DNA of 43,148 nt from a bacterium (GTDB lineage Bacteria > UBA10199 > JACPAL01 > GCA-016699445). How positions within the stretch are numbered: position 1 is the first letter of the stretch; each line of letters starts with the position of its first letter. Location of the stretch: NCBI GenBank assembly GCA_035454885.1, contig DATIGE010000035.1, forward strand, positions 1 through 43,148, given 5' to 3'. Of the stretch, positions 1 to 43,148 are shown piece by piece. Below the pieces are notes generated by a model. That model was not told where the DNA came from and ran no database searches. It was given only the letters and a program-made list of their open reading frames with translations. Made by a program: the position numbers and the translations under genes.

Positions 1-723
1 GACCGAGGTCTTCAGGCACTCGTCGATCTTGCACTCCGACGTGCAGTAGGGCGCGTTCGGATCGTTCGGCGCCTTCGGATCGCATTGCTCCCCCGCCGCC
101 GTGTCCACGCTGCCGTTGCCGCATTGGGAAGGGAGCTTGTACACCGCCCGGTACCCGGTGACGGCCTGGAGGGTCGGTCGGGCCTCGGGCGCCGTATAGA
201 CCGCCTGGTACTCGGTGGCGGCTTGGAGGGTCGGTCGGGCCTCGGGCGCCGTGTAGACCGCCTGGTACTCGGTGGCGGCCTTATATTCGATCCGGCAGGT
301 CGACGGGCAGCTGTCGCCGTCCCGTGTGGCGCAGGTCCCCGAGCCGATGCCCGTGCAGTCCGTGGCGGAGGTGCAAGCCTTCTGGCCGTCCTCGCACTGT
401 TTGCCGTCGTCGCAGGACTCGCCTGCCTCGACCTTTCCATTTCCGCAATAGGGCATGGCCATGAAAACGGCGGACCGTTCGATCACCAGGGCGGGACATA
501 TCTCGTGGTTTACAACGCAACTCTGGAATGCCGGATTGGGCGTCCCCTCGGGATCGCAAACCTTCACGCACTTGCAACATTCTTGGATGGCGGCCGGCAG
601 TGACGGCGAGGTGCAAAGGTCGCACGCTTGAAGCACGGTAAACGAATAGGCGGACGATGAACAGACCGCGCCGAGAACGGCGCCCAGAAGGCAGGCCGTC
701 AGCCGGATTTTTTTGAGGGTCAT
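1..723 (-). CDS. Exported Cys-rich protein with myxobacterial disulfide repeats, C-terminus beyond window
   Basis: The frame is open from an ATG at 723 to the left edge (241 codons), so the gene is partial. The N-terminus (MTLKKIRLTACLLGAVLG..) is a Sec signal peptide. A first Cys-rich module follows (CGNGKVEAGESCDDG), then about three copies of a 19-residue repeat (TEYQAVYTAPEARP type), then a second CGNG..GEQCD module. CGNG...GE.CDDG is the hallmark of the DUF4215/myxobacterial disulfide-rich repeat found on secreted and surface proteins of deltaproteobacteria. An extracellular or surface role is inferred and no enzymatic function is apparent. No Shine-Dalgarno is visible. A sigma-54-type promoter lies 15 bp before the ATG, which would make the message almost leaderless. 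Confidence 0.8.
   Translation of the reverse strand, partial: MTLKKIRLTACLLGAVLGAVCSSSAYSFTVLQACDLCTSPSLPAAIQECCKCVKVCDPEGTPNPAFQSCVVNHEICPALVIERSAVFMAMPYCGNGKVEAGESCDDGKQCEDGQKACTSATDCTGIGSGTCATRDGDSCPSTCRIEYKAATEYQAVYTAPEARPTLQAATEYQAVYTAPEARPTLQAVTGYRAVYKLPSQCGNGSVDTAAGEQCDPKAPNDPNAPYCTSECKIDECLKTSV
130..279 (-). repeat. 57-bp tandem repeat coding a 19-residue unit
   Basis: Two nearly identical 57-bp units (223-279 and 166-222) and a diverged partial third (about 130-165) lie head to tail in the Cys-rich protein gene. Each unit encodes AATEYQAVYTAPEARPTLQ. The third copy reads AVTGYRAVYK and then returns to the CGNG module. The repeat is in frame and forms a spacer between two disulfide modules. 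Confidence 0.9.
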
Positions 724-737
724 ATCAGACGTAGGAA

Positions 738-752
738 GCAAGCCGAGTGCCA
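738..752 (-). promoter_or_regulatory. Candidate sigma-54 promoter of the Cys-rich protein gene
   Basis: On the minus strand the sequence reads TGGCAC-N5-TTGC, an exact match to the -24/-12 consensus with correct spacing. The predicted start is near 726, only about 3 nt before the ATG at 723. That is unusual and is the main reason for caution. A tandem palindrome that could serve as the activator site lies about 110-140 bp upstream of the predicted start. Confidence 0.6.
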
Positions 753-834
753 AACTTGGCCTGAAGCGTCGTCGAAATTTTTCAAGGAATCCGAGCGCTT
801 TAGAATGAAGGTTTTCTAGGAGGCCGCAAAGGCC

Positions 835-867
835 TTATCAAAGTGATAAAAATTATCATTTTGAGAT
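835..867. promoter_or_regulatory. Tandem palindromes TTATCA-N3-TGA(T/G)A, candidate activator (UAS) site
   Basis: Two sites lie 18 bp apart: TTATCA-AAG-TGATAA (835-849) and TTATCA-TTT-TGAGAT (853-867). They sit between the divergent Cys-rich protein gene and the VWA gene. The same arrangement recurs at 27628-27659, again upstream of a -24/-12 element. The central part (844-858) also resembles a Fur 7-1-7 box (TGATAATnATTATCA with one mismatch), so a Fur-type operator is an alternative reading. Confidence 0.6.
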
Positions 868-903
868 TGTCAGGCCGAGGCGGCCGAGACGCGCGACTCG
901 ACT

Positions 904-932
904 TTGACAAGGCGCACAATTTCCAATATGTT
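904..932 (+). promoter_or_regulatory. Sigma-70-type promoter of the VWA gene pair
   Basis: TTGACA at 904-909, a 17-bp spacer, then TATGTT at 927-932. The predicted start is near 939, which gives a leader of about 20 nt that holds a G-rich ribosome site (GGGGGATT) just before the ATG at 959. Confidence 0.65.
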
Positions 933-958
933 GTTTCCATTCACGAATCGGGGGATTC

Positions 959-2653
959 ATGCGCAAAACCATTTTTCTCGCCTTGGCCACGCTGTCCGTT
1001 GCCGTTTCTTTCCGGGGAGCGGAGGCCAAGACCGACATCGAATTCGTCTTGGACGCCTCCGGCAGCATGCGCGCCGCCATGGGCGGTTCCACCCAGATCG
1101 ACATCGCCAAGCAGACCGTCAAGTCGACGATCGGAACGATCCCGGCCGACACGCACGTCGCCCTCCGCGTTTACGCCCATCGCGTGGAACAATCGGACAA
1201 GGCCGGGAGCTGCGTGGACACCGAGCTCATGATCCCGTTCGGGCCCCTCAACGCCGCGGCCTTTTCGGCCAGGGTCGATTCGATCCAGCCCAAGGGCTAC
1301 ACACCCATTGCCTATTCTCTCCAGCAGGTCGCGAACGATTTCGGCATCGACCGGGAGGCGGAGAAGGTCGTCATTTTGGTGAGCGACGGGGAGGAAACCT
1401 GCGGCGGCGATCCGGTCCAGGCGGTGAAGGATTTGATCGCCAAGGGCTTCAAGCTCAAGTTGCATGCCGTGGGTTTCAACGTCGATCCCAAGACCCAGGC
1501 CCAACTCCAGGCCATCGCGGCCGCGGGCGGCGGACAATACTACGACGCCCGGGACGGGGCGTCCCTGGGCAGCTCGCTTCAGAAAATCACGCAGGAAGCC
1601 TTGCTGGTCCAAAAGACCACGGCGACTTACGGCACCGAGATCAAAGGGGGGGACTCCTACGAAACCGCCGTTCCGCTCACTCCGGGAACGGAGTACAAGC
1701 TCAACCATCATCAGAGACAGAACCAGTTCGACTATTTTTACGTCGACTTGAAGGCCGGCCAGCAGCTCTCGGCGACGCTCGGCACCTTGGGCAAGGGCGT
1801 CAGCATCCAGGGAGAGCTGGCTCAGGACAACACGAACCCCTATGCGGGCTTTCAAATCCATGACGGCACGCGGAACAAGCTGATCGCCAAGGAGATTATC
1901 GGAGCTCCGAACCACACCGAAACCATTCAGGTCGACGCCAATCAGACGGGCCGCTACTACCTGCTCATCGGCAGTACCTACGACAACATGAACAAGGAGT
2001 GCCCGTTCAAGGTCGAGGTGAAGGACTTCTTCGACGCCGGCACCCAGCAGGACGCGGGCGATACGTTTGAAACGGCACTTGCGATCGAAAAGGGCAAGCC
2101 GTTGACCGGGGCGGTCATGTCGAGCGACGCAGGCGACGTGTACAAGATCAATACCGTGAAAGGCGAACCCATCACCTTCATGGTGATGCCGGAAAACCAA
2201 AAGGCGACGCTCAAGGCGATGGTCTTCGATGATCTTCGCGTCCAGTTGGCCGAAAACCGATCTCCTAACGACGGCGCGGGTTTCCGGGTGAGCGCTATCG
2301 CGAGCGGGCCGACCACCTTCCTTCGCGTTCAAAGGCCTTACAACGACGACGCGCCCACGAAATACACCCTCAACTTTGAGGGGGCCTCCGCAGGCGGAGT
2401 CCCGTCCGCCGCGCCGGGGGTCGCTCCGACCCCGCCGGAATCGCCGACCCAGCCTCCGCCGGTCGCGGCACCTCCGCCGCCGGCGGAAAAAACCGCCGAG
2501 AAGATCGTTGAAAAGGCGGTGGAAAAGTCGGTGGGCTTCAAATGGTTGAGCGTCCGGGGGCTGAAGGGATTGGGCATCTCCTTTGGCGTCGGTCTTCTCT
2601 CCGGCCTCATCGGCGGTTTCATGCTCTTTCGAAAGAAAAAACAGGCACCCTGA
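959..2653 (+). CDS. VWA-domain protein, signal peptide and C-terminal membrane anchor
   Basis: The 564-residue protein starts with a signal peptide (..FRGAEA). A von Willebrand factor A domain follows (about residues 24-200) with an intact metal site: DASGS, the Thr of GYTPIA, and SDGEE. Two beta-rich modules come next (about 220-470), then a Pro-rich spacer and Lys/Glu stretch. Near the C-terminus is one hydrophobic helix (GLGISFGVGLLSGLIGGF) with a basic tail (RKKKQ). Topology suggests a periplasmic or surface protein held by its C-terminus. VWA domains bind proteins in a metal-dependent way; the partner is unknown. The next gene, 3 nt downstream, is a paralog without the VWA domain. Confidence 0.88.
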   Translation: MRKTIFLALATLSVAVSFRGAEAKTDIEFVLDASGSMRAAMGGSTQIDIAKQTVKSTIGTIPADTHVALRVYAHRVEQSDKAGSCVDTELMIPFGPLNAAAFSARVDSIQPKGYTPIAYSLQQVANDFGIDREAEKVVILVSDGEETCGGDPVQAVKDLIAKGFKLKLHAVGFNVDPKTQAQLQAIAAAGGGQYYDARDGASLGSSLQKITQEALLVQKTTATYGTEIKGGDSYETAVPLTPGTEYKLNHHQRQNQFDYFYVDLKAGQQLSATLGTLGKGVSIQGELAQDNTNPYAGFQIHDGTRNKLIAKEIIGAPNHTETIQVDANQTGRYYLLIGSTYDNMNKECPFKVEVKDFFDAGTQQDAGDTFETALAIEKGKPLTGAVMSSDAGDVYKINTVKGEPITFMVMPENQKATLKAMVFDDLRVQLAENRSPNDGAGFRVSAIASGPTTFLRVQRPYNDDAPTKYTLNFEGASAGGVPSAAPGVAPTPPESPTQPPPVAAPPPPAEKTAEKIVEKAVEKSVGFKWLSVRGLKGLGISFGVGLLSGLIGGFMLFRKKKQAP

Positions 2654-2656
2654 TCC

Positions 2657-3814
2657 ATGAAAAAAAACAAACTCTCCCTCGTCCTCGGATGGGCTGTCCT
2701 CTCGTTAGTCCCGGGCCGCGCCTCGGCCCAGGAGACCCAGCCGGTCTATTACAACACGCGCGGCGGCGAATCCTACCAGACGGCGGTGCTGCCGCCGGTG
2801 GGGAAGGACCTGAAGCTCAACCACCACCAGAAGCGGGGCCAGTACGACTACTTCGAGCTGGACCTCAAGGCCGGGCAGACGCTCAAGGCGAGCTTGAGTG
2901 TGGGCGAAAAGGGCGTCGAGATCCGTCCCGACAACTCGGAGATGGAAACGGGGTACCCGTACGCGGGCCTGGTCGTCTACGACGCCGCCGGCAATCAATT
3001 GGGGCTCCTGGATTTCAACGGGGCCGAGAAGAATCTCCAAAAAACCATCGAGGTGGATGCCTCGACGCCGCAGCGGATCTACCTGCTCTTGGGCAGCGGA
3101 ACGGGTGCGATCCACAAGGACTACATGGGTTTCCGAGTGGACATCGAAGACAAGTTCGACGCCGACGGCAAGGCGGAAGCCGGGGCGACGATCGAAACGG
3201 CCCTTGCGCTCGAAGACGCGGCGCCGGGCAAGACATACGAAAAGAACCACCTGACGCGCAACGACGAGGCTGATTTTTTCAAGATTGCGACAAGGCCCGG
3301 GCAGGGCGTTTCGGTGGTGGTGACGCCGGACAATCCCCGAAGCTCGATCGCGGCGGCCCTCTACGACGAACTTCGCGTGGAGATGGACCGGGAGAGGTCC
3401 GCCGCTCCCGGCAACGCGCTGAAGCTCGACGCCAAGGCGAACACGTCGCTGACCTACCTTAAGATCAACCGCGAGCTGAGCGGGGAGCCGACCGGTTACT
3501 CGATCCGCTTCGTCGCACCGCCCCCGGAGACGAGGCCCGCGGCCGAGACCCGTCCGTTGACGCCGGAAACCCTCATTCCCTCGACTCCGACCGAGGCCTC
3601 TTCCGCGGACGAAAAGAAGGAACTCGGGGACGGGGAGCGCGAGAAGAGAAAGAAGGAAAAGGACAAGAAATCCAAGAAGACGGCCTGGTGGAAAGACCCC
3701 AAAATGTTGACGTGGGGCGGGGCAGGGGCCGGCGGAGTCCTCATTCTGCTCTTGGGCGGCCTGATCCTGCTCCGAAAATCAAAAAAGAAATCGCCGGAAT
3801 CGTCACATTCCTAA
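2657..3814 (+). CDS. VWA-less paralog of the upstream protein, membrane anchored
   Basis: 385 residues. Signal peptide (..GRASAQ), then two modules that clearly align with the post-VWA half of the preceding protein; both contain GG(D/E)SY(E/Q)TAV, LNHHQ, (F/Y)DYF..DLKAGQ and an ..F(D/E)TALA-type second module. A Lys/Glu-rich charged linker (about 320-345) precedes a Gly/Leu membrane helix (about 352-372) and a basic tail. It is probably co-transcribed and translationally coupled with the VWA gene (gap 3 nt, weak ribosome site). Shared modules imply tandem duplication with gain or loss of VWA, and perhaps a two-protein complex; both are inferences. The 3' end overlaps the convergent YggX-SufT gene by 12 bp. 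Confidence 0.85.
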   Translation: MKKNKLSLVLGWAVLSLVPGRASAQETQPVYYNTRGGESYQTAVLPPVGKDLKLNHHQKRGQYDYFELDLKAGQTLKASLSVGEKGVEIRPDNSEMETGYPYAGLVVYDAAGNQLGLLDFNGAEKNLQKTIEVDASTPQRIYLLLGSGTGAIHKDYMGFRVDIEDKFDADGKAEAGATIETALALEDAAPGKTYEKNHLTRNDEADFFKIATRPGQGVSVVVTPDNPRSSIAAALYDELRVEMDRERSAAPGNALKLDAKANTSLTYLKINRELSGEPTGYSIRFVAPPPETRPAAETRPLTPETLIPSTPTEASSADEKKELGDGEREKRKKEKDKKSKKTAWWKDPKMLTWGGAGAGGVLILLLGGLILLRKSKKKSPESSHS

Positions 3815-4429
3815 GATCTTGCGCCCATCCTCGCTGATCTTGTCCTTGCTCCAGGGAGGGTCCCACACGACGGCGACATCCACCTCGCGCACACCGGGAA
3901 TGCGGGCGACCGACTCGCGGACGGTGGCGGGAAGGCTCTTGGCGGCGGGGCAGTGCTGGCTGGTGAGGGTCATCCGGACCGAGACCTTGTCGCCGGCCAC
4001 GTCGATCCCGTAGATGAGACCGAGGTCGTAGATGTTGACCGGGATTTCCGGGTCAAAAATCTGCTCGAGCATGTTGACCACCGCGTCTTTTGTGATCGTC
4101 CCCGCCTTTTGAGTCGCGGCCTGGGTGTTGAATGTGACGGCCTTGTCCTGGCCTTCCAACGTGAGGATGGGCGAGGCCGAGGGCTGGAGTCCTTGCAGCT
4201 CGAGGTTCAGGTACTGCTTCATGTGCTTTTCGACTACGGCGCGGTCTTGCGGCAGGAAGGGACGGAGCCGGTAGTCGTTGATGACGTTGACCGAAAATTT
4301 CTTCCACGACTCCCAGCATCCTTGGCAAACGTGCCCGGCGATCATTCTGCCCACTTCGCCGGGGTAGGGGGCGGGACCGGGAATCCCCGGGGCTTTCTGT
4401 CCGCAGCGGAGGCACAGAACTTGAAGCAT
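3803..4429 (-). CDS. YggX-like / SufT (DUF59) fusion, Fe-S cluster related
   Basis: 208 residues with two domains. Residues 1-75 match the YggX Fe(II)-trafficking/oxidative damage protection family (YPGEVGRMI, CWESWKKF, VINDYRL, MKQYL). Unlike the E. coli protein, it adds paired cysteines (CLRCG and CQGC). Residues 110-208 are a MIP18/DUF59 domain of SufT type: DPEIPVNIYDLGLIYG, the T.TSQHCPAA motif with its conserved Cys, and VVWDPPW. SufT-type proteins help mature Fe-S proteins, and YggX protects labile Fe-S clusters. The fusion therefore links iron handling and cluster assembly in one cytosolic polypeptide. It starts 4 nt after the dCMP deaminase gene, likely the same transcript. Confidence 0.85.
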   Translation of the reverse strand: MLQVLCLRCGQKAPGIPGPAPYPGEVGRMIAGHVCQGCWESWKKFSVNVINDYRLRPFLPQDRAVVEKHMKQYLNLELQGLQPSASPILTLEGQDKAVTFNTQAATQKAGTITKDAVVNMLEQIFDPEIPVNIYDLGLIYGIDVAGDKVSVRMTLTSQHCPAAKSLPATVRESVARIPGVREVDVAVVWDPPWSKDKISEDGRKILGM

Positions 4430-4433
4430 ACAA

Positions 4434-5435
4434 TTACCCCACGTCCAGCCGGCGCGTCTTGACGCCGGCTTCTTTGAGAAGTTTGAGGGCCACGTCCACG
4501 AGCGGATAGTGCGCGTCGTAGACGACTTCCCGGATCCCCGCGTTGATGATCATTTTAGTGCACATCAGGCACGGTGAAAAGGTGGTGTAGAGGGCCGCGT
4601 CCTTGATGCTGACGCCGTGATAGGCCGATTGCGTGATGGCATTCTCCTCGGCGTGGGAGCAGAAGCATTCATCCAGCCCGTGTCCCGAACGTCCGAACCC
4701 GTTGCAGCGCGGACAGCCGCCCTCGTTGCAGTTGGCCACTCCGCGCGGCGTGCCGTTGTAACCGGAGGAGACGATGCGCTTGTCCTTGACGATCAGCGCG
4801 GCTACGCGGCGTTTCACGCAGTTGCTTCTCAACGACACCACCCGCGCGATACCCATGAAGTAGGTATCCCACGACGGGCGAGGATGCGCCTTGGCGAGCC
4901 TCAGCACCGCCGTCCGCACGTGCTCCCGGAGCGCTTCGAGGGTCGCGGCGTTGGGGATCGCGGCGTCCGCGAGTTTTTCCGTCGCCAGCAACTGCTGGCC
5001 GGCCGGATTCTCGCCCTTGAATTCCTTCTCCTCGAGCCGGATGAACTCGGGCAGCGTTTTCGGATCGCTCTCGCGCTTACGCCGTTTCACGCGGTCGAAA
5101 CGGACCGGGCGCGGGGCGGTCACGTTCAGGAGGAAAAAGTCGTCGCGCCGGCGGAGGACCTTCACCTCCTCGGGGTTCCGGACGGAATCGACGATGTAGT
5201 TCTGGTCGGCCGAGAGCTTTTTGAGAGTGCGCTCGGCCAGCACCCCCAGACCTTCCGCCTCGCGGAGACGCGTCCCCGTCGCGATCAGGCGCTCACGCGT
5301 GACCGTAAGCTTCTTCCGGCGGATCTCCTCCCGGATGATGTCGGAGAGCGAGTGGTACTGGAAGCCCGCTTCCTGGAGAAACTTGGCGACTTCGCCCTTG
5401 CCCGCGCCGTTGCGTCCTGTTAGCCCAATGATCAC
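4434..5435 (-). CDS. dCMP deaminase with N-terminal P-loop kinase-like domain
   Basis: 333 residues. Residues 1 to about 170 are a P-loop NTPase resembling dephospho-CoA/nucleotide kinases (GLTGRNGAGKG at the N-terminus, VDSVRNPEEV after it). Residues about 180-333 are a zinc deaminase: HAEENAI, then PCLMCTKMI, as in dCMP deaminases, with an extra Cys/His cluster (CNEGGCPRC). dCMP deaminase makes dUMP for thymidylate synthesis. A similar P-loop-plus-deaminase layout and length occur in fungal Dcd1, and a longer one in AvcD antiphage deaminases. The start is GTG, preceded by AAGGGG. A dCTP deaminase gene is divergent 107 bp away, so pyrimidine supply is the likeliest job; defence is less likely. 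Confidence 0.85.
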   Translation of the reverse strand: MIIGLTGRNGAGKGEVAKFLQEAGFQYHSLSDIIREEIRRKKLTVTRERLIATGTRLREAEGLGVLAERTLKKLSADQNYIVDSVRNPEEVKVLRRRDDFFLLNVTAPRPVRFDRVKRRKRESDPKTLPEFIRLEEKEFKGENPAGQQLLATEKLADAAIPNAATLEALREHVRTAVLRLAKAHPRPSWDTYFMGIARVVSLRSNCVKRRVAALIVKDKRIVSSGYNGTPRGVANCNEGGCPRCNGFGRSGHGLDECFCSHAEENAITQSAYHGVSIKDAALYTTFSPCLMCTKMIINAGIREVVYDAHYPLVDVALKLLKEAGVKTRRLDVG

Positions 5436-5468
5436 GATGAACCCCTTAGCGAAATAAGAAGACTGAAT

Positions 5469-5483
5469 CGCACCTTAGGTGCG
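5469..5483. promoter_or_regulatory. Perfect palindrome between the two deaminase genes
   Basis: CGCACCT-T-AGGTGCG is a 7-bp inverted repeat around a single base, in the 107-bp gap between divergent dCMP and dCTP deaminase genes. The position fits a shared operator, but no regulator is known. Confidence 0.4.
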
Positions 5484-5542
5484 CCGAAGTCATACAGAAG
5501 AAGCGTGCAACTTTGAAAGACAATTTATTGTGAGGAGAGTTC

Positions 5543-6097
5543 ATGGGAATCAAATCCGATTCGTGGATTCGTAAAATGGCGCTGGAAGCGAAGATGATTG
5601 AGCCTTTTGAGGGCGAGCAGGTCAGCAAGGGGCAGATTTCCTTCGGTCTGTCCTCCTACGGCTACGACATGCGCGTCGCCGACGAGTTCAAGATCTTCAA
5701 CAACAAGGCCGCCGGGATGATCGACCCGAAAAAACTCGACCCCGACGCCTTCTACGATTTCAAGGGGGAGGTCTGCGTCATTCCGCCAAATTCTTTCGTT
5801 CTCGCGCGGAGCTTGGAGTATTTCCGCATCCCGCGAAACGTAATGACCATTTGTTTTGGAAAATCGACTTATGCGCGGTGCGGAATTATCACCAACGTGA
5901 CACCTTTCGAGCCCGAATGGGAAGGCTACGTCACGATGGGCATCTCCAACACGACCCCGCTCCCCGCCAAGGTCTACGCGGGAGAAGGGATCGCCCAGGT
6001 CCTTTTCTTCGAGGCCGACGAGGTCTGCGCGCGGTCCTATTTGGATAAGAAAGGGAAGTACCAGGCGCAGAAGGAAATCACGCTTTCCAAGATCTGA
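5543..6097 (+). CDS. dcd: dCTP deaminase, expected catalytic Glu replaced by Gly
   Basis: 184 residues, normal length for the shorter Dcd group. Family motifs are present: the N-terminus [46 protein letters not shown] (substrate-binding Ser/Arg), [27 protein letters not shown] and the C-terminal [11 protein letters not shown]. Dcd converts dCTP to dUTP. In relatives I recall, the segment after EWEG reads T(L/I)E(F/I)SN, with the Glu equivalent to E. coli Glu138 as catalytic base. Here it reads TMGISN (Gly133, codon GGC). Activity is therefore uncertain. A strong ribosome site (GAGGAGAG) precedes the ATG. It ends directly against the hisH stop. Confidence 0.9.
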
Positions 6098-6703
6098 TCA
6101 CAAATTCGCGAACGCTTTCAGCATCTTGAGTCCCAGCCCCTGGCTTTTCTCCGGGTGGAACTGGCAGGCGAAGATGTTGTCCCGGGCGATCGACGAGACG
6201 AACTCTTTGCCGTAGTCCGTCGTCGTCGCAATCACCTGCGGGTCTTTCGGCACCACGTGGTAGGAGTGGACGAAGTAGAAGTAGGCGTTCTCGTCGATCT
6301 CCGCCAGAACGGGGTGGCGGCGTTTTTTGTGGATCCGGTTCCAGCCCATGTGCGGGATCTTGAATTGCTTGCCGAGCTTGAAGCGGATGACCTTGCCGGG
6401 GATAATCCCAAGCCCCTTGTGCTTGCCGAACTCCTCGCCCTCGTCGAAGAGGACTTGCAACCCCATGCAGATGCCCAAAAAGGGCTTCTTGTCGTCGATC
6501 ACGCGGCGGATCGTCGGAACGAGGCCTAATTTTTCAAGGTTCTCCATGCAGGCTCCGAAGGCGCCGACGCCGGGGAGGACGACCTTCTCCGCCTGCTGGA
6601 CCTCGCCCGCATCGCTCGTGACGACGGCCTTGGCGCCGATCTTTTCGAAGGCCTTTTGGACGCTTCGAAGATTCCCCATTCCGTAATCGACAATCGCGAT
6701 CAC
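6098..6703 (-). CDS. hisH: Imidazole glycerol phosphate synthase, glutaminase subunit
   Basis: 201 residues from a GTG start overlapping the hisB stop by 4 nt (GTGA). The start gives the typical N-terminus VIAIVDYGMGNLRSV, with AAAGGAAA just upstream. The class I glutaminase triad is visible: Cys in LGICMGLQVLF, and His and Glu in FHPEKSQ. HisH releases ammonia from glutamine for HisF in histidine synthesis. It is last in the murA-hisD-hisB-hisH series; hisA and hisF are not in the window. Its stop abuts that of convergent dcd with no gap. A much longer open frame runs upstream through hisB but is not coding. Confidence 0.95.
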   Translation of the reverse strand: MIAIVDYGMGNLRSVQKAFEKIGAKAVVTSDAGEVQQAEKVVLPGVGAFGACMENLEKLGLVPTIRRVIDDKKPFLGICMGLQVLFDEGEEFGKHKGLGIIPGKVIRFKLGKQFKIPHMGWNRIHKKRRHPVLAEIDENAYFYFVHSYHVVPKDPQVIATTTDYGKEFVSSIARDNIFACQFHPEKSQGLGLKMLKAFANL

Positions 6704-7287
6704 AACTTTCCTTTCGTGGACGGAACGCCTTTTACCCGCGGGTCGATCTGCGTCGCCATATCCACCGCCTTGGCGAAGGCCTTGAAGATCGACTCCGCCA
6801 CATGGTGCTTGATCCTGCCATAATGCACGTTGACGTGCAGGTTCACCCGCGCGGCGCTCGTGAAGGACTCGAAAAAGTGCTCCACCAGCTCCATGTCGAA
6901 CGACTTGATCTTGCCCGTTTTGACCGGGCTCTTGAAGACGATCGCCGGACGGTCGCAGAAGTCGACGGCGACGGTCGTGAGCGTCTCGTCCATTGGCAAC
7001 GTGAAGAATCCGTAGCGGCGGATGCCGTTCTTGTCGCCCAGAGCCTTGCGGAAGCACTCGCCCAGGGTGATGCCGACGTCCTCCACCAGGTGATGATCGT
7101 CCACGTCCACGTCCCCCTTCGCCTTGAGGGTTACGTCGAAGACGCCGTGTTTGGCGAAGAGCTCGATCATGTGGTTCAAGAACGCGATCGGCGTCTTGAC
7201 GGCGCAACGGCCTGAACCGTCCAGGTTGATGGAGAGATCGATGTCCGTTTCCTTGGTCTTTCTGTGAATTTTGGCGGTCCGTTTCAT
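6700..7287 (-). CDS. hisB: Imidazoleglycerol-phosphate dehydratase
   Basis: 195 residues, the length of monofunctional HisB without the phosphatase domain. Family signatures include the metal-binding DDHHLVED and HHVAESIFKAFAKA motifs and the FLNHMIELFAKHG segment. It dehydrates imidazole glycerol phosphate to imidazole acetol phosphate. The ATG overlaps the hisD stop by 4 nt (ATGA) and the stop overlaps the hisH start, so the three genes are translationally coupled. Confidence 0.96.
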   Translation of the reverse strand: MKRTAKIHRKTKETDIDLSINLDGSGRCAVKTPIAFLNHMIELFAKHGVFDVTLKAKGDVDVDDHHLVEDVGITLGECFRKALGDKNGIRRYGFFTLPMDETLTTVAVDFCDRPAIVFKSPVKTGKIKSFDMELVEHFFESFTSAARVNLHVNVHYGRIKHHVAESIFKAFAKAVDMATQIDPRVKGVPSTKGKL

Positions 7288-8573
7288 GGCACTTTCCGAA
7301 CTCTGACCGAAGCCGCGTGGGCGGTCAGCCCCTCGAGTTCCGCTAGTCTTATCACAGTCGGGGCCAGTTTCTCAAAGGCGTTCTGTGCGATCTCGATGAG
7401 GCTTGAGCGCTTGAGAAAGTCGGAGACGCCCAGGGGCGAGGAAAATCGCGCCGTCCCGGAGGTGGGCAGGACGTGGTTGGGGCCGGCCAGATAGTCGCCG
7501 AAGGCGACCGGCGCGTAGGGCCCCAGGAAGATCGCGCCGGCGTGTCGGATCTTGGGAAGCGCCTTGCGGGCGTTCCGGACCTGCACGGAGAGATGCTCCG
7601 GGGCAAAACGGTTGGAGAGCGCGAGCGACTCGTTCAGGTTTCGCGTCTTGACGACGAGCCCGCAACCCTCGATGGACTTCTTGAGGATGGCCCGCCGTTC
7701 CAGGCCTCCCAACTGTCGCTCCAAGGCCTCCTGCACGGCCTGGATGAGTTTTTCCGAATGTGTGAGGAGGACGGCGACCGCCATCGGGTCGTGCTCGGCC
7801 TGGCTCAAGAGGTCCGCGGCGACGCTTGCGGGCGAGGCGCCCTCGTCGGCCACCACGGCGATCTCGGTCGGGCCCGCGATCATGTCGATCCCGACCTTGC
7901 CGAAGAGGAGGCGTTTCGCCGCGGCGACGTAGGCGTTGCCGGGGCCCACGATCTTGTCGACGGCCGGGACGGAGGCGGTCCCGTAGGCCAAGGCCGCCAC
8001 GGCCTGAGCGCCTCCGATCTTGAAGACCCGGGTCACGCCCGCGAGCCTCGCCGCGGCCAGCGTGTGGGCATTGGGCCTTCCCTCGCGCCACGGCGAGACC
8101 ATGATAATCTCCTCGACGCCCGCCACCCGCGCGGGGATTGCGTTCATGAGGACGGTGGAGGGATAGGCGGCGAGGCCTCCGGGCACGTAGATACCGACCC
8201 GGTCGAGAGGGCGGACCTGTTCTCCCAAGAGGATGCCGCCTTTCTTGGAGGTCCAGGAGGCCGCGAGCTTCTTCTTCTGCAGGTGGTGAAATGCCTCGAT
8301 GCGCGCGGCCGCCGTCTTGAGGGCGCGGAGGGCCGAGGGTTCCACGGACGTAACCGCCGCGGCGATCTCGGCGCGCGAGACCTCCAGCGCCGCGGGCCGG
8401 TGCCCGTCGAATTTTTCGGTCGTGTCCAAGAGGGCCGCGTCGCCGCGAGCCCGAACCTCGGCGATCACGTCGCGCACGGTCGCCTCGACGGACGCGTCGG
8501 TCCCGGCCGAGCGCTTGAGGAAGTCCGACCAGTTCTCTTCGAAGAAGGGGGCAGTCGTCGCAAGGGTCTTCAT
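7284..8573 (-). CDS. hisD: Histidinol dehydrogenase
   Basis: 429 residues from ATG at 8573. Diagnostic segments: RVGIYVPGGLAAYPSTVLM, the KIGGAQAVAALAYGT nucleotide-binding stretch, DKIVGPGNAYVA, IAGPTEIAVVAD, LLSQAEHDP (zinc ligands Gln/His) and NRFAPEHLSV. It oxidises L-histidinol to L-histidine in two NAD-dependent steps. It lies 14 nt after murA and is coupled to hisB. An open frame extends into the murA region but the conserved N-terminus fixes the start here. Confidence 0.96.
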   Translation of the reverse strand: MKTLATTAPFFEENWSDFLKRSAGTDASVEATVRDVIAEVRARGDAALLDTTEKFDGHRPAALEVSRAEIAAAVTSVEPSALRALKTAAARIEAFHHLQKKKLAASWTSKKGGILLGEQVRPLDRVGIYVPGGLAAYPSTVLMNAIPARVAGVEEIIMVSPWREGRPNAHTLAAARLAGVTRVFKIGGAQAVAALAYGTASVPAVDKIVGPGNAYVAAAKRLLFGKVGIDMIAGPTEIAVVADEGASPASVAADLLSQAEHDPMAVAVLLTHSEKLIQAVQEALERQLGGLERRAILKKSIEGCGLVVKTRNLNESLALSNRFAPEHLSVQVRNARKALPKIRHAGAIFLGPYAPVAFGDYLAGPNHVLPTSGTARFSSPLGVSDFLKRSSLIEIAQNAFEKLAPTVIRLAELEGLTAHAASVRVRKVP

Positions 8574-8587
8574 GTCAATCTTTCGCC

Positions 8588-9862
<1,275 letters not shown>

Positions 9863-9865
9863 GCG

Positions 9866-9882
9866 CGATTTCTAAGAAATCG
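9866..9882. promoter_or_regulatory. Palindrome just upstream of the murA start
   Basis: CGATTTC-TAA-GAAATCG is a perfect 7-bp inverted repeat ending 3 nt before the murA GTG, in place of a ribosome site. It may be an operator or an RNA hairpin at the start codon. Its function is unknown. Confidence 0.4.
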
Positions 9883-9909
9883 GTCCCCGAAACGCAAGGG
9901 AACATGCGC

Positions 9910-9943
9910 CTAGTCCCGCTTCCTGCGGGACAGCGCCACCTAG
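9910..9943 (-). repeat. REP-like palindromic repeat, family A, at lipoprotein stop codon
   Basis: On the minus strand it begins CTAGGTGGCGCTGTCC and forms the hairpin GTCCCGC-AGGAA-GCGGGAC. It matches the copy at 15003-15032 in 12 of the first 16 bases and has the same stem-GGAA loop-stem layout. Its first TAG is the stop codon of the preceding lipoprotein gene. Confidence 0.6.
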
Positions 9944-11046
9944 AACGGCGGGGTTTCGGGAAAATCCTTCGGCAGGAAGAGGGTGGTCTCGTCGGGAAGC
10001 GCGGCGAAGGGGACGTCTCCGACGTCCACCCCCGCATCCACGCATTCGCTCCGGTTGACCCCGTCCCCGGTCAGGAGATTCACACATTGGTTATCTAGTT
10101 CGGACAACTCGGACCCCGGTGCATTGGTGTGAGACCGCCCGCTCCATAAGTCCCCGTCTTCCTTCCACCGCGCAACGGCTTGAGGAGCGAAGCGGCCTTC
10201 TTCGCCTACCAAATTAAAGTTAACCGTTTTCAGGGAGTTCGCCTCCTCGCCCACCTGGTCGAGTGCCATATGGAACCGGAGATCCTTTCCGCTGAGATCG
10301 TCCGGATTTTCCCGGACCAGAAACTCCGTCGATTTGCCGACGGACTCATCGTGCAAGTCGTAGTTGATCCCCAAGAAGCTGTCCTTCGGGAAGAGGAAAA
10401 CCGCGTTGGTGATATTCAATCCCATCAAGCGCCCGGCGCCCGGGTTCGTCTCCGTCGGGAACTGGGTGAAGACGGCCGCGATCTGCCTCTTGCCGTCCGC
10501 ATAGATCCGCATGCAGAGGGGCAGCCCGGCGGTATGACCGGGACAGCCCTCGGGGCCGCTCACGCCGTCGAAATCGAAATCGGAAAAGTCGATCTTGATC
10601 TCGACGAACTCCGCCTGGCCCTCGCCTTGAACGACGCTCACGCCTTGGAAGGTGTGGATGTTCGTGCCCACGGGGATGATGAGTTGATTGTAGGGGTCCA
10701 GGAGGCCGCTTAAGGCATCGATCTGGAGCTGGACGAAATCGCTGGTTCCGTCCACGTCATCCGCGAACTCGCCGTCCGGCGGGATTGCGTTCTTAAGGGG
10801 CATTTTGAGGGCGACACTCTCCGAAGTCGAAGGCTCGGCCGCCTGAACCTTGCCCAGATCGATGCCTAGGTCCTTGGGGATCCGGAGGGAGGCGGGCACT
10901 TCCGCGGGCGGCCCCGGAGGGGCGGCGGGATTGCCGCCGGCGACGCCAGTGCTCGGGCCGGAGGCGGAAAAACAACTCCCAAAGACGAGCGGGATCACGA
11001 CCGCACTCGCCAGTTTCAAAACTGATTTTCGCAGATCTCCCGTCAT
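9940..11046 (-). CDS. Predicted lipoprotein of unknown function
   Basis: 368 residues. The signal peptide ends in a lipobox-like VFGSC (Cys25), followed by a low-complexity Gly/Pro/Ala linker. The rest is probably beta-rich, with no family I recognise; a segment near residue 155 contains GPEGCPGHTAGLPLC with two cysteines. It lies 12 nt after the larger lipoprotein gene, so the two are likely co-expressed. The stop codon is formed by the first bases of a repeat element. With its neighbour, it separates prmC from murA. Confidence 0.75.
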   Translation of the reverse strand: MTGDLRKSVLKLASAVVIPLVFGSCFSASGPSTGVAGGNPAAPPGPPAEVPASLRIPKDLGIDLGKVQAAEPSTSESVALKMPLKNAIPPDGEFADDVDGTSDFVQLQIDALSGLLDPYNQLIIPVGTNIHTFQGVSVVQGEGQAEFVEIKIDFSDFDFDGVSGPEGCPGHTAGLPLCMRIYADGKRQIAAVFTQFPTETNPGAGRLMGLNITNAVFLFPKDSFLGINYDLHDESVGKSTEFLVRENPDDLSGKDLRFHMALDQVGEEANSLKTVNFNLVGEEGRFAPQAVARWKEDGDLWSGRSHTNAPGSELSELDNQCVNLLTGDGVNRSECVDAGVDVGDVPFAALPDETTLFLPKDFPETPPF

Positions 11047-11058
11047 CGGTCTCCTCGG

Positions 11059-12975
11059 TTAAGGCGGCGGCGGTGTCGGCAGTGGCGGTGGCGGCGGTCC
11101 GACCTCACAGGAACAGGTATCATTGCAAAACTCACCGACGGCGCAGTCTCCATCAATCGCGCATTGGTCTGGCGGTACACTGCAGACGGCCGGCGGTGGA
11201 GGTGGCGGTGGCGGGTGGGCCACGCAATCGCCGCCGCAGTTGATTTCCGTCTCGCCGGGGTCGCAAACCCCGTTTCCGCAGCTTAAGTCGCACCAGCCAT
11301 CGGGAAGGCAGGAGGTTCCGCCGCAGTCGGCGTCCCCCGAGCAGGGAATCAAGGCGCAGAAGCCGGCCGTATCGCAGTAGGAGCCCGGCCCGCAGTCTTC
11401 GGAACCGCCGCAGCCGATGCTGTAGCAGCAATTCAGGGTCTCATCCCGGTTGTAGAGTGCGAACGAGAATTGAGGAGCCAGGGGGTTGTCGAAGGGATAG
11501 GCCGGCGATTGTCCGAGGGCCACGAAATGGGAGCGGCAATCCGAGACGTCCGAGAACGACGGGTCGCAGGCCTGGATGCCCTGCTCGGGGTCGCAATCCT
11601 GCGGGCAGGTGACGAGGTTTTCCTCGATCTCGCAGAATCCGTTTCCGCATTCGGAACCCGTTTCACAGGCGTCGCCGACCGTATCGCGATCGAAATCGCT
11701 GTTGTTTGGATCGAAATCCGCCGGACACGTGTCGCAGCGATCGCCGGTCCCGTCCCCGTCGCAGTCCGCCTGGTCCTCGTTGGGCACTCCGATGCAGTTG
11801 TCGGCGACCATCGGCACGCCGTCGTTGTCGGAATCGTTGGAGCTTCCGCAACATCCATGGAAACAGATGTTCGGAGAGCAGGCAGGACAATCGACAACTT
11901 GGGGACAGTCTTCATCCGTCGAACATGTTCCACTACAGAAGAAAGACGGAGGATCGAACGGTGGCGGCGGCTGATCCGGAGGGCATCCCGCGAAAGGAGC
12001 GACGACTCGAGTAAAAAGCTCGCAGTGGTTGAGCTGACTATTGCAATGGATGTCGAGCCCCAGAGGCGGATAGAGATCTCGGTCGCTCATGACCGCTGCG
12101 ACGTGAGGACAGGCCTCCACGAATTGATCGCAGTCCGCTTGGGCCAAACAGGTGGGCTTTTCTTTGCAAAGGGGATCCGTGTCGTCCACGACATCGGGAC
12201 AGCCGTCACCCGCCTCGTCCAGGACACCGGCCGGCACCGTGGGGCAGGCGTCCTTGGCATCGATGATCCCGTCCCGATCGGTGTCCGGGTCACACTGGGC
12301 GACGCCGTCGTGGATCTCGCAGTGGAAACGCGATCCTTCGTCGTCCTCCAGGTCCAACTCCCCTTCGGCGAGACGCGCATGAATGGGACCGGTCCCATCG
12401 GTCAACCAGTCCGCCATGAGGAAGCCGGAGAGGACGTTCATCTCCCAGGATCGTCCGGACACGTCCGTAATCTCCAAGAGTCCCGCGAGTTGATCGAGCC
12501 AAGCGAGTACGGCATGGCAGGGGGAGGACTCGGACCCGAGGACGCAACCGTCTGGCAGTTCGAGCTCCGCCTCCGCCGACAGTTCGCCGGAGATTTCGAG
12601 ACCTCCGCTCGCGCAGGACAAAAATTGGCCGGTGAGTTTTGAAAGGAAGAAATCGTCGCCACCGAACCGGTTCAGGCTGCAGGTTTCAAAATCGAGGGCG
12701 ACGGTCCCTTCATCGCACAGAGCGGTGTTCGGAAGGCCCGCCGGACAGGCGACGTCCAGCGCGGCCGAGGTCGAATCTGCGGTCCGGGCCAACTCGTCCG
12801 CGATGGCCTGGGCCAGAAGGGAGGAGGAGGATTCGAGGAGATGGATCGACGTGTCGTTGGGCACGGACCCGCCGGCCGTCTCCGCCGTCGTGGATGAGCC
12901 GCCGCCGCAGCCCGACATCATAAAAGCAACGGCGCAACCCGATGCGATCAGCCCCTGCCTTAACGTGCTGCGCAT
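11059..12975 (-). CDS. Lipoprotein with thrombospondin type 3 and Cys-rich repeats
   Basis: 638 residues. Lipobox MSGC at residue 23. The N-terminal 200 residues are unrecognised. Next come Ca-binding thrombospondin type 3-like repeats (DPDTDRDGIIDAKDACP, then DSDNDGVPMVADNC, DCDGDGTGDRCDTCP, DFDRDTVGDACE). Disulfide modules follow (CGNGFCEIEENLVTC, CGNGVCDPGETEINC), and Pro-rich stretches near the C-terminus. TSP3 repeats with such modules are typical of outer-surface proteins in deltaproteobacteria, and surface exposure is inferred. The CGNG modules resemble those in the first gene of the window. No clear ribosome site precedes the ATG. A palindrome TTATCA-AAA-TGATAA lies 64-78 bp upstream, inside prmC. 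Confidence 0.85.
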   Translation of the reverse strand: MRSTLRQGLIASGCAVAFMMSGCGGGSSTTAETAGGSVPNDTSIHLLESSSSLLAQAIADELARTADSTSAALDVACPAGLPNTALCDEGTVALDFETCSLNRFGGDDFFLSKLTGQFLSCASGGLEISGELSAEAELELPDGCVLGSESSPCHAVLAWLDQLAGLLEITDVSGRSWEMNVLSGFLMADWLTDGTGPIHARLAEGELDLEDDEGSRFHCEIHDGVAQCDPDTDRDGIIDAKDACPTVPAGVLDEAGDGCPDVVDDTDPLCKEKPTCLAQADCDQFVEACPHVAAVMSDRDLYPPLGLDIHCNSQLNHCELFTRVVAPFAGCPPDQPPPPFDPPSFFCSGTCSTDEDCPQVVDCPACSPNICFHGCCGSSNDSDNDGVPMVADNCIGVPNEDQADCDGDGTGDRCDTCPADFDPNNSDFDRDTVGDACETGSECGNGFCEIEENLVTCPQDCDPEQGIQACDPSFSDVSDCRSHFVALGQSPAYPFDNPLAPQFSFALYNRDETLNCCYSIGCGGSEDCGPGSYCDTAGFCALIPCSGDADCGGTSCLPDGWCDLSCGNGVCDPGETEINCGGDCVAHPPPPPPPPAVCSVPPDQCAIDGDCAVGEFCNDTCSCEVGPPPPPLPTPPPP

Positions 12976-13030
12976 GCCGATATGCTAGCAGGTCAATTCG
13001 CAATGTTTAAATAAGTTTTTGACTTTTGTT

Positions 13031-13876
13031 TTAATAATTTATCAAAATGATAAGACGCTCGACGCCGCTGTAATCCCTCCGGATCTCACAGGGGAAGTCC
13101 TTTTTCAGCCGTTCCGCCTGACCCTCGCCGACTTCCATCAGCAACCGGCCCTTAATCTTGAGAAAGTCCGGCGCCTCCTGAAGGATCTTCTTGATGGTCT
13201 CCAATCCTCCCTGGCCTCCGTCCAACGCGCTCCGGGGTTCGTGCCGGCTGACTTCGGGCTGGAGGAAGTCGAGTTCCGAAGAGTCGATGTAGGGCGGATT
13301 GGAAACGATCAGGTCGAACTTCCGTTCCCGAGTCTCGAAAAACAGCCAAGGCGCGATGTCGGAGGTGACGAATTCGATTCGATCGGCGACGCCGTGGGCC
13401 TGGGCGTTTTCCTTGGCGACGGATAAGGCTTCTTTCGAGATATCCGTCGCCACGATTTTCGCGCCCGGAAGATTCTTGGCGAGGGCGATGGCGATGCAGC
13501 CGGAGCCGGTGCCGATGTCGAGGACGTCACCGGCCGGGGGGGCGTTTTTCAACGCCTCCTCCACCAGTAATTCCGTCTCGGGCCGCGGGATCAGCACCTC
13601 CGGCGTCACCTTGATTTTCAGTCCCCAAAATTCCGTCTCGCCGGTGATGTATTGCAACGGTTCGCGCGTCGCTCGCCGTTCGATCAATGCCTTGAATTCG
13701 GCGAGGTGCTTTTCGGAAACGGTCTTCTCAAATCCCGTGTAGAGGTCGACACGCTGGCATTTCAGAACGTAAGCCAGCAGGAGTTCCGCGTCGAGACGCG
13801 GATTGGGGATTCCCTTCTTTTCAAAATGACCGGCCGTCCACTGGATCAATTTGAGGGATGTCCAAGGTTCAGCCAT
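13031..13876 (-). CDS. prmC: Release factor glutamine methyltransferase
   Basis: 281 residues. Class I methyltransferase with VLDIGTGSGCIAIALAK (SAM-binding loop), the NPPY catalytic motif in DLIVSNPPYI, and the PRPETE segment of PrmC. It methylates the Gln of the GGQ motif of release factors, using SAM. The ATG overlaps the end of prfA by 8 nt, consistent with its substrate being encoded next to it. Confidence 0.96.
   Translation of the reverse strand: MAEPWTSLKLIQWTAGHFEKKGIPNPRLDAELLLAYVLKCQRVDLYTGFEKTVSEKHLAEFKALIERRATREPLQYITGETEFWGLKIKVTPEVLIPRPETELLVEEALKNAPPAGDVLDIGTGSGCIAIALAKNLPGAKIVATDISKEALSVAKENAQAHGVADRIEFVTSDIAPWLFFETRERKFDLIVSNPPYIDSSELDFLQPEVSRHEPRSALDGGQGGLETIKKILQEAPDFLKIKGRLLMEVGEGQAERLKKDFPCEIRRDYSGVERLIILINY
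13039..13053. promoter_or_regulatory. Single TTATCA-AAA-TGATAA palindrome in prmC 3' end
   Basis: A perfect 6-bp inverted repeat with a 3-bp spacer, the same half-sites as the tandem elements at 835 and 27628. Here it is single and lies within the last prmC codons, 64-78 bp upstream of the TSP3 lipoprotein ATG. No -24/-12 element follows it, so a regulatory role is doubtful. Confidence 0.25.
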
Positions 13877-14939
13877 TCGTCGACGCCTTGAGCGCCTCCG
13901 TTTGATAGTGCGTGCGAAGCGCCGAGATCACGTCCTCGATCTTGCCGTCCATGACGGCATCGAGCTGATGGAGCGTGAGCCCGATACGGTGGTCCGTCAT
14001 CCGGTTCTGGGGAAAATTATAGGTCCGGATCTTCTCGCTCCGGTCGCCGGAGCCCACCATCGCCTTGCGGGTGGCGCGTTCGGCGGCGTCCCGTTTCTCC
14101 AATTCGACTTCATAAAGGCGGGACTTCAGGATCTTCATCGCCTTGGCCTTGTTCTTGATCTGGCTGCGCTCGTCTCGGCAGACGACGACCAATCCCGAGG
14201 GCTTGTGCGTGAGGCGCACGGCGGAGTCGGTGGTGTTGACGCCCTGGCCTCCGGGTCCGGAGGCGCGGAAGACGTCGGTCTGGATATCGCTCTCGTTCAC
14301 CTGGACGTCGACGTCCTCGGCCTCGGGAATCACCGCGACGGTGACCGCCGAGGTGTGGATGCGTCCCTGCTGCTCGGTCTGGGGGACGCGCTGCACGCGG
14401 TGGGTGCCGGCCTCGTATTTGAGATTGCTGTAGACGTTCTGGCCGGAAATCTGGGCGATGATTTCCTTAAAGCCTCCCAAGTCCGAAGGGCTTGAGTCCA
14501 TGATTTCGACGCGCCAACCCTTGGTCTCGGCGTAACGCTGATACATGCGGAAGAGGTCGGAGGCGAAAAGCGCCGCCTCGTCGCCGCCCGTGCCGGCCCG
14601 GATTTCCAGAAAAATATTCTTTTCGTCGTTGGGGTCCTTGGGCAAAAGCAGGATCTTCAATTCCTGTTCGAGGCGGTCTTTTTCGGGTTCCAGACGGACA
14701 AGCTCCTCCTTGGCCATCTTGCGGATCTCGTCGTCCGATTCGTTGATCAGATGCTTGTTGCCGTCGATTTCTTCGAGGATCTTCTTGTAACGGCCATACG
14801 TTTCCACCAAGGAAATCAGACCGGCCCGCTCGCGGGTGAGCCTTTGATAGAGGGCGTTGTTGGAGATGACGGAGGGGTCCGTGATCCGATGGCTCAGATC
14901 CTCGAACTTGCGCTCCAGGTCATCTAATTTCGAGAACAC
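13869..14939 (-). CDS. prfA: Peptide chain release factor 1
   Basis: 356 residues from a GTG start preceded by GGGGAAGC. The GGQ peptidyl-hydrolysis motif is at residues 230-232 (ASGPGGQGVN), and the RF1-type codon-recognition region (PQTEQQGRIHTSAVTVAV) precedes it. It ends translation at UAA and UAG. prmC overlaps its 3' end and rpmE lies upstream, the usual rpmE-prfA-prmC order. Confidence 0.96.
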   Translation of the reverse strand: MFSKLDDLERKFEDLSHRITDPSVISNNALYQRLTRERAGLISLVETYGRYKKILEEIDGNKHLINESDDEIRKMAKEELVRLEPEKDRLEQELKILLLPKDPNDEKNIFLEIRAGTGGDEAALFASDLFRMYQRYAETKGWRVEIMDSSPSDLGGFKEIIAQISGQNVYSNLKYEAGTHRVQRVPQTEQQGRIHTSAVTVAVIPEAEDVDVQVNESDIQTDVFRASGPGGQGVNTTDSAVRLTHKPSGLVVVCRDERSQIKNKAKAMKILKSRLYEVELEKRDAAERATRKAMVGSGDRSEKIRTYNFPQNRMTDHRIGLTLHQLDAVMDGKIEDVISALRTHYQTEALKASTNG

Positions 14940-14985
14940 TAGCTTCCCCTACGACCTGAAGCACTAAATGTCCAACGTCTGATGG

Positions 14986-15033
14986 CACCCGATAGGGTGG
15001 CCGTAGCGAGCGCTGTCCAGCGGGAAGCTGGAT
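14986..15033 (+). repeat. REP-like palindromic repeat, family A, between rpmE and prfA
   Basis: The element has a hairpin CACCC-GATA-GGGTG (14986-14999), a linker GCCGTAGCGAGCG, and a second hairpin TCCAGC-GGGAA-GCTGGA (15016-15032). The 13-base linker is identical to one inside alaS (41228-41240), and both are followed by a stem with a GGGAA loop. The GTAG head and hairpin resemble REP elements moved by RAYT transposases. Confidence 0.7.
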
Positions 15034-15040
15034 GAAAAGA

Positions 15041-15066
15041 GGGCGAACACAAGGTTCGCCCCTACG
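15041..15066 (-). repeat. GTAGGGGCG-type palindromic repeat, family B, at rpmE stop
   Basis: GGGCGAAC-ACAAG-GTTCGCCC is a perfect 8-bp stem followed by CTACG. Read on the minus strand it begins CGTAGGGGCGAAC, and its TAG is the rpmE stop codon. The terminal CGCCCCTAC is shared with the palindrome inside bioA (20259-20286). It may also act as a stem-loop in the rpmE-prfA transcript. Confidence 0.65.
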
Positions 15067-15265
15067 ATTTTTTGGCGTAGCGCTTTTGGAACCGCTCGAC
15101 GCGGCCGGCGGTGTCGACCAGTTTCTGCTTGCCGGTGTAGAACGGGTGGCAGTGCGAGCAGATCGAGATGGAAAGGTCGGTCGTCGTCGAGATCGTGTCA
15201 AAGACGTGCCCGCAGGCGCAGACGATCTTGACGGCGTGGTTCTTGGGGTGAATTTTTGCCTTCAT
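15062..15265 (-). CDS. rpmE: Ribosomal protein bL31
   Basis: 67 residues from the ATG that gives [10 protein letters not shown]. It has the zinc-binding C+ form: CACG, then [13 protein letters not shown]. It is a small protein of the 50S subunit, and the zinc form suggests it is the primary copy. The stop codon comes from a family B palindromic repeat. An in-frame ATG 21 nt further upstream is less likely because the conserved N-terminus begins at MKAKIHP. Confidence 0.94.
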
Positions 15266-15312
15266 AGAGGGGCGGATTGCTAGCAAGGCCTGTTAAGAAA
15301 GGCAAGGGGGAC

Positions 15313-15642
15313 TTAGGCGATGCGCGTGGGCGAGTGGTCCGGAGGCGTGGGGTCGCCGGTATCGACGATGTGGTTCAGATAGGCGACCAAATGGGCGTCC
15401 CGGCTGGGGGGATGGGCATTCACTTCTCGTCCGTTGGCGCTCCGGCCGGCATTCTGCGCCGCCAGGCGGCGCTTCAGCCCCTCGGAAAGAGTCGTTCCAC
15501 GAATGAAATGGTCGCCACTCTGCGACTTCGGGGCCGGTAGATCATGGCTACCGAAAGCCTCCCGGAAGGCCTGGCCGATCCGGCCTAGCCAGGACGGCGA
15601 CTGACTCGTTGCGGCATTCGTTTTTGCGATATGGTTCGACAT
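15313..15642 (-). CDS. Small hypothetical protein behind a candidate sigma-54 promoter
   Basis: 109 residues, soluble, with no signal peptide or recognised domain. It is rich in Ser, Ala, Arg and Pro, with a short amphipathic stretch (WLGRIGQAFREAFG) near the N-terminus. GGAG lies 2 nt before the ATG. A sequence matching the sigma-54 -24/-12 consensus exactly ends 19 bp before the ATG. That placement supports a real gene under regulated expression; the function is unknown. Confidence 0.6.
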   Translation of the reverse strand: MSNHIAKTNAATSQSPSWLGRIGQAFREAFGSHDLPAPKSQSGDHFIRGTTLSEGLKRRLAAQNAGRSANGREVNAHPPSRDAHLVAYLNHIVDTGDPTPPDHSPTRIA

Positions 15643-15661
15643 AACTCCAATGATTTCTTAA

Positions 15662-15676
15662 GCAAGATCAGTGCCA
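15662..15676 (-). promoter_or_regulatory. Candidate sigma-54 promoter of the small hypothetical gene
   Basis: Minus-strand TGGCAC-N5-TTGC, an exact consensus match. The predicted start near 15650 leaves an 8-nt leader containing GGAG. The upstream DNA is AT-rich and holds an inverted repeat CTTTAAAA...TTTTAAAG (15685-15715) and, further out, CTGATA...TATCAG (15718-15755). Either could be an activator or bending-protein site. Confidence 0.6.
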
Positions 15677-15798
15677 AACAACGTCTTTAAAACCAACAAA
15701 AATACTATTTTAAAGGCCTGATATGACTGATTATTTTTCGACTTCCGTTTATCAGCCGCGTTCAAAAGGGTTATCGGGGAGGGGACATCTGGGAGTTG

Positions 15799-16758
15799 TC
15801 ACCCCAGTCTGGGGGGTCTCATTTCCTTAAGGCCCAGCCGGGCAAAAAGGGCCTGATCGTCGTCCCAGGCCGGATTGGGGGTGGTCAGGAGCTTCTCCCC
15901 GGCGAAGATCGAGTTCGCCCCGGCCAGGTAGGCCAGGGCCTGGGCCTCGTCCGAGAGCGAGGTCCGGCCGGCGCTCAGGCGGACCAGGGAATGGGGCATG
16001 AGGATGCGGGCGGTGGCAATCGTCCGTATAAATTCGAGGGTCTCGATCTCCGTCTCCTCCGCCAGGGGGGTCCCCTCCACGCGGACAAGCTTGTTGATGG
16101 GGACGCTCTCGGGATGGGGGTCTTGCGTCGCGAGGATCTGGAGGAGGCGGATGCGGTCTTTCCTCGATTCTCCCAAGCCGATGATGCCCCCGCAGCAGAC
16201 TTGAATGCCAGCCGCTCGGACGTTTTCCAGGGTTCGCAGACGGTCGTCATAGGTCCTGGTGGTGATCACCTTACCGTAAAATTCGGGGGAGGTATCCAGG
16301 TTGTGGTTGTAGGCGGTGAGGCCGGCTTGCGAGAGTCGTTGAGCCTGATCCTGCGTGAGCATTCCCAGCGTGCAGCAGACCTCCATCCCCAGTCCGGCGA
16401 CCCCTCGGACCATCTCCAGGACGGAATCAAACTCGGGCCCCTCCCGGACCTCCCGCCACGCCGCGCCCATGCAGAATCGCGTCGAACCCCCCTCCTTGGC
16501 CGCCCGGGCATTCTTCAAGACCTCCGTCAGGGACAGCAAGGCCTCCTTTTGGAGACCGGTCTTGTGATGGGCCGACTGGGGGCAATAGCCGCAGTCTTCC
16601 GGGCAGGCCCCGGTCTTGATGGAGAGGAGGGTGGATTTCTGGACCTCGCCGGGCCTAAAGTGCGCGCGATGAACGGTCTGCGCCCGGTAGATCAATTCCA
16701 GGAAAGGTTGATCGTAGATGGCATCCACTTCCTCGACGATCCAATCGTGGCGCAACAT
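15799..16758 (-). CDS. bioB: Biotin synthase
   Basis: 319 residues. The radical SAM cluster motif is CxxxCxxC at Cys52, Cys56 and Cys59 ([13 protein letters not shown]). Other BioB signatures are [17 protein letters not shown] and GGIIGLGES. It inserts sulfur into dethiobiotin, using a second Fe-S cluster as sulfur source. The start is ATG at 16758 with GAGGA 11 nt upstream; an open frame extends further but lacks conservation. It is divergent from bioF with 36 bp between. Confidence 0.95.
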
Positions 16759-16794
16759 ATTGGGACAATCCTCGAGAAAGACGCCTAGGATGTT

Positions 16795-17895
16795 GTGACC
16801 TTTTTTTCCATGGGATTCTTTGACGACGAAATCGCCGCTCTGAAAGAGAAGGGCTTGTTCCGGGCCCTTCCCCGGACCCATCCGATGACGGATGGACCCG
16901 TGCTCAACTTTTGCTCCAACGACTACCTGGGTCTCGCCGCAGACCCAAGACTCAAGGCCGCCGCGAAGGCGGCGGTCGACCGCTACGGCGCGGGCAGCGG
17001 GGCGGCGAGGCTCATTTCCGGCAACAATGCCCTTTGCGACGAACTGGAGACGGCGCTGGCGGATCTGAAAGGCGCGGAGTCGGCTCTGCTTTTCAATTCC
17101 GGTTATCACGCCAATATCGGGACGATTCCGGCCCTCGCCGGCGAGGGCACCGTGATTTTTTCCGATGAATGGAACCATGCCTCGCTCATCGACGGTTGCC
17201 GGCTCTCAAAGGCGGAGACGGTCGTTTACCGGCACCATGACCTGAATGAACTCGAGGCCCGCTTACAAAAAACGTCCAAGAAGAAAATCATCGTCACCGA
17301 GGCCGTCTTCTCGATGGAAGGCGACGTCTGCCCCCTCGACGACCTCCTGAACCTCGCACAAAAATACGGCGCCCTCGTCTATTTGGACGAAGCGCACGCC
17401 GTGGGCGTCTTCGGCGGGGACGGCGAGGGACTCGCCCCCAAGAATCCGCCGGAAAACCTGATCTGCATGGGGACGCTCGGCAAGGCCTTCGGATCCTACG
17501 GGGCCTTCGTGTCGGGGTCGAGGTCCCTGCGCGACTATCTCGTCAACAAGGCGCGCTCCTTCATCTTCACCACGGCCTTGCCTCCCGCGGCCGCGGGCGC
17601 GTCGTTGGAGGCGGTGTCGATCGTCCGGAAGGAACGCGGGCGGCGTCAAAGGCTGTGGGACAACGTCCGGCGCTTGGGTGGAAAATCGCCGATCCGATCC
17701 GTCCCCATCGGTCCCGCTGACCAGACGATGGAGGTTTCGCGGCGCCTCCTGGCGGAGGGCTTTTACGTCCAAGGCATCCGCCCGCCGACGGTTCCCGAGG
17801 GCACGTCCCGTCTGCGCCTCACGGCGTCCGCCTCGCACACGCCGGATCAGATCGAATCTATTTTACGAGCGATCCGCAGTCTTTGCACTTTTTAG
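16795..17895 (+). CDS. bioF: 8-amino-7-oxononanoate synthase
   Basis: 366 residues from GTG at 16795 (AGGA 4 nt upstream); an ATG at 16810 is an alternative. PLP fold type [42 protein letters not shown], and the PLP lysine in [11 protein letters not shown]. It condenses a pimeloyl thioester with alanine. It is divergent from bioB, and its 3' end overlaps mscL by 38 bp on the other strand. Confidence 0.93.
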
Positions 17896-18289
17896 CCTTG
17901 ATGGGGATCGCCGACAGGCATTCCGGACATTCCTTCGTGGTCGGGTCGGCCGGCGCGGGGGCCTTTTTGAACCGGTTCAACTGCTTCACCACCAGGAAGA
18001 TCACGAAGGCGAGGATCACGAAATCCAGCACCGTGTTGATGAAGAGGCCGTAATTGAGCGTCGGCGCCCCGGCCGCCTTGGCCGCGGCGATGGTCGGGAA
18101 GTCGCCGCCCGAGAGGTTGACGAAGAGGTTGGTGAAGTCGAGCTTGCCCAGCAGGAGACCGATCGGCGGCATGATCACGTCGCTGACAAGAGAGCTGACG
18201 ATCTTGCCGAAGGCTCCGCCGACGATGACGCCGATGGCCATGTCCATGACGCTGCCTTTCATGGCAAATTCTTTGAACTCTTTTAACAT
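17858..18289 (-). CDS. mscL: Large-conductance mechanosensitive channel with C-terminal zinc ribbon
   Basis: 143 residues starting [28 protein letters not shown], the classic MscL N-terminus and first helix. The second helix is [20 protein letters not shown]. The C-terminus carries two CxxC pairs (CPECLS...CKDCGS), a zinc-ribbon extension absent from E. coli MscL but seen in some other bacteria. The inner-membrane pore opens under membrane tension to release solutes. GGAGGG lies 6 nt before the ATG. Longer upstream reading frame is unlikely to be coding. Confidence 0.94.
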
Positions 18290-18370
18290 GGGGGATCCCT
18301 CCGGGCCTCCCCCAAACCCCCTGCGTTCGCGCCCGGCTAAGCCGGATCGCTCACGCGACACGAGTGTTCG

Positions 18371-18412
18371 GAAAAAAAGAAGGCCGGATGGTCTTATAAA
18401 CCATCCGGCCTT
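18371..18412 (-). terminator. Rho-independent terminator of the OmpA-like gene
   Basis: A 13-bp perfect stem, AAGGCCGGATGGT with ACCATCCGGCCTT (18380-18392 and 18400-18412), and a 7-nt loop. On the minus strand it is followed by CTTTTTTTC. It lies 25 bp beyond the OmpA-like stop codon. Confidence 0.9.
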
Positions 18413-18436
18413 TCCGAACAACGGGTTCGAATCCGA

Positions 18437-19051
18437 TTACTGCAAATGCAACTCGATGCGGCGGTTCTGGTACATCCCGTCCTGCGTCGTGTTGTCTGCC
18501 ACGGGCGAGGACTCGCCCCTGCCGACCGCGCTCATGCGTTCGCGCTCGATGCCGTGGGCCGCGAACCAGTTGAGGACGGAGTTCGCGCGTGCCTCCGAGA
18601 GCTTCTGGTTGTAAGCGTCCGAGCCGCGGGAGTCGGTGTGGCCCTCGACCGTGATATGGGCCTTCGGCCGCCTCTGGAGGGCCGAGACGTTCTTTTCCAG
18701 GATGGGCACCGACTCGGGCTTGATGTCGGCCTTGGCGGTATCGAAGTTGATGCCGCGCAGGACGATGACTTCTTCCCTCGCGGCCTTCGGTGCCGGGGCT
18801 CCGACGGAGTACCAGCGTTGGCACTTTTCACCCGAGAGGCGGGAGGCCTTACAGGCGTCCGGTGAGGACTTTTCGTTCAGTTCGTACCAACGCGCGCACT
18901 TCTTGGCCTGACGGACTTCGGCCGGACAAGCGCCAGGGCTCGAGGCTTCCGGTGCCATGAGCGGCATCGGTTCCGCGGCCTGCGCCATGCGAGAGGCGGC
19001 CAGCGACGCCAAGATGGCGACGACGGCGACTGCGAGACGGCTGTTCTTCAT
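18437..19051 (-). CDS. OmpA-like peptidoglycan-associated protein
   Basis: 204 residues. Signal peptide (MKNSRLAVAVVAILASLAASRMAQAAE). A mid-region has four cysteines in two repeated ..CARWY../..CQRWY.. motifs (about residues 40-80). The C-terminal OmpA domain (about 95-204) has INFDTAKADIKPES, VEGHTDSRGSDAYNQKLSEARA and ..RRIEL. It should bind peptidoglycan noncovalently in the periplasm. There is no beta-barrel and no lipobox, so the link to the outer membrane is unclear. AAGGGGG precedes the ATG, and a strong terminator follows. Confidence 0.88.
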   Translation of the reverse strand: MKNSRLAVAVVAILASLAASRMAQAAEPMPLMAPEASSPGACPAEVRQAKKCARWYELNEKSSPDACKASRLSGEKCQRWYSVGAPAPKAAREEVIVLRGINFDTAKADIKPESVPILEKNVSALQRRPKAHITVEGHTDSRGSDAYNQKLSEARANSVLNWFAAHGIERERMSAVGRGESSPVADNTTQDGMYQNRRIELHLQ

Positions 19052-19160
19052 AAGGATGACCCCCTTTAGTGGTTGAATCAATAAATCCGATTGATGATCG
19101 ATCGCAACCGAAATAAGGGGTAAATTGAGATTTTTCAACAAAAATATCGAGGTCTTACTC

Positions 19161-22322
<3,162 letters not shown>

Positions 22323-22326
<4 letters not shown>

Positions 22327-22817
22327 GGGTTCTCCCTGATGACATCGAAAGAGGGGAGGAGTTTCTTCACCCGCTCCGAGACGTCCCGAATCAGGTCATC
22401 GGAGTAAAGGGTCTCCAGCCTCAGTTTCCGCTTTCGGACAAACGAAGTCTTGTTTCGAGAAATCCAAAGCCCCGCGGCTTCCAGTGAAGGTCGGAACAGG
22501 GGCCGCAGGTCATGGGCGAGTCGCCGCAATCCGACGGATGCCGGAGCCGTGCCCGTGATGACGGCGCGGGCGACCGTGTCCCGTTCGAAACGGTTCAGTC
22601 GAAGCGCCTTTCGGGGGGGCGGTTCGTCCAAAAGTTGTCCAGGAGTCGTCCCCAGGGCCTTTGCCAGCTTCAGCAGGGTTCCGACCGTGCAATCACGGCG
22701 GCCTAATTCCAGATCAATCAGGTTGGAGCGGGCGATTCCGGTGCGTTCCGACAACTCTTTTTGGCTGAGCCCTCGTGCAGCGCGCCAGAGTTGTATTTGA
22801 CGGGAAAGGGTCTCCAT
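22323..22817 (-). CDS. XRE-family regulator, probable antitoxin
   Basis: 164 residues from ATG at 22817 (METLSRQIQLWRAARGLSQKEL). Residues 5-62 are an HTH_3 domain (GLSQKELSERTGIARSNLIDLELGRR). The C-terminal 95 residues are unrecognised and rich in Arg and Leu. A 9-bp perfect palindrome sits over the promoter, as expected for autorepression. There is no Shine-Dalgarno, and the TATAAT box lies 4 nt before the ATG, so translation is probably leaderless. An in-frame ATG at 22850 lies upstream of the -10 box and is unlikely. Confidence 0.82.
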
Positions 22818-22821
22818 TCTT

Positions 22822-22857
22822 ATTATATGTAGTATTACTACTACATACATCTGTCAA
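22822..22857 (-). promoter_or_regulatory. Promoter and 9-bp palindromic operator of the XRE pair
   Basis: Minus strand: TTGACA (22852-22857), TATAAT (22822-22827), and between them, overlapping the -10, TATGTAGTA-TTAC-TACTACATA (22826-22847), a perfect inverted repeat. The 24-bp spacing between TTGACA and TATAAT is too long, so the true -10 may be TACTAC at 22829-22834 (17-bp spacing). Either gives a leader of at most a few bases. Confidence 0.65.
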
Positions 22858-22942
22858 GTCGCCGCTCGAAACCGTTGGCGGCACGCGAGGGGCGTAAATT
22901 TCATTTTCCTTCCCGCCGTTTCATGTAGGATGGCAAGCTCGC

Positions 22943-24442
22943 ATGCCGGCCCGATTTCTTCGCAGAACCGCTCTGGTCGCACTCTTCCTCGCCATCATTG
23001 GAATGGCGGGCCGCGCCGCGACGGCGGAGACCGTTTACCTGACCGAGCAAAAGGTCATCGACCTGGCCTTGGAGAAGAACTTGTCCGTCCTGGTGGCGGG
23101 GGAGGACCGTGAGATCGGGCGGACGGGGATTCAAGGCGCCAAGTCGGTCTACGATACGCAGCTCTCTTTGACGGCGGACCACCTGATCGACAAGCGCGAC
23201 CAGGCCATTCCCGTCTTCGGGACCGACAACCGGACCACCAATTGGAATCTCGGTCTTTCGCGCGCGTTTCCGACCGGCACTCGGGCGGACCTCAATTGGA
23301 CCAACCAGCGAAATTCCACGAACTCTCCGTTCGCCACCCTCAATCCCTACTACGAGCCGGCGGTCGAGATGGCCCTCCGACAGCCCGTCCTGAAAAATAC
23401 CTTCGGTAAGCAGGACCGCGGCGGGGTGGCCCTGGCCAAGAAGCGGTTTGAGGAGATCGACTTTCTCGCCCGCCGGCGCGTGATGGAGGCGGTCTACGGC
23501 GTGCTCTCCGACTATTGGGCCTGGGTGACCCACCGGGGAAACGCCGACGTCACGGAAACCTCCGTGGCCGAGGCGCGCCGGTTAGAGGCCCTCGCGGCGG
23601 AGAAGAAGATCTTCGGGCTCTACGAGACGACGGACGTCCTCGCCGCCCGCGCCAACCGGATGCAAATGGAGAACCAGCTCACCGAAGCGATCCGCCAGAG
23701 GGACGACGCCCTCGGGCGCCTCAAAAGAGGGCTCGATTTCCCGGACGAGGAGGACGCGCGGTCGTCCGATGCGGTTCCCGTTTCGGCGGGGGGCGGGGGA
23801 CGCGAGGACGCGCTGGCCTCCGCGATGGCCAACCGCTCGGACTACGCCGCCGCCCGGGCCCGGGTCGAGGCGCAGAAGATCGAGGTCTCCCTCGCGCGGA
23901 ACCGCAAGTGGCCGCAAATGGATCTGGTCGCTTCCCTCCGGCTGAATGGCGTCGACACCTCCTACGGCAGCTCGCTCGGTGAGATCGGCGGCGGCGATCA
24001 CCCCGCCTACTTCTTCGGCGGCGAGTTCGCCTGGCCGATCGAGAACCGCCTCGCCAAAAGCGAGTCCCGGCGCGCCGAGCACGAGAAGAAGAAGGCCCTC
24101 TTCGAACTCAAGGACGTCGAGAACCGGGTCGCGCAGGAGGTCGAGGAGCGCTGGCGCGAGGTCCAGAGCACTCGGAAGCAGGTCGCGAACGCCCGCGAGA
24201 TCGAGCGGGTCGAGCGGGAGAAGTGGACCTTGGAACTGGAGAAGTACCGGGTCGGCCGGTCGTCGAGCGACCTCGTCATCCGCTATCAAGAAGACTACCT
24301 CGAGGCCCGCCGGAGGGCATTGGCCTCCCTCTTCCAGCACCGGATGGCGGTCCTGGGATTGAAATTGGCGGAAGAAACCTTGGTTGAAAGACACCGCAAC
24401 GGCGGTGCGGCTCGGTCTTCGGATTCGGGGGGCTCGCCGTGA
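22943..24442 (+). CDS. TolC-family outer-membrane efflux protein
   Basis: 499 residues. Signal peptide (..IGMAGRAATAE). Two long helical hairpin regions, as in OEP/TolC proteins, with beta-strand segments such as GLSRAFPTGTRADLNW and PAVEMALRQPVLKN. The C-terminus is charged. It forms a trimeric outer-membrane exit duct. The stop overlaps the RND gene start by 4 nt, so the two are coupled. No periplasmic adaptor (HlyD/MFP) gene is adjacent. Confidence 0.9.
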   Translation: MPARFLRRTALVALFLAIIGMAGRAATAETVYLTEQKVIDLALEKNLSVLVAGEDREIGRTGIQGAKSVYDTQLSLTADHLIDKRDQAIPVFGTDNRTTNWNLGLSRAFPTGTRADLNWTNQRNSTNSPFATLNPYYEPAVEMALRQPVLKNTFGKQDRGGVALAKKRFEEIDFLARRRVMEAVYGVLSDYWAWVTHRGNADVTETSVAEARRLEALAAEKKIFGLYETTDVLAARANRMQMENQLTEAIRQRDDALGRLKRGLDFPDEEDARSSDAVPVSAGGGGREDALASAMANRSDYAAARARVEAQKIEVSLARNRKWPQMDLVASLRLNGVDTSYGSSLGEIGGGDHPAYFFGGEFAWPIENRLAKSESRRAEHEKKKALFELKDVENRVAQEVEERWREVQSTRKQVANAREIERVEREKWTLELEKYRVGRSSSDLVIRYQEDYLEARRRALASLFQHRMAVLGLKLAEETLVERHRNGGAARSSDSGGSP

Positions 24443-27400
24443 ATCTGTCCGAATTCTCGGTCAAGAACTCGCTGCTCGTCAACTCCCTCTCCATCTTTCT
24501 GGTGGTGGCCGGCCTGCTCGCCCTCTTCCGGATCGAGCGGGAGGCCTTTCCCAATTTCTCCTTCGACATCGTCGTCGTCAGCACCGCCTACCGGGGTGCG
24601 CCGCCGGAGGTGATCGAGAAGCGCATCACGATCCCCCTCGAGAAGGAGCTGAAGGAGGTCAGCGACATCAAGAAGATGTATTCGATCTCCGTCGAGGGGC
24701 TTTCCGAGGTCGTCTTGGAGCTCGACCCCGACGCCCCGGACAAGGACCGGATCTATAACGACATCCAGAAGGCCGTCGACGACGCGGACGACCTGCCGGA
24801 GGACCTCGAGGACGATCCCAAGGTGATCGAGCTTCAAACGAAGGACACGCCGCTCGTCATCGTCTCGCTTTCGGGCGACATGCCGGAGATGGAGCTGCGG
24901 GAGCTCGCGTTGCGCCTCGAGACGGAAATCCTGGACTTGAGCGAGGTTTCGAAGGTGCAGCGCGAGGGCCTGCGCGACCGGGAGATCTGGGTCGAGCTCG
25001 ATCCGGCGAAGATGGCGACCCATTGGATCTCCCTGACCCAGGTCACGGAGGCGTTGAGCGCGCGGAACGTCAACGTCGCGGGCGGGTTGCAGAAGGGCCG
25101 TGAGCGCGAGCTCATCCTCCGGACCTCCGGCGAGCTCGAGAACGCGGACGACGTGCGCCGCGTGATCCTCAGGGCCAACGAAGAGGGCCATTGGGTGCGC
25201 GTGGGCGACATCGCCGCCGTGAGCGACGGTTTTGAAGAGGAGCGCTTCATCGAGCGCACCGACGGGAGCCGTGCCATCAACCTGATGGTCGTCAAGAAGG
25301 ACAGGGCCGACGCCATCCGCCTGATGAAGGACCTCCAGACGGTCTTGGACGATTTCAAGTCGCGGAATAGGCCCGAGCTGAAGATCGCCCTGGTCGACGA
25401 CATCTCCTATTACATCAAACGACGCCTGAACGTCCTCATTTCCAACGGCTGGATCGGTCTCCTTTTCGTGATCATACCGATGGTCATTTTCCTGTCCTGG
25501 CGGGTCGCATTGGGGGCGTTGATGGGGATCGCGGTCGCTCTCCTCTCGGCCATCGCGGCCATGAATTTTCTCGGGATCAGCATCAACCTTATCTCCATGT
25601 TCGGGCTCATCATGGTCTTGGGCATGCTCGTGGACGAGGACCTGGTCGTCGCCGACAACATCTCCCGCTATCTGGAGGAGGGGAAGGCGCACGTCGAGGC
25701 GGCGATCGCGGGGTCCTCCGAGGTGGGGCGGGCCATCATCTCGACGGTCCTGACGACCATCATCGCCTTCATTCCGCTCCTGTTCATGAGCGGGATCTTC
25801 GGCAAGTTCGTAAGCGACATCCCCAAGGTGGTCATCATCACGCTCACCGCATCGCTCCTGGAGGCGCTCGTGATCCTGCCGTCCCACCTCTCGGACCTGA
25901 GCCGGCCCAAAAAGGAGGGGCAAAAATCGTCCTTCGAGAAAAAGGTTCAGCATCATTACTTCGACCGTTTCAGGGACCTCTATGTGCGCTCGCTCCGTTA
26001 CAGCCTCAAGCATCCGATTTGGACGACCGTCTTATCTTTCGGAGTCATCGCCCTCGCCGTCCTTTACGCCGTCCTCGGTCTGAAGTTCGTGCTGTTTCCC
26101 GCCAAGGGCATCGAGGCGTTCTTCATCCGGGCGCAGGCGCCCATCGGCACCTCCCTCGAACGGATGGAGGAAAAAATGCAGGTCCTGGAAAGACTCGCGA
26201 TGGTGCTTCTCAAGAACGAGCTGGATCACGTGGTGACGGACGTCGGCGTCGTCCAGAACGACCCCAGCGACCCTTTCACCGAGCGGGGCTCCCACGTGGG
26301 GCAGGTGGTGGTCTACCTGACCCCCGAGACGAAGCGCGACCGGGAGGCCGGCGAGATCATGGAGGCGCTTCGCGCGAAGCTCCCTCCGAGCGTCTCGGAA
26401 TGGGGATTCGAGCGCGTGAGCTTCGACCCGATCAAGCCGGGCCCTCCGGTGGGCAAGCCCGTCGCCGTGCGGATCCGCGGAGACGAACTGAAGGAATTGG
26501 ACGCACTCGCCGAGGACTTCAAGGCGGAGCTGGCCAAGTTTCCGGGCGTCGAGGATATCCGCGACGATTACGAGCGCGGCAAGGGGGAACTCAACATCGT
26601 CGTCGACGAGGAGAGGGCGTCGCAGGCCGGGCTCAATTACCAAGACATCGCGATGACGGTCCGCCAGGCGTTCCAGGGCCTGAAGGCGACGACCATCCGC
26701 AAGACGGACGACGAGATCGACGTGGTGGTCCGCCTCCCGGAGGAGAAGCGCCACGACCCCGGGGAAATCGAATCGCTGCTGATTGAGAACAAGATGGGCA
26801 ACCTGGTGCGCCTCGCGGACGTGGCGCGATTGGAGGAGGGCCCCGGCGTAAGCGAGATCAAGCACTTTGACCGAAAGAGAGTGGTCACGGTGACCGCCAA
26901 CGTGGACGAGGAGGTCATCACGTCCCGGGAAGTGAACACCCTTCTCAAGAAAAAATTCGGGACCGCCTCCAAGGACCATCCCGGCATCGCCTTTGCCTAC
27001 GGCGGGGAGGACGAGGACACGCAGGAATCCATGCGGAGCCTCTTCCGGGCGCTCGCCGGGGCGATGTTCCTGATCTTCATCGTCCTGCTCGTCACCTTCG
27101 AGTCCATGCTGCAGACCTTCATCATCATGCTGGCGATCCCGTTCGGTCTCGTGGGGGTTGTCATCGGCTTCGCGCTCGCCGGGGAGCCCATCGGATTTCT
27201 GGCGTTCCTGGGCATCATCGGCATGACCGGCGTCGTGGTCGACGGCGGTACGCTCGTCTTCGTCTTCATCAACCGCATCAAGAGGGAAGGCATTCCCATC
27301 AAGGACGCCATCCTGGCCGGTTGCGGCGTCCGGCTCCGCTCGATCCTCCTGACCACGCTCACGACCGTCCTGGGCATCGTCCCCGCCGCCTACGGCATCG

Positions 27401-27567
27401 GCGGCAGCGACCCCTTCATCCAGCCGATGGCGCTCGCCCTCAACTGGAGCATCGGGGTCTCGATCTTCTTCACCCTCTACACGGTGCCAAGCCTGTATTA
27501 CCTCGCCGACAAGGCGACGGTCCGAATGCGGAAGTTGCTCCCTTGGAACGGCGAGGAGAGGAGCTAG
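24439..27567 (+). CDS. RND-superfamily efflux pump inner-membrane subunit
   Basis: 1042 residues, full length for AcrB-like pumps, from GTG at 24439. N-terminal helix, porter domain, helices 2-6 (about residues 335-480), second porter domain, and helices 8-12 (about 870-1030). In TM4 the usual VDDAIVV is VDEDLVVADN, so the acidic pair is kept as Asp-Glu. In TM10, where AcrB has a lysine, the sequence is GVVVDGGTLVF. It exports substrates using proton motive force; the substrate is unknown. It is coupled to tolC. Confidence 0.92.
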   Translation: MNLSEFSVKNSLLVNSLSIFLVVAGLLALFRIEREAFPNFSFDIVVVSTAYRGAPPEVIEKRITIPLEKELKEVSDIKKMYSISVEGLSEVVLELDPDAPDKDRIYNDIQKAVDDADDLPEDLEDDPKVIELQTKDTPLVIVSLSGDMPEMELRELALRLETEILDLSEVSKVQREGLRDREIWVELDPAKMATHWISLTQVTEALSARNVNVAGGLQKGRERELILRTSGELENADDVRRVILRANEEGHWVRVGDIAAVSDGFEEERFIERTDGSRAINLMVVKKDRADAIRLMKDLQTVLDDFKSRNRPELKIALVDDISYYIKRRLNVLISNGWIGLLFVIIPMVIFLSWRVALGALMGIAVALLSAIAAMNFLGISINLISMFGLIMVLGMLVDEDLVVADNISRYLEEGKAHVEAAIAGSSEVGRAIISTVLTTIIAFIPLLFMSGIFGKFVSDIPKVVIITLTASLLEALVILPSHLSDLSRPKKEGQKSSFEKKVQHHYFDRFRDLYVRSLRYSLKHPIWTTVLSFGVIALAVLYAVLGLKFVLFPAKGIEAFFIRAQAPIGTSLERMEEKMQVLERLAMVLLKNELDHVVTDVGVVQNDPSDPFTERGSHVGQVVVYLTPETKRDREAGEIMEALRAKLPPSVSEWGFERVSFDPIKPGPPVGKPVAVRIRGDELKELDALAEDFKAELAKFPGVEDIRDDYERGKGELNIVVDEERASQAGLNYQDIAMTVRQAFQGLKATTIRKTDDEIDVVVRLPEEKRHDPGEIESLLIENKMGNLVRLADVARLEEGPGVSEIKHFDRKRVVTVTANVDEEVITSREVNTLLKKKFGTASKDHPGIAFAYGGEDEDTQESMRSLFRALAGAMFLIFIVLLVTFESMLQTFIIMLAIPFGLVGVVIGFALAGEPIGFLAFLGIIGMTGVVVDGGTLVFVFINRIKREGIPIKDAILAGCGVRLRSILLTTLTTVLGIVPAAYGIGGSDPFIQPMALALNWSIGVSIFFTLYTVPSLYYLADKATVRMRKLLPWNGEERS

Positions 27568-27627
27568 GGCCGATTCTTGTGGGGCGGTGGACGACCGGAT
27601 CTAACCCCTGTAGATTGCACCATGACG

Positions 27628-27659
27628 TTATCAAAATGAGAAAATTATCAATTTGAGAC
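27628..27659. promoter_or_regulatory. Second tandem TTATCA-N3-TGAGA element, candidate activator site
   Basis: TTATCA-AAA-TGAGAA (27628-27642) and TTATCA-ATT-TGAGAC (27645-27659), 17 bp apart. Same half-sites, spacer and tandem layout as at 835-867. The centre lies about 105 bp before the predicted sigma-54 start near 27748, the usual distance for an enhancer-binding protein site. Confidence 0.65.
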
Positions 27660-27721
27660 ACGTCTACACGCCGCAGGCTTACAAAAAACAAATAGTTTCA
27701 AAGGGGTGGCTCAACGACATC

Positions 27722-27736
27722 TGGCCCACGAGTTGC
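27722..27736 (+). promoter_or_regulatory. Candidate sigma-54 promoter of the exported-protein gene
   Basis: TGGCCC-N5-TTGCA: one mismatch in the -24 box, exact -12 box and spacing. The predicted start near 27748 leaves a 17-nt leader with GGGGAG before the ATG at 27765. Confidence 0.6.
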
Positions 27737-27764
27737 ACCACCTAATGGCTACGGGGAGTAAAAT

Positions 27765-28448
27765 ATGAAAAAACGGAATATCTTCCTAACAGCCTCCATC
27801 ATTCTCTTTCTGGCGTCAGGCTCCGTTCTCCGAGCAGAGGTCACAATGAGTCCGGAGAAGTTGAAAGACTTGCAGGTCAAGCCGTGGTTGCCCAAATCCA
27901 CCGCGACTTTCAGTGCATCGTTGCCCGCGCGGGTGGAAACGCCAGAGGTGCCCCACGTGACGATCGAGACGACCTCTTGCCGATATGCCGAAGAGGAGCC
28001 CACGGCATCCGAGTACGTTGACTACAAGGAAAGCCGCTACTGCCGCCTGCCGCTACCCGAGGGAGCCGTGGTCACGCGAATTACGGCTTTCATGGTTTCG
28101 GATGAGAGGGAGGACTCGGCTGCTTTTGTTGACCGATTGCTGGATAACGGCAACTCCTCCGCGAAATTCATCGTCGTTCCGGAACATGTGGTCGACGATC
28201 ACTACGTGACCGGGGCCGTCGTCTGTACCTCGGGGGGGACGAATCCCGGTTTTATGGCGATCCATGAGAGGAAGAAGACGTTCGATTGCCGGGTGGGCAT
28301 TCCCGTTGACCAGGATAGTTCTTTCTATGTTCGAATCGAGAGCCGGGTGAAGGCAAGGCCGGAATTTCGGGACGTCGTTATGACCTCTAAACACATCATC
28401 TTTCCGATCGTCAGACTGATTCAAGTGGAATACGAGGGCGGCAGTTGA
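27765..28448 (+). CDS. Exported protein of unknown function
   Basis: 227 residues. Signal peptide (MKKRNIFLTASIILFLASGSVLRAE). The mature part is probably beta-rich, with four cysteines (TSCRY, RYCRL, VVCTS, FDCRV) that could form two disulfides. I recognise no family. Base composition looks lower in GC than the neighbours, and the upstream 200 bp are AT-rich, which may mean an acquired or specially regulated gene. It sits behind a candidate sigma-54 promoter with a tandem activator site. Confidence 0.75.
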   Translation: MKKRNIFLTASIILFLASGSVLRAEVTMSPEKLKDLQVKPWLPKSTATFSASLPARVETPEVPHVTIETTSCRYAEEEPTASEYVDYKESRYCRLPLPEGAVVTRITAFMVSDEREDSAAFVDRLLDNGNSSAKFIVVPEHVVDDHYVTGAVVCTSGGTNPGFMAIHERKKTFDCRVGIPVDQDSSFYVRIESRVKARPEFRDVVMTSKHIIFPIVRLIQVEYEGGS

Positions 28449-28532
28449 GGATTGGACGGCTCGGCTTAGAATCCATCCAACCCTTGACAAACCAGGCAAC
28501 TTTTGCGTCTTTTCGCCGACTTAGAACGCCAG

Positions 28533-29738
28533 ATGATCCGCTCCTTTCCAGCCGGTACCGTACTAGCGGCACTGAATCCCATCGGAGTGGGCACGACCTC
28601 GGCCTCCGTTTCCGATCTCTCCCTTTCGGAGGACCTCCAGCGTCAATCCCGCCATATCGCCTACGAGTACATGAGCCTCCGGGAGATCCGGTATCAGAAC
28701 GGCCCGGAGTCGGGAGAATTCGTAACGACCCAGGAGGCGGTCACCTCGAGACTGGACAGCCTCTTCCTGTCCCTTTTGGGGCGCGGTGTGACCGAGGGGG
28801 CGATTGTCGAGGAGGCGAGGTTGGCGGAGTCCACGTTGCGGGAGATCCGGACCCTCTACAATAAGGACCACTTCTTTACCAGGCCCATGCACGCCTTCTA
28901 CCGGTCGTTCACGGTCTTGAGCCCGGATTACGACCTCTTCGGGGAGGAGCTTTTTCAGAACCTTTTTCACTACCGGCGCCGGCGCGACGAGGATGAGCGG
29001 AAGTTCATGGAGCGGTTCGACCCCTTCGCGCAGGAGATCCGGGCGATCATCGAGAATATCAGCCAGGGCTTCAACTTCAGCTATTTCCACATCGAACTTC
29101 GCATCAAACGCGACCTCCTTCCCAAGTTCATGAAACGCGTCGAGGAAGAGGATTGGACCAACATGAGGGAGAAGTTTTTCGATCTGATCGGCCTGAGGAT
29201 CGTTGTCCGCTCCCAGGCGGAGGTGGATGCGGCGGTGGCCCTGGTGGAGGGCGCCATGAAGCTCCACGAGGCCGCGGCCCGGAGCCAGGAAGGGTGCCCC
29301 CATTTCCTCCGGGTGGCTAACATCGAGATCAAGGACAACGCGAGGGGGTACCGCGCCAAGCACATCAATATCGTGCGGACCTGCAACGGCAAGAAAAAGG
29401 ATTACGCGATCGCCGAGATCCAGGTCATGAGCCTGGGTACCAAGGAGTGGGGGGACATCCAAAGGCTTCTGGTCTACAAGGACGACGGGATTCCCGAATC
29501 CTTGAAGGCGGAATTGAACGTTTATTGCCGCGCGGCGGCGGATTTCATCGTGGCCTGCGAGGGCGGGCCCGTCATGGACAAACCCCCCCAATTCGAGATC
29601 ATGGCCTTGAACCGCATTCCGGACGAAAAGCTCCGGATGGACGTGCTCGACCGCCTGGCCGACATGGACTTTCTGATGAAGCGGTATCAAGAGGGCTCGC
29701 TCACCTTGCCGGAGCCCGAAAGGCCCTCCAGCCCTTAA
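28533..29738 (+). CDS. RelA/SpoT-like nucleotidyltransferase domain protein
   Basis: 401 residues from ATG at 28533 (a TTG at 28503 is an alternative). Residues about 1-175 are helical and unrecognised. About 180-315 match the RelA/SpoT synthetase fold: ELRIKRDLLPKF, FDLIGLRIVV (metal Asp), IKDNARGYRAKHINI (pyrophosphate-acceptor loop Tyr) and AIAEIQVMS (the Glu-x-Gln pair). There is no HD hydrolase, TGS or ACT domain, so it is not a classical Rel. Synthesis of (p)ppGpp or another pyrophosphorylated product is possible; activity is unproven. Its stop overlaps the stop of the convergent lipoprotein gene. Confidence 0.78.
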   Translation: MIRSFPAGTVLAALNPIGVGTTSASVSDLSLSEDLQRQSRHIAYEYMSLREIRYQNGPESGEFVTTQEAVTSRLDSLFLSLLGRGVTEGAIVEEARLAESTLREIRTLYNKDHFFTRPMHAFYRSFTVLSPDYDLFGEELFQNLFHYRRRRDEDERKFMERFDPFAQEIRAIIENISQGFNFSYFHIELRIKRDLLPKFMKRVEEEDWTNMREKFFDLIGLRIVVRSQAEVDAAVALVEGAMKLHEAAARSQEGCPHFLRVANIEIKDNARGYRAKHINIVRTCNGKKKDYAIAEIQVMSLGTKEWGDIQRLLVYKDDGIPESLKAELNVYCRAAADFIVACEGGPVMDKPPQFEIMALNRIPDEKLRMDVLDRLADMDFLMKRYQEGSLTLPEPERPSSP

Positions 29739-30313
29739 AGTTCATCCGCCCGGATCGAATTCTCCGTGATGTTCAAGTCCGCACAGGACTGCGCCGGATA
29801 CCCCGTCACATCGACGACCCGATAGGCGGCCGAGACCGTCTGCGGCGTCAAGTTCATGAGGACGAAGGCGTAGTCGGCCGCCCCGGTCACCTGGCAAAAA
29901 TCCGGACCGTCCCCGGCGTTCCGCGAGGCGCAACGCGAGGTCCGGTCCGCATCCGGGCAGAGCCCCTCCACCGACGCGGTCTCGGTGTTGACCTGGTCCG
30001 ACTCGCAGACCTCGAGGTCCGCGTCCTCGCCGGGCGAGGGATCGATGATGACGCAGAGGACGTGCGACGGGTCTTGGTCCGCGACGGTTCCGATCTTGCC
30101 GCCCTGATCGTCCGGCCCGGGCTCGACGACCGTGACCATCTCCGTGTCGTCCGGGTCGATGGCCCCCGCCGGCGTCACGGGAGCCTCGCTCACGTCCTCG
30201 AAATTCGCGTTCACCGTCCCGCGGGCCGCCCCGCCCCCGCAGCCGGCGCCTCCTCCAGAGAAAAATGCGAGGCCGGCGAAAACGATCCCCAAAGCCGTCA
30301 GACAAGTCCTCAT
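29735..30313 (-). CDS. Small lipoprotein of unknown function
   Basis: 192 residues from ATG at 30313, preceded by AGGAGGG. Lipobox GAGC with Cys25, then a Gly-rich linker. The mature part has six more cysteines, likely disulfide-bonded, and is acidic. No family recognised. Divergent from the giant membrane protein gene, convergent with the RelA/SpoT-like gene. Confidence 0.75.
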   Translation of the reverse strand: MRTCLTALGIVFAGLAFFSGGGAGCGGGAARGTVNANFEDVSEAPVTPAGAIDPDDTEMVTVVEPGPDDQGGKIGTVADQDPSHVLCVIIDPSPGEDADLEVCESDQVNTETASVEGLCPDADRTSRCASRNAGDGPDFCQVTGAADYAFVLMNLTPQTVSAAYRVVDVTGYPAQSCADLNITENSIRADEL

Positions 30314-30384
30314 GCACCCTCCTGGATTTTTTCGGTCCATACCATCCTCCATTCGTGATACGGGAGGAAAATATCGAGGCGAAC

Positions 30385-33300
30385 ATGACACGCAAATTCT
30401 CTTCCTTCGTCGCTTTCCTCTGTCTCTTCTTATCCTCCGTTCCCGACCTGAGCGCCGAGTTTCAGGTCCCCGAGCCCCTCAAGCCCTGGACCGCATGGGT
30501 CCTAAAAGGGCGGGAGGATCAGCTCTGCCCGTTCTTCAACGGAACGGCGGGGACGCTCTGCCGCTGGGTGTCGCCGATGGATCTCTCGCTCGACGACACG
30601 AAGGGATCGTTCTCCGTCCAGGCCCGGATCTTCGAGGAAGCTTGGATTCCTTTGCCTGGCGACGCCGATCACTGGCCCCAGGAGGTGAGGGCGGGGGGGA
30701 ACGCCCTTGCCCTCGTCGAGAGGGACGGTCGTCCCCAGGTCTTCGTGCCGAAGGGGACCTACGCCCTGACCGGCGTCTTTTCTTGGGACCGCCTGCCCGA
30801 TTCGCTGGCGCTTCCCGCGGAGATCGGTGTGGTGCGCCTGACCCTTCGCGGAAGCCCCGCCGCGCGCGTGCAGAGGGACGAGGACGGACGCCTCTGGCTC
30901 GAATCGAAACCGATGCCCGCCTTCTTAGAGCCCGAGCGCGATCGGCTTGAAGTGCGCGTGCACCGGCTCCTGATCGACGAGGTTCCGTTCACGATGACGA
31001 CGCGGATCACTCTGGAGGTCTCCGGAAAGACGCGCGACGTGCTCCTGCCTTCGCCGCTGCCGGAGGGATTCATCCCCATGTCCCTGGAGAGCCCGATCCC
31101 GGCGGAGTTGGAAAAGGACGGCAAGATCCGCGTTCAGGCCAAGACCGGGACCTGGGACCTGGAACTGAGGGCGCGCCATCACGGACCGGTGAAAGAAATC
31201 GCCTTGGGGGCGTCTGATATCCCTTGGCCGGAGGAGGAAGTTTGGGCCTTCGAGGCGAGGAACGAATTGAGGCTCGTGAACGTCACGGGCGTCCCCGCGA
31301 TCGATCCGACCCAGACGACGCTCCCCGAGGCGTGGAAGTCCCATCCCGCCTACCGGATCCGTCCGGGCGAGACGATCGCCTTCGACGAAAGGCGCCGCGG
31401 GGCCTCGACGGACGCGCCCGACCGGATTTCCCTGGACCGCAACCTCTGGCTGGACTTCGATGGCCGGGGTTACACCGTCCGGGACGCCATCTCGGGAACG
31501 ATGGTCAAGAGCGCGCGCCTCGAGGTCTCCGAGCCCCTGGCCCTCGGGCACGTGTCGGTGAACGGCAAGGACCAGCTCATCACGAGCCTGGGCGAGGGCA
31601 AGAGAGGCGTGGAGATCCGGCAGGGGGGCGTGACGGTTCAGGCGGACAGCCGCATCGAATCGGGCGCGCGGTCGGTCCCCGCCACGGGCTGGGGACAGAC
31701 CTTCGAGCGCGTGACCGAGGTCCTGCAACTCCCTCCGGGATGGCGCGCCTTCGCGGTCTTCGGGGCGGATGCCGCGCCGGCGACCTGGCTGGGCCGCTGG
31801 ACGCTCTTGGAGATCTTTCTCGTCCTCATCATCGCCCTCTCCTTCGCCAAGCTCTGGGGAGTCCGGTGGGGCGTCGCGGCCCTCTCGGGGCTCGGTCTCA
31901 CCGCGACCGAGGCAGGGGCCCCCCTCTGGGCCTGGATCGCCGTCTTGATCGGCGCCGGGTTGCTCCGGTTCCTCCCCGAAGGGCGGTTTCGGAGGCTCGT
32001 GCGGCTCTACCGGATCGGCGCCGTTCTCGTCCTGATCGTCGTCGCCGTTCCCTTTTTGGTCGACCAGGTGAGGATGGGCCTCTATCCCTCGCTCGAGCCG
32101 ACGGGCGCGTACCCGATGCCCGTCGCCACCTCGGCGGGGGGCTACGGGGCGATGGCCCCACAGGCCGAGCCCATGCCTCCGCCACCGCCTCCGGCGGCGT
32201 TGGAGGTGGAAGCCGATCGGGGCTTGGAGGAAGCCCCCAGGGTCCAGCAAGAGGTGTCCCAGGTCGCCAAATCAGAATCGATGGCAAGAATGGTCATACG
32301 TTCGAAGGCCAAGAAGGCCCCGTCCCAGCTCTTGAACGAGTACCAACCGGGGGCCAAGGTGCAGACCGGACCGGGCCTGCCCGAGTGGAGCTGGCGCCGG
32401 GTTGAAATCATTTGGTGGGGACCGGTGGAGGAGGGGGAGTCGCTCTTCCTGGTCTTGATACCGCCCTTCCTGAACCTCCTCCTGAGCTTCGCCCGGGTGG
32501 CCCTGCTCGCGCTCTTGCTCGCGCGCGTCTTGGAGCGCCCCTTCCTCTTTCGTCCCGGCCGGAAGGCGGCGGCCGCGGCGGCGGCCTTGGCGATGATGCT
32601 CGTCGGGAGCCAGGCCCGCGCGGAGTTCCCCACGCCGGATCTCTTGCAAGAGCTACAAAACCGTCTCTTGGAAAGGCCCGAGTGCCAACCCCACTGCGCG
32701 ACGATCCCGCGGATGCGCTTGGAGGTCTCTCCCCAGTCGCTGACCGCCCGCATGGAGGTGCATGTCGAGGCCGCAAGCGCCGTTCCCCTTCCCGGTACGC
32801 TCAAGGAATGGTCACCGACGGAGGTGATGGTCGGGGGGGCCGCCGTTGTTGTGAAGCCCGGCGACAAGGGAAAGGCCGCGGCGGCGGGAGGAACGGCGCA
32901 CCTCACGCGCACCGGGGACGGACGGCTGTGGATCGTCCTGGACGCCGGCGTGCATCAGGTGCTCATGACCGGCCCCTTGCCCGATCGCCAGAACGTGCAG
33001 GTCCCGTTGCCGCTCAAGCCACGGTACATCGAGGCCAAGGCCGAGGGTTGGAGCCTCCTCGGGCTCCATGAAGACGGAGTCGCCGACGACAACCTCCAGC
33101 TCGTGAGGAGCCAGATCGCCTCGGAGACCTCTCCGGCCTCCCAGGGACGGGCGGATTCCGGCGCCGCCTTGCCCGCGTTTCTGACGGTGGAGAGGCGGAT
33201 CATCCTGGGGCTGACCTGGGAGGTCGAGACCCGCGTCGCGCGCGAAACACCGGTCGGCACCGCCGTGGTCGTGCAAGTGCCCCTCCTCGTGGGCGAATCG

Positions 33301-34518
33301 GTGACGACACCGGGAATGCGCGTGGAGGGCGGCAAGGTGACGGTCAATCTGGGTCCGCAGGCGACGGAGGTGTCTTGGAGGTCGGCGCTCCTCGAGTCCC
33401 CCACGATCCCGCTGAAGGCCGATGACTCGACCTGGTGGACCGAGGTTTGGACGATCGAGGCGAGCCCGATCTGGCATGTGCGGATGGAAGGGATCCCCGT
33501 CGTGCACCATTTCGAGGACGGCGGGGACTGGTTGCCGACGTTCAGGCCCTGGCCGGGGGAGGAGGCGGTGTTGCACGTCTTCCGCCCGGAGGCGGTCGAA
33601 GGCCCGACGCTGACCATCGACCGGAGCCGACTGACGCTGACCCCGGGCTCACGCTCGACGGAGGCCTCTGTGGCGCTCTCCATTCGCAGCAGCCTGGGTG
33701 GCCAGCATACGATCACGCTTCCCGAGGGGGCGGAGTTGAAGTCGGTCTCGATCAACGGGAGCGCGCAGCCGATCGCCGCGGTGGGGGACAAGGTGACGCT
33801 CCCCGTCGTGCCGGGCGCGCAGGCCGTGGAACTCGCTTGGAACGAGCCGCGCGGGATCTCGACGCACTTCCGCGCCCCCGCGCTGGATTTGGGGGCGCCG
33901 AGCGTGAACGCCGAAGCGAGGATCTCCATTCCGCGGCGCTGGGTGCTGTGGGCGAGCGGCCCCCGCCTCGGGCCCGCCGTGCTGTTCTGGGGCCTGGTGG
34001 TGGTGCTGGCCCTGATCGCCGTGGGGCTGGGGCGCGTCCGGCTGACACCGCTGAAGGCCCATCATTGGTTCTTGTTGGGACTGGGGCTCACCCAGGTCCC
34101 CATTTGGTCTTCGATCTTCGTGGCCCTGTGGCTCCTCGCCTTGGGCTGGCGCCGCAACCGGGACCTGCCCGGCCGCTTCGTCTTCGACCTGCGCCAGCTC
34201 TTCGTCGTGGGCCTGACCGTCGCGGCCTTGGTGGTCTTGGTCTTCTCCATCGAACGGGGACTCTTGGGCATTCCCGTCATGCAGATCGAGGGGAACGGGT
34301 CCAGCGACTCCCTGCTCCTCTGGTTCCAGGATAGAATATCCACTGAATTTCCGAGGCCTTGGGTCGTGACGCTCCCCATGTACGTCTACCGGATCGCCAT
34401 GCTTGTTTGGGCGGTCTGGCTGGCGATGGCCCTGCTCAAATGGCTTAAATGGGGCTGGGAATGCTTCTCGACCGGGGGTCTTTGGAGGCCCCTCCGTAAT
34501 CGGCTCGTCCAAAAATAG
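30385..34518 (+). CDS. Very large multi-pass membrane protein of unknown function
   Basis: 1377 residues from ATG at 30385 (GAGG 6 nt upstream). Signal peptide, then a beta-rich exported region (to about 465), helices at about 471-491, 500-530 and 545-563, and a Pro-rich stretch (MPPPPPPAAL). Two further hydrophobic segments follow (about 683-715 and 727-748), the second looking like a signal peptide with an ARA-E cleavage site. A second large exported beta-rich region (about 750-1190) and four C-terminal helices end the protein. No enzymatic motif seen. The two halves look like related or fused envelope proteins. Confidence 0.8.
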   Translation: MTRKFSSFVAFLCLFLSSVPDLSAEFQVPEPLKPWTAWVLKGREDQLCPFFNGTAGTLCRWVSPMDLSLDDTKGSFSVQARIFEEAWIPLPGDADHWPQEVRAGGNALALVERDGRPQVFVPKGTYALTGVFSWDRLPDSLALPAEIGVVRLTLRGSPAARVQRDEDGRLWLESKPMPAFLEPERDRLEVRVHRLLIDEVPFTMTTRITLEVSGKTRDVLLPSPLPEGFIPMSLESPIPAELEKDGKIRVQAKTGTWDLELRARHHGPVKEIALGASDIPWPEEEVWAFEARNELRLVNVTGVPAIDPTQTTLPEAWKSHPAYRIRPGETIAFDERRRGASTDAPDRISLDRNLWLDFDGRGYTVRDAISGTMVKSARLEVSEPLALGHVSVNGKDQLITSLGEGKRGVEIRQGGVTVQADSRIESGARSVPATGWGQTFERVTEVLQLPPGWRAFAVFGADAAPATWLGRWTLLEIFLVLIIALSFAKLWGVRWGVAALSGLGLTATEAGAPLWAWIAVLIGAGLLRFLPEGRFRRLVRLYRIGAVLVLIVVAVPFLVDQVRMGLYPSLEPTGAYPMPVATSAGGYGAMAPQAEPMPPPPPPAALEVEADRGLEEAPRVQQEVSQVAKSESMARMVIRSKAKKAPSQLLNEYQPGAKVQTGPGLPEWSWRRVEIIWWGPVEEGESLFLVLIPPFLNLLLSFARVALLALLLARVLERPFLFRPGRKAAAAAAALAMMLVGSQARAEFPTPDLLQELQNRLLERPECQPHCATIPRMRLEVSPQSLTARMEVHVEAASAVPLPGTLKEWSPTEVMVGGAAVVVKPGDKGKAAAAGGTAHLTRTGDGRLWIVLDAGVHQVLMTGPLPDRQNVQVPLPLKPRYIEAKAEGWSLLGLHEDGVADDNLQLVRSQIASETSPASQGRADSGAALPAFLTVERRIILGLTWEVETRVARETPVGTAVVVQVPLLVGESVTTPGMRVEGGKVTVNLGPQATEVSWRSALLESPTIPLKADDSTWWTEVWTIEASPIWHVRMEGIPVVHHFEDGGDWLPTFRPWPGEEAVLHVFRPEAVEGPTLTIDRSRLTLTPGSRSTEASVALSIRSSLGGQHTITLPEGAELKSVSINGSAQPIAAVGDKVTLPVVPGAQAVELAWNEPRGISTHFRAPALDLGAPSVNAEARISIPRRWVLWASGPRLGPAVLFWGLVVVLALIAVGLGRVRLTPLKAHHWFLLGLGLTQVPIWSSIFVALWLLALGWRRNRDLPGRFVFDLRQLFVVGLTVAALVVLVFSIERGLLGIPVMQIEGNGSSDSLLLWFQDRISTEFPRPWVVTLPMYVYRIAMLVWAVWLAMALLKWLKWGWECFSTGGLWRPLRNRLVQK

Positions 34519-34606
34519 GCGATCAATAGCCCTTATTTCTTAAATAGTTAGACGTATTGTCACAGGTTATCAACAGGGAAAGTCTATTAAAATCACGTAG
34601 ATTTGA

Positions 34607-34634
34607 TTGCATTGCTAGAAAGAGTCTCTATAAT
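34607..34634 (+). promoter_or_regulatory. Sigma-70-type promoter of the paralog pair
   Basis: TTGCAT (34607-34612), 16-bp spacer, TATAAT (34629-34634). The predicted start near 34641 fits translation from ATG at 34651 and excludes in-frame starts at 34603 and 34633. Confidence 0.6.
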
Positions 34635-34650
34635 GCGGCGGGATAAAGAA

Positions 34651-35298
34651 ATGTCCACCGCCGTTCCCAATTTGGCCTTCTTGCCCGTTTCCGGACTCTC
34701 TCCCGGCCAGGTCTCCCTCCTCAACTACGTCCACACGATGGGGAGTTTTGACGAAGCCCCCTTCTCCCGAAGCGCCTTTTCACCCTTGAATCTTTCGGCC
34801 CGGATGGAGGTCGAAATCCGGGAGAGGCGGCGGTCCCCGGTCGACGCGGTCTTCTTGTCCGCGGCCTCTCTCGTCGCCCGGACGGTCAAGCAGGAGCGCC
34901 TTCTGACCGGTATCTTGGGGGAGACCTGGTATTCGGAGTCCCGGTTCGTTCCCGCGGTTGAGAGCGAATTGACCACGCTCAGGCGCGTGATCGGCGAGGC
35001 CCGGACCGAGCTCAAGGCGTGGCGGGGCGCCCTCCAGGGGTACCGCTTCGATGGGATCCAAGATGCCGGCGAGGCCTTCGACCTCAGTCTGGAGGAGCCC
35101 TTGGGGTCTCTTCTGTTCGAGATGCAGTTGGAGTTTCTCCGCAGGATCGTGGATGCCCGGGAGATCTTGGAGGACTACGGGGCACGGTCACTGGCGGGGA
35201 TCGAGGCCTACTTCAACGTGTCCCGTGTGAGAAAATCCGGTCCCATTGCCAGGATCCGCGACGAGGCGACCGGGGGATCAGGGAAGATCCCAGGGTAG
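34651..35298 (+). CDS. Unknown protein, first of a paralogous pair
   Basis: 215 residues, soluble, mostly helical, no signal peptide or known domain. It aligns with the next gene at both ends: (L/F)SP.Q..LL.Y near the N-terminus, and an EPLGSLLF...-IVDAREILEDYG-...IEAYFNV region near the C-terminus that matches QPLHVLHG...-EGLLEYFRI. GGGA lies upstream of the ATG. Likely co-transcribed with its paralog 39 bp downstream. Function unknown. Confidence 0.7.
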   Translation: MSTAVPNLAFLPVSGLSPGQVSLLNYVHTMGSFDEAPFSRSAFSPLNLSARMEVEIRERRRSPVDAVFLSAASLVARTVKQERLLTGILGETWYSESRFVPAVESELTTLRRVIGEARTELKAWRGALQGYRFDGIQDAGEAFDLSLEEPLGSLLFEMQLEFLRRIVDAREILEDYGARSLAGIEAYFNVSRVRKSGPIARIRDEATGGSGKIPG

Positions 35299-35337
35299 AC
35301 ACGGATCCATTCACAACGTGATTTTGGGAGAGCGTTC

Positions 35338-36036
35338 ATGATTTTTACCGCGGTCATCAGTCTTTCAGAGGCGTTCAGCCCGGCCCAGCGTGGGCTTCTG
35401 ACCTATATGGGGACCTGGAGCCAGCTCTCGTTGTCTCAGGCGCGGCTGGATCCCTTTTCGACGAGAAACCTGTCGCAGGTGATTCAGGACGGGATCGCGT
35501 CCGGGGAAGTGGTTCCCGAAGGCCTCGAGCCGTTTTCCGCATCCAGCTACGTCCGGCGGGCGGAGACCTATGAGAGCGCCCTCCTGGTGAGCCTCGGCGT
35601 CGATGCGGATGCGATCGACAGCTTCGTTCGCTTGGGCGTGTCGTACGGGGACTACTTTTCAGAACCCCTTCATCCCTGGCAGGAAGACCAAAAATTTGCG
35701 GTACCGCTCATCCGCCAGATGACGGAACTGCACGGAGCCATCGCCCTGGCCCGGGAACGGATTGACGCCTGGAAACGCTCTCACGACCACTTCAAGCTGA
35801 TCCGCGAGGAGTTCGGGATGGACCGGATCTTGGGCCAGCCCCTTCACGTCCTGCACGGGATCTTGGAGAGAAACGTCGGTCGCGCCCGCTGGGTGATCCA
35901 GCGCCGGGGGATGACGGAGGAAGGGCTCTTGGAGTATTTCCGGATCCCGAACGCCGGCTGGTCGGGACTCGCCCCCCGCGAAGAGGCGATCGACTTCGAC
36001 GCCTTGCAGACGGTTATCCCTCCTCCCGCCTTGTAG
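35338..36036 (+). CDS. Unknown protein, second of a paralogous pair
   Basis: 232 residues, soluble and helical. GGGAGAG precedes the ATG. Shares the (F/L)SP.Q..LL.Y start and the C-terminal helical segment with the preceding protein, so the pair arose by tandem duplication. No family recognised. Convergent with the SDR gene (7-bp gap). Confidence 0.7.
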   Translation: MIFTAVISLSEAFSPAQRGLLTYMGTWSQLSLSQARLDPFSTRNLSQVIQDGIASGEVVPEGLEPFSASSYVRRAETYESALLVSLGVDADAIDSFVRLGVSYGDYFSEPLHPWQEDQKFAVPLIRQMTELHGAIALARERIDAWKRSHDHFKLIREEFGMDRILGQPLHVLHGILERNVGRARWVIQRRGMTEEGLLEYFRIPNAGWSGLAPREEAIDFDALQTVIPPPAL

Positions 36037-36043
36037 ATTTCCG

Positions 36044-36784
36044 CTAGCCGGCCATTGTCAGTCCGCCGGAGACCGACAGGACCTGACCGGTCACGTAATC
36101 CGCGTCCGGCGAGCAGAAGAACGCCACGCCCGCGGCGATCTCCTCGGGTTTGGCGATCCTCTTGAACGGGATGATTTGGATGAAGGTCTCCTTGATCTTC
36201 GGATTGATCGCCTCCTCGAAGAGCTGGGTGTCGGTCGGGCCCGGACAGACACAGTTGACGCTGATTCCGTAGCGTGCCACCTCGCGGGCGAGTCCCTTCG
36301 TGAAGCCGATGACGCCCGCCTTGCAGAGCGAATAAACCACGCCCTGCATCTGACCCACGCGTCCGGCGTCCGACGAGAGATTGACGATCTTGCCGCCTTT
36401 CCGTTTCGACATGTCTTTTAGGACGGCATGCGCGACCAGGAGCTGCGTCTTGGAGTTCACGGCGATGACCTTGTCCCAATAGGCCTCGTCCTCTTCGAGA
36501 AAGAAGGTGGGGAGGGCCCAGCCGATGTTGTTCACGAGGATGTCGACCTGCCCGAATTTCTCGATGACCTTCGCGACGCTCGCGTCGACTTCGGGCTTCT
36601 TGGTGCAGTCGGTCTTGAGGAAGATCGCCTGCGGGCCGATCTCCTTGGCCGTTGCCTCGCCGCCCTCGGGCTTGAGGTCGAAGATGGCGACGTTGGCCCC
36701 GTCGGCCGCGAGTCTCTTGGAGATCGCCTTGCCGATGCCCTGGGCGCCGCCCGTGACGATTGCCGTCTTTCCTTTTAATTTCAT
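36044..36784 (-). CDS. Short-chain dehydrogenase/reductase
   Basis: 246 residues, classical SDR. Cofactor loop TGGAQGIG, NNIGWA after strand 4, catalytic Ser in LSSDAG, YxxxK as YSLCK, then NCVCPGPTDTQL and the C-terminal SGGLTMAG. Asp after the second strand (FDLKP) favours NAD(H). FabG-like or hydroxyacyl-CoA dehydrogenase-like; substrate not determinable. Divergent from pgpA (36 bp). Confidence 0.92.
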   Translation of the reverse strand: MKLKGKTAIVTGGAQGIGKAISKRLAADGANVAIFDLKPEGGEATAKEIGPQAIFLKTDCTKKPEVDASVAKVIEKFGQVDILVNNIGWALPTFFLEEDEAYWDKVIAVNSKTQLLVAHAVLKDMSKRKGGKIVNLSSDAGRVGQMQGVVYSLCKAGVIGFTKGLAREVARYGISVNCVCPGPTDTQLFEEAINPKIKETFIQIIPFKRIAKPEEIAAGVAFFCSPDADYVTGQVLSVSGGLTMAG

Positions 36785-36820
36785 GTTTCCCTCCAGCGAA
36801 GGAGTGAATAAGGTATTTCC

Positions 36821-37273
36821 GTGCGACAAGTCATCCTCTTTTTGGCCTCGGGCGGGGGCGCCGGTTATATACCGTTCGCCCCGGGCACCTGGGGCAGCGC
36901 GGTCGGGCTGCTCGCATACTGGCTCTTGCTCAGGCTCCCCCAATGGCCTCTCGCGGTCACGGTCGCGGCCTTTGTTTTTCTCTCCTGTTGGATCGCCGGG
37001 CTCGCCGAGGAATTCCTGGCCGCCAAGGACCCGCAGGTCATCGTGATCGACGAGGTCTCCGGGATGCTCGTCGCCCTGATGTTTCTGCCCGCGAGCTGGA
37101 GGGTCGTCCTCGCGGCCTTCGTCCTTTTCCGCCTCTTCGACGTCTGGAAGCCCTTCCCCGTCCGCTGGATCCAGGAAAACCTCCCCGGGGGATGGGGCGT
37201 GGTGGGGGACGACATCATGGCGGGGATCTACGCGAACCTCGTCCTGCAAATCGCCCTTCGGGCCATCCGATGA
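36821..37273 (+). CDS. pgpA: Phosphatidylglycerophosphatase A
   Basis: 150 residues from GTG at 36821. Motifs: PFAPGTWGSAVG, VIDEVSGML, FRLFDVWKPFPV and GVVGDDIMAGIYAN. The integral membrane enzyme makes phosphatidylglycerol by dephosphorylation. Its stop overlaps the cinA start (ATGA), a common pgpA-cinA arrangement. Confidence 0.94.
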   Translation: MRQVILFLASGGGAGYIPFAPGTWGSAVGLLAYWLLLRLPQWPLAVTVAAFVFLSCWIAGLAEEFLAAKDPQVIVIDEVSGMLVALMFLPASWRVVLAAFVLFRLFDVWKPFPVRWIQENLPGGWGVVGDDIMAGIYANLVLQIALRAIR

Positions 37274-38514
37274 AGATCGAGATCATCACGATCGGGGACG
37301 AGGTCTTGTCGGGGGCGATCACCGACACCAACTTCGCCTGGCTGGGCGAGCGGCTCTGGAGCCGCGGCTACGAGCTTCACTGGCACACGACCGTCGGCGA
37401 CGAGCCGGAGAAGATCGCCGAGGCCCTTCTGAAGGCCGCTGAACGCTCGCGGGCGGTGATCGTCACCGGGGGCTTGGGACCGACGCTGGACGATATCACG
37501 ATCGAAGCGGCCGCCAGGGCGTTCGGTCAGAAACTCGTCCTCAACGAAGTCGCCCTCCAGGCCATCAAGAATCGTTTTAAGAAAATCGGGCGGGACATGA
37601 CGCCCAATAACGAAAAGCAGGCGTTGCTCCCCGAGGGCTCGCTGATGATCCCCAACAAGATCGGAACGGCTCCGGGTTGTCACGCGGTTCACCGGGAGGC
37701 GCACTATTTTTTCATGCCCGGCGTGCCGCGCGAGATGCACCAGCAGTTCGAGGACTCCGTTTTGCCGGAGCTCATGAAGTTGGAAGAGGAGAAGAGGGCC
37801 TATGCCTTCAAGCTTCTGCGTTGTTTCGGCGCTCCGGAGGCGACGATGGCGCAGAGGCTTGAGGGCATGGAGCTCACGGGTATCGACCTTGCCTATCGTG
37901 TTTCATTTCCTGAGATTCTGATCAAAATATCCTCCTGGGGCCCTGACCCCACCGTTCTGGAGAGGCGCGTGACGGGTGCGGCGACGGAAATCCACAAACG
38001 TCTGGCGGACTGGGTGTACGCGGAAGGGGAGGAGACGTTCCCCGCGCTCATCGGCCGTCTCTTGAGGGAAAAAGGCGCGACGCTGGCGACCGCCGAATCC
38101 TGCACCGGCGGACAGTTGGCCCATCTCGTCACCAACGTGCCCGGCAGCTCGGCCTATTTCGACCGCGGCGTCGTGACCTACAGCAACGCCTCCAAGACGG
38201 AGATCCTGGGCGTCCCCCAGTCCCTCCTCAAGACCTTCGGGGCGGTCAGCCCCGAGACGGCGACGGCCATGGCCAAGGGAGTCCGGAAACTGGCCAAGAC
38301 CACCTACGGGATCGGGATCACCGGCATCGCCGGCCCGGACGGCGGGACGACCGAAAAACCGGTGGGCACCGTCCACATCGCATTGGATGCCGGAGACGGC
38401 ACGGTCGAGCGCGAACTTCACTTTGCCACGACGCGCGAGTGGTTCAAGAAGGTGGTCGCGTTCGCGGCGATGGACCTGCTGCGGAAGAAACTCCTTGGTC
38501 TTCTCAAGACCTGA
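37270..38514 (+). CDS. cinA: CinA-family protein (molybdopterin-binding fold plus nicotinamide-nucleotide amidase)
   Basis: 414 residues. N-terminal MoCF domain (EIITIGDEVLSGAITDTN, VIVTGGLGPTLDDIT, FMPGVPREM) and C-terminal amidase domain (TAESCTGGQLAHLVTNVPGS, ITGIAGPDGGTTEKPVGTV). Full-length CinA; the C-terminal domain deamidates NMN, the N-terminal domain hydrolyses ADP-ribose-like pyrophosphates. Coupled to pgpA. Confidence 0.94.
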   Translation: MKIEIITIGDEVLSGAITDTNFAWLGERLWSRGYELHWHTTVGDEPEKIAEALLKAAERSRAVIVTGGLGPTLDDITIEAAARAFGQKLVLNEVALQAIKNRFKKIGRDMTPNNEKQALLPEGSLMIPNKIGTAPGCHAVHREAHYFFMPGVPREMHQQFEDSVLPELMKLEEEKRAYAFKLLRCFGAPEATMAQRLEGMELTGIDLAYRVSFPEILIKISSWGPDPTVLERRVTGAATEIHKRLADWVYAEGEETFPALIGRLLREKGATLATAESCTGGQLAHLVTNVPGSSAYFDRGVVTYSNASKTEILGVPQSLLKTFGAVSPETATAMAKGVRKLAKTTYGIGITGIAGPDGGTTEKPVGTVHIALDAGDGTVERELHFATTREWFKKVVAFAAMDLLRKKLLGLLKT

Positions 38515-38545
38515 AATTCGAACCCTGTCGTCCGGAAATCCGAAC
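38513..38545 (+). repeat. Direct repeats upstream of a sigma-54-like promoter
   Basis: GAAATTCGAAC (38513-38523) and GAAATCCGAAC (38535-38545): 10 of 11 identical, 22 bp apart, about two helical turns. They lie 68-100 bp before the predicted start near 38613, where an enhancer-binding activator would bind. Confidence 0.45.
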
Positions 38546-38586
38546 GGGTATCTTGCTCGGAAGCGCGGACACGCTGAAGATTTTTC

Positions 38587-38601
38587 GGGCACGGGTCTTG
38601 C
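38587..38601 (+). promoter_or_regulatory. Candidate sigma-54 promoter of the small coiled-coil gene
   Basis: GGGCAC-N5-TTGC: one mismatch in the -24 box, exact -12 box and spacing, followed by TTTT. The predicted start near 38613 gives a 26-nt leader. If real, it also places thpR and possibly recA under a second promoter. Confidence 0.5.
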
Positions 38602-38638
38602 TTTTGAGAGAGGCGAGGTCTATGAAGGGAGCCCGACC

Positions 38639-38944
38639 ATGACGAACGATTTCGACGAAAAACCGGTCACGCTGTCGCAGGCCAAGAGCTTGCAGGGACA
38701 GCTCAAGCAGGAGCTCAAGCAGGAGCTCAAGGAGGAGCTGTCCCATCTGTTTGCTCGATTTCATAATGATATTCTTGAACCGCGTTTTCAGGCCATCGAC
38801 AGTCGTTTCGACGGGGTTGACGCCAAACTCGACGATCATGACCGGCGATTCGACCACCTCTTCAAGAAGGTCGAGGACCTTCATCACGAATACATCATCT
38901 CGAACGAGCAGATGCGTCGTCTGGAAGCGAAGATCTCCCAGTAA
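38639..38944 (+). CDS. Small coiled-coil protein
   Basis: 101 residues from ATG at 38639, GGGAG upstream. After a short N-terminus come repeated QELK/EELS units (residues about 22-35), then a heptad-like helix with RF..(I/V)D repeats (RFQAIDSRFDGVDAKLDDHDRRFDHL, in pieces) up to the C-terminus. Soluble, probably oligomeric. It sits between cinA and thpR, where most genomes have nothing, and has its own sigma-54-like promoter. Confidence 0.8.
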   Translation: MTNDFDEKPVTLSQAKSLQGQLKQELKQELKEELSHLFARFHNDILEPRFQAIDSRFDGVDAKLDDHDRRFDHLFKKVEDLHHEYIISNEQMRRLEAKISQ

Positions 38945-38949
38945 TCCCG

Positions 38950-39522
38950 ATGAAAATCCGCTCGTTCATTGCCGCGGATCCCTCGGAAGAGGTCCTTCGA
39001 AACCTGTCCTCGACGGTTCAATCCCTCGCTAAGCGGACGGTCGGATTCCGATGGGTGCGTCCCGAGGCGATCCACCTCACGCTTCGGTTTCTGGGTGAAA
39101 TTGAAGAAGAGATGATCGCGACGATTGACGGACGGTTGGCGCAGCTGGCCGGTTCTTTCGAGCCGATGTCTTTGGAGGCCGCGGGCTTGGGCTTCTTTCC
39201 GGGCCCCGAAAAACCCCGCATTGTCTGGGCGGGTCTCACCGGCGAAATCGACCGGCTCGCGGATCTTCAAAGGCATGTTCAGGAGACCGTCGAGGATCTC
39301 TCCGTCCATCAGGAAAAGGATCGGGCTTTCGCGCCGCACCTGACGCTGGCCCGGATCCCGAATTTCCGGGGTGCTTCGGGGGTATCGGCGGTCCTTAAGG
39401 CCGCGTCCGAGGCCCGCTTTGGGGCGTTCACCGTCGACCGGCTTTTTCTCTACAAAAGCCGTTTGACTCCCGAGGGGGCGAGTTATACCAAACTGAAAGA
39501 ATACCCATTGAGGAGGCCGTGA
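38950..39522 (+). CDS. thpR: RNA 2',3'-cyclic phosphodiesterase (LigT family)
   Basis: 190 residues. Two HxTx motifs of the 2H family: HLTLRFLG and HLTLARI. N-terminus [13 protein letters not shown] is typical. It hydrolyses RNA ends with 2',3'-cyclic phosphate; the physiological role is unclear. The stop overlaps the recA ATG by 1 nt (TGATG), in the conserved cinA-thpR-recA order. Confidence 0.92.
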
Positions 39523-40589
39523 TGGAATCCAAAGAAAACACCAGTGCCGCCAACAAGGAAAAGGCCCTGAGTTCCGCGATCAGCGTGATCGAAAAGCAGT
39601 ACGGCAAGGGCGCCATCATGCGGCTCGGCAAGGAGGAGGTCTTGCAAGAGATCGAAGTCGTCCCGACGGGATCGCTGGGACTGGACCTCGCGCTGGGAGT
39701 GGGCGGGCTTCCCAAGGGCCGGATCATCGAGATCTACGGGCCTGAATCCTCCGGCAAGACGACCTTGGCCCTCACCTCCGTCGCCCAGACCCAGAAGAAG
39801 GGCGGCATCGCCGCTTTCATCGACGCCGAGCATGCGCTCGACGTTCAATACGCGAAGAAGCTCGGCGTGAAGACCGAAGACCTGCTCATCTCCCAGCCGG
39901 ATAATGGGGAGCAGGCCCTGGAGATCGCCGACATGCTGGTCAAGAGCGGGGCGGTCGACCTGATCGTCATCGACTCGGTGGCGGCCCTGGTTCCCAAGTC
40001 CGAGATCGAAGGCGAGATGGGCGACGCCCAGATGGGCGCCCAGGCCCGTCTCATGAGCCAGGCCCTGCGCAAGCTCACGGCGAACGCCTCGCGCGCCAAG
40101 ACCATGATCATCTTCATCAACCAGATCCGAATGAAGATCGGCGTCATGTTTGGCAATCCGGAAACGACCACAGGCGGCAACGCCCTCAAGTTCTACGCCT
40201 CGGTCCGCCTCGACATCCGCCGGATCGCCCCCCTGAAGAACGGCGATCAGATCGTCGGCAACCGCACGCGCGTGAAGGTGGTCAAGAACAAGGTGGCGCC
40301 TCCGTTCAAGGAGGTTGAGTTCGACATCATCTACGGCGAGGGGATCTCCCGCGAGGGCGAGTTGCTCGACCTGGCGGAGGCCCATCAGGTCGTCGAAAAG
40401 ACCGGCACGTGGTACGCCTACAAGGGTGAGAGGATCGGTCAGGGCCGAGACAACGCCCGGCTTTTCCTCAAGGACAACAAGGACATCGCCGCCAAGATCG
40501 AGAAGGATCTCTTGACGCCGCCGAAAGACGCCTCCAAAGAGGCACCCAAGGCGGACAAGCCGGAAGCCAAGAAGCGCGCCGCCGGTTAG
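39522..40589 (+). CDS. recA: Recombinase A
   Basis: 355 residues from ATG at 39522, with AGGAGG 5 nt upstream; a GTG at 39519 is too close to it. Walker [10 protein letters not shown], the IDAEHALD segment, Walker [11 protein letters not shown], loop L1 [10 protein letters not shown] and loop L2 [10 protein letters not shown]. Lys/Pro/Ala-rich C-terminus. Strand exchange and SOS co-protease. No LexA box is evident near it. recX does not follow; alaS does. Confidence 0.98.
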
Positions 40590-40629
40590 TGTCTAGTCTT
40601 ATTCACGGTCTTCCGGTACCCTGACACGC

Positions 40630-43148
40630 ATGACATCGATCCAGATCCGAGAGCGGTTTCTCAAGTTCTTCGAGTCGCTGCGGCACAAGAGGGTGGCGTC
40701 CGCCTCGCTCATCCCGGTGGACGACCCGACGCTGTATTTCACCAACGCCGGGATGGTCCCGTTCAAGAACTACTTCACGGGCGCCCAGAAGGCGCCTTTC
40801 CCCCGGGCAACTTCATCCCAAAAGTGCCTGCGCGTCTCGGGCAAGCACAACGACCTGGAGAACGTCGGCCGGACGGCCCGCCATCACACGTTCTTCGAGA
40901 TGCTCGGGAACTTCTCCTTCGGCGATTACTTCAAGCGCGAGGCGATCCGCTACGCCTGGGACTTTCTGACGCTTGAGATGAAGATCCCGAAAGAGAGGCT
41001 TTGGATCACCGTCTACGAGAAGGACGACGAGGCCGAGGAGCTTTGGCAGAAAGAGGTCGGCGTCCCCAAGGACCGGATCAAGCGCCTGGGCGAGAAGGAC
41101 AATTTTTGGGCGATGGGCGACACGGGCCCGTGCGGGCCGTGCTCCGAGATCCACTACGACCACGGCAAGGAATTCGGCTGCGGCAAGCCCGACTGCGCGC
41201 CCGGTTGCGACAGCCTTCCGTTACGAGCCGTAGCGAGCGGCGTGTCGCGGGAAGCGACCTGCGACCGGTTCATGGAGATCTGGAACCTGGTCTTTATGCA
41301 GTTCGATCGGGACGAGGACGGGCACATGAAGCCGCTCCCCAAGCCATCGATCGACACCGGCATGGGACTGGAACGTCTGGCATGCGTCGCTCAAGGGGTG
41401 CACTCAAATTACGACAGCGACCTTTTCACCCCTTTGATTCGGAAGTCGGAAGAGTTGACGGGTAAAAAATATGGAGTGGACGAAGAGACCGACGTCTCCA
41501 TCCGCGTCCTCTGCGATCACATCCGGTCGGCGGCCTTCCTGATCGCCGACGGCGTGCAGCCGTCGAACGAGGGGCGCGGCTACGTCCTCCGCCGCGTCCT
41601 CCGGCGGGCCATCCGTCACGGGAGGCTCCTGGGGATGAATGAACCCTTCTTCTACAAGTTGGCCGACGTCGTCCTGACGGAGATGGGTTCCGTCTATGCG
41701 GAGCTTGGCCGCGAGATCGATCTGATCAAGCGGGTCGTCCGCTCGGAGGAGGAAAAATTTCTCGAGACTCTGGACAAGGGACTGGCCATCATCCGCGAGG
41801 AACTGGAAAAGGCCCGCAAGGCCAAGGAGCGCGTGCTCTCCGGCGGGGTCGTTTTCAAACTTTATGACACCTACGGCTTTCCCATCGACTTGACGGAGTT
41901 GATCGCCCAGGAGGCTTCCCTCGACATCGACATGGCGGGCTTTGAGGAGCTGATGGAGGAGCAAAAGGGCCGCGGGCGGCGGGCGTGGAAGGGCTCGGCG
42001 GCCTCCAAGATGAAGGACGTCTATTTGGAAATTGGGCAGGAGATCGCGCAGAAGAGCCTCCGCTCCGAGTTCGTCGGCTACGACCACCTGAAGGATAAAT
42101 CCCCCGTGGCGGCCATGATCCGCGTGGCCGACGAGCAGCGCGTGGAGAAGGCCGGGCCGGGCGAGGAGGTCGAGATCGTCACGCTCAAGACGCCCTTTTA
42201 TCCCGAAGGCGGCGGGCAAGTGGGCGATCACGGCACGATCGAGACCAAGCATCTGAAGGCCCAGGTCCTGGACACGCATAAGGGCGCGGATTTGATCGTC
42301 CATCGCGTCAAGATCCTGGAGGGCAGGGTCCAGGAGGGCGACGAGGCGGACCTGGCTGTGGACCCCCGCTGGCGCGAGGGTTCCATGACCCACCACTCGG
42401 CGACGCATCTGTTGCACGCCGCGCTTCGGAGGGTTCTGGGAACGCATGTCCGCCAGGCCGGTTCCCTCGTCACCCCCGAAAAACTCCGCTTCGATTTCTC
42501 TCATTTCGAGCCCGTCTCCAAGGAAAGGCTGGTCGAGATCGAGGAGATGGTGAACGACCAGATCCGCCGGAATCTGGGCGTGACGACCTCCGTCATGTCC
42601 TATGACGACGCGATCAAGGCGGGCGCCCTGGCGTTCTTCGGCGACAAGTACGGCGACCGCGTGCGCGTCTGCCAGATGGGCGATTTCTCGACGGAGCTTT
42701 GCGGAGGGACGCACGTGGCGGCCACCGGCCAGATCGGCCTCTTGAAGATCACCGGCGAAGGTTCCGTCGCGGCGGGCATCCGCCGCGTGGAGGCGGTGGT
42801 CGGCGTCCAGGCCTCTCATTATTTGAAAAAGCTCGAGTCGGAGATCGACCGCCTGGCCGCTGTCCTCAAGGCGAATCCGCACGACGTCGTCGACCGTGTG
42901 GAAAAGCTCCTCGATCAGGTCAAGCGCCTGGAGAAGGATTTACAGAAGGCCCGGACTACGATGACCCGCGGCGCCGAGGGTGGGGGAGAGCAGGAGGAGA
43001 TCAAGGACGTCAACGGCGTGAAGGTCCTGACGTCGATCGTCGCCATCGACGATCCCAAGCTCCTGCGCGACCTCTCCGACCAGAAGATCCAAAAACTGGG
43101 CAGCGGCATCGCGGCCCTGGGCGCGGCCAACGGCGACAAGGTCACCCT
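40630..43148 (+). CDS. alaS: Alanyl-tRNA synthetase with in-frame repeat insertion, C-terminus beyond window
   Basis: The frame is open from ATG at 40630 to the right edge (839 codons), so only the final part is missing. Class II core with FTNAGMVPFK, MGDTGPCGPCSEIHYD and DTGMGLERLA. The editing domain has HHSATHLLH and CGGTHV zinc and catalytic residues. Residues 195-210 (SLPLRAVASGVSREAT) are an insertion between GCD and CDRFMEIWN, where relatives read straight through. It is encoded by a family A repeat. The aminoacylation core on either side is intact, so the enzyme is expected to work. Confidence 0.96.
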   Translation, partial: MTSIQIRERFLKFFESLRHKRVASASLIPVDDPTLYFTNAGMVPFKNYFTGAQKAPFPRATSSQKCLRVSGKHNDLENVGRTARHHTFFEMLGNFSFGDYFKREAIRYAWDFLTLEMKIPKERLWITVYEKDDEAEELWQKEVGVPKDRIKRLGEKDNFWAMGDTGPCGPCSEIHYDHGKEFGCGKPDCAPGCDSLPLRAVASGVSREATCDRFMEIWNLVFMQFDRDEDGHMKPLPKPSIDTGMGLERLACVAQGVHSNYDSDLFTPLIRKSEELTGKKYGVDEETDVSIRVLCDHIRSAAFLIADGVQPSNEGRGYVLRRVLRRAIRHGRLLGMNEPFFYKLADVVLTEMGSVYAELGREIDLIKRVVRSEEEKFLETLDKGLAIIREELEKARKAKERVLSGGVVFKLYDTYGFPIDLTELIAQEASLDIDMAGFEELMEEQKGRGRRAWKGSAASKMKDVYLEIGQEIAQKSLRSEFVGYDHLKDKSPVAAMIRVADEQRVEKAGPGEEVEIVTLKTPFYPEGGGQVGDHGTIETKHLKAQVLDTHKGADLIVHRVKILEGRVQEGDEADLAVDPRWREGSMTHHSATHLLHAALRRVLGTHVRQAGSLVTPEKLRFDFSHFEPVSKERLVEIEEMVNDQIRRNLGVTTSVMSYDDAIKAGALAFFGDKYGDRVRVCQMGDFSTELCGGTHVAATGQIGLLKITGEGSVAAGIRRVEAVVGVQASHYLKKLESEIDRLAAVLKANPHDVVDRVEKLLDQVKRLEKDLQKARTTMTRGAEGGGEQEEIKDVNGVKVLTSIVAIDDPKLLRDLSDQKIQKLGSGIAALGAANGDKVT
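41212..41259 (+). repeat. Family A REP-like repeat inserted in frame in alaS
   Basis: A 48-bp insert bounded by TGCGAC on both sides (41206-41211 and 41260-41265). It contains GCCGTAGCGAGCG, identical to the intergenic copy at 15000-15012, and the hairpin GTCGC-GGGAA-GCGAC (41244-41258). It is translated as 16 residues without stop. Confidence 0.85.

Follow-up and report, generated by a model that had tools for sequence, protein, structure and literature searches.

Jelsbak et al. 2005 (cited in PMC12288465) are said to have described FHA-domain sigma-54 activators in Myxococcus xanthus and to have tied them to fruiting-body development. Sigma-54 has more generally been portrayed as a controller of the bacterial exterior, including lipoproteins, EPS and flagella (Francke et al. 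2011, PMC3162934). The closest precedent for the system described here is the PEP-CTERM/EpsH regulon with PrsK-PrsR, in which a sigma-54 motif and an activator motif precede genes for exported proteins, and where PrsR was assigned as the activator by phylogenetic profile (Haft et al. 2006, PMC1569441). A further related case is that of large MYXO-CTERM surface proteins, which leave the cell through the type II system (PMC12288465, PMC11980579). How bacteria such as the one considered here time the deployment of large secreted or surface proteins is little known.

The window (the whole stretch of 43,148 nucleotides analysed here) is contig 35 of a genome, G000, that comprises 2.76 Mb in 82 contigs. 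The following features were found near its left end:

1 to 723, minus strand: gene for an exported Cys-rich protein, with its ATG at 723-721 and the signal peptide MTLKKIRLTACLLGAVLGAVCSSSAYS
738 to 752, minus strand: sigma-54 -24/-12 promoter TGGCAC-TCGGC-TTGC, an exact match that reads TGGCACTCGGCTTGC at 752-738
835 to 849, unstranded: predicted enhancer site 1, TTATCA-AAG-TGATAA, with exact palindrome arms, reading TTATCAAAGTGATAA
853 to 867, unstranded: predicted enhancer site 2, TTATCA-TTT-TGAGAT, 18 bp from site 1, reading TTATCATTTTGAGAT
904 to 932, plus strand: sigma-70-like promoter TTGACA-N17-TATGTT, read from the sequence, of the divergent exported gene at 959-2653

Both the exact TGGCAC-N5-TTGC element before the gene and the tandem sites upstream of it, on which the original prediction was built, were found in place. 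The promoter faces outward, 82 bp from the tandem site, and an outward promoter is likewise present at 14 other clusters of G000. On the opposite side of the 835-867 sites, no sigma-54 match pointing toward the divergent gene 959-2653 was detected. The latter is the first of two exported genes that follow each other at 959-3814, divergent from the Cys-rich gene, and it has a von Willebrand-type start. The Cys-rich gene itself is truncated at base 1, where the contig begins; the 241 amino acids that can be read contain 9.5% Cys and a myxo_disulf_rpt repeat, and short tandem DNA repeats of GGGTCGGTCGGGCCTCGGGCGCCGT are found at 130-290. Its ATG is a credible start codon because MTLKKIRLTACLLGAVLGAV is a signal peptide and no alternative start lies nearby.

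A second locus, at which the identical combination had been claimed to recur, and a third exact site absent from the original prediction are made of the following features:

27628 to 27642, unstranded: second locus, first predicted enhancer site, TTATCA-AAA-TGAGAA
27645 to 27659, unstranded: second locus, second predicted enhancer site, TTATCA-ATT-TGAGAC, at 17 bp from the first
27722 to 27736, plus strand: sigma-54 promoter TGGCCC-ACGAG-TTGC, reading TGGCCCACGAGTTGC, 62 bp from the sites
27765 to 28448, plus strand: gene for an exported protein of 227 aa, MKKRNIFLTASIILFLASGSVLRAE, family not assigned, with a Shine-Dalgarno-like GGGGAG at 27753-27758
13039 to 13053, unstranded: single exact site TTATCAAAATGATAA ahead of a lipoprotein gene, with no sigma-54 promoter
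11062 to 12975, minus strand: this lipoprotein gene (638 aa, 9% Cys)

Sites and promoter do recur at 27628-27736; as the second promoter is TGGCCC-N5-TTGC, however, the combination is equivalent rather than letter-identical. Its predicted transcript start lies at about 27748, and the 227-aa product has no Pfam match. The lipoprotein encoded at 11062-12975 matches an MtsC-type repeat model locally and weakly. One more exact TGGCAC-N5-TTGC, at 15662-15676 on the minus strand, has no motif beside it; it is located about 400 bp ahead of a ribosomal protein L31-like gene and is probably due to chance.

Within the window, the motif (up to 1 mismatch) has 8 matches, with 0.23 expected, and the -24/-12 pattern alone has 7, with 4.95 expected. 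As the latter excess is not significant, the case rests on the combination, which was examined genome-wide. In G000, TTATCA-N3-TGAKA (TTATCANNNTGAKA) is found 53 times and its reversed-pattern control not once. The palindrome with up to 2 mismatches yields 83 sites (8 in the control), TTMTCANNNTGAKAA yields 25 (0 in the control) and TGGCMC-N5-TTGC yields 46 (16 in the control). A genome without rpoN had been considered in the original prediction as a possible objection; the gene is present once, as a single PF04552 match (E 3.7e-63), along with about two dozen sigma-54 activators. When all G000 sites were read, the motif could be refined to TTMTCA-N3-TGAKAA, often present as two copies 17-18 bp apart. 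The paired motif is an array of four TGAKAA half-sites in alternating orientation, with a spacing of about 9 bp. The middle half-sites look like a 7-1-7 Fur box; a Fur-box reading of the array was dropped because single sites have the opposite orientation.

When clusters were selected by the motif alone and then scored for GG-N10-GC promoters (up to 2 mismatches) 45-150 bp away, an outward promoter was found at 15 of the 26 clusters of G000, compared with 2/26 for the inward control and 4.7% for random positions (binomial p ~6e-14 for the outward coupling). Clusters chosen in the same manner in G001, a relative from another family, had an outward promoter in 17 cases out of 22, at distances of 53-89 bp, and an inward one in 2. 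Hence, the genome-wide search that had been suggested as a check ties the motif to outward -24/-12 promoters in both genomes. Similar figures were obtained in G006 (9/10 clusters) and G013 (9/11), and 11 of 17 loci fetched from motif-poor members of the class fit the layout. Five relatives of the same little-studied order contain 9-30 matches to TTMTCANNNTGAKAA per genome; all five, and some class members too, show an enrichment of exact palindromes. The recurrence of the outward layout in G001, G006, G013 and the motif-poor members indicates conservation well beyond the species of the window. Family f6 (G007, G014, G023) has 0-1 sites per genome; 400 kb of G014 contained 4 sites (up to 1 mismatch) against 1 in the control, one of them promoter-linked, numbers that are too small to reveal a changed motif.

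The genes downstream appear, from their sequences, to encode mostly exported proteins. A signal-peptide-like start follows 18/27 outward promoter matches in G000 and 18/21 in G001, with a background of 29%; these calls come from a simple hydrophobicity heuristic, and the promoter matches (up to 3 mismatches) include chance ones. The domains detected among targets are Cys-rich DUF4215/myxo-disulfide, delta-60, beta-propeller, DUF11, TSP3 and subtilase, and lipoproteins are also found. Scanning of targets with Pfam and NCBIfam gave no PEP-CTERM match. Export of the targets would proceed through the type II system. One conserved target is an exception in being cytoplasmic: it has about 125 aa, its gene carries the paired sites together with the promoter in each of five genomes (L075:9247-9618 on the minus strand, L205:1613-1987, L369, L364 and L349), and it matches nothing in Pfam or NCBIfam.

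The predicted transcript start of the 738-752 promoter lies at about base 726, and the resulting 3-nt leader had been regarded as a weak point. Such a short predicted leader is, however, a recurrent feature and the usual geometry in G001, where the start codon is located 11-15 nt past the -12 GC at 13/17 promoters, with a sharp peak at 14 nt. The corresponding distance is 14 nt at the Cys-rich gene of the window and 12-15 nt at three other genes of G000. Starts were taken as the first plausible signal-peptide start, a choice biased toward short leaders. A Shine-Dalgarno sequence is not evident at most of the short-leader promoters of G001.

Two orthologous lipoprotein genes, L068 (G000:C10:22053-22085) and L199 (G001:C3:113.4 kb), have an exact TGGCAC-N5-TTGC upstream of the start. 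Their paired sites lie inside signal-peptide codons (VIKMIKIITLI / LKMIIFIIVITT), downstream of the predicted transcript start; some sites may therefore act from downstream. About 11 of the 26 G000 clusters (~40%) lack a recognisable sigma-54 promoter, which qualifies the regulon reading. Many of these sites are located at or within the start of lipoprotein genes, and some may serve a repressor or an activator of sigma-70 promoters. At G000:C47:53072 (L083:6073-6087), a site without a visible sigma-54 promoter precedes a kinase-TPR gene by about 40 bp, and this gene is followed by one for a GAF-type sigma-54 activator.

Activators of the motif-rich genomes (G000-G006) were collected and grouped. 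Only four are common to all seven: E1, E2, E3 and an FHA-AAA-Fis protein, R40. In G000 they are located as follows:

G000:C15:6878-8149: R40, FHA-AAA-Fis activator of 424 aa, encoded immediately behind the operon for type II secretion (gsp)
G000:C54:27.8-31.9 kb (L092, G000:C54:26500-33500): a histidine kinase gene, then E1-E3 in tandem, conserved across the whole class

R40 matches the Pfam models FHA (5.9e-20), Sigma54_activat (9e-70) and HTH_8 (3.5e-9), and GAFTGA is present in the alignment. It scores 334 bits against the PEP_resp_reg model TIGR02915, under the cut-off of 502.6. In G000, G001, G006 and G013, gspN (TIGR04411) and the rest of the gsp genes immediately precede the R40 gene; in G003, one gene separates it from the operon. 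Ser/Thr kinase genes are found within a few kb in G002 and G005, and in G004 R40 adjoins an ORF that, judged by look, resembles a kinase. The recognition helix is A[KTV]ST[LI][FY] in motif-rich genomes and ARTT/ARSS in family f6. The association between helix and number of sites (Mann-Whitney p 1.6e-4) is not corrected for relatedness, and, with a contrast that comes mainly from one family, it lacks phylogenetic independence. In addition, several genomes whose R40 carries the AKSTLF helix have few sites. R40 was not found in G009, which has sites with promoters, nor seen in G045 (83% complete). The gsp/R40 operon contains no motif site.

On sequence grounds, R40 may be considered the activator of the regulon with somewhat better than even odds, ahead of E1-E3 and of other factors. 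An unlikely alternative is that the sigma-54 regulon is the same but its activator is one of the response regulators E1-E3, in which case it would answer a two-component signal. All seven motif-rich genomes indeed encode E1-E3, and so does G009, where sites exist and the FHA activator was not found. However, their recognition helices are unchanged in family f6, which is essentially site-free, and the 400 kb of G014, a genome that has E1-E3, gave one candidate only. Furthermore, among the seven genomes only G004 has a site, a single one, in front of the E1-E3 operon, and no outward sigma-54 promoter points from that site toward the operon. With no site in either the gsp/R40 or the E1-E3 operon, autoregulation does not help to identify the activator. 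Quite doubtful is the proposal that the sites bind a regulator other than a sigma-54 activator, either a dimeric repressor or an activator, that acts at sigma-54 and sigma-70 promoters of envelope genes. The G000 clusters that have a site and no sigma-54 promoter, often overlapping a lipoprotein gene start, are in its favour, as is the sigma-70-like promoter located about 37 bp away from them, ahead of the divergent gene 959-2653 of the window. Against it, G001 has few promoter-less sites, L196 and L193 (with 3-mismatch promoters) as well as L199 (promoter upstream, sites in the gene) add sigma-54 cases, and both the 53-90 bp distances and the tandem sites fit enhancers.

G000 also encodes about 12 very large sigma-54 activators (L043-L054 and others; open frames of ~1170-1630 aa), several of which have the same recognition helix. 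That the regulon is driven by the kinase-fused activators among the large ones (group K1, open frames of ~1350-1630 aa) is very improbable: several K1 paralogues with one common recognition helix exist in G000, but K1 is absent from the motif-rich genomes G001-G006 and present in G015 and G019, with 3 sites each, a two-way mismatch in distribution that contradicts this assignment. Other candidates failed as well. R38, with the helix GIDRKHIRNLLKKYG, was not seen in G003 and G004, which have 9 and 15 sites; N37, an NtrX-like protein, was not seen in G001, which has 30; and the GAF activator by the kinase-TPR gene C47:53072, attractive for its upstream site, has no orthologue in G001-G006. Finally, one could imagine AT-rich palindromes and -24/-12 matches that coincide by chance, in keeping with the -24/-12 matches of the window, whose number by itself is compatible with chance. 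The 53 sites against 0 in the control, the coupling of motif and promoter, and the recurrence in relatives refute this view, and its probability is negligible.

Altogether, sequence statistics concerning the motif, the promoters, their outward coupling, the exported products and their conservation point with high confidence to a sigma-54 regulon of exported proteins that is both real and conserved. One activator, as also proposed originally, may serve all sites; the candidates were narrowed to four, with R40 as the favoured one. Our main reading, to which we assign a probability of roughly 0.6, is an enhancer-array sigma-54 regulon of exported proteins with R40 as its presumed activator and a presumed link to type II secretion. 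An enhancer-binding protein, most likely the R40 encoded right after the gsp operon, would bind arrays of TGAKAA half-sites 45-150 bp upstream of a GG-N10-GC promoter and use ATP to open sigma-54 RNA polymerase there, thus switching on genes for secreted proteins, surface proteins and lipoproteins. The FHA domain of R40 would read phosphothreonine made by a Ser/Thr kinase, and would thereby link the expression of exported proteins with both kinase signalling and the secretion machine. A tentative extension, which we consider possible without holding it likely, is that the phosphothreonine-reading FHA activator of the secretion operon itself switches on the cargo genes, that some arrays work from downstream inside signal-peptide codons, and that near-leaderless sigma-54 transcripts are the norm in some relatives.

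The regulon suggests that one regulator may turn on much of the exported coat of the cell. A sharp motif, a candidate activator that can be named and the gsp link make the question of deployment directly testable, and, in genomes whose exported proteins mostly fall outside known families, the motif offers a means of compiling candidates.

Compared with described systems, R40 shares the domain order of the Myxococcus xanthus FHA activators, namely FHA, sigma-54 AAA and Fis-type HTH; those proteins are reportedly tied to fruiting-body development. The general theme set out by Francke et al. 2011 (PMC3162934) is the same, but FHA and type II secretion are absent from its text. Like MYXO-CTERM proteins, the targets are large surface proteins that would be sent out by the type II system; unlike them, the ten scanned with NCBIfam carry no detectable MYXO-CTERM tag. 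Searches of open-access full texts, outside whose scope most subscription papers fall, found no report of this motif or of an FHA activator that is tied to the operon of a type II system. As in the PEP-CTERM/PrsR case, genes for exported proteins are preceded by an activator-site motif that a spacer separates from a -24/-12 motif, and the activator, here the candidate R40, is linked to an export or sorting system. The two differ in that PEP-CTERM/PrsR relies on a TTTACA-type motif, a receiver-type activator and EpsH sorting, while TTMTCA-N3-TGAKAA, FHA and type II secretion would take their place here. The system would thus be a second pairing of sigma-54 with an export system beside PEP-CTERM/PrsR, with an input of the Ser/Thr-kinase type (FHA) instead of a two-component one.

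Follow-up and report, generated by a model that had tools for sequence, protein, structure and literature searches.

Paired palindromes before predicted sigma-54 promoters of exported-protein genes in a UBA10199 bacterium, and an FHA-domain candidate for their activator

Closest described systems

Enhancers of the NtrC/NorR type are tandem arrays in which each promoter has several palindromes recognised by a Fis-type HTH, lying about 100 bp upstream. The locus described here resembles them in its palindromic multi-site layout, but its half-site differs and no nitrogen-control profile accompanies it. The nearest published cases found appear to be the PrsR/PEP-CTERM system and VasH of type VI secretion (T6SS).

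In the PEP-CTERM/EpsH regulon, as Haft et al. 2006 (PMC1569441) describe it, single genes for exported proteins are preceded by an activator motif that is sometimes repeated and, after some 63 nt of spacer, by a sigma-54 -24/-12 promoter; the PrsK-PrsR activator was traced by profiling the DNA motif phylogenetically. Motif 1 there has 17 nt and ends in TTTACA, and the activator is a receiver-type enhancer-binding protein (EBP); one PEP-CTERM-type gene is reported to be RpoN-dependent (PMC9850573). The layout at the present locus is alike, with a repeated activator motif, a spacer, a -24/-12 element and exported targets. The parts are different, however: in the host genome studied here (G000; 2.76 Mb in 82 contigs) the site is TTATCA-N3-TGATAA and the candidate activator has an FHA domain, whereas the PrsR system has a motif ending in TTTACA and a receiver EBP. 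The candidate FHA-EBP also fails the PrsR model TIGR02915 (334 bits against a cut-off of 502.6), and no PEP-CTERM-like tail was seen by eye in the ORF at the present locus or in the 9 complete C-termini among 14 targets looked up, the remaining 5 being cut by the end of a stretch.

VasH is described in a review (PMC10482370) as a bEBP encoded inside a type VI secretion cluster which, with sigma-54 (RpoN), also switches on distant clusters. On that description, a bEBP gene inside a secretion cluster is common to both systems, as is activation of distant genes, which for G000 is a proposal; the G000 system differs in being type II, in the FHA domain of its candidate and in having single scattered genes as targets. 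An FHA-type sigma-54 enhancer-binding protein tied to type II secretion was not found in the literature search. The comparison suggests that the new elements would be the enhancer sequence, the probable FHA-type activator and the type II link.

The locus at 27628-27765

The window, meaning the whole 43,148-nucleotide stretch of DNA that was analysed, contains an intergenic gap of 197 bp between an AcrB-family gene (24439-27567) and an ORF of 227 amino acids (27765-28448, plus strand). Two putative activator sites were recognized by sequence on the plus strand of this gap: a distal site at 27628-27642, TTATCA-AAA-TGAGAA (TTATCAAAATGAGAA), and a proximal site at 27645-27659, TTATCA-ATT-TGAGAC (TTATCAATTTGAGAC). 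They lie 17 bp apart, just as a sequence-only reading of this DNA had described them. Measured from its midpoint, the proximal site lies 70 bp 5' of the -24 element of a predicted plus-strand sigma-54 promoter at 27722-27737, TGGCCC-ACGAG-TTGCA (TGGCCCACGAGTTGCA), which agrees with 10 of 11 consensus positions. That element had likewise been read correctly as TGGCCC-N5-TTGCA before the ORF. From general -24/-12 geometry, transcription would start near 27748. The leader had been credited with a ribosome-binding site, and one is seen by eye, GGGGAG at 27753-27758 on the plus strand, 5' of the ATG at 27765. The spacer is 53% AT, against 38% for the window; the sequence-only reading had likened this AT-richness to that of typical activator sites and, as a conjecture, IHF sites. 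Paired palindromes forming an upstream activating sequence (UAS) for a sigma-54 promoter are, on sequence, almost certainly what 27628-27737 contains, and the module is one of at least 14 predicted in G000, the majority of which precede exported-protein genes.

The product had been called an exported, Cys-containing protein, and its predicted features agree: the N-terminus reads MKKRNIFLTASIILFLASGSVLRA, which is signal-peptide-like, and there are 4 Cys in the sequence. A Pfam search with the 227-residue protein gave no match, no homologue was found in 98 other genomes, with a scan of genome contigs likewise empty, and a single-sequence AlphaFold model was worthless (mean pLDDT 34.6). Farther along, the window has an ORF with a RelA/SpoT domain at 28503-29738 and then a 1417-residue ORF at 30265-34518 without a Pfam match.

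Other sites in the window

A second module lies near the start of the window, where pattern matching gave a perfect palindrome at 835-849, TTATCAAAGTGATAA, and a plus-strand site at 853-867, TTATCATTTTGAGAT, 18 bp from the first. Its promoter, TGGCACTCGGCTTGCT, matches 11 of 11 positions on the minus strand (737-752) and faces the minus-strand gene 723-1, predicted to encode an exported Cys-rich protein that runs off the window. The ranking of the 27628 copy as the cleaner of the two therefore does not stand, its score being 10/11 against 11/11 here. The promoter (752-737) is only about 13 nt before the called ATG, leaving almost no leader, and the protein has two adjoining copies of a 19-residue repeat, ATEYQAVYTAPEARPTLQA. 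On the other side of 835-867, a sigma-70-like TTGACA-N17-TATGTT faces a VWA gene at 959.

A single perfect palindrome at 13039-13053 is about 64 bp upstream of a minus-strand lipoprotein-like ORF and has no -24/-12 element nearby; there are about ten single sites of this kind in the genome.

The palindrome in the host genome and its relatives

The site consensus is a 15-bp palindrome, TTATCA-N3-TGATAA, of which the copies at 27628-27659 carry TGAGA variants. Allowing at most one mismatch, TTATCANNNTGAGA has 7 matches in the window against 0.21 in shuffles, and its exact form occurs 12 times in G000 against 0 for the reversed control. The full palindrome with at most one mismatch gave 101 strand-matches in G000 and 4 for the reversed pattern, a symmetric place being counted on both strands in these figures. 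Exact TTATCANNNTGATAA was present in 24 of 60 genomes, with few control matches; every one of the five genomes from the host's order has it, at 3-11 places apiece, and so do several further families within the class. Sampling for relaxed sites showed some excess in G022 and one tandem site in the sample of G001, with no excess in the samples of G014, G027 and G012. Distant relatives (about 39-53% identity) from the genome-contig scan were at loci that showed neither gsp matches nor a perfect site.

Association with -24/-12 promoters

By itself the -24/-12 pattern is weak evidence, and its significance comes from position beside the palindromes. The exact pattern occurs 40 times in G000 and 21 times in reversed controls, a modest difference that can be cited in favour of a chance resemblance within an AT-rich intergenic stretch. 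Seven of the 40, however, point away from a palindrome cluster at a bEBP-like distance. When clusters were scored for a -24/-12 element of at least 10/11 lying 45-125 bp away, 14 of 27 in G000 had one, against 1.3% in the control (binomial 1e-19); this set covered 31 of 42 stretches plus the window, counted only perfect or tandem sites, and left out a duplicate (L003) and ten stretches with weak or in-gene sites (L087, L088, L089, L090, L091, L092, L094, L095, L101 and L104). In relatives the same association was found for 26 of 37 clusters (8/12 in G001, 5/7 in G004, where the set comprised 7 of 8 exact sites, 6/8 in G006 and 7/10 in G013), with controls of 0-1.7%. It was also found at both loci of G002/G005, and at 6 of 17 single loci, mostly from site-poor genomes.

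Site-to-site spacing in G000 was 17 or 18 bp in 14 of 14 cases. Tandem clusters had a promoter in 11 of 14 cases in G000 and 23 of 27 in relatives, single ones in 4 of 14 and 5 of 12, and the distance from the centre of the proximal site to the -24 element had a median of 90 bp in G000 and 82 bp in relatives. Taken together, the counts of enrichment, phasing, promoter co-location and cross-family conservation refute chance resemblance, which can be given next to no credence. The reading of tandem activator sites with a sigma-54 promoter, first made from sequence alone, is thus supported by statistics across the genome and across families.

An eighth exact -24/-12 match beside palindromes (C10:22134) has the palindromes downstream of the promoter. 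These are tandem sites at C10:22053-22085 (L015), 3' of the perfect element at 22134-22149 and near the start of a lipoprotein gene.

Roughly half of the site clusters in G000 are without a -24/-12 element, and sigma-70-like hexamers, noted by eye, follow the single sites L105 and L096 and the plus side of 835-867 at plausible distances. The same palindrome may serve another regulator as well, or may work in a second way. These observations would also fit a palindrome regulator that is not a bEBP and acts at sigma-70 promoters as well, the sigma-54 promoters being one class of its targets; that is improbable, however, as in several families tandem sites go closely together with -24/-12 elements at the distances expected of a bEBP.

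Target genes and conservation

Absence of either element from orthologous loci had been named as the finding that would overturn the module. The 227-residue ORF, with no homologue in 98 other genomes, offered no orthologous loci for this comparison. A different target showed conservation in five genomes drawn from four families (G000, G002, G004, G005 and G006); it is a small protein, 104 amino acids long as called in G000, and two sites plus a TGGCAT-N5-ATGC element are kept in 5 of 5 genomes. This best-conserved target family (L004, L041, L042, L124 and L140) has the motif GSIHFDRGRGEIFYKGHN; no signal peptide was found in it by the hydrophobicity rule, and no Pfam family.

Of the first genes at sigma-54-linked sites, 18 of 21 were signal-peptide-like, compared with 30 of 99 background genes (p 3e-6). 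The 21 sites are those with a promoter score of at least 9, and export was scored by a simple hydrophobicity rule on N-termini; at least two target picks (L098:3478 and L103) are questionable or in the wrong frame, and L100:5351 probably passed the rule falsely. Domains among the targets include DUF4215 and beta-propellers; a match to an M12-type metallopeptidase was weak.

Two G000 proteins, from L028 and L151, end in GG-CSLIR, which is like a C-terminal Cys sorting tail but has no membrane helix after it. As a common sorting signal the GGCSLIR tail was rejected, being present in only 2 ORFs in all loci examined.

Candidate activators

The host genome has one copy of RpoN and 30 Sigma54_activat hits, 24 of them substantial. 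It also has about a dozen very large proteins (some 1170-1560 amino acids; L147, L148, L150-L158, L160 and L161) with a sigma-54 activator domain and HTH at the end, many having a kinase-like N-terminus, and in two places (L146 and L149) kinase and GAF-EBP form split operons.

The sequence-only reading had proposed a search for the activator by correlating the motif with sigma-54 activators in related genomes. That correlation was carried out, and it points to an FHA-type activator. A PF00158 search gave seven EBPs in G004, and those of G001 were taken from protein and profile searches; within these searches, the EBPs in common were a conserved trio and the FHA-EBP. By phylogenetic profile and elimination, the best candidate is the FHA-AAA-HTH_8 protein (G000:C15:6878-8152), an assignment that is favoured with some reserve.

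The FHA-EBP unites FHA, Sigma54_activat (AAA+) and HTH_8 domains in one protein. The GAFTGA loop and the FHA G/S/H/N residues are kept in five family members, and one row of the GAFTGA alignment has a G-to-S change just before the loop. A recognition helix of the form ST[LI][FY] was found in 11 of 11 genomes with at least three exact palindromes against 9 of 25 others (p 0.0006, with ancestry not corrected), in a search that covered 30 of 59 other genomes, chosen by the author. On the FHA-EBP tree, from which five rows were omitted as their best hit was not an FHA-EBP of the candidate's type, 3 changes account for the site-rich label, compared with 9.6 when it is shuffled. The ST[LI][FY] helix also occurs in FHA-EBPs of nine genomes with 0-1 exact sites, and 200-kb samples of two STLF genomes of this sort (G027 and G012) showed no site excess. 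Three site-poor genomes lacking the helix (G020, G026 and G036) have one site each with a good -24/-12 element. A Ser/Thr kinase gene comes after the FHA-EBP in G004, which fits phosphothreonine signalling but is a single case.

With 24 substantial activators on hand in G000, the UAS and promoter could be genuine and another bEBP could bind them, either one of the clustered, conserved NtrC-family trio (G000:C54) or an activator linked to Ser/Thr-kinase/TPR/GAF proteins. Most, if not all, of eight genomes compared have the trio, and in one kinase/GAF-EBP operon a palindrome stands 76 bp before the kinase. The recognition helices of the trio, however, do not differ between site-rich and site-free genomes, and no long kinase-linked EBP was found in G002, G004 and G005, which carry sites. 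Binding by one of these proteins is accordingly considered unlikely, if still deserving attention. The number of long kinase/GAF EBPs was separately rejected as an explanation, genomes of family f13 having many such EBPs and 0-1 exact sites.

An NtrC-like two-component regulator (L163:1846-3282) would instead make this a nitrogen-control regulon. Among the EBPs it alone gave reciprocal best hits in G002, G004 and G005 while giving none in four site-free genomes, but the search of 60 genomes gave no orthologue-level match in site-rich G001, G013, G041 and G044, and matches of 53-57% identity are present in site-free G009, G015, G019, G024 and G029. As the general activator it is ruled out by the 60-genome profile and would have a species-specific role at most; a nitrogen-control regulon is thus very improbable.

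Linkage of the FHA-EBP to type II secretion

The candidate FHA-EBP is encoded at or close to the 3' end of a type II secretion (gsp) cluster in five genomes: by the next gene after gspN in G000, G001, G006 and G013, and about 4 kb after gspN in G003. These five linked genomes are all site-rich, with 5-17 exact sites. GspN, GspD and GspE were identified by NCBIfam, and GspK/GspM rest partly on weaker Pfam matches. Of the site-rich genomes, 5 of 11 showed linkage to gsp, and of the site-poor ones 0 of 14 (Fisher p 0.0087), in a sample of 26 loci from 25 genomes in which some loci span no more than about 4 kb; in the remaining 20 genomes (21 of 26 loci), six of them site-rich, the FHA-EBP is away from gsp genes. 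The palindrome is absent from the gsp/FHA stretches of G000, G001 and G013, and there is therefore no autoregulation through the TTATCA-N3-TGATAA motif in them.

Since the FHA-EBP gene of G000 directly follows gspN, production of the exporter may be coupled to that of its cargo. Such a functional link with type II secretion is held to be just short of an even call, and the targets would then presumably be type II substrates.

Proposed mechanism and meaning

The FHA-EBP would bind the tandem palindromes as adjacent dimers through its Fis-type HTH. Its FHA domain would take in a signal, probably Ser/Thr phosphorylation, after which the protein would oligomerise, loop across about 60-130 bp to RNA polymerase-sigma-54 at the -24/-12 element and, with its GAFTGA loop intact, open the promoter. 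Sequence statistics support these parts of the prediction: the sites and the way they are phased, their association with promoters, conservation, export of the targets, the presence of RpoN and linkage to gsp. The explanation as a whole, with module, FHA activator and type II link, is regarded as probable. The specific proposal that the type II cluster's own phosphothreonine-sensing (FHA) sigma-54 activator drives cargo genes across the genome through tandem TTATCA-N3-TGATAA is tentative, and is rated somewhat short of an even chance.

In summary, the analysis of one intergenic gap and its counterparts has led to a testable regulon in a little-studied lineage, with a site, a promoter, a candidate activator and targets. 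It is suggested that a single sigma-54 activator links a secretion machine to its cargo, and that orphan exported proteins may be assigned to a common programme by their DNA sites alone. If this is true, a DNA motif would read out the secretome, including orphans such as the 227-residue protein, without protein homology.
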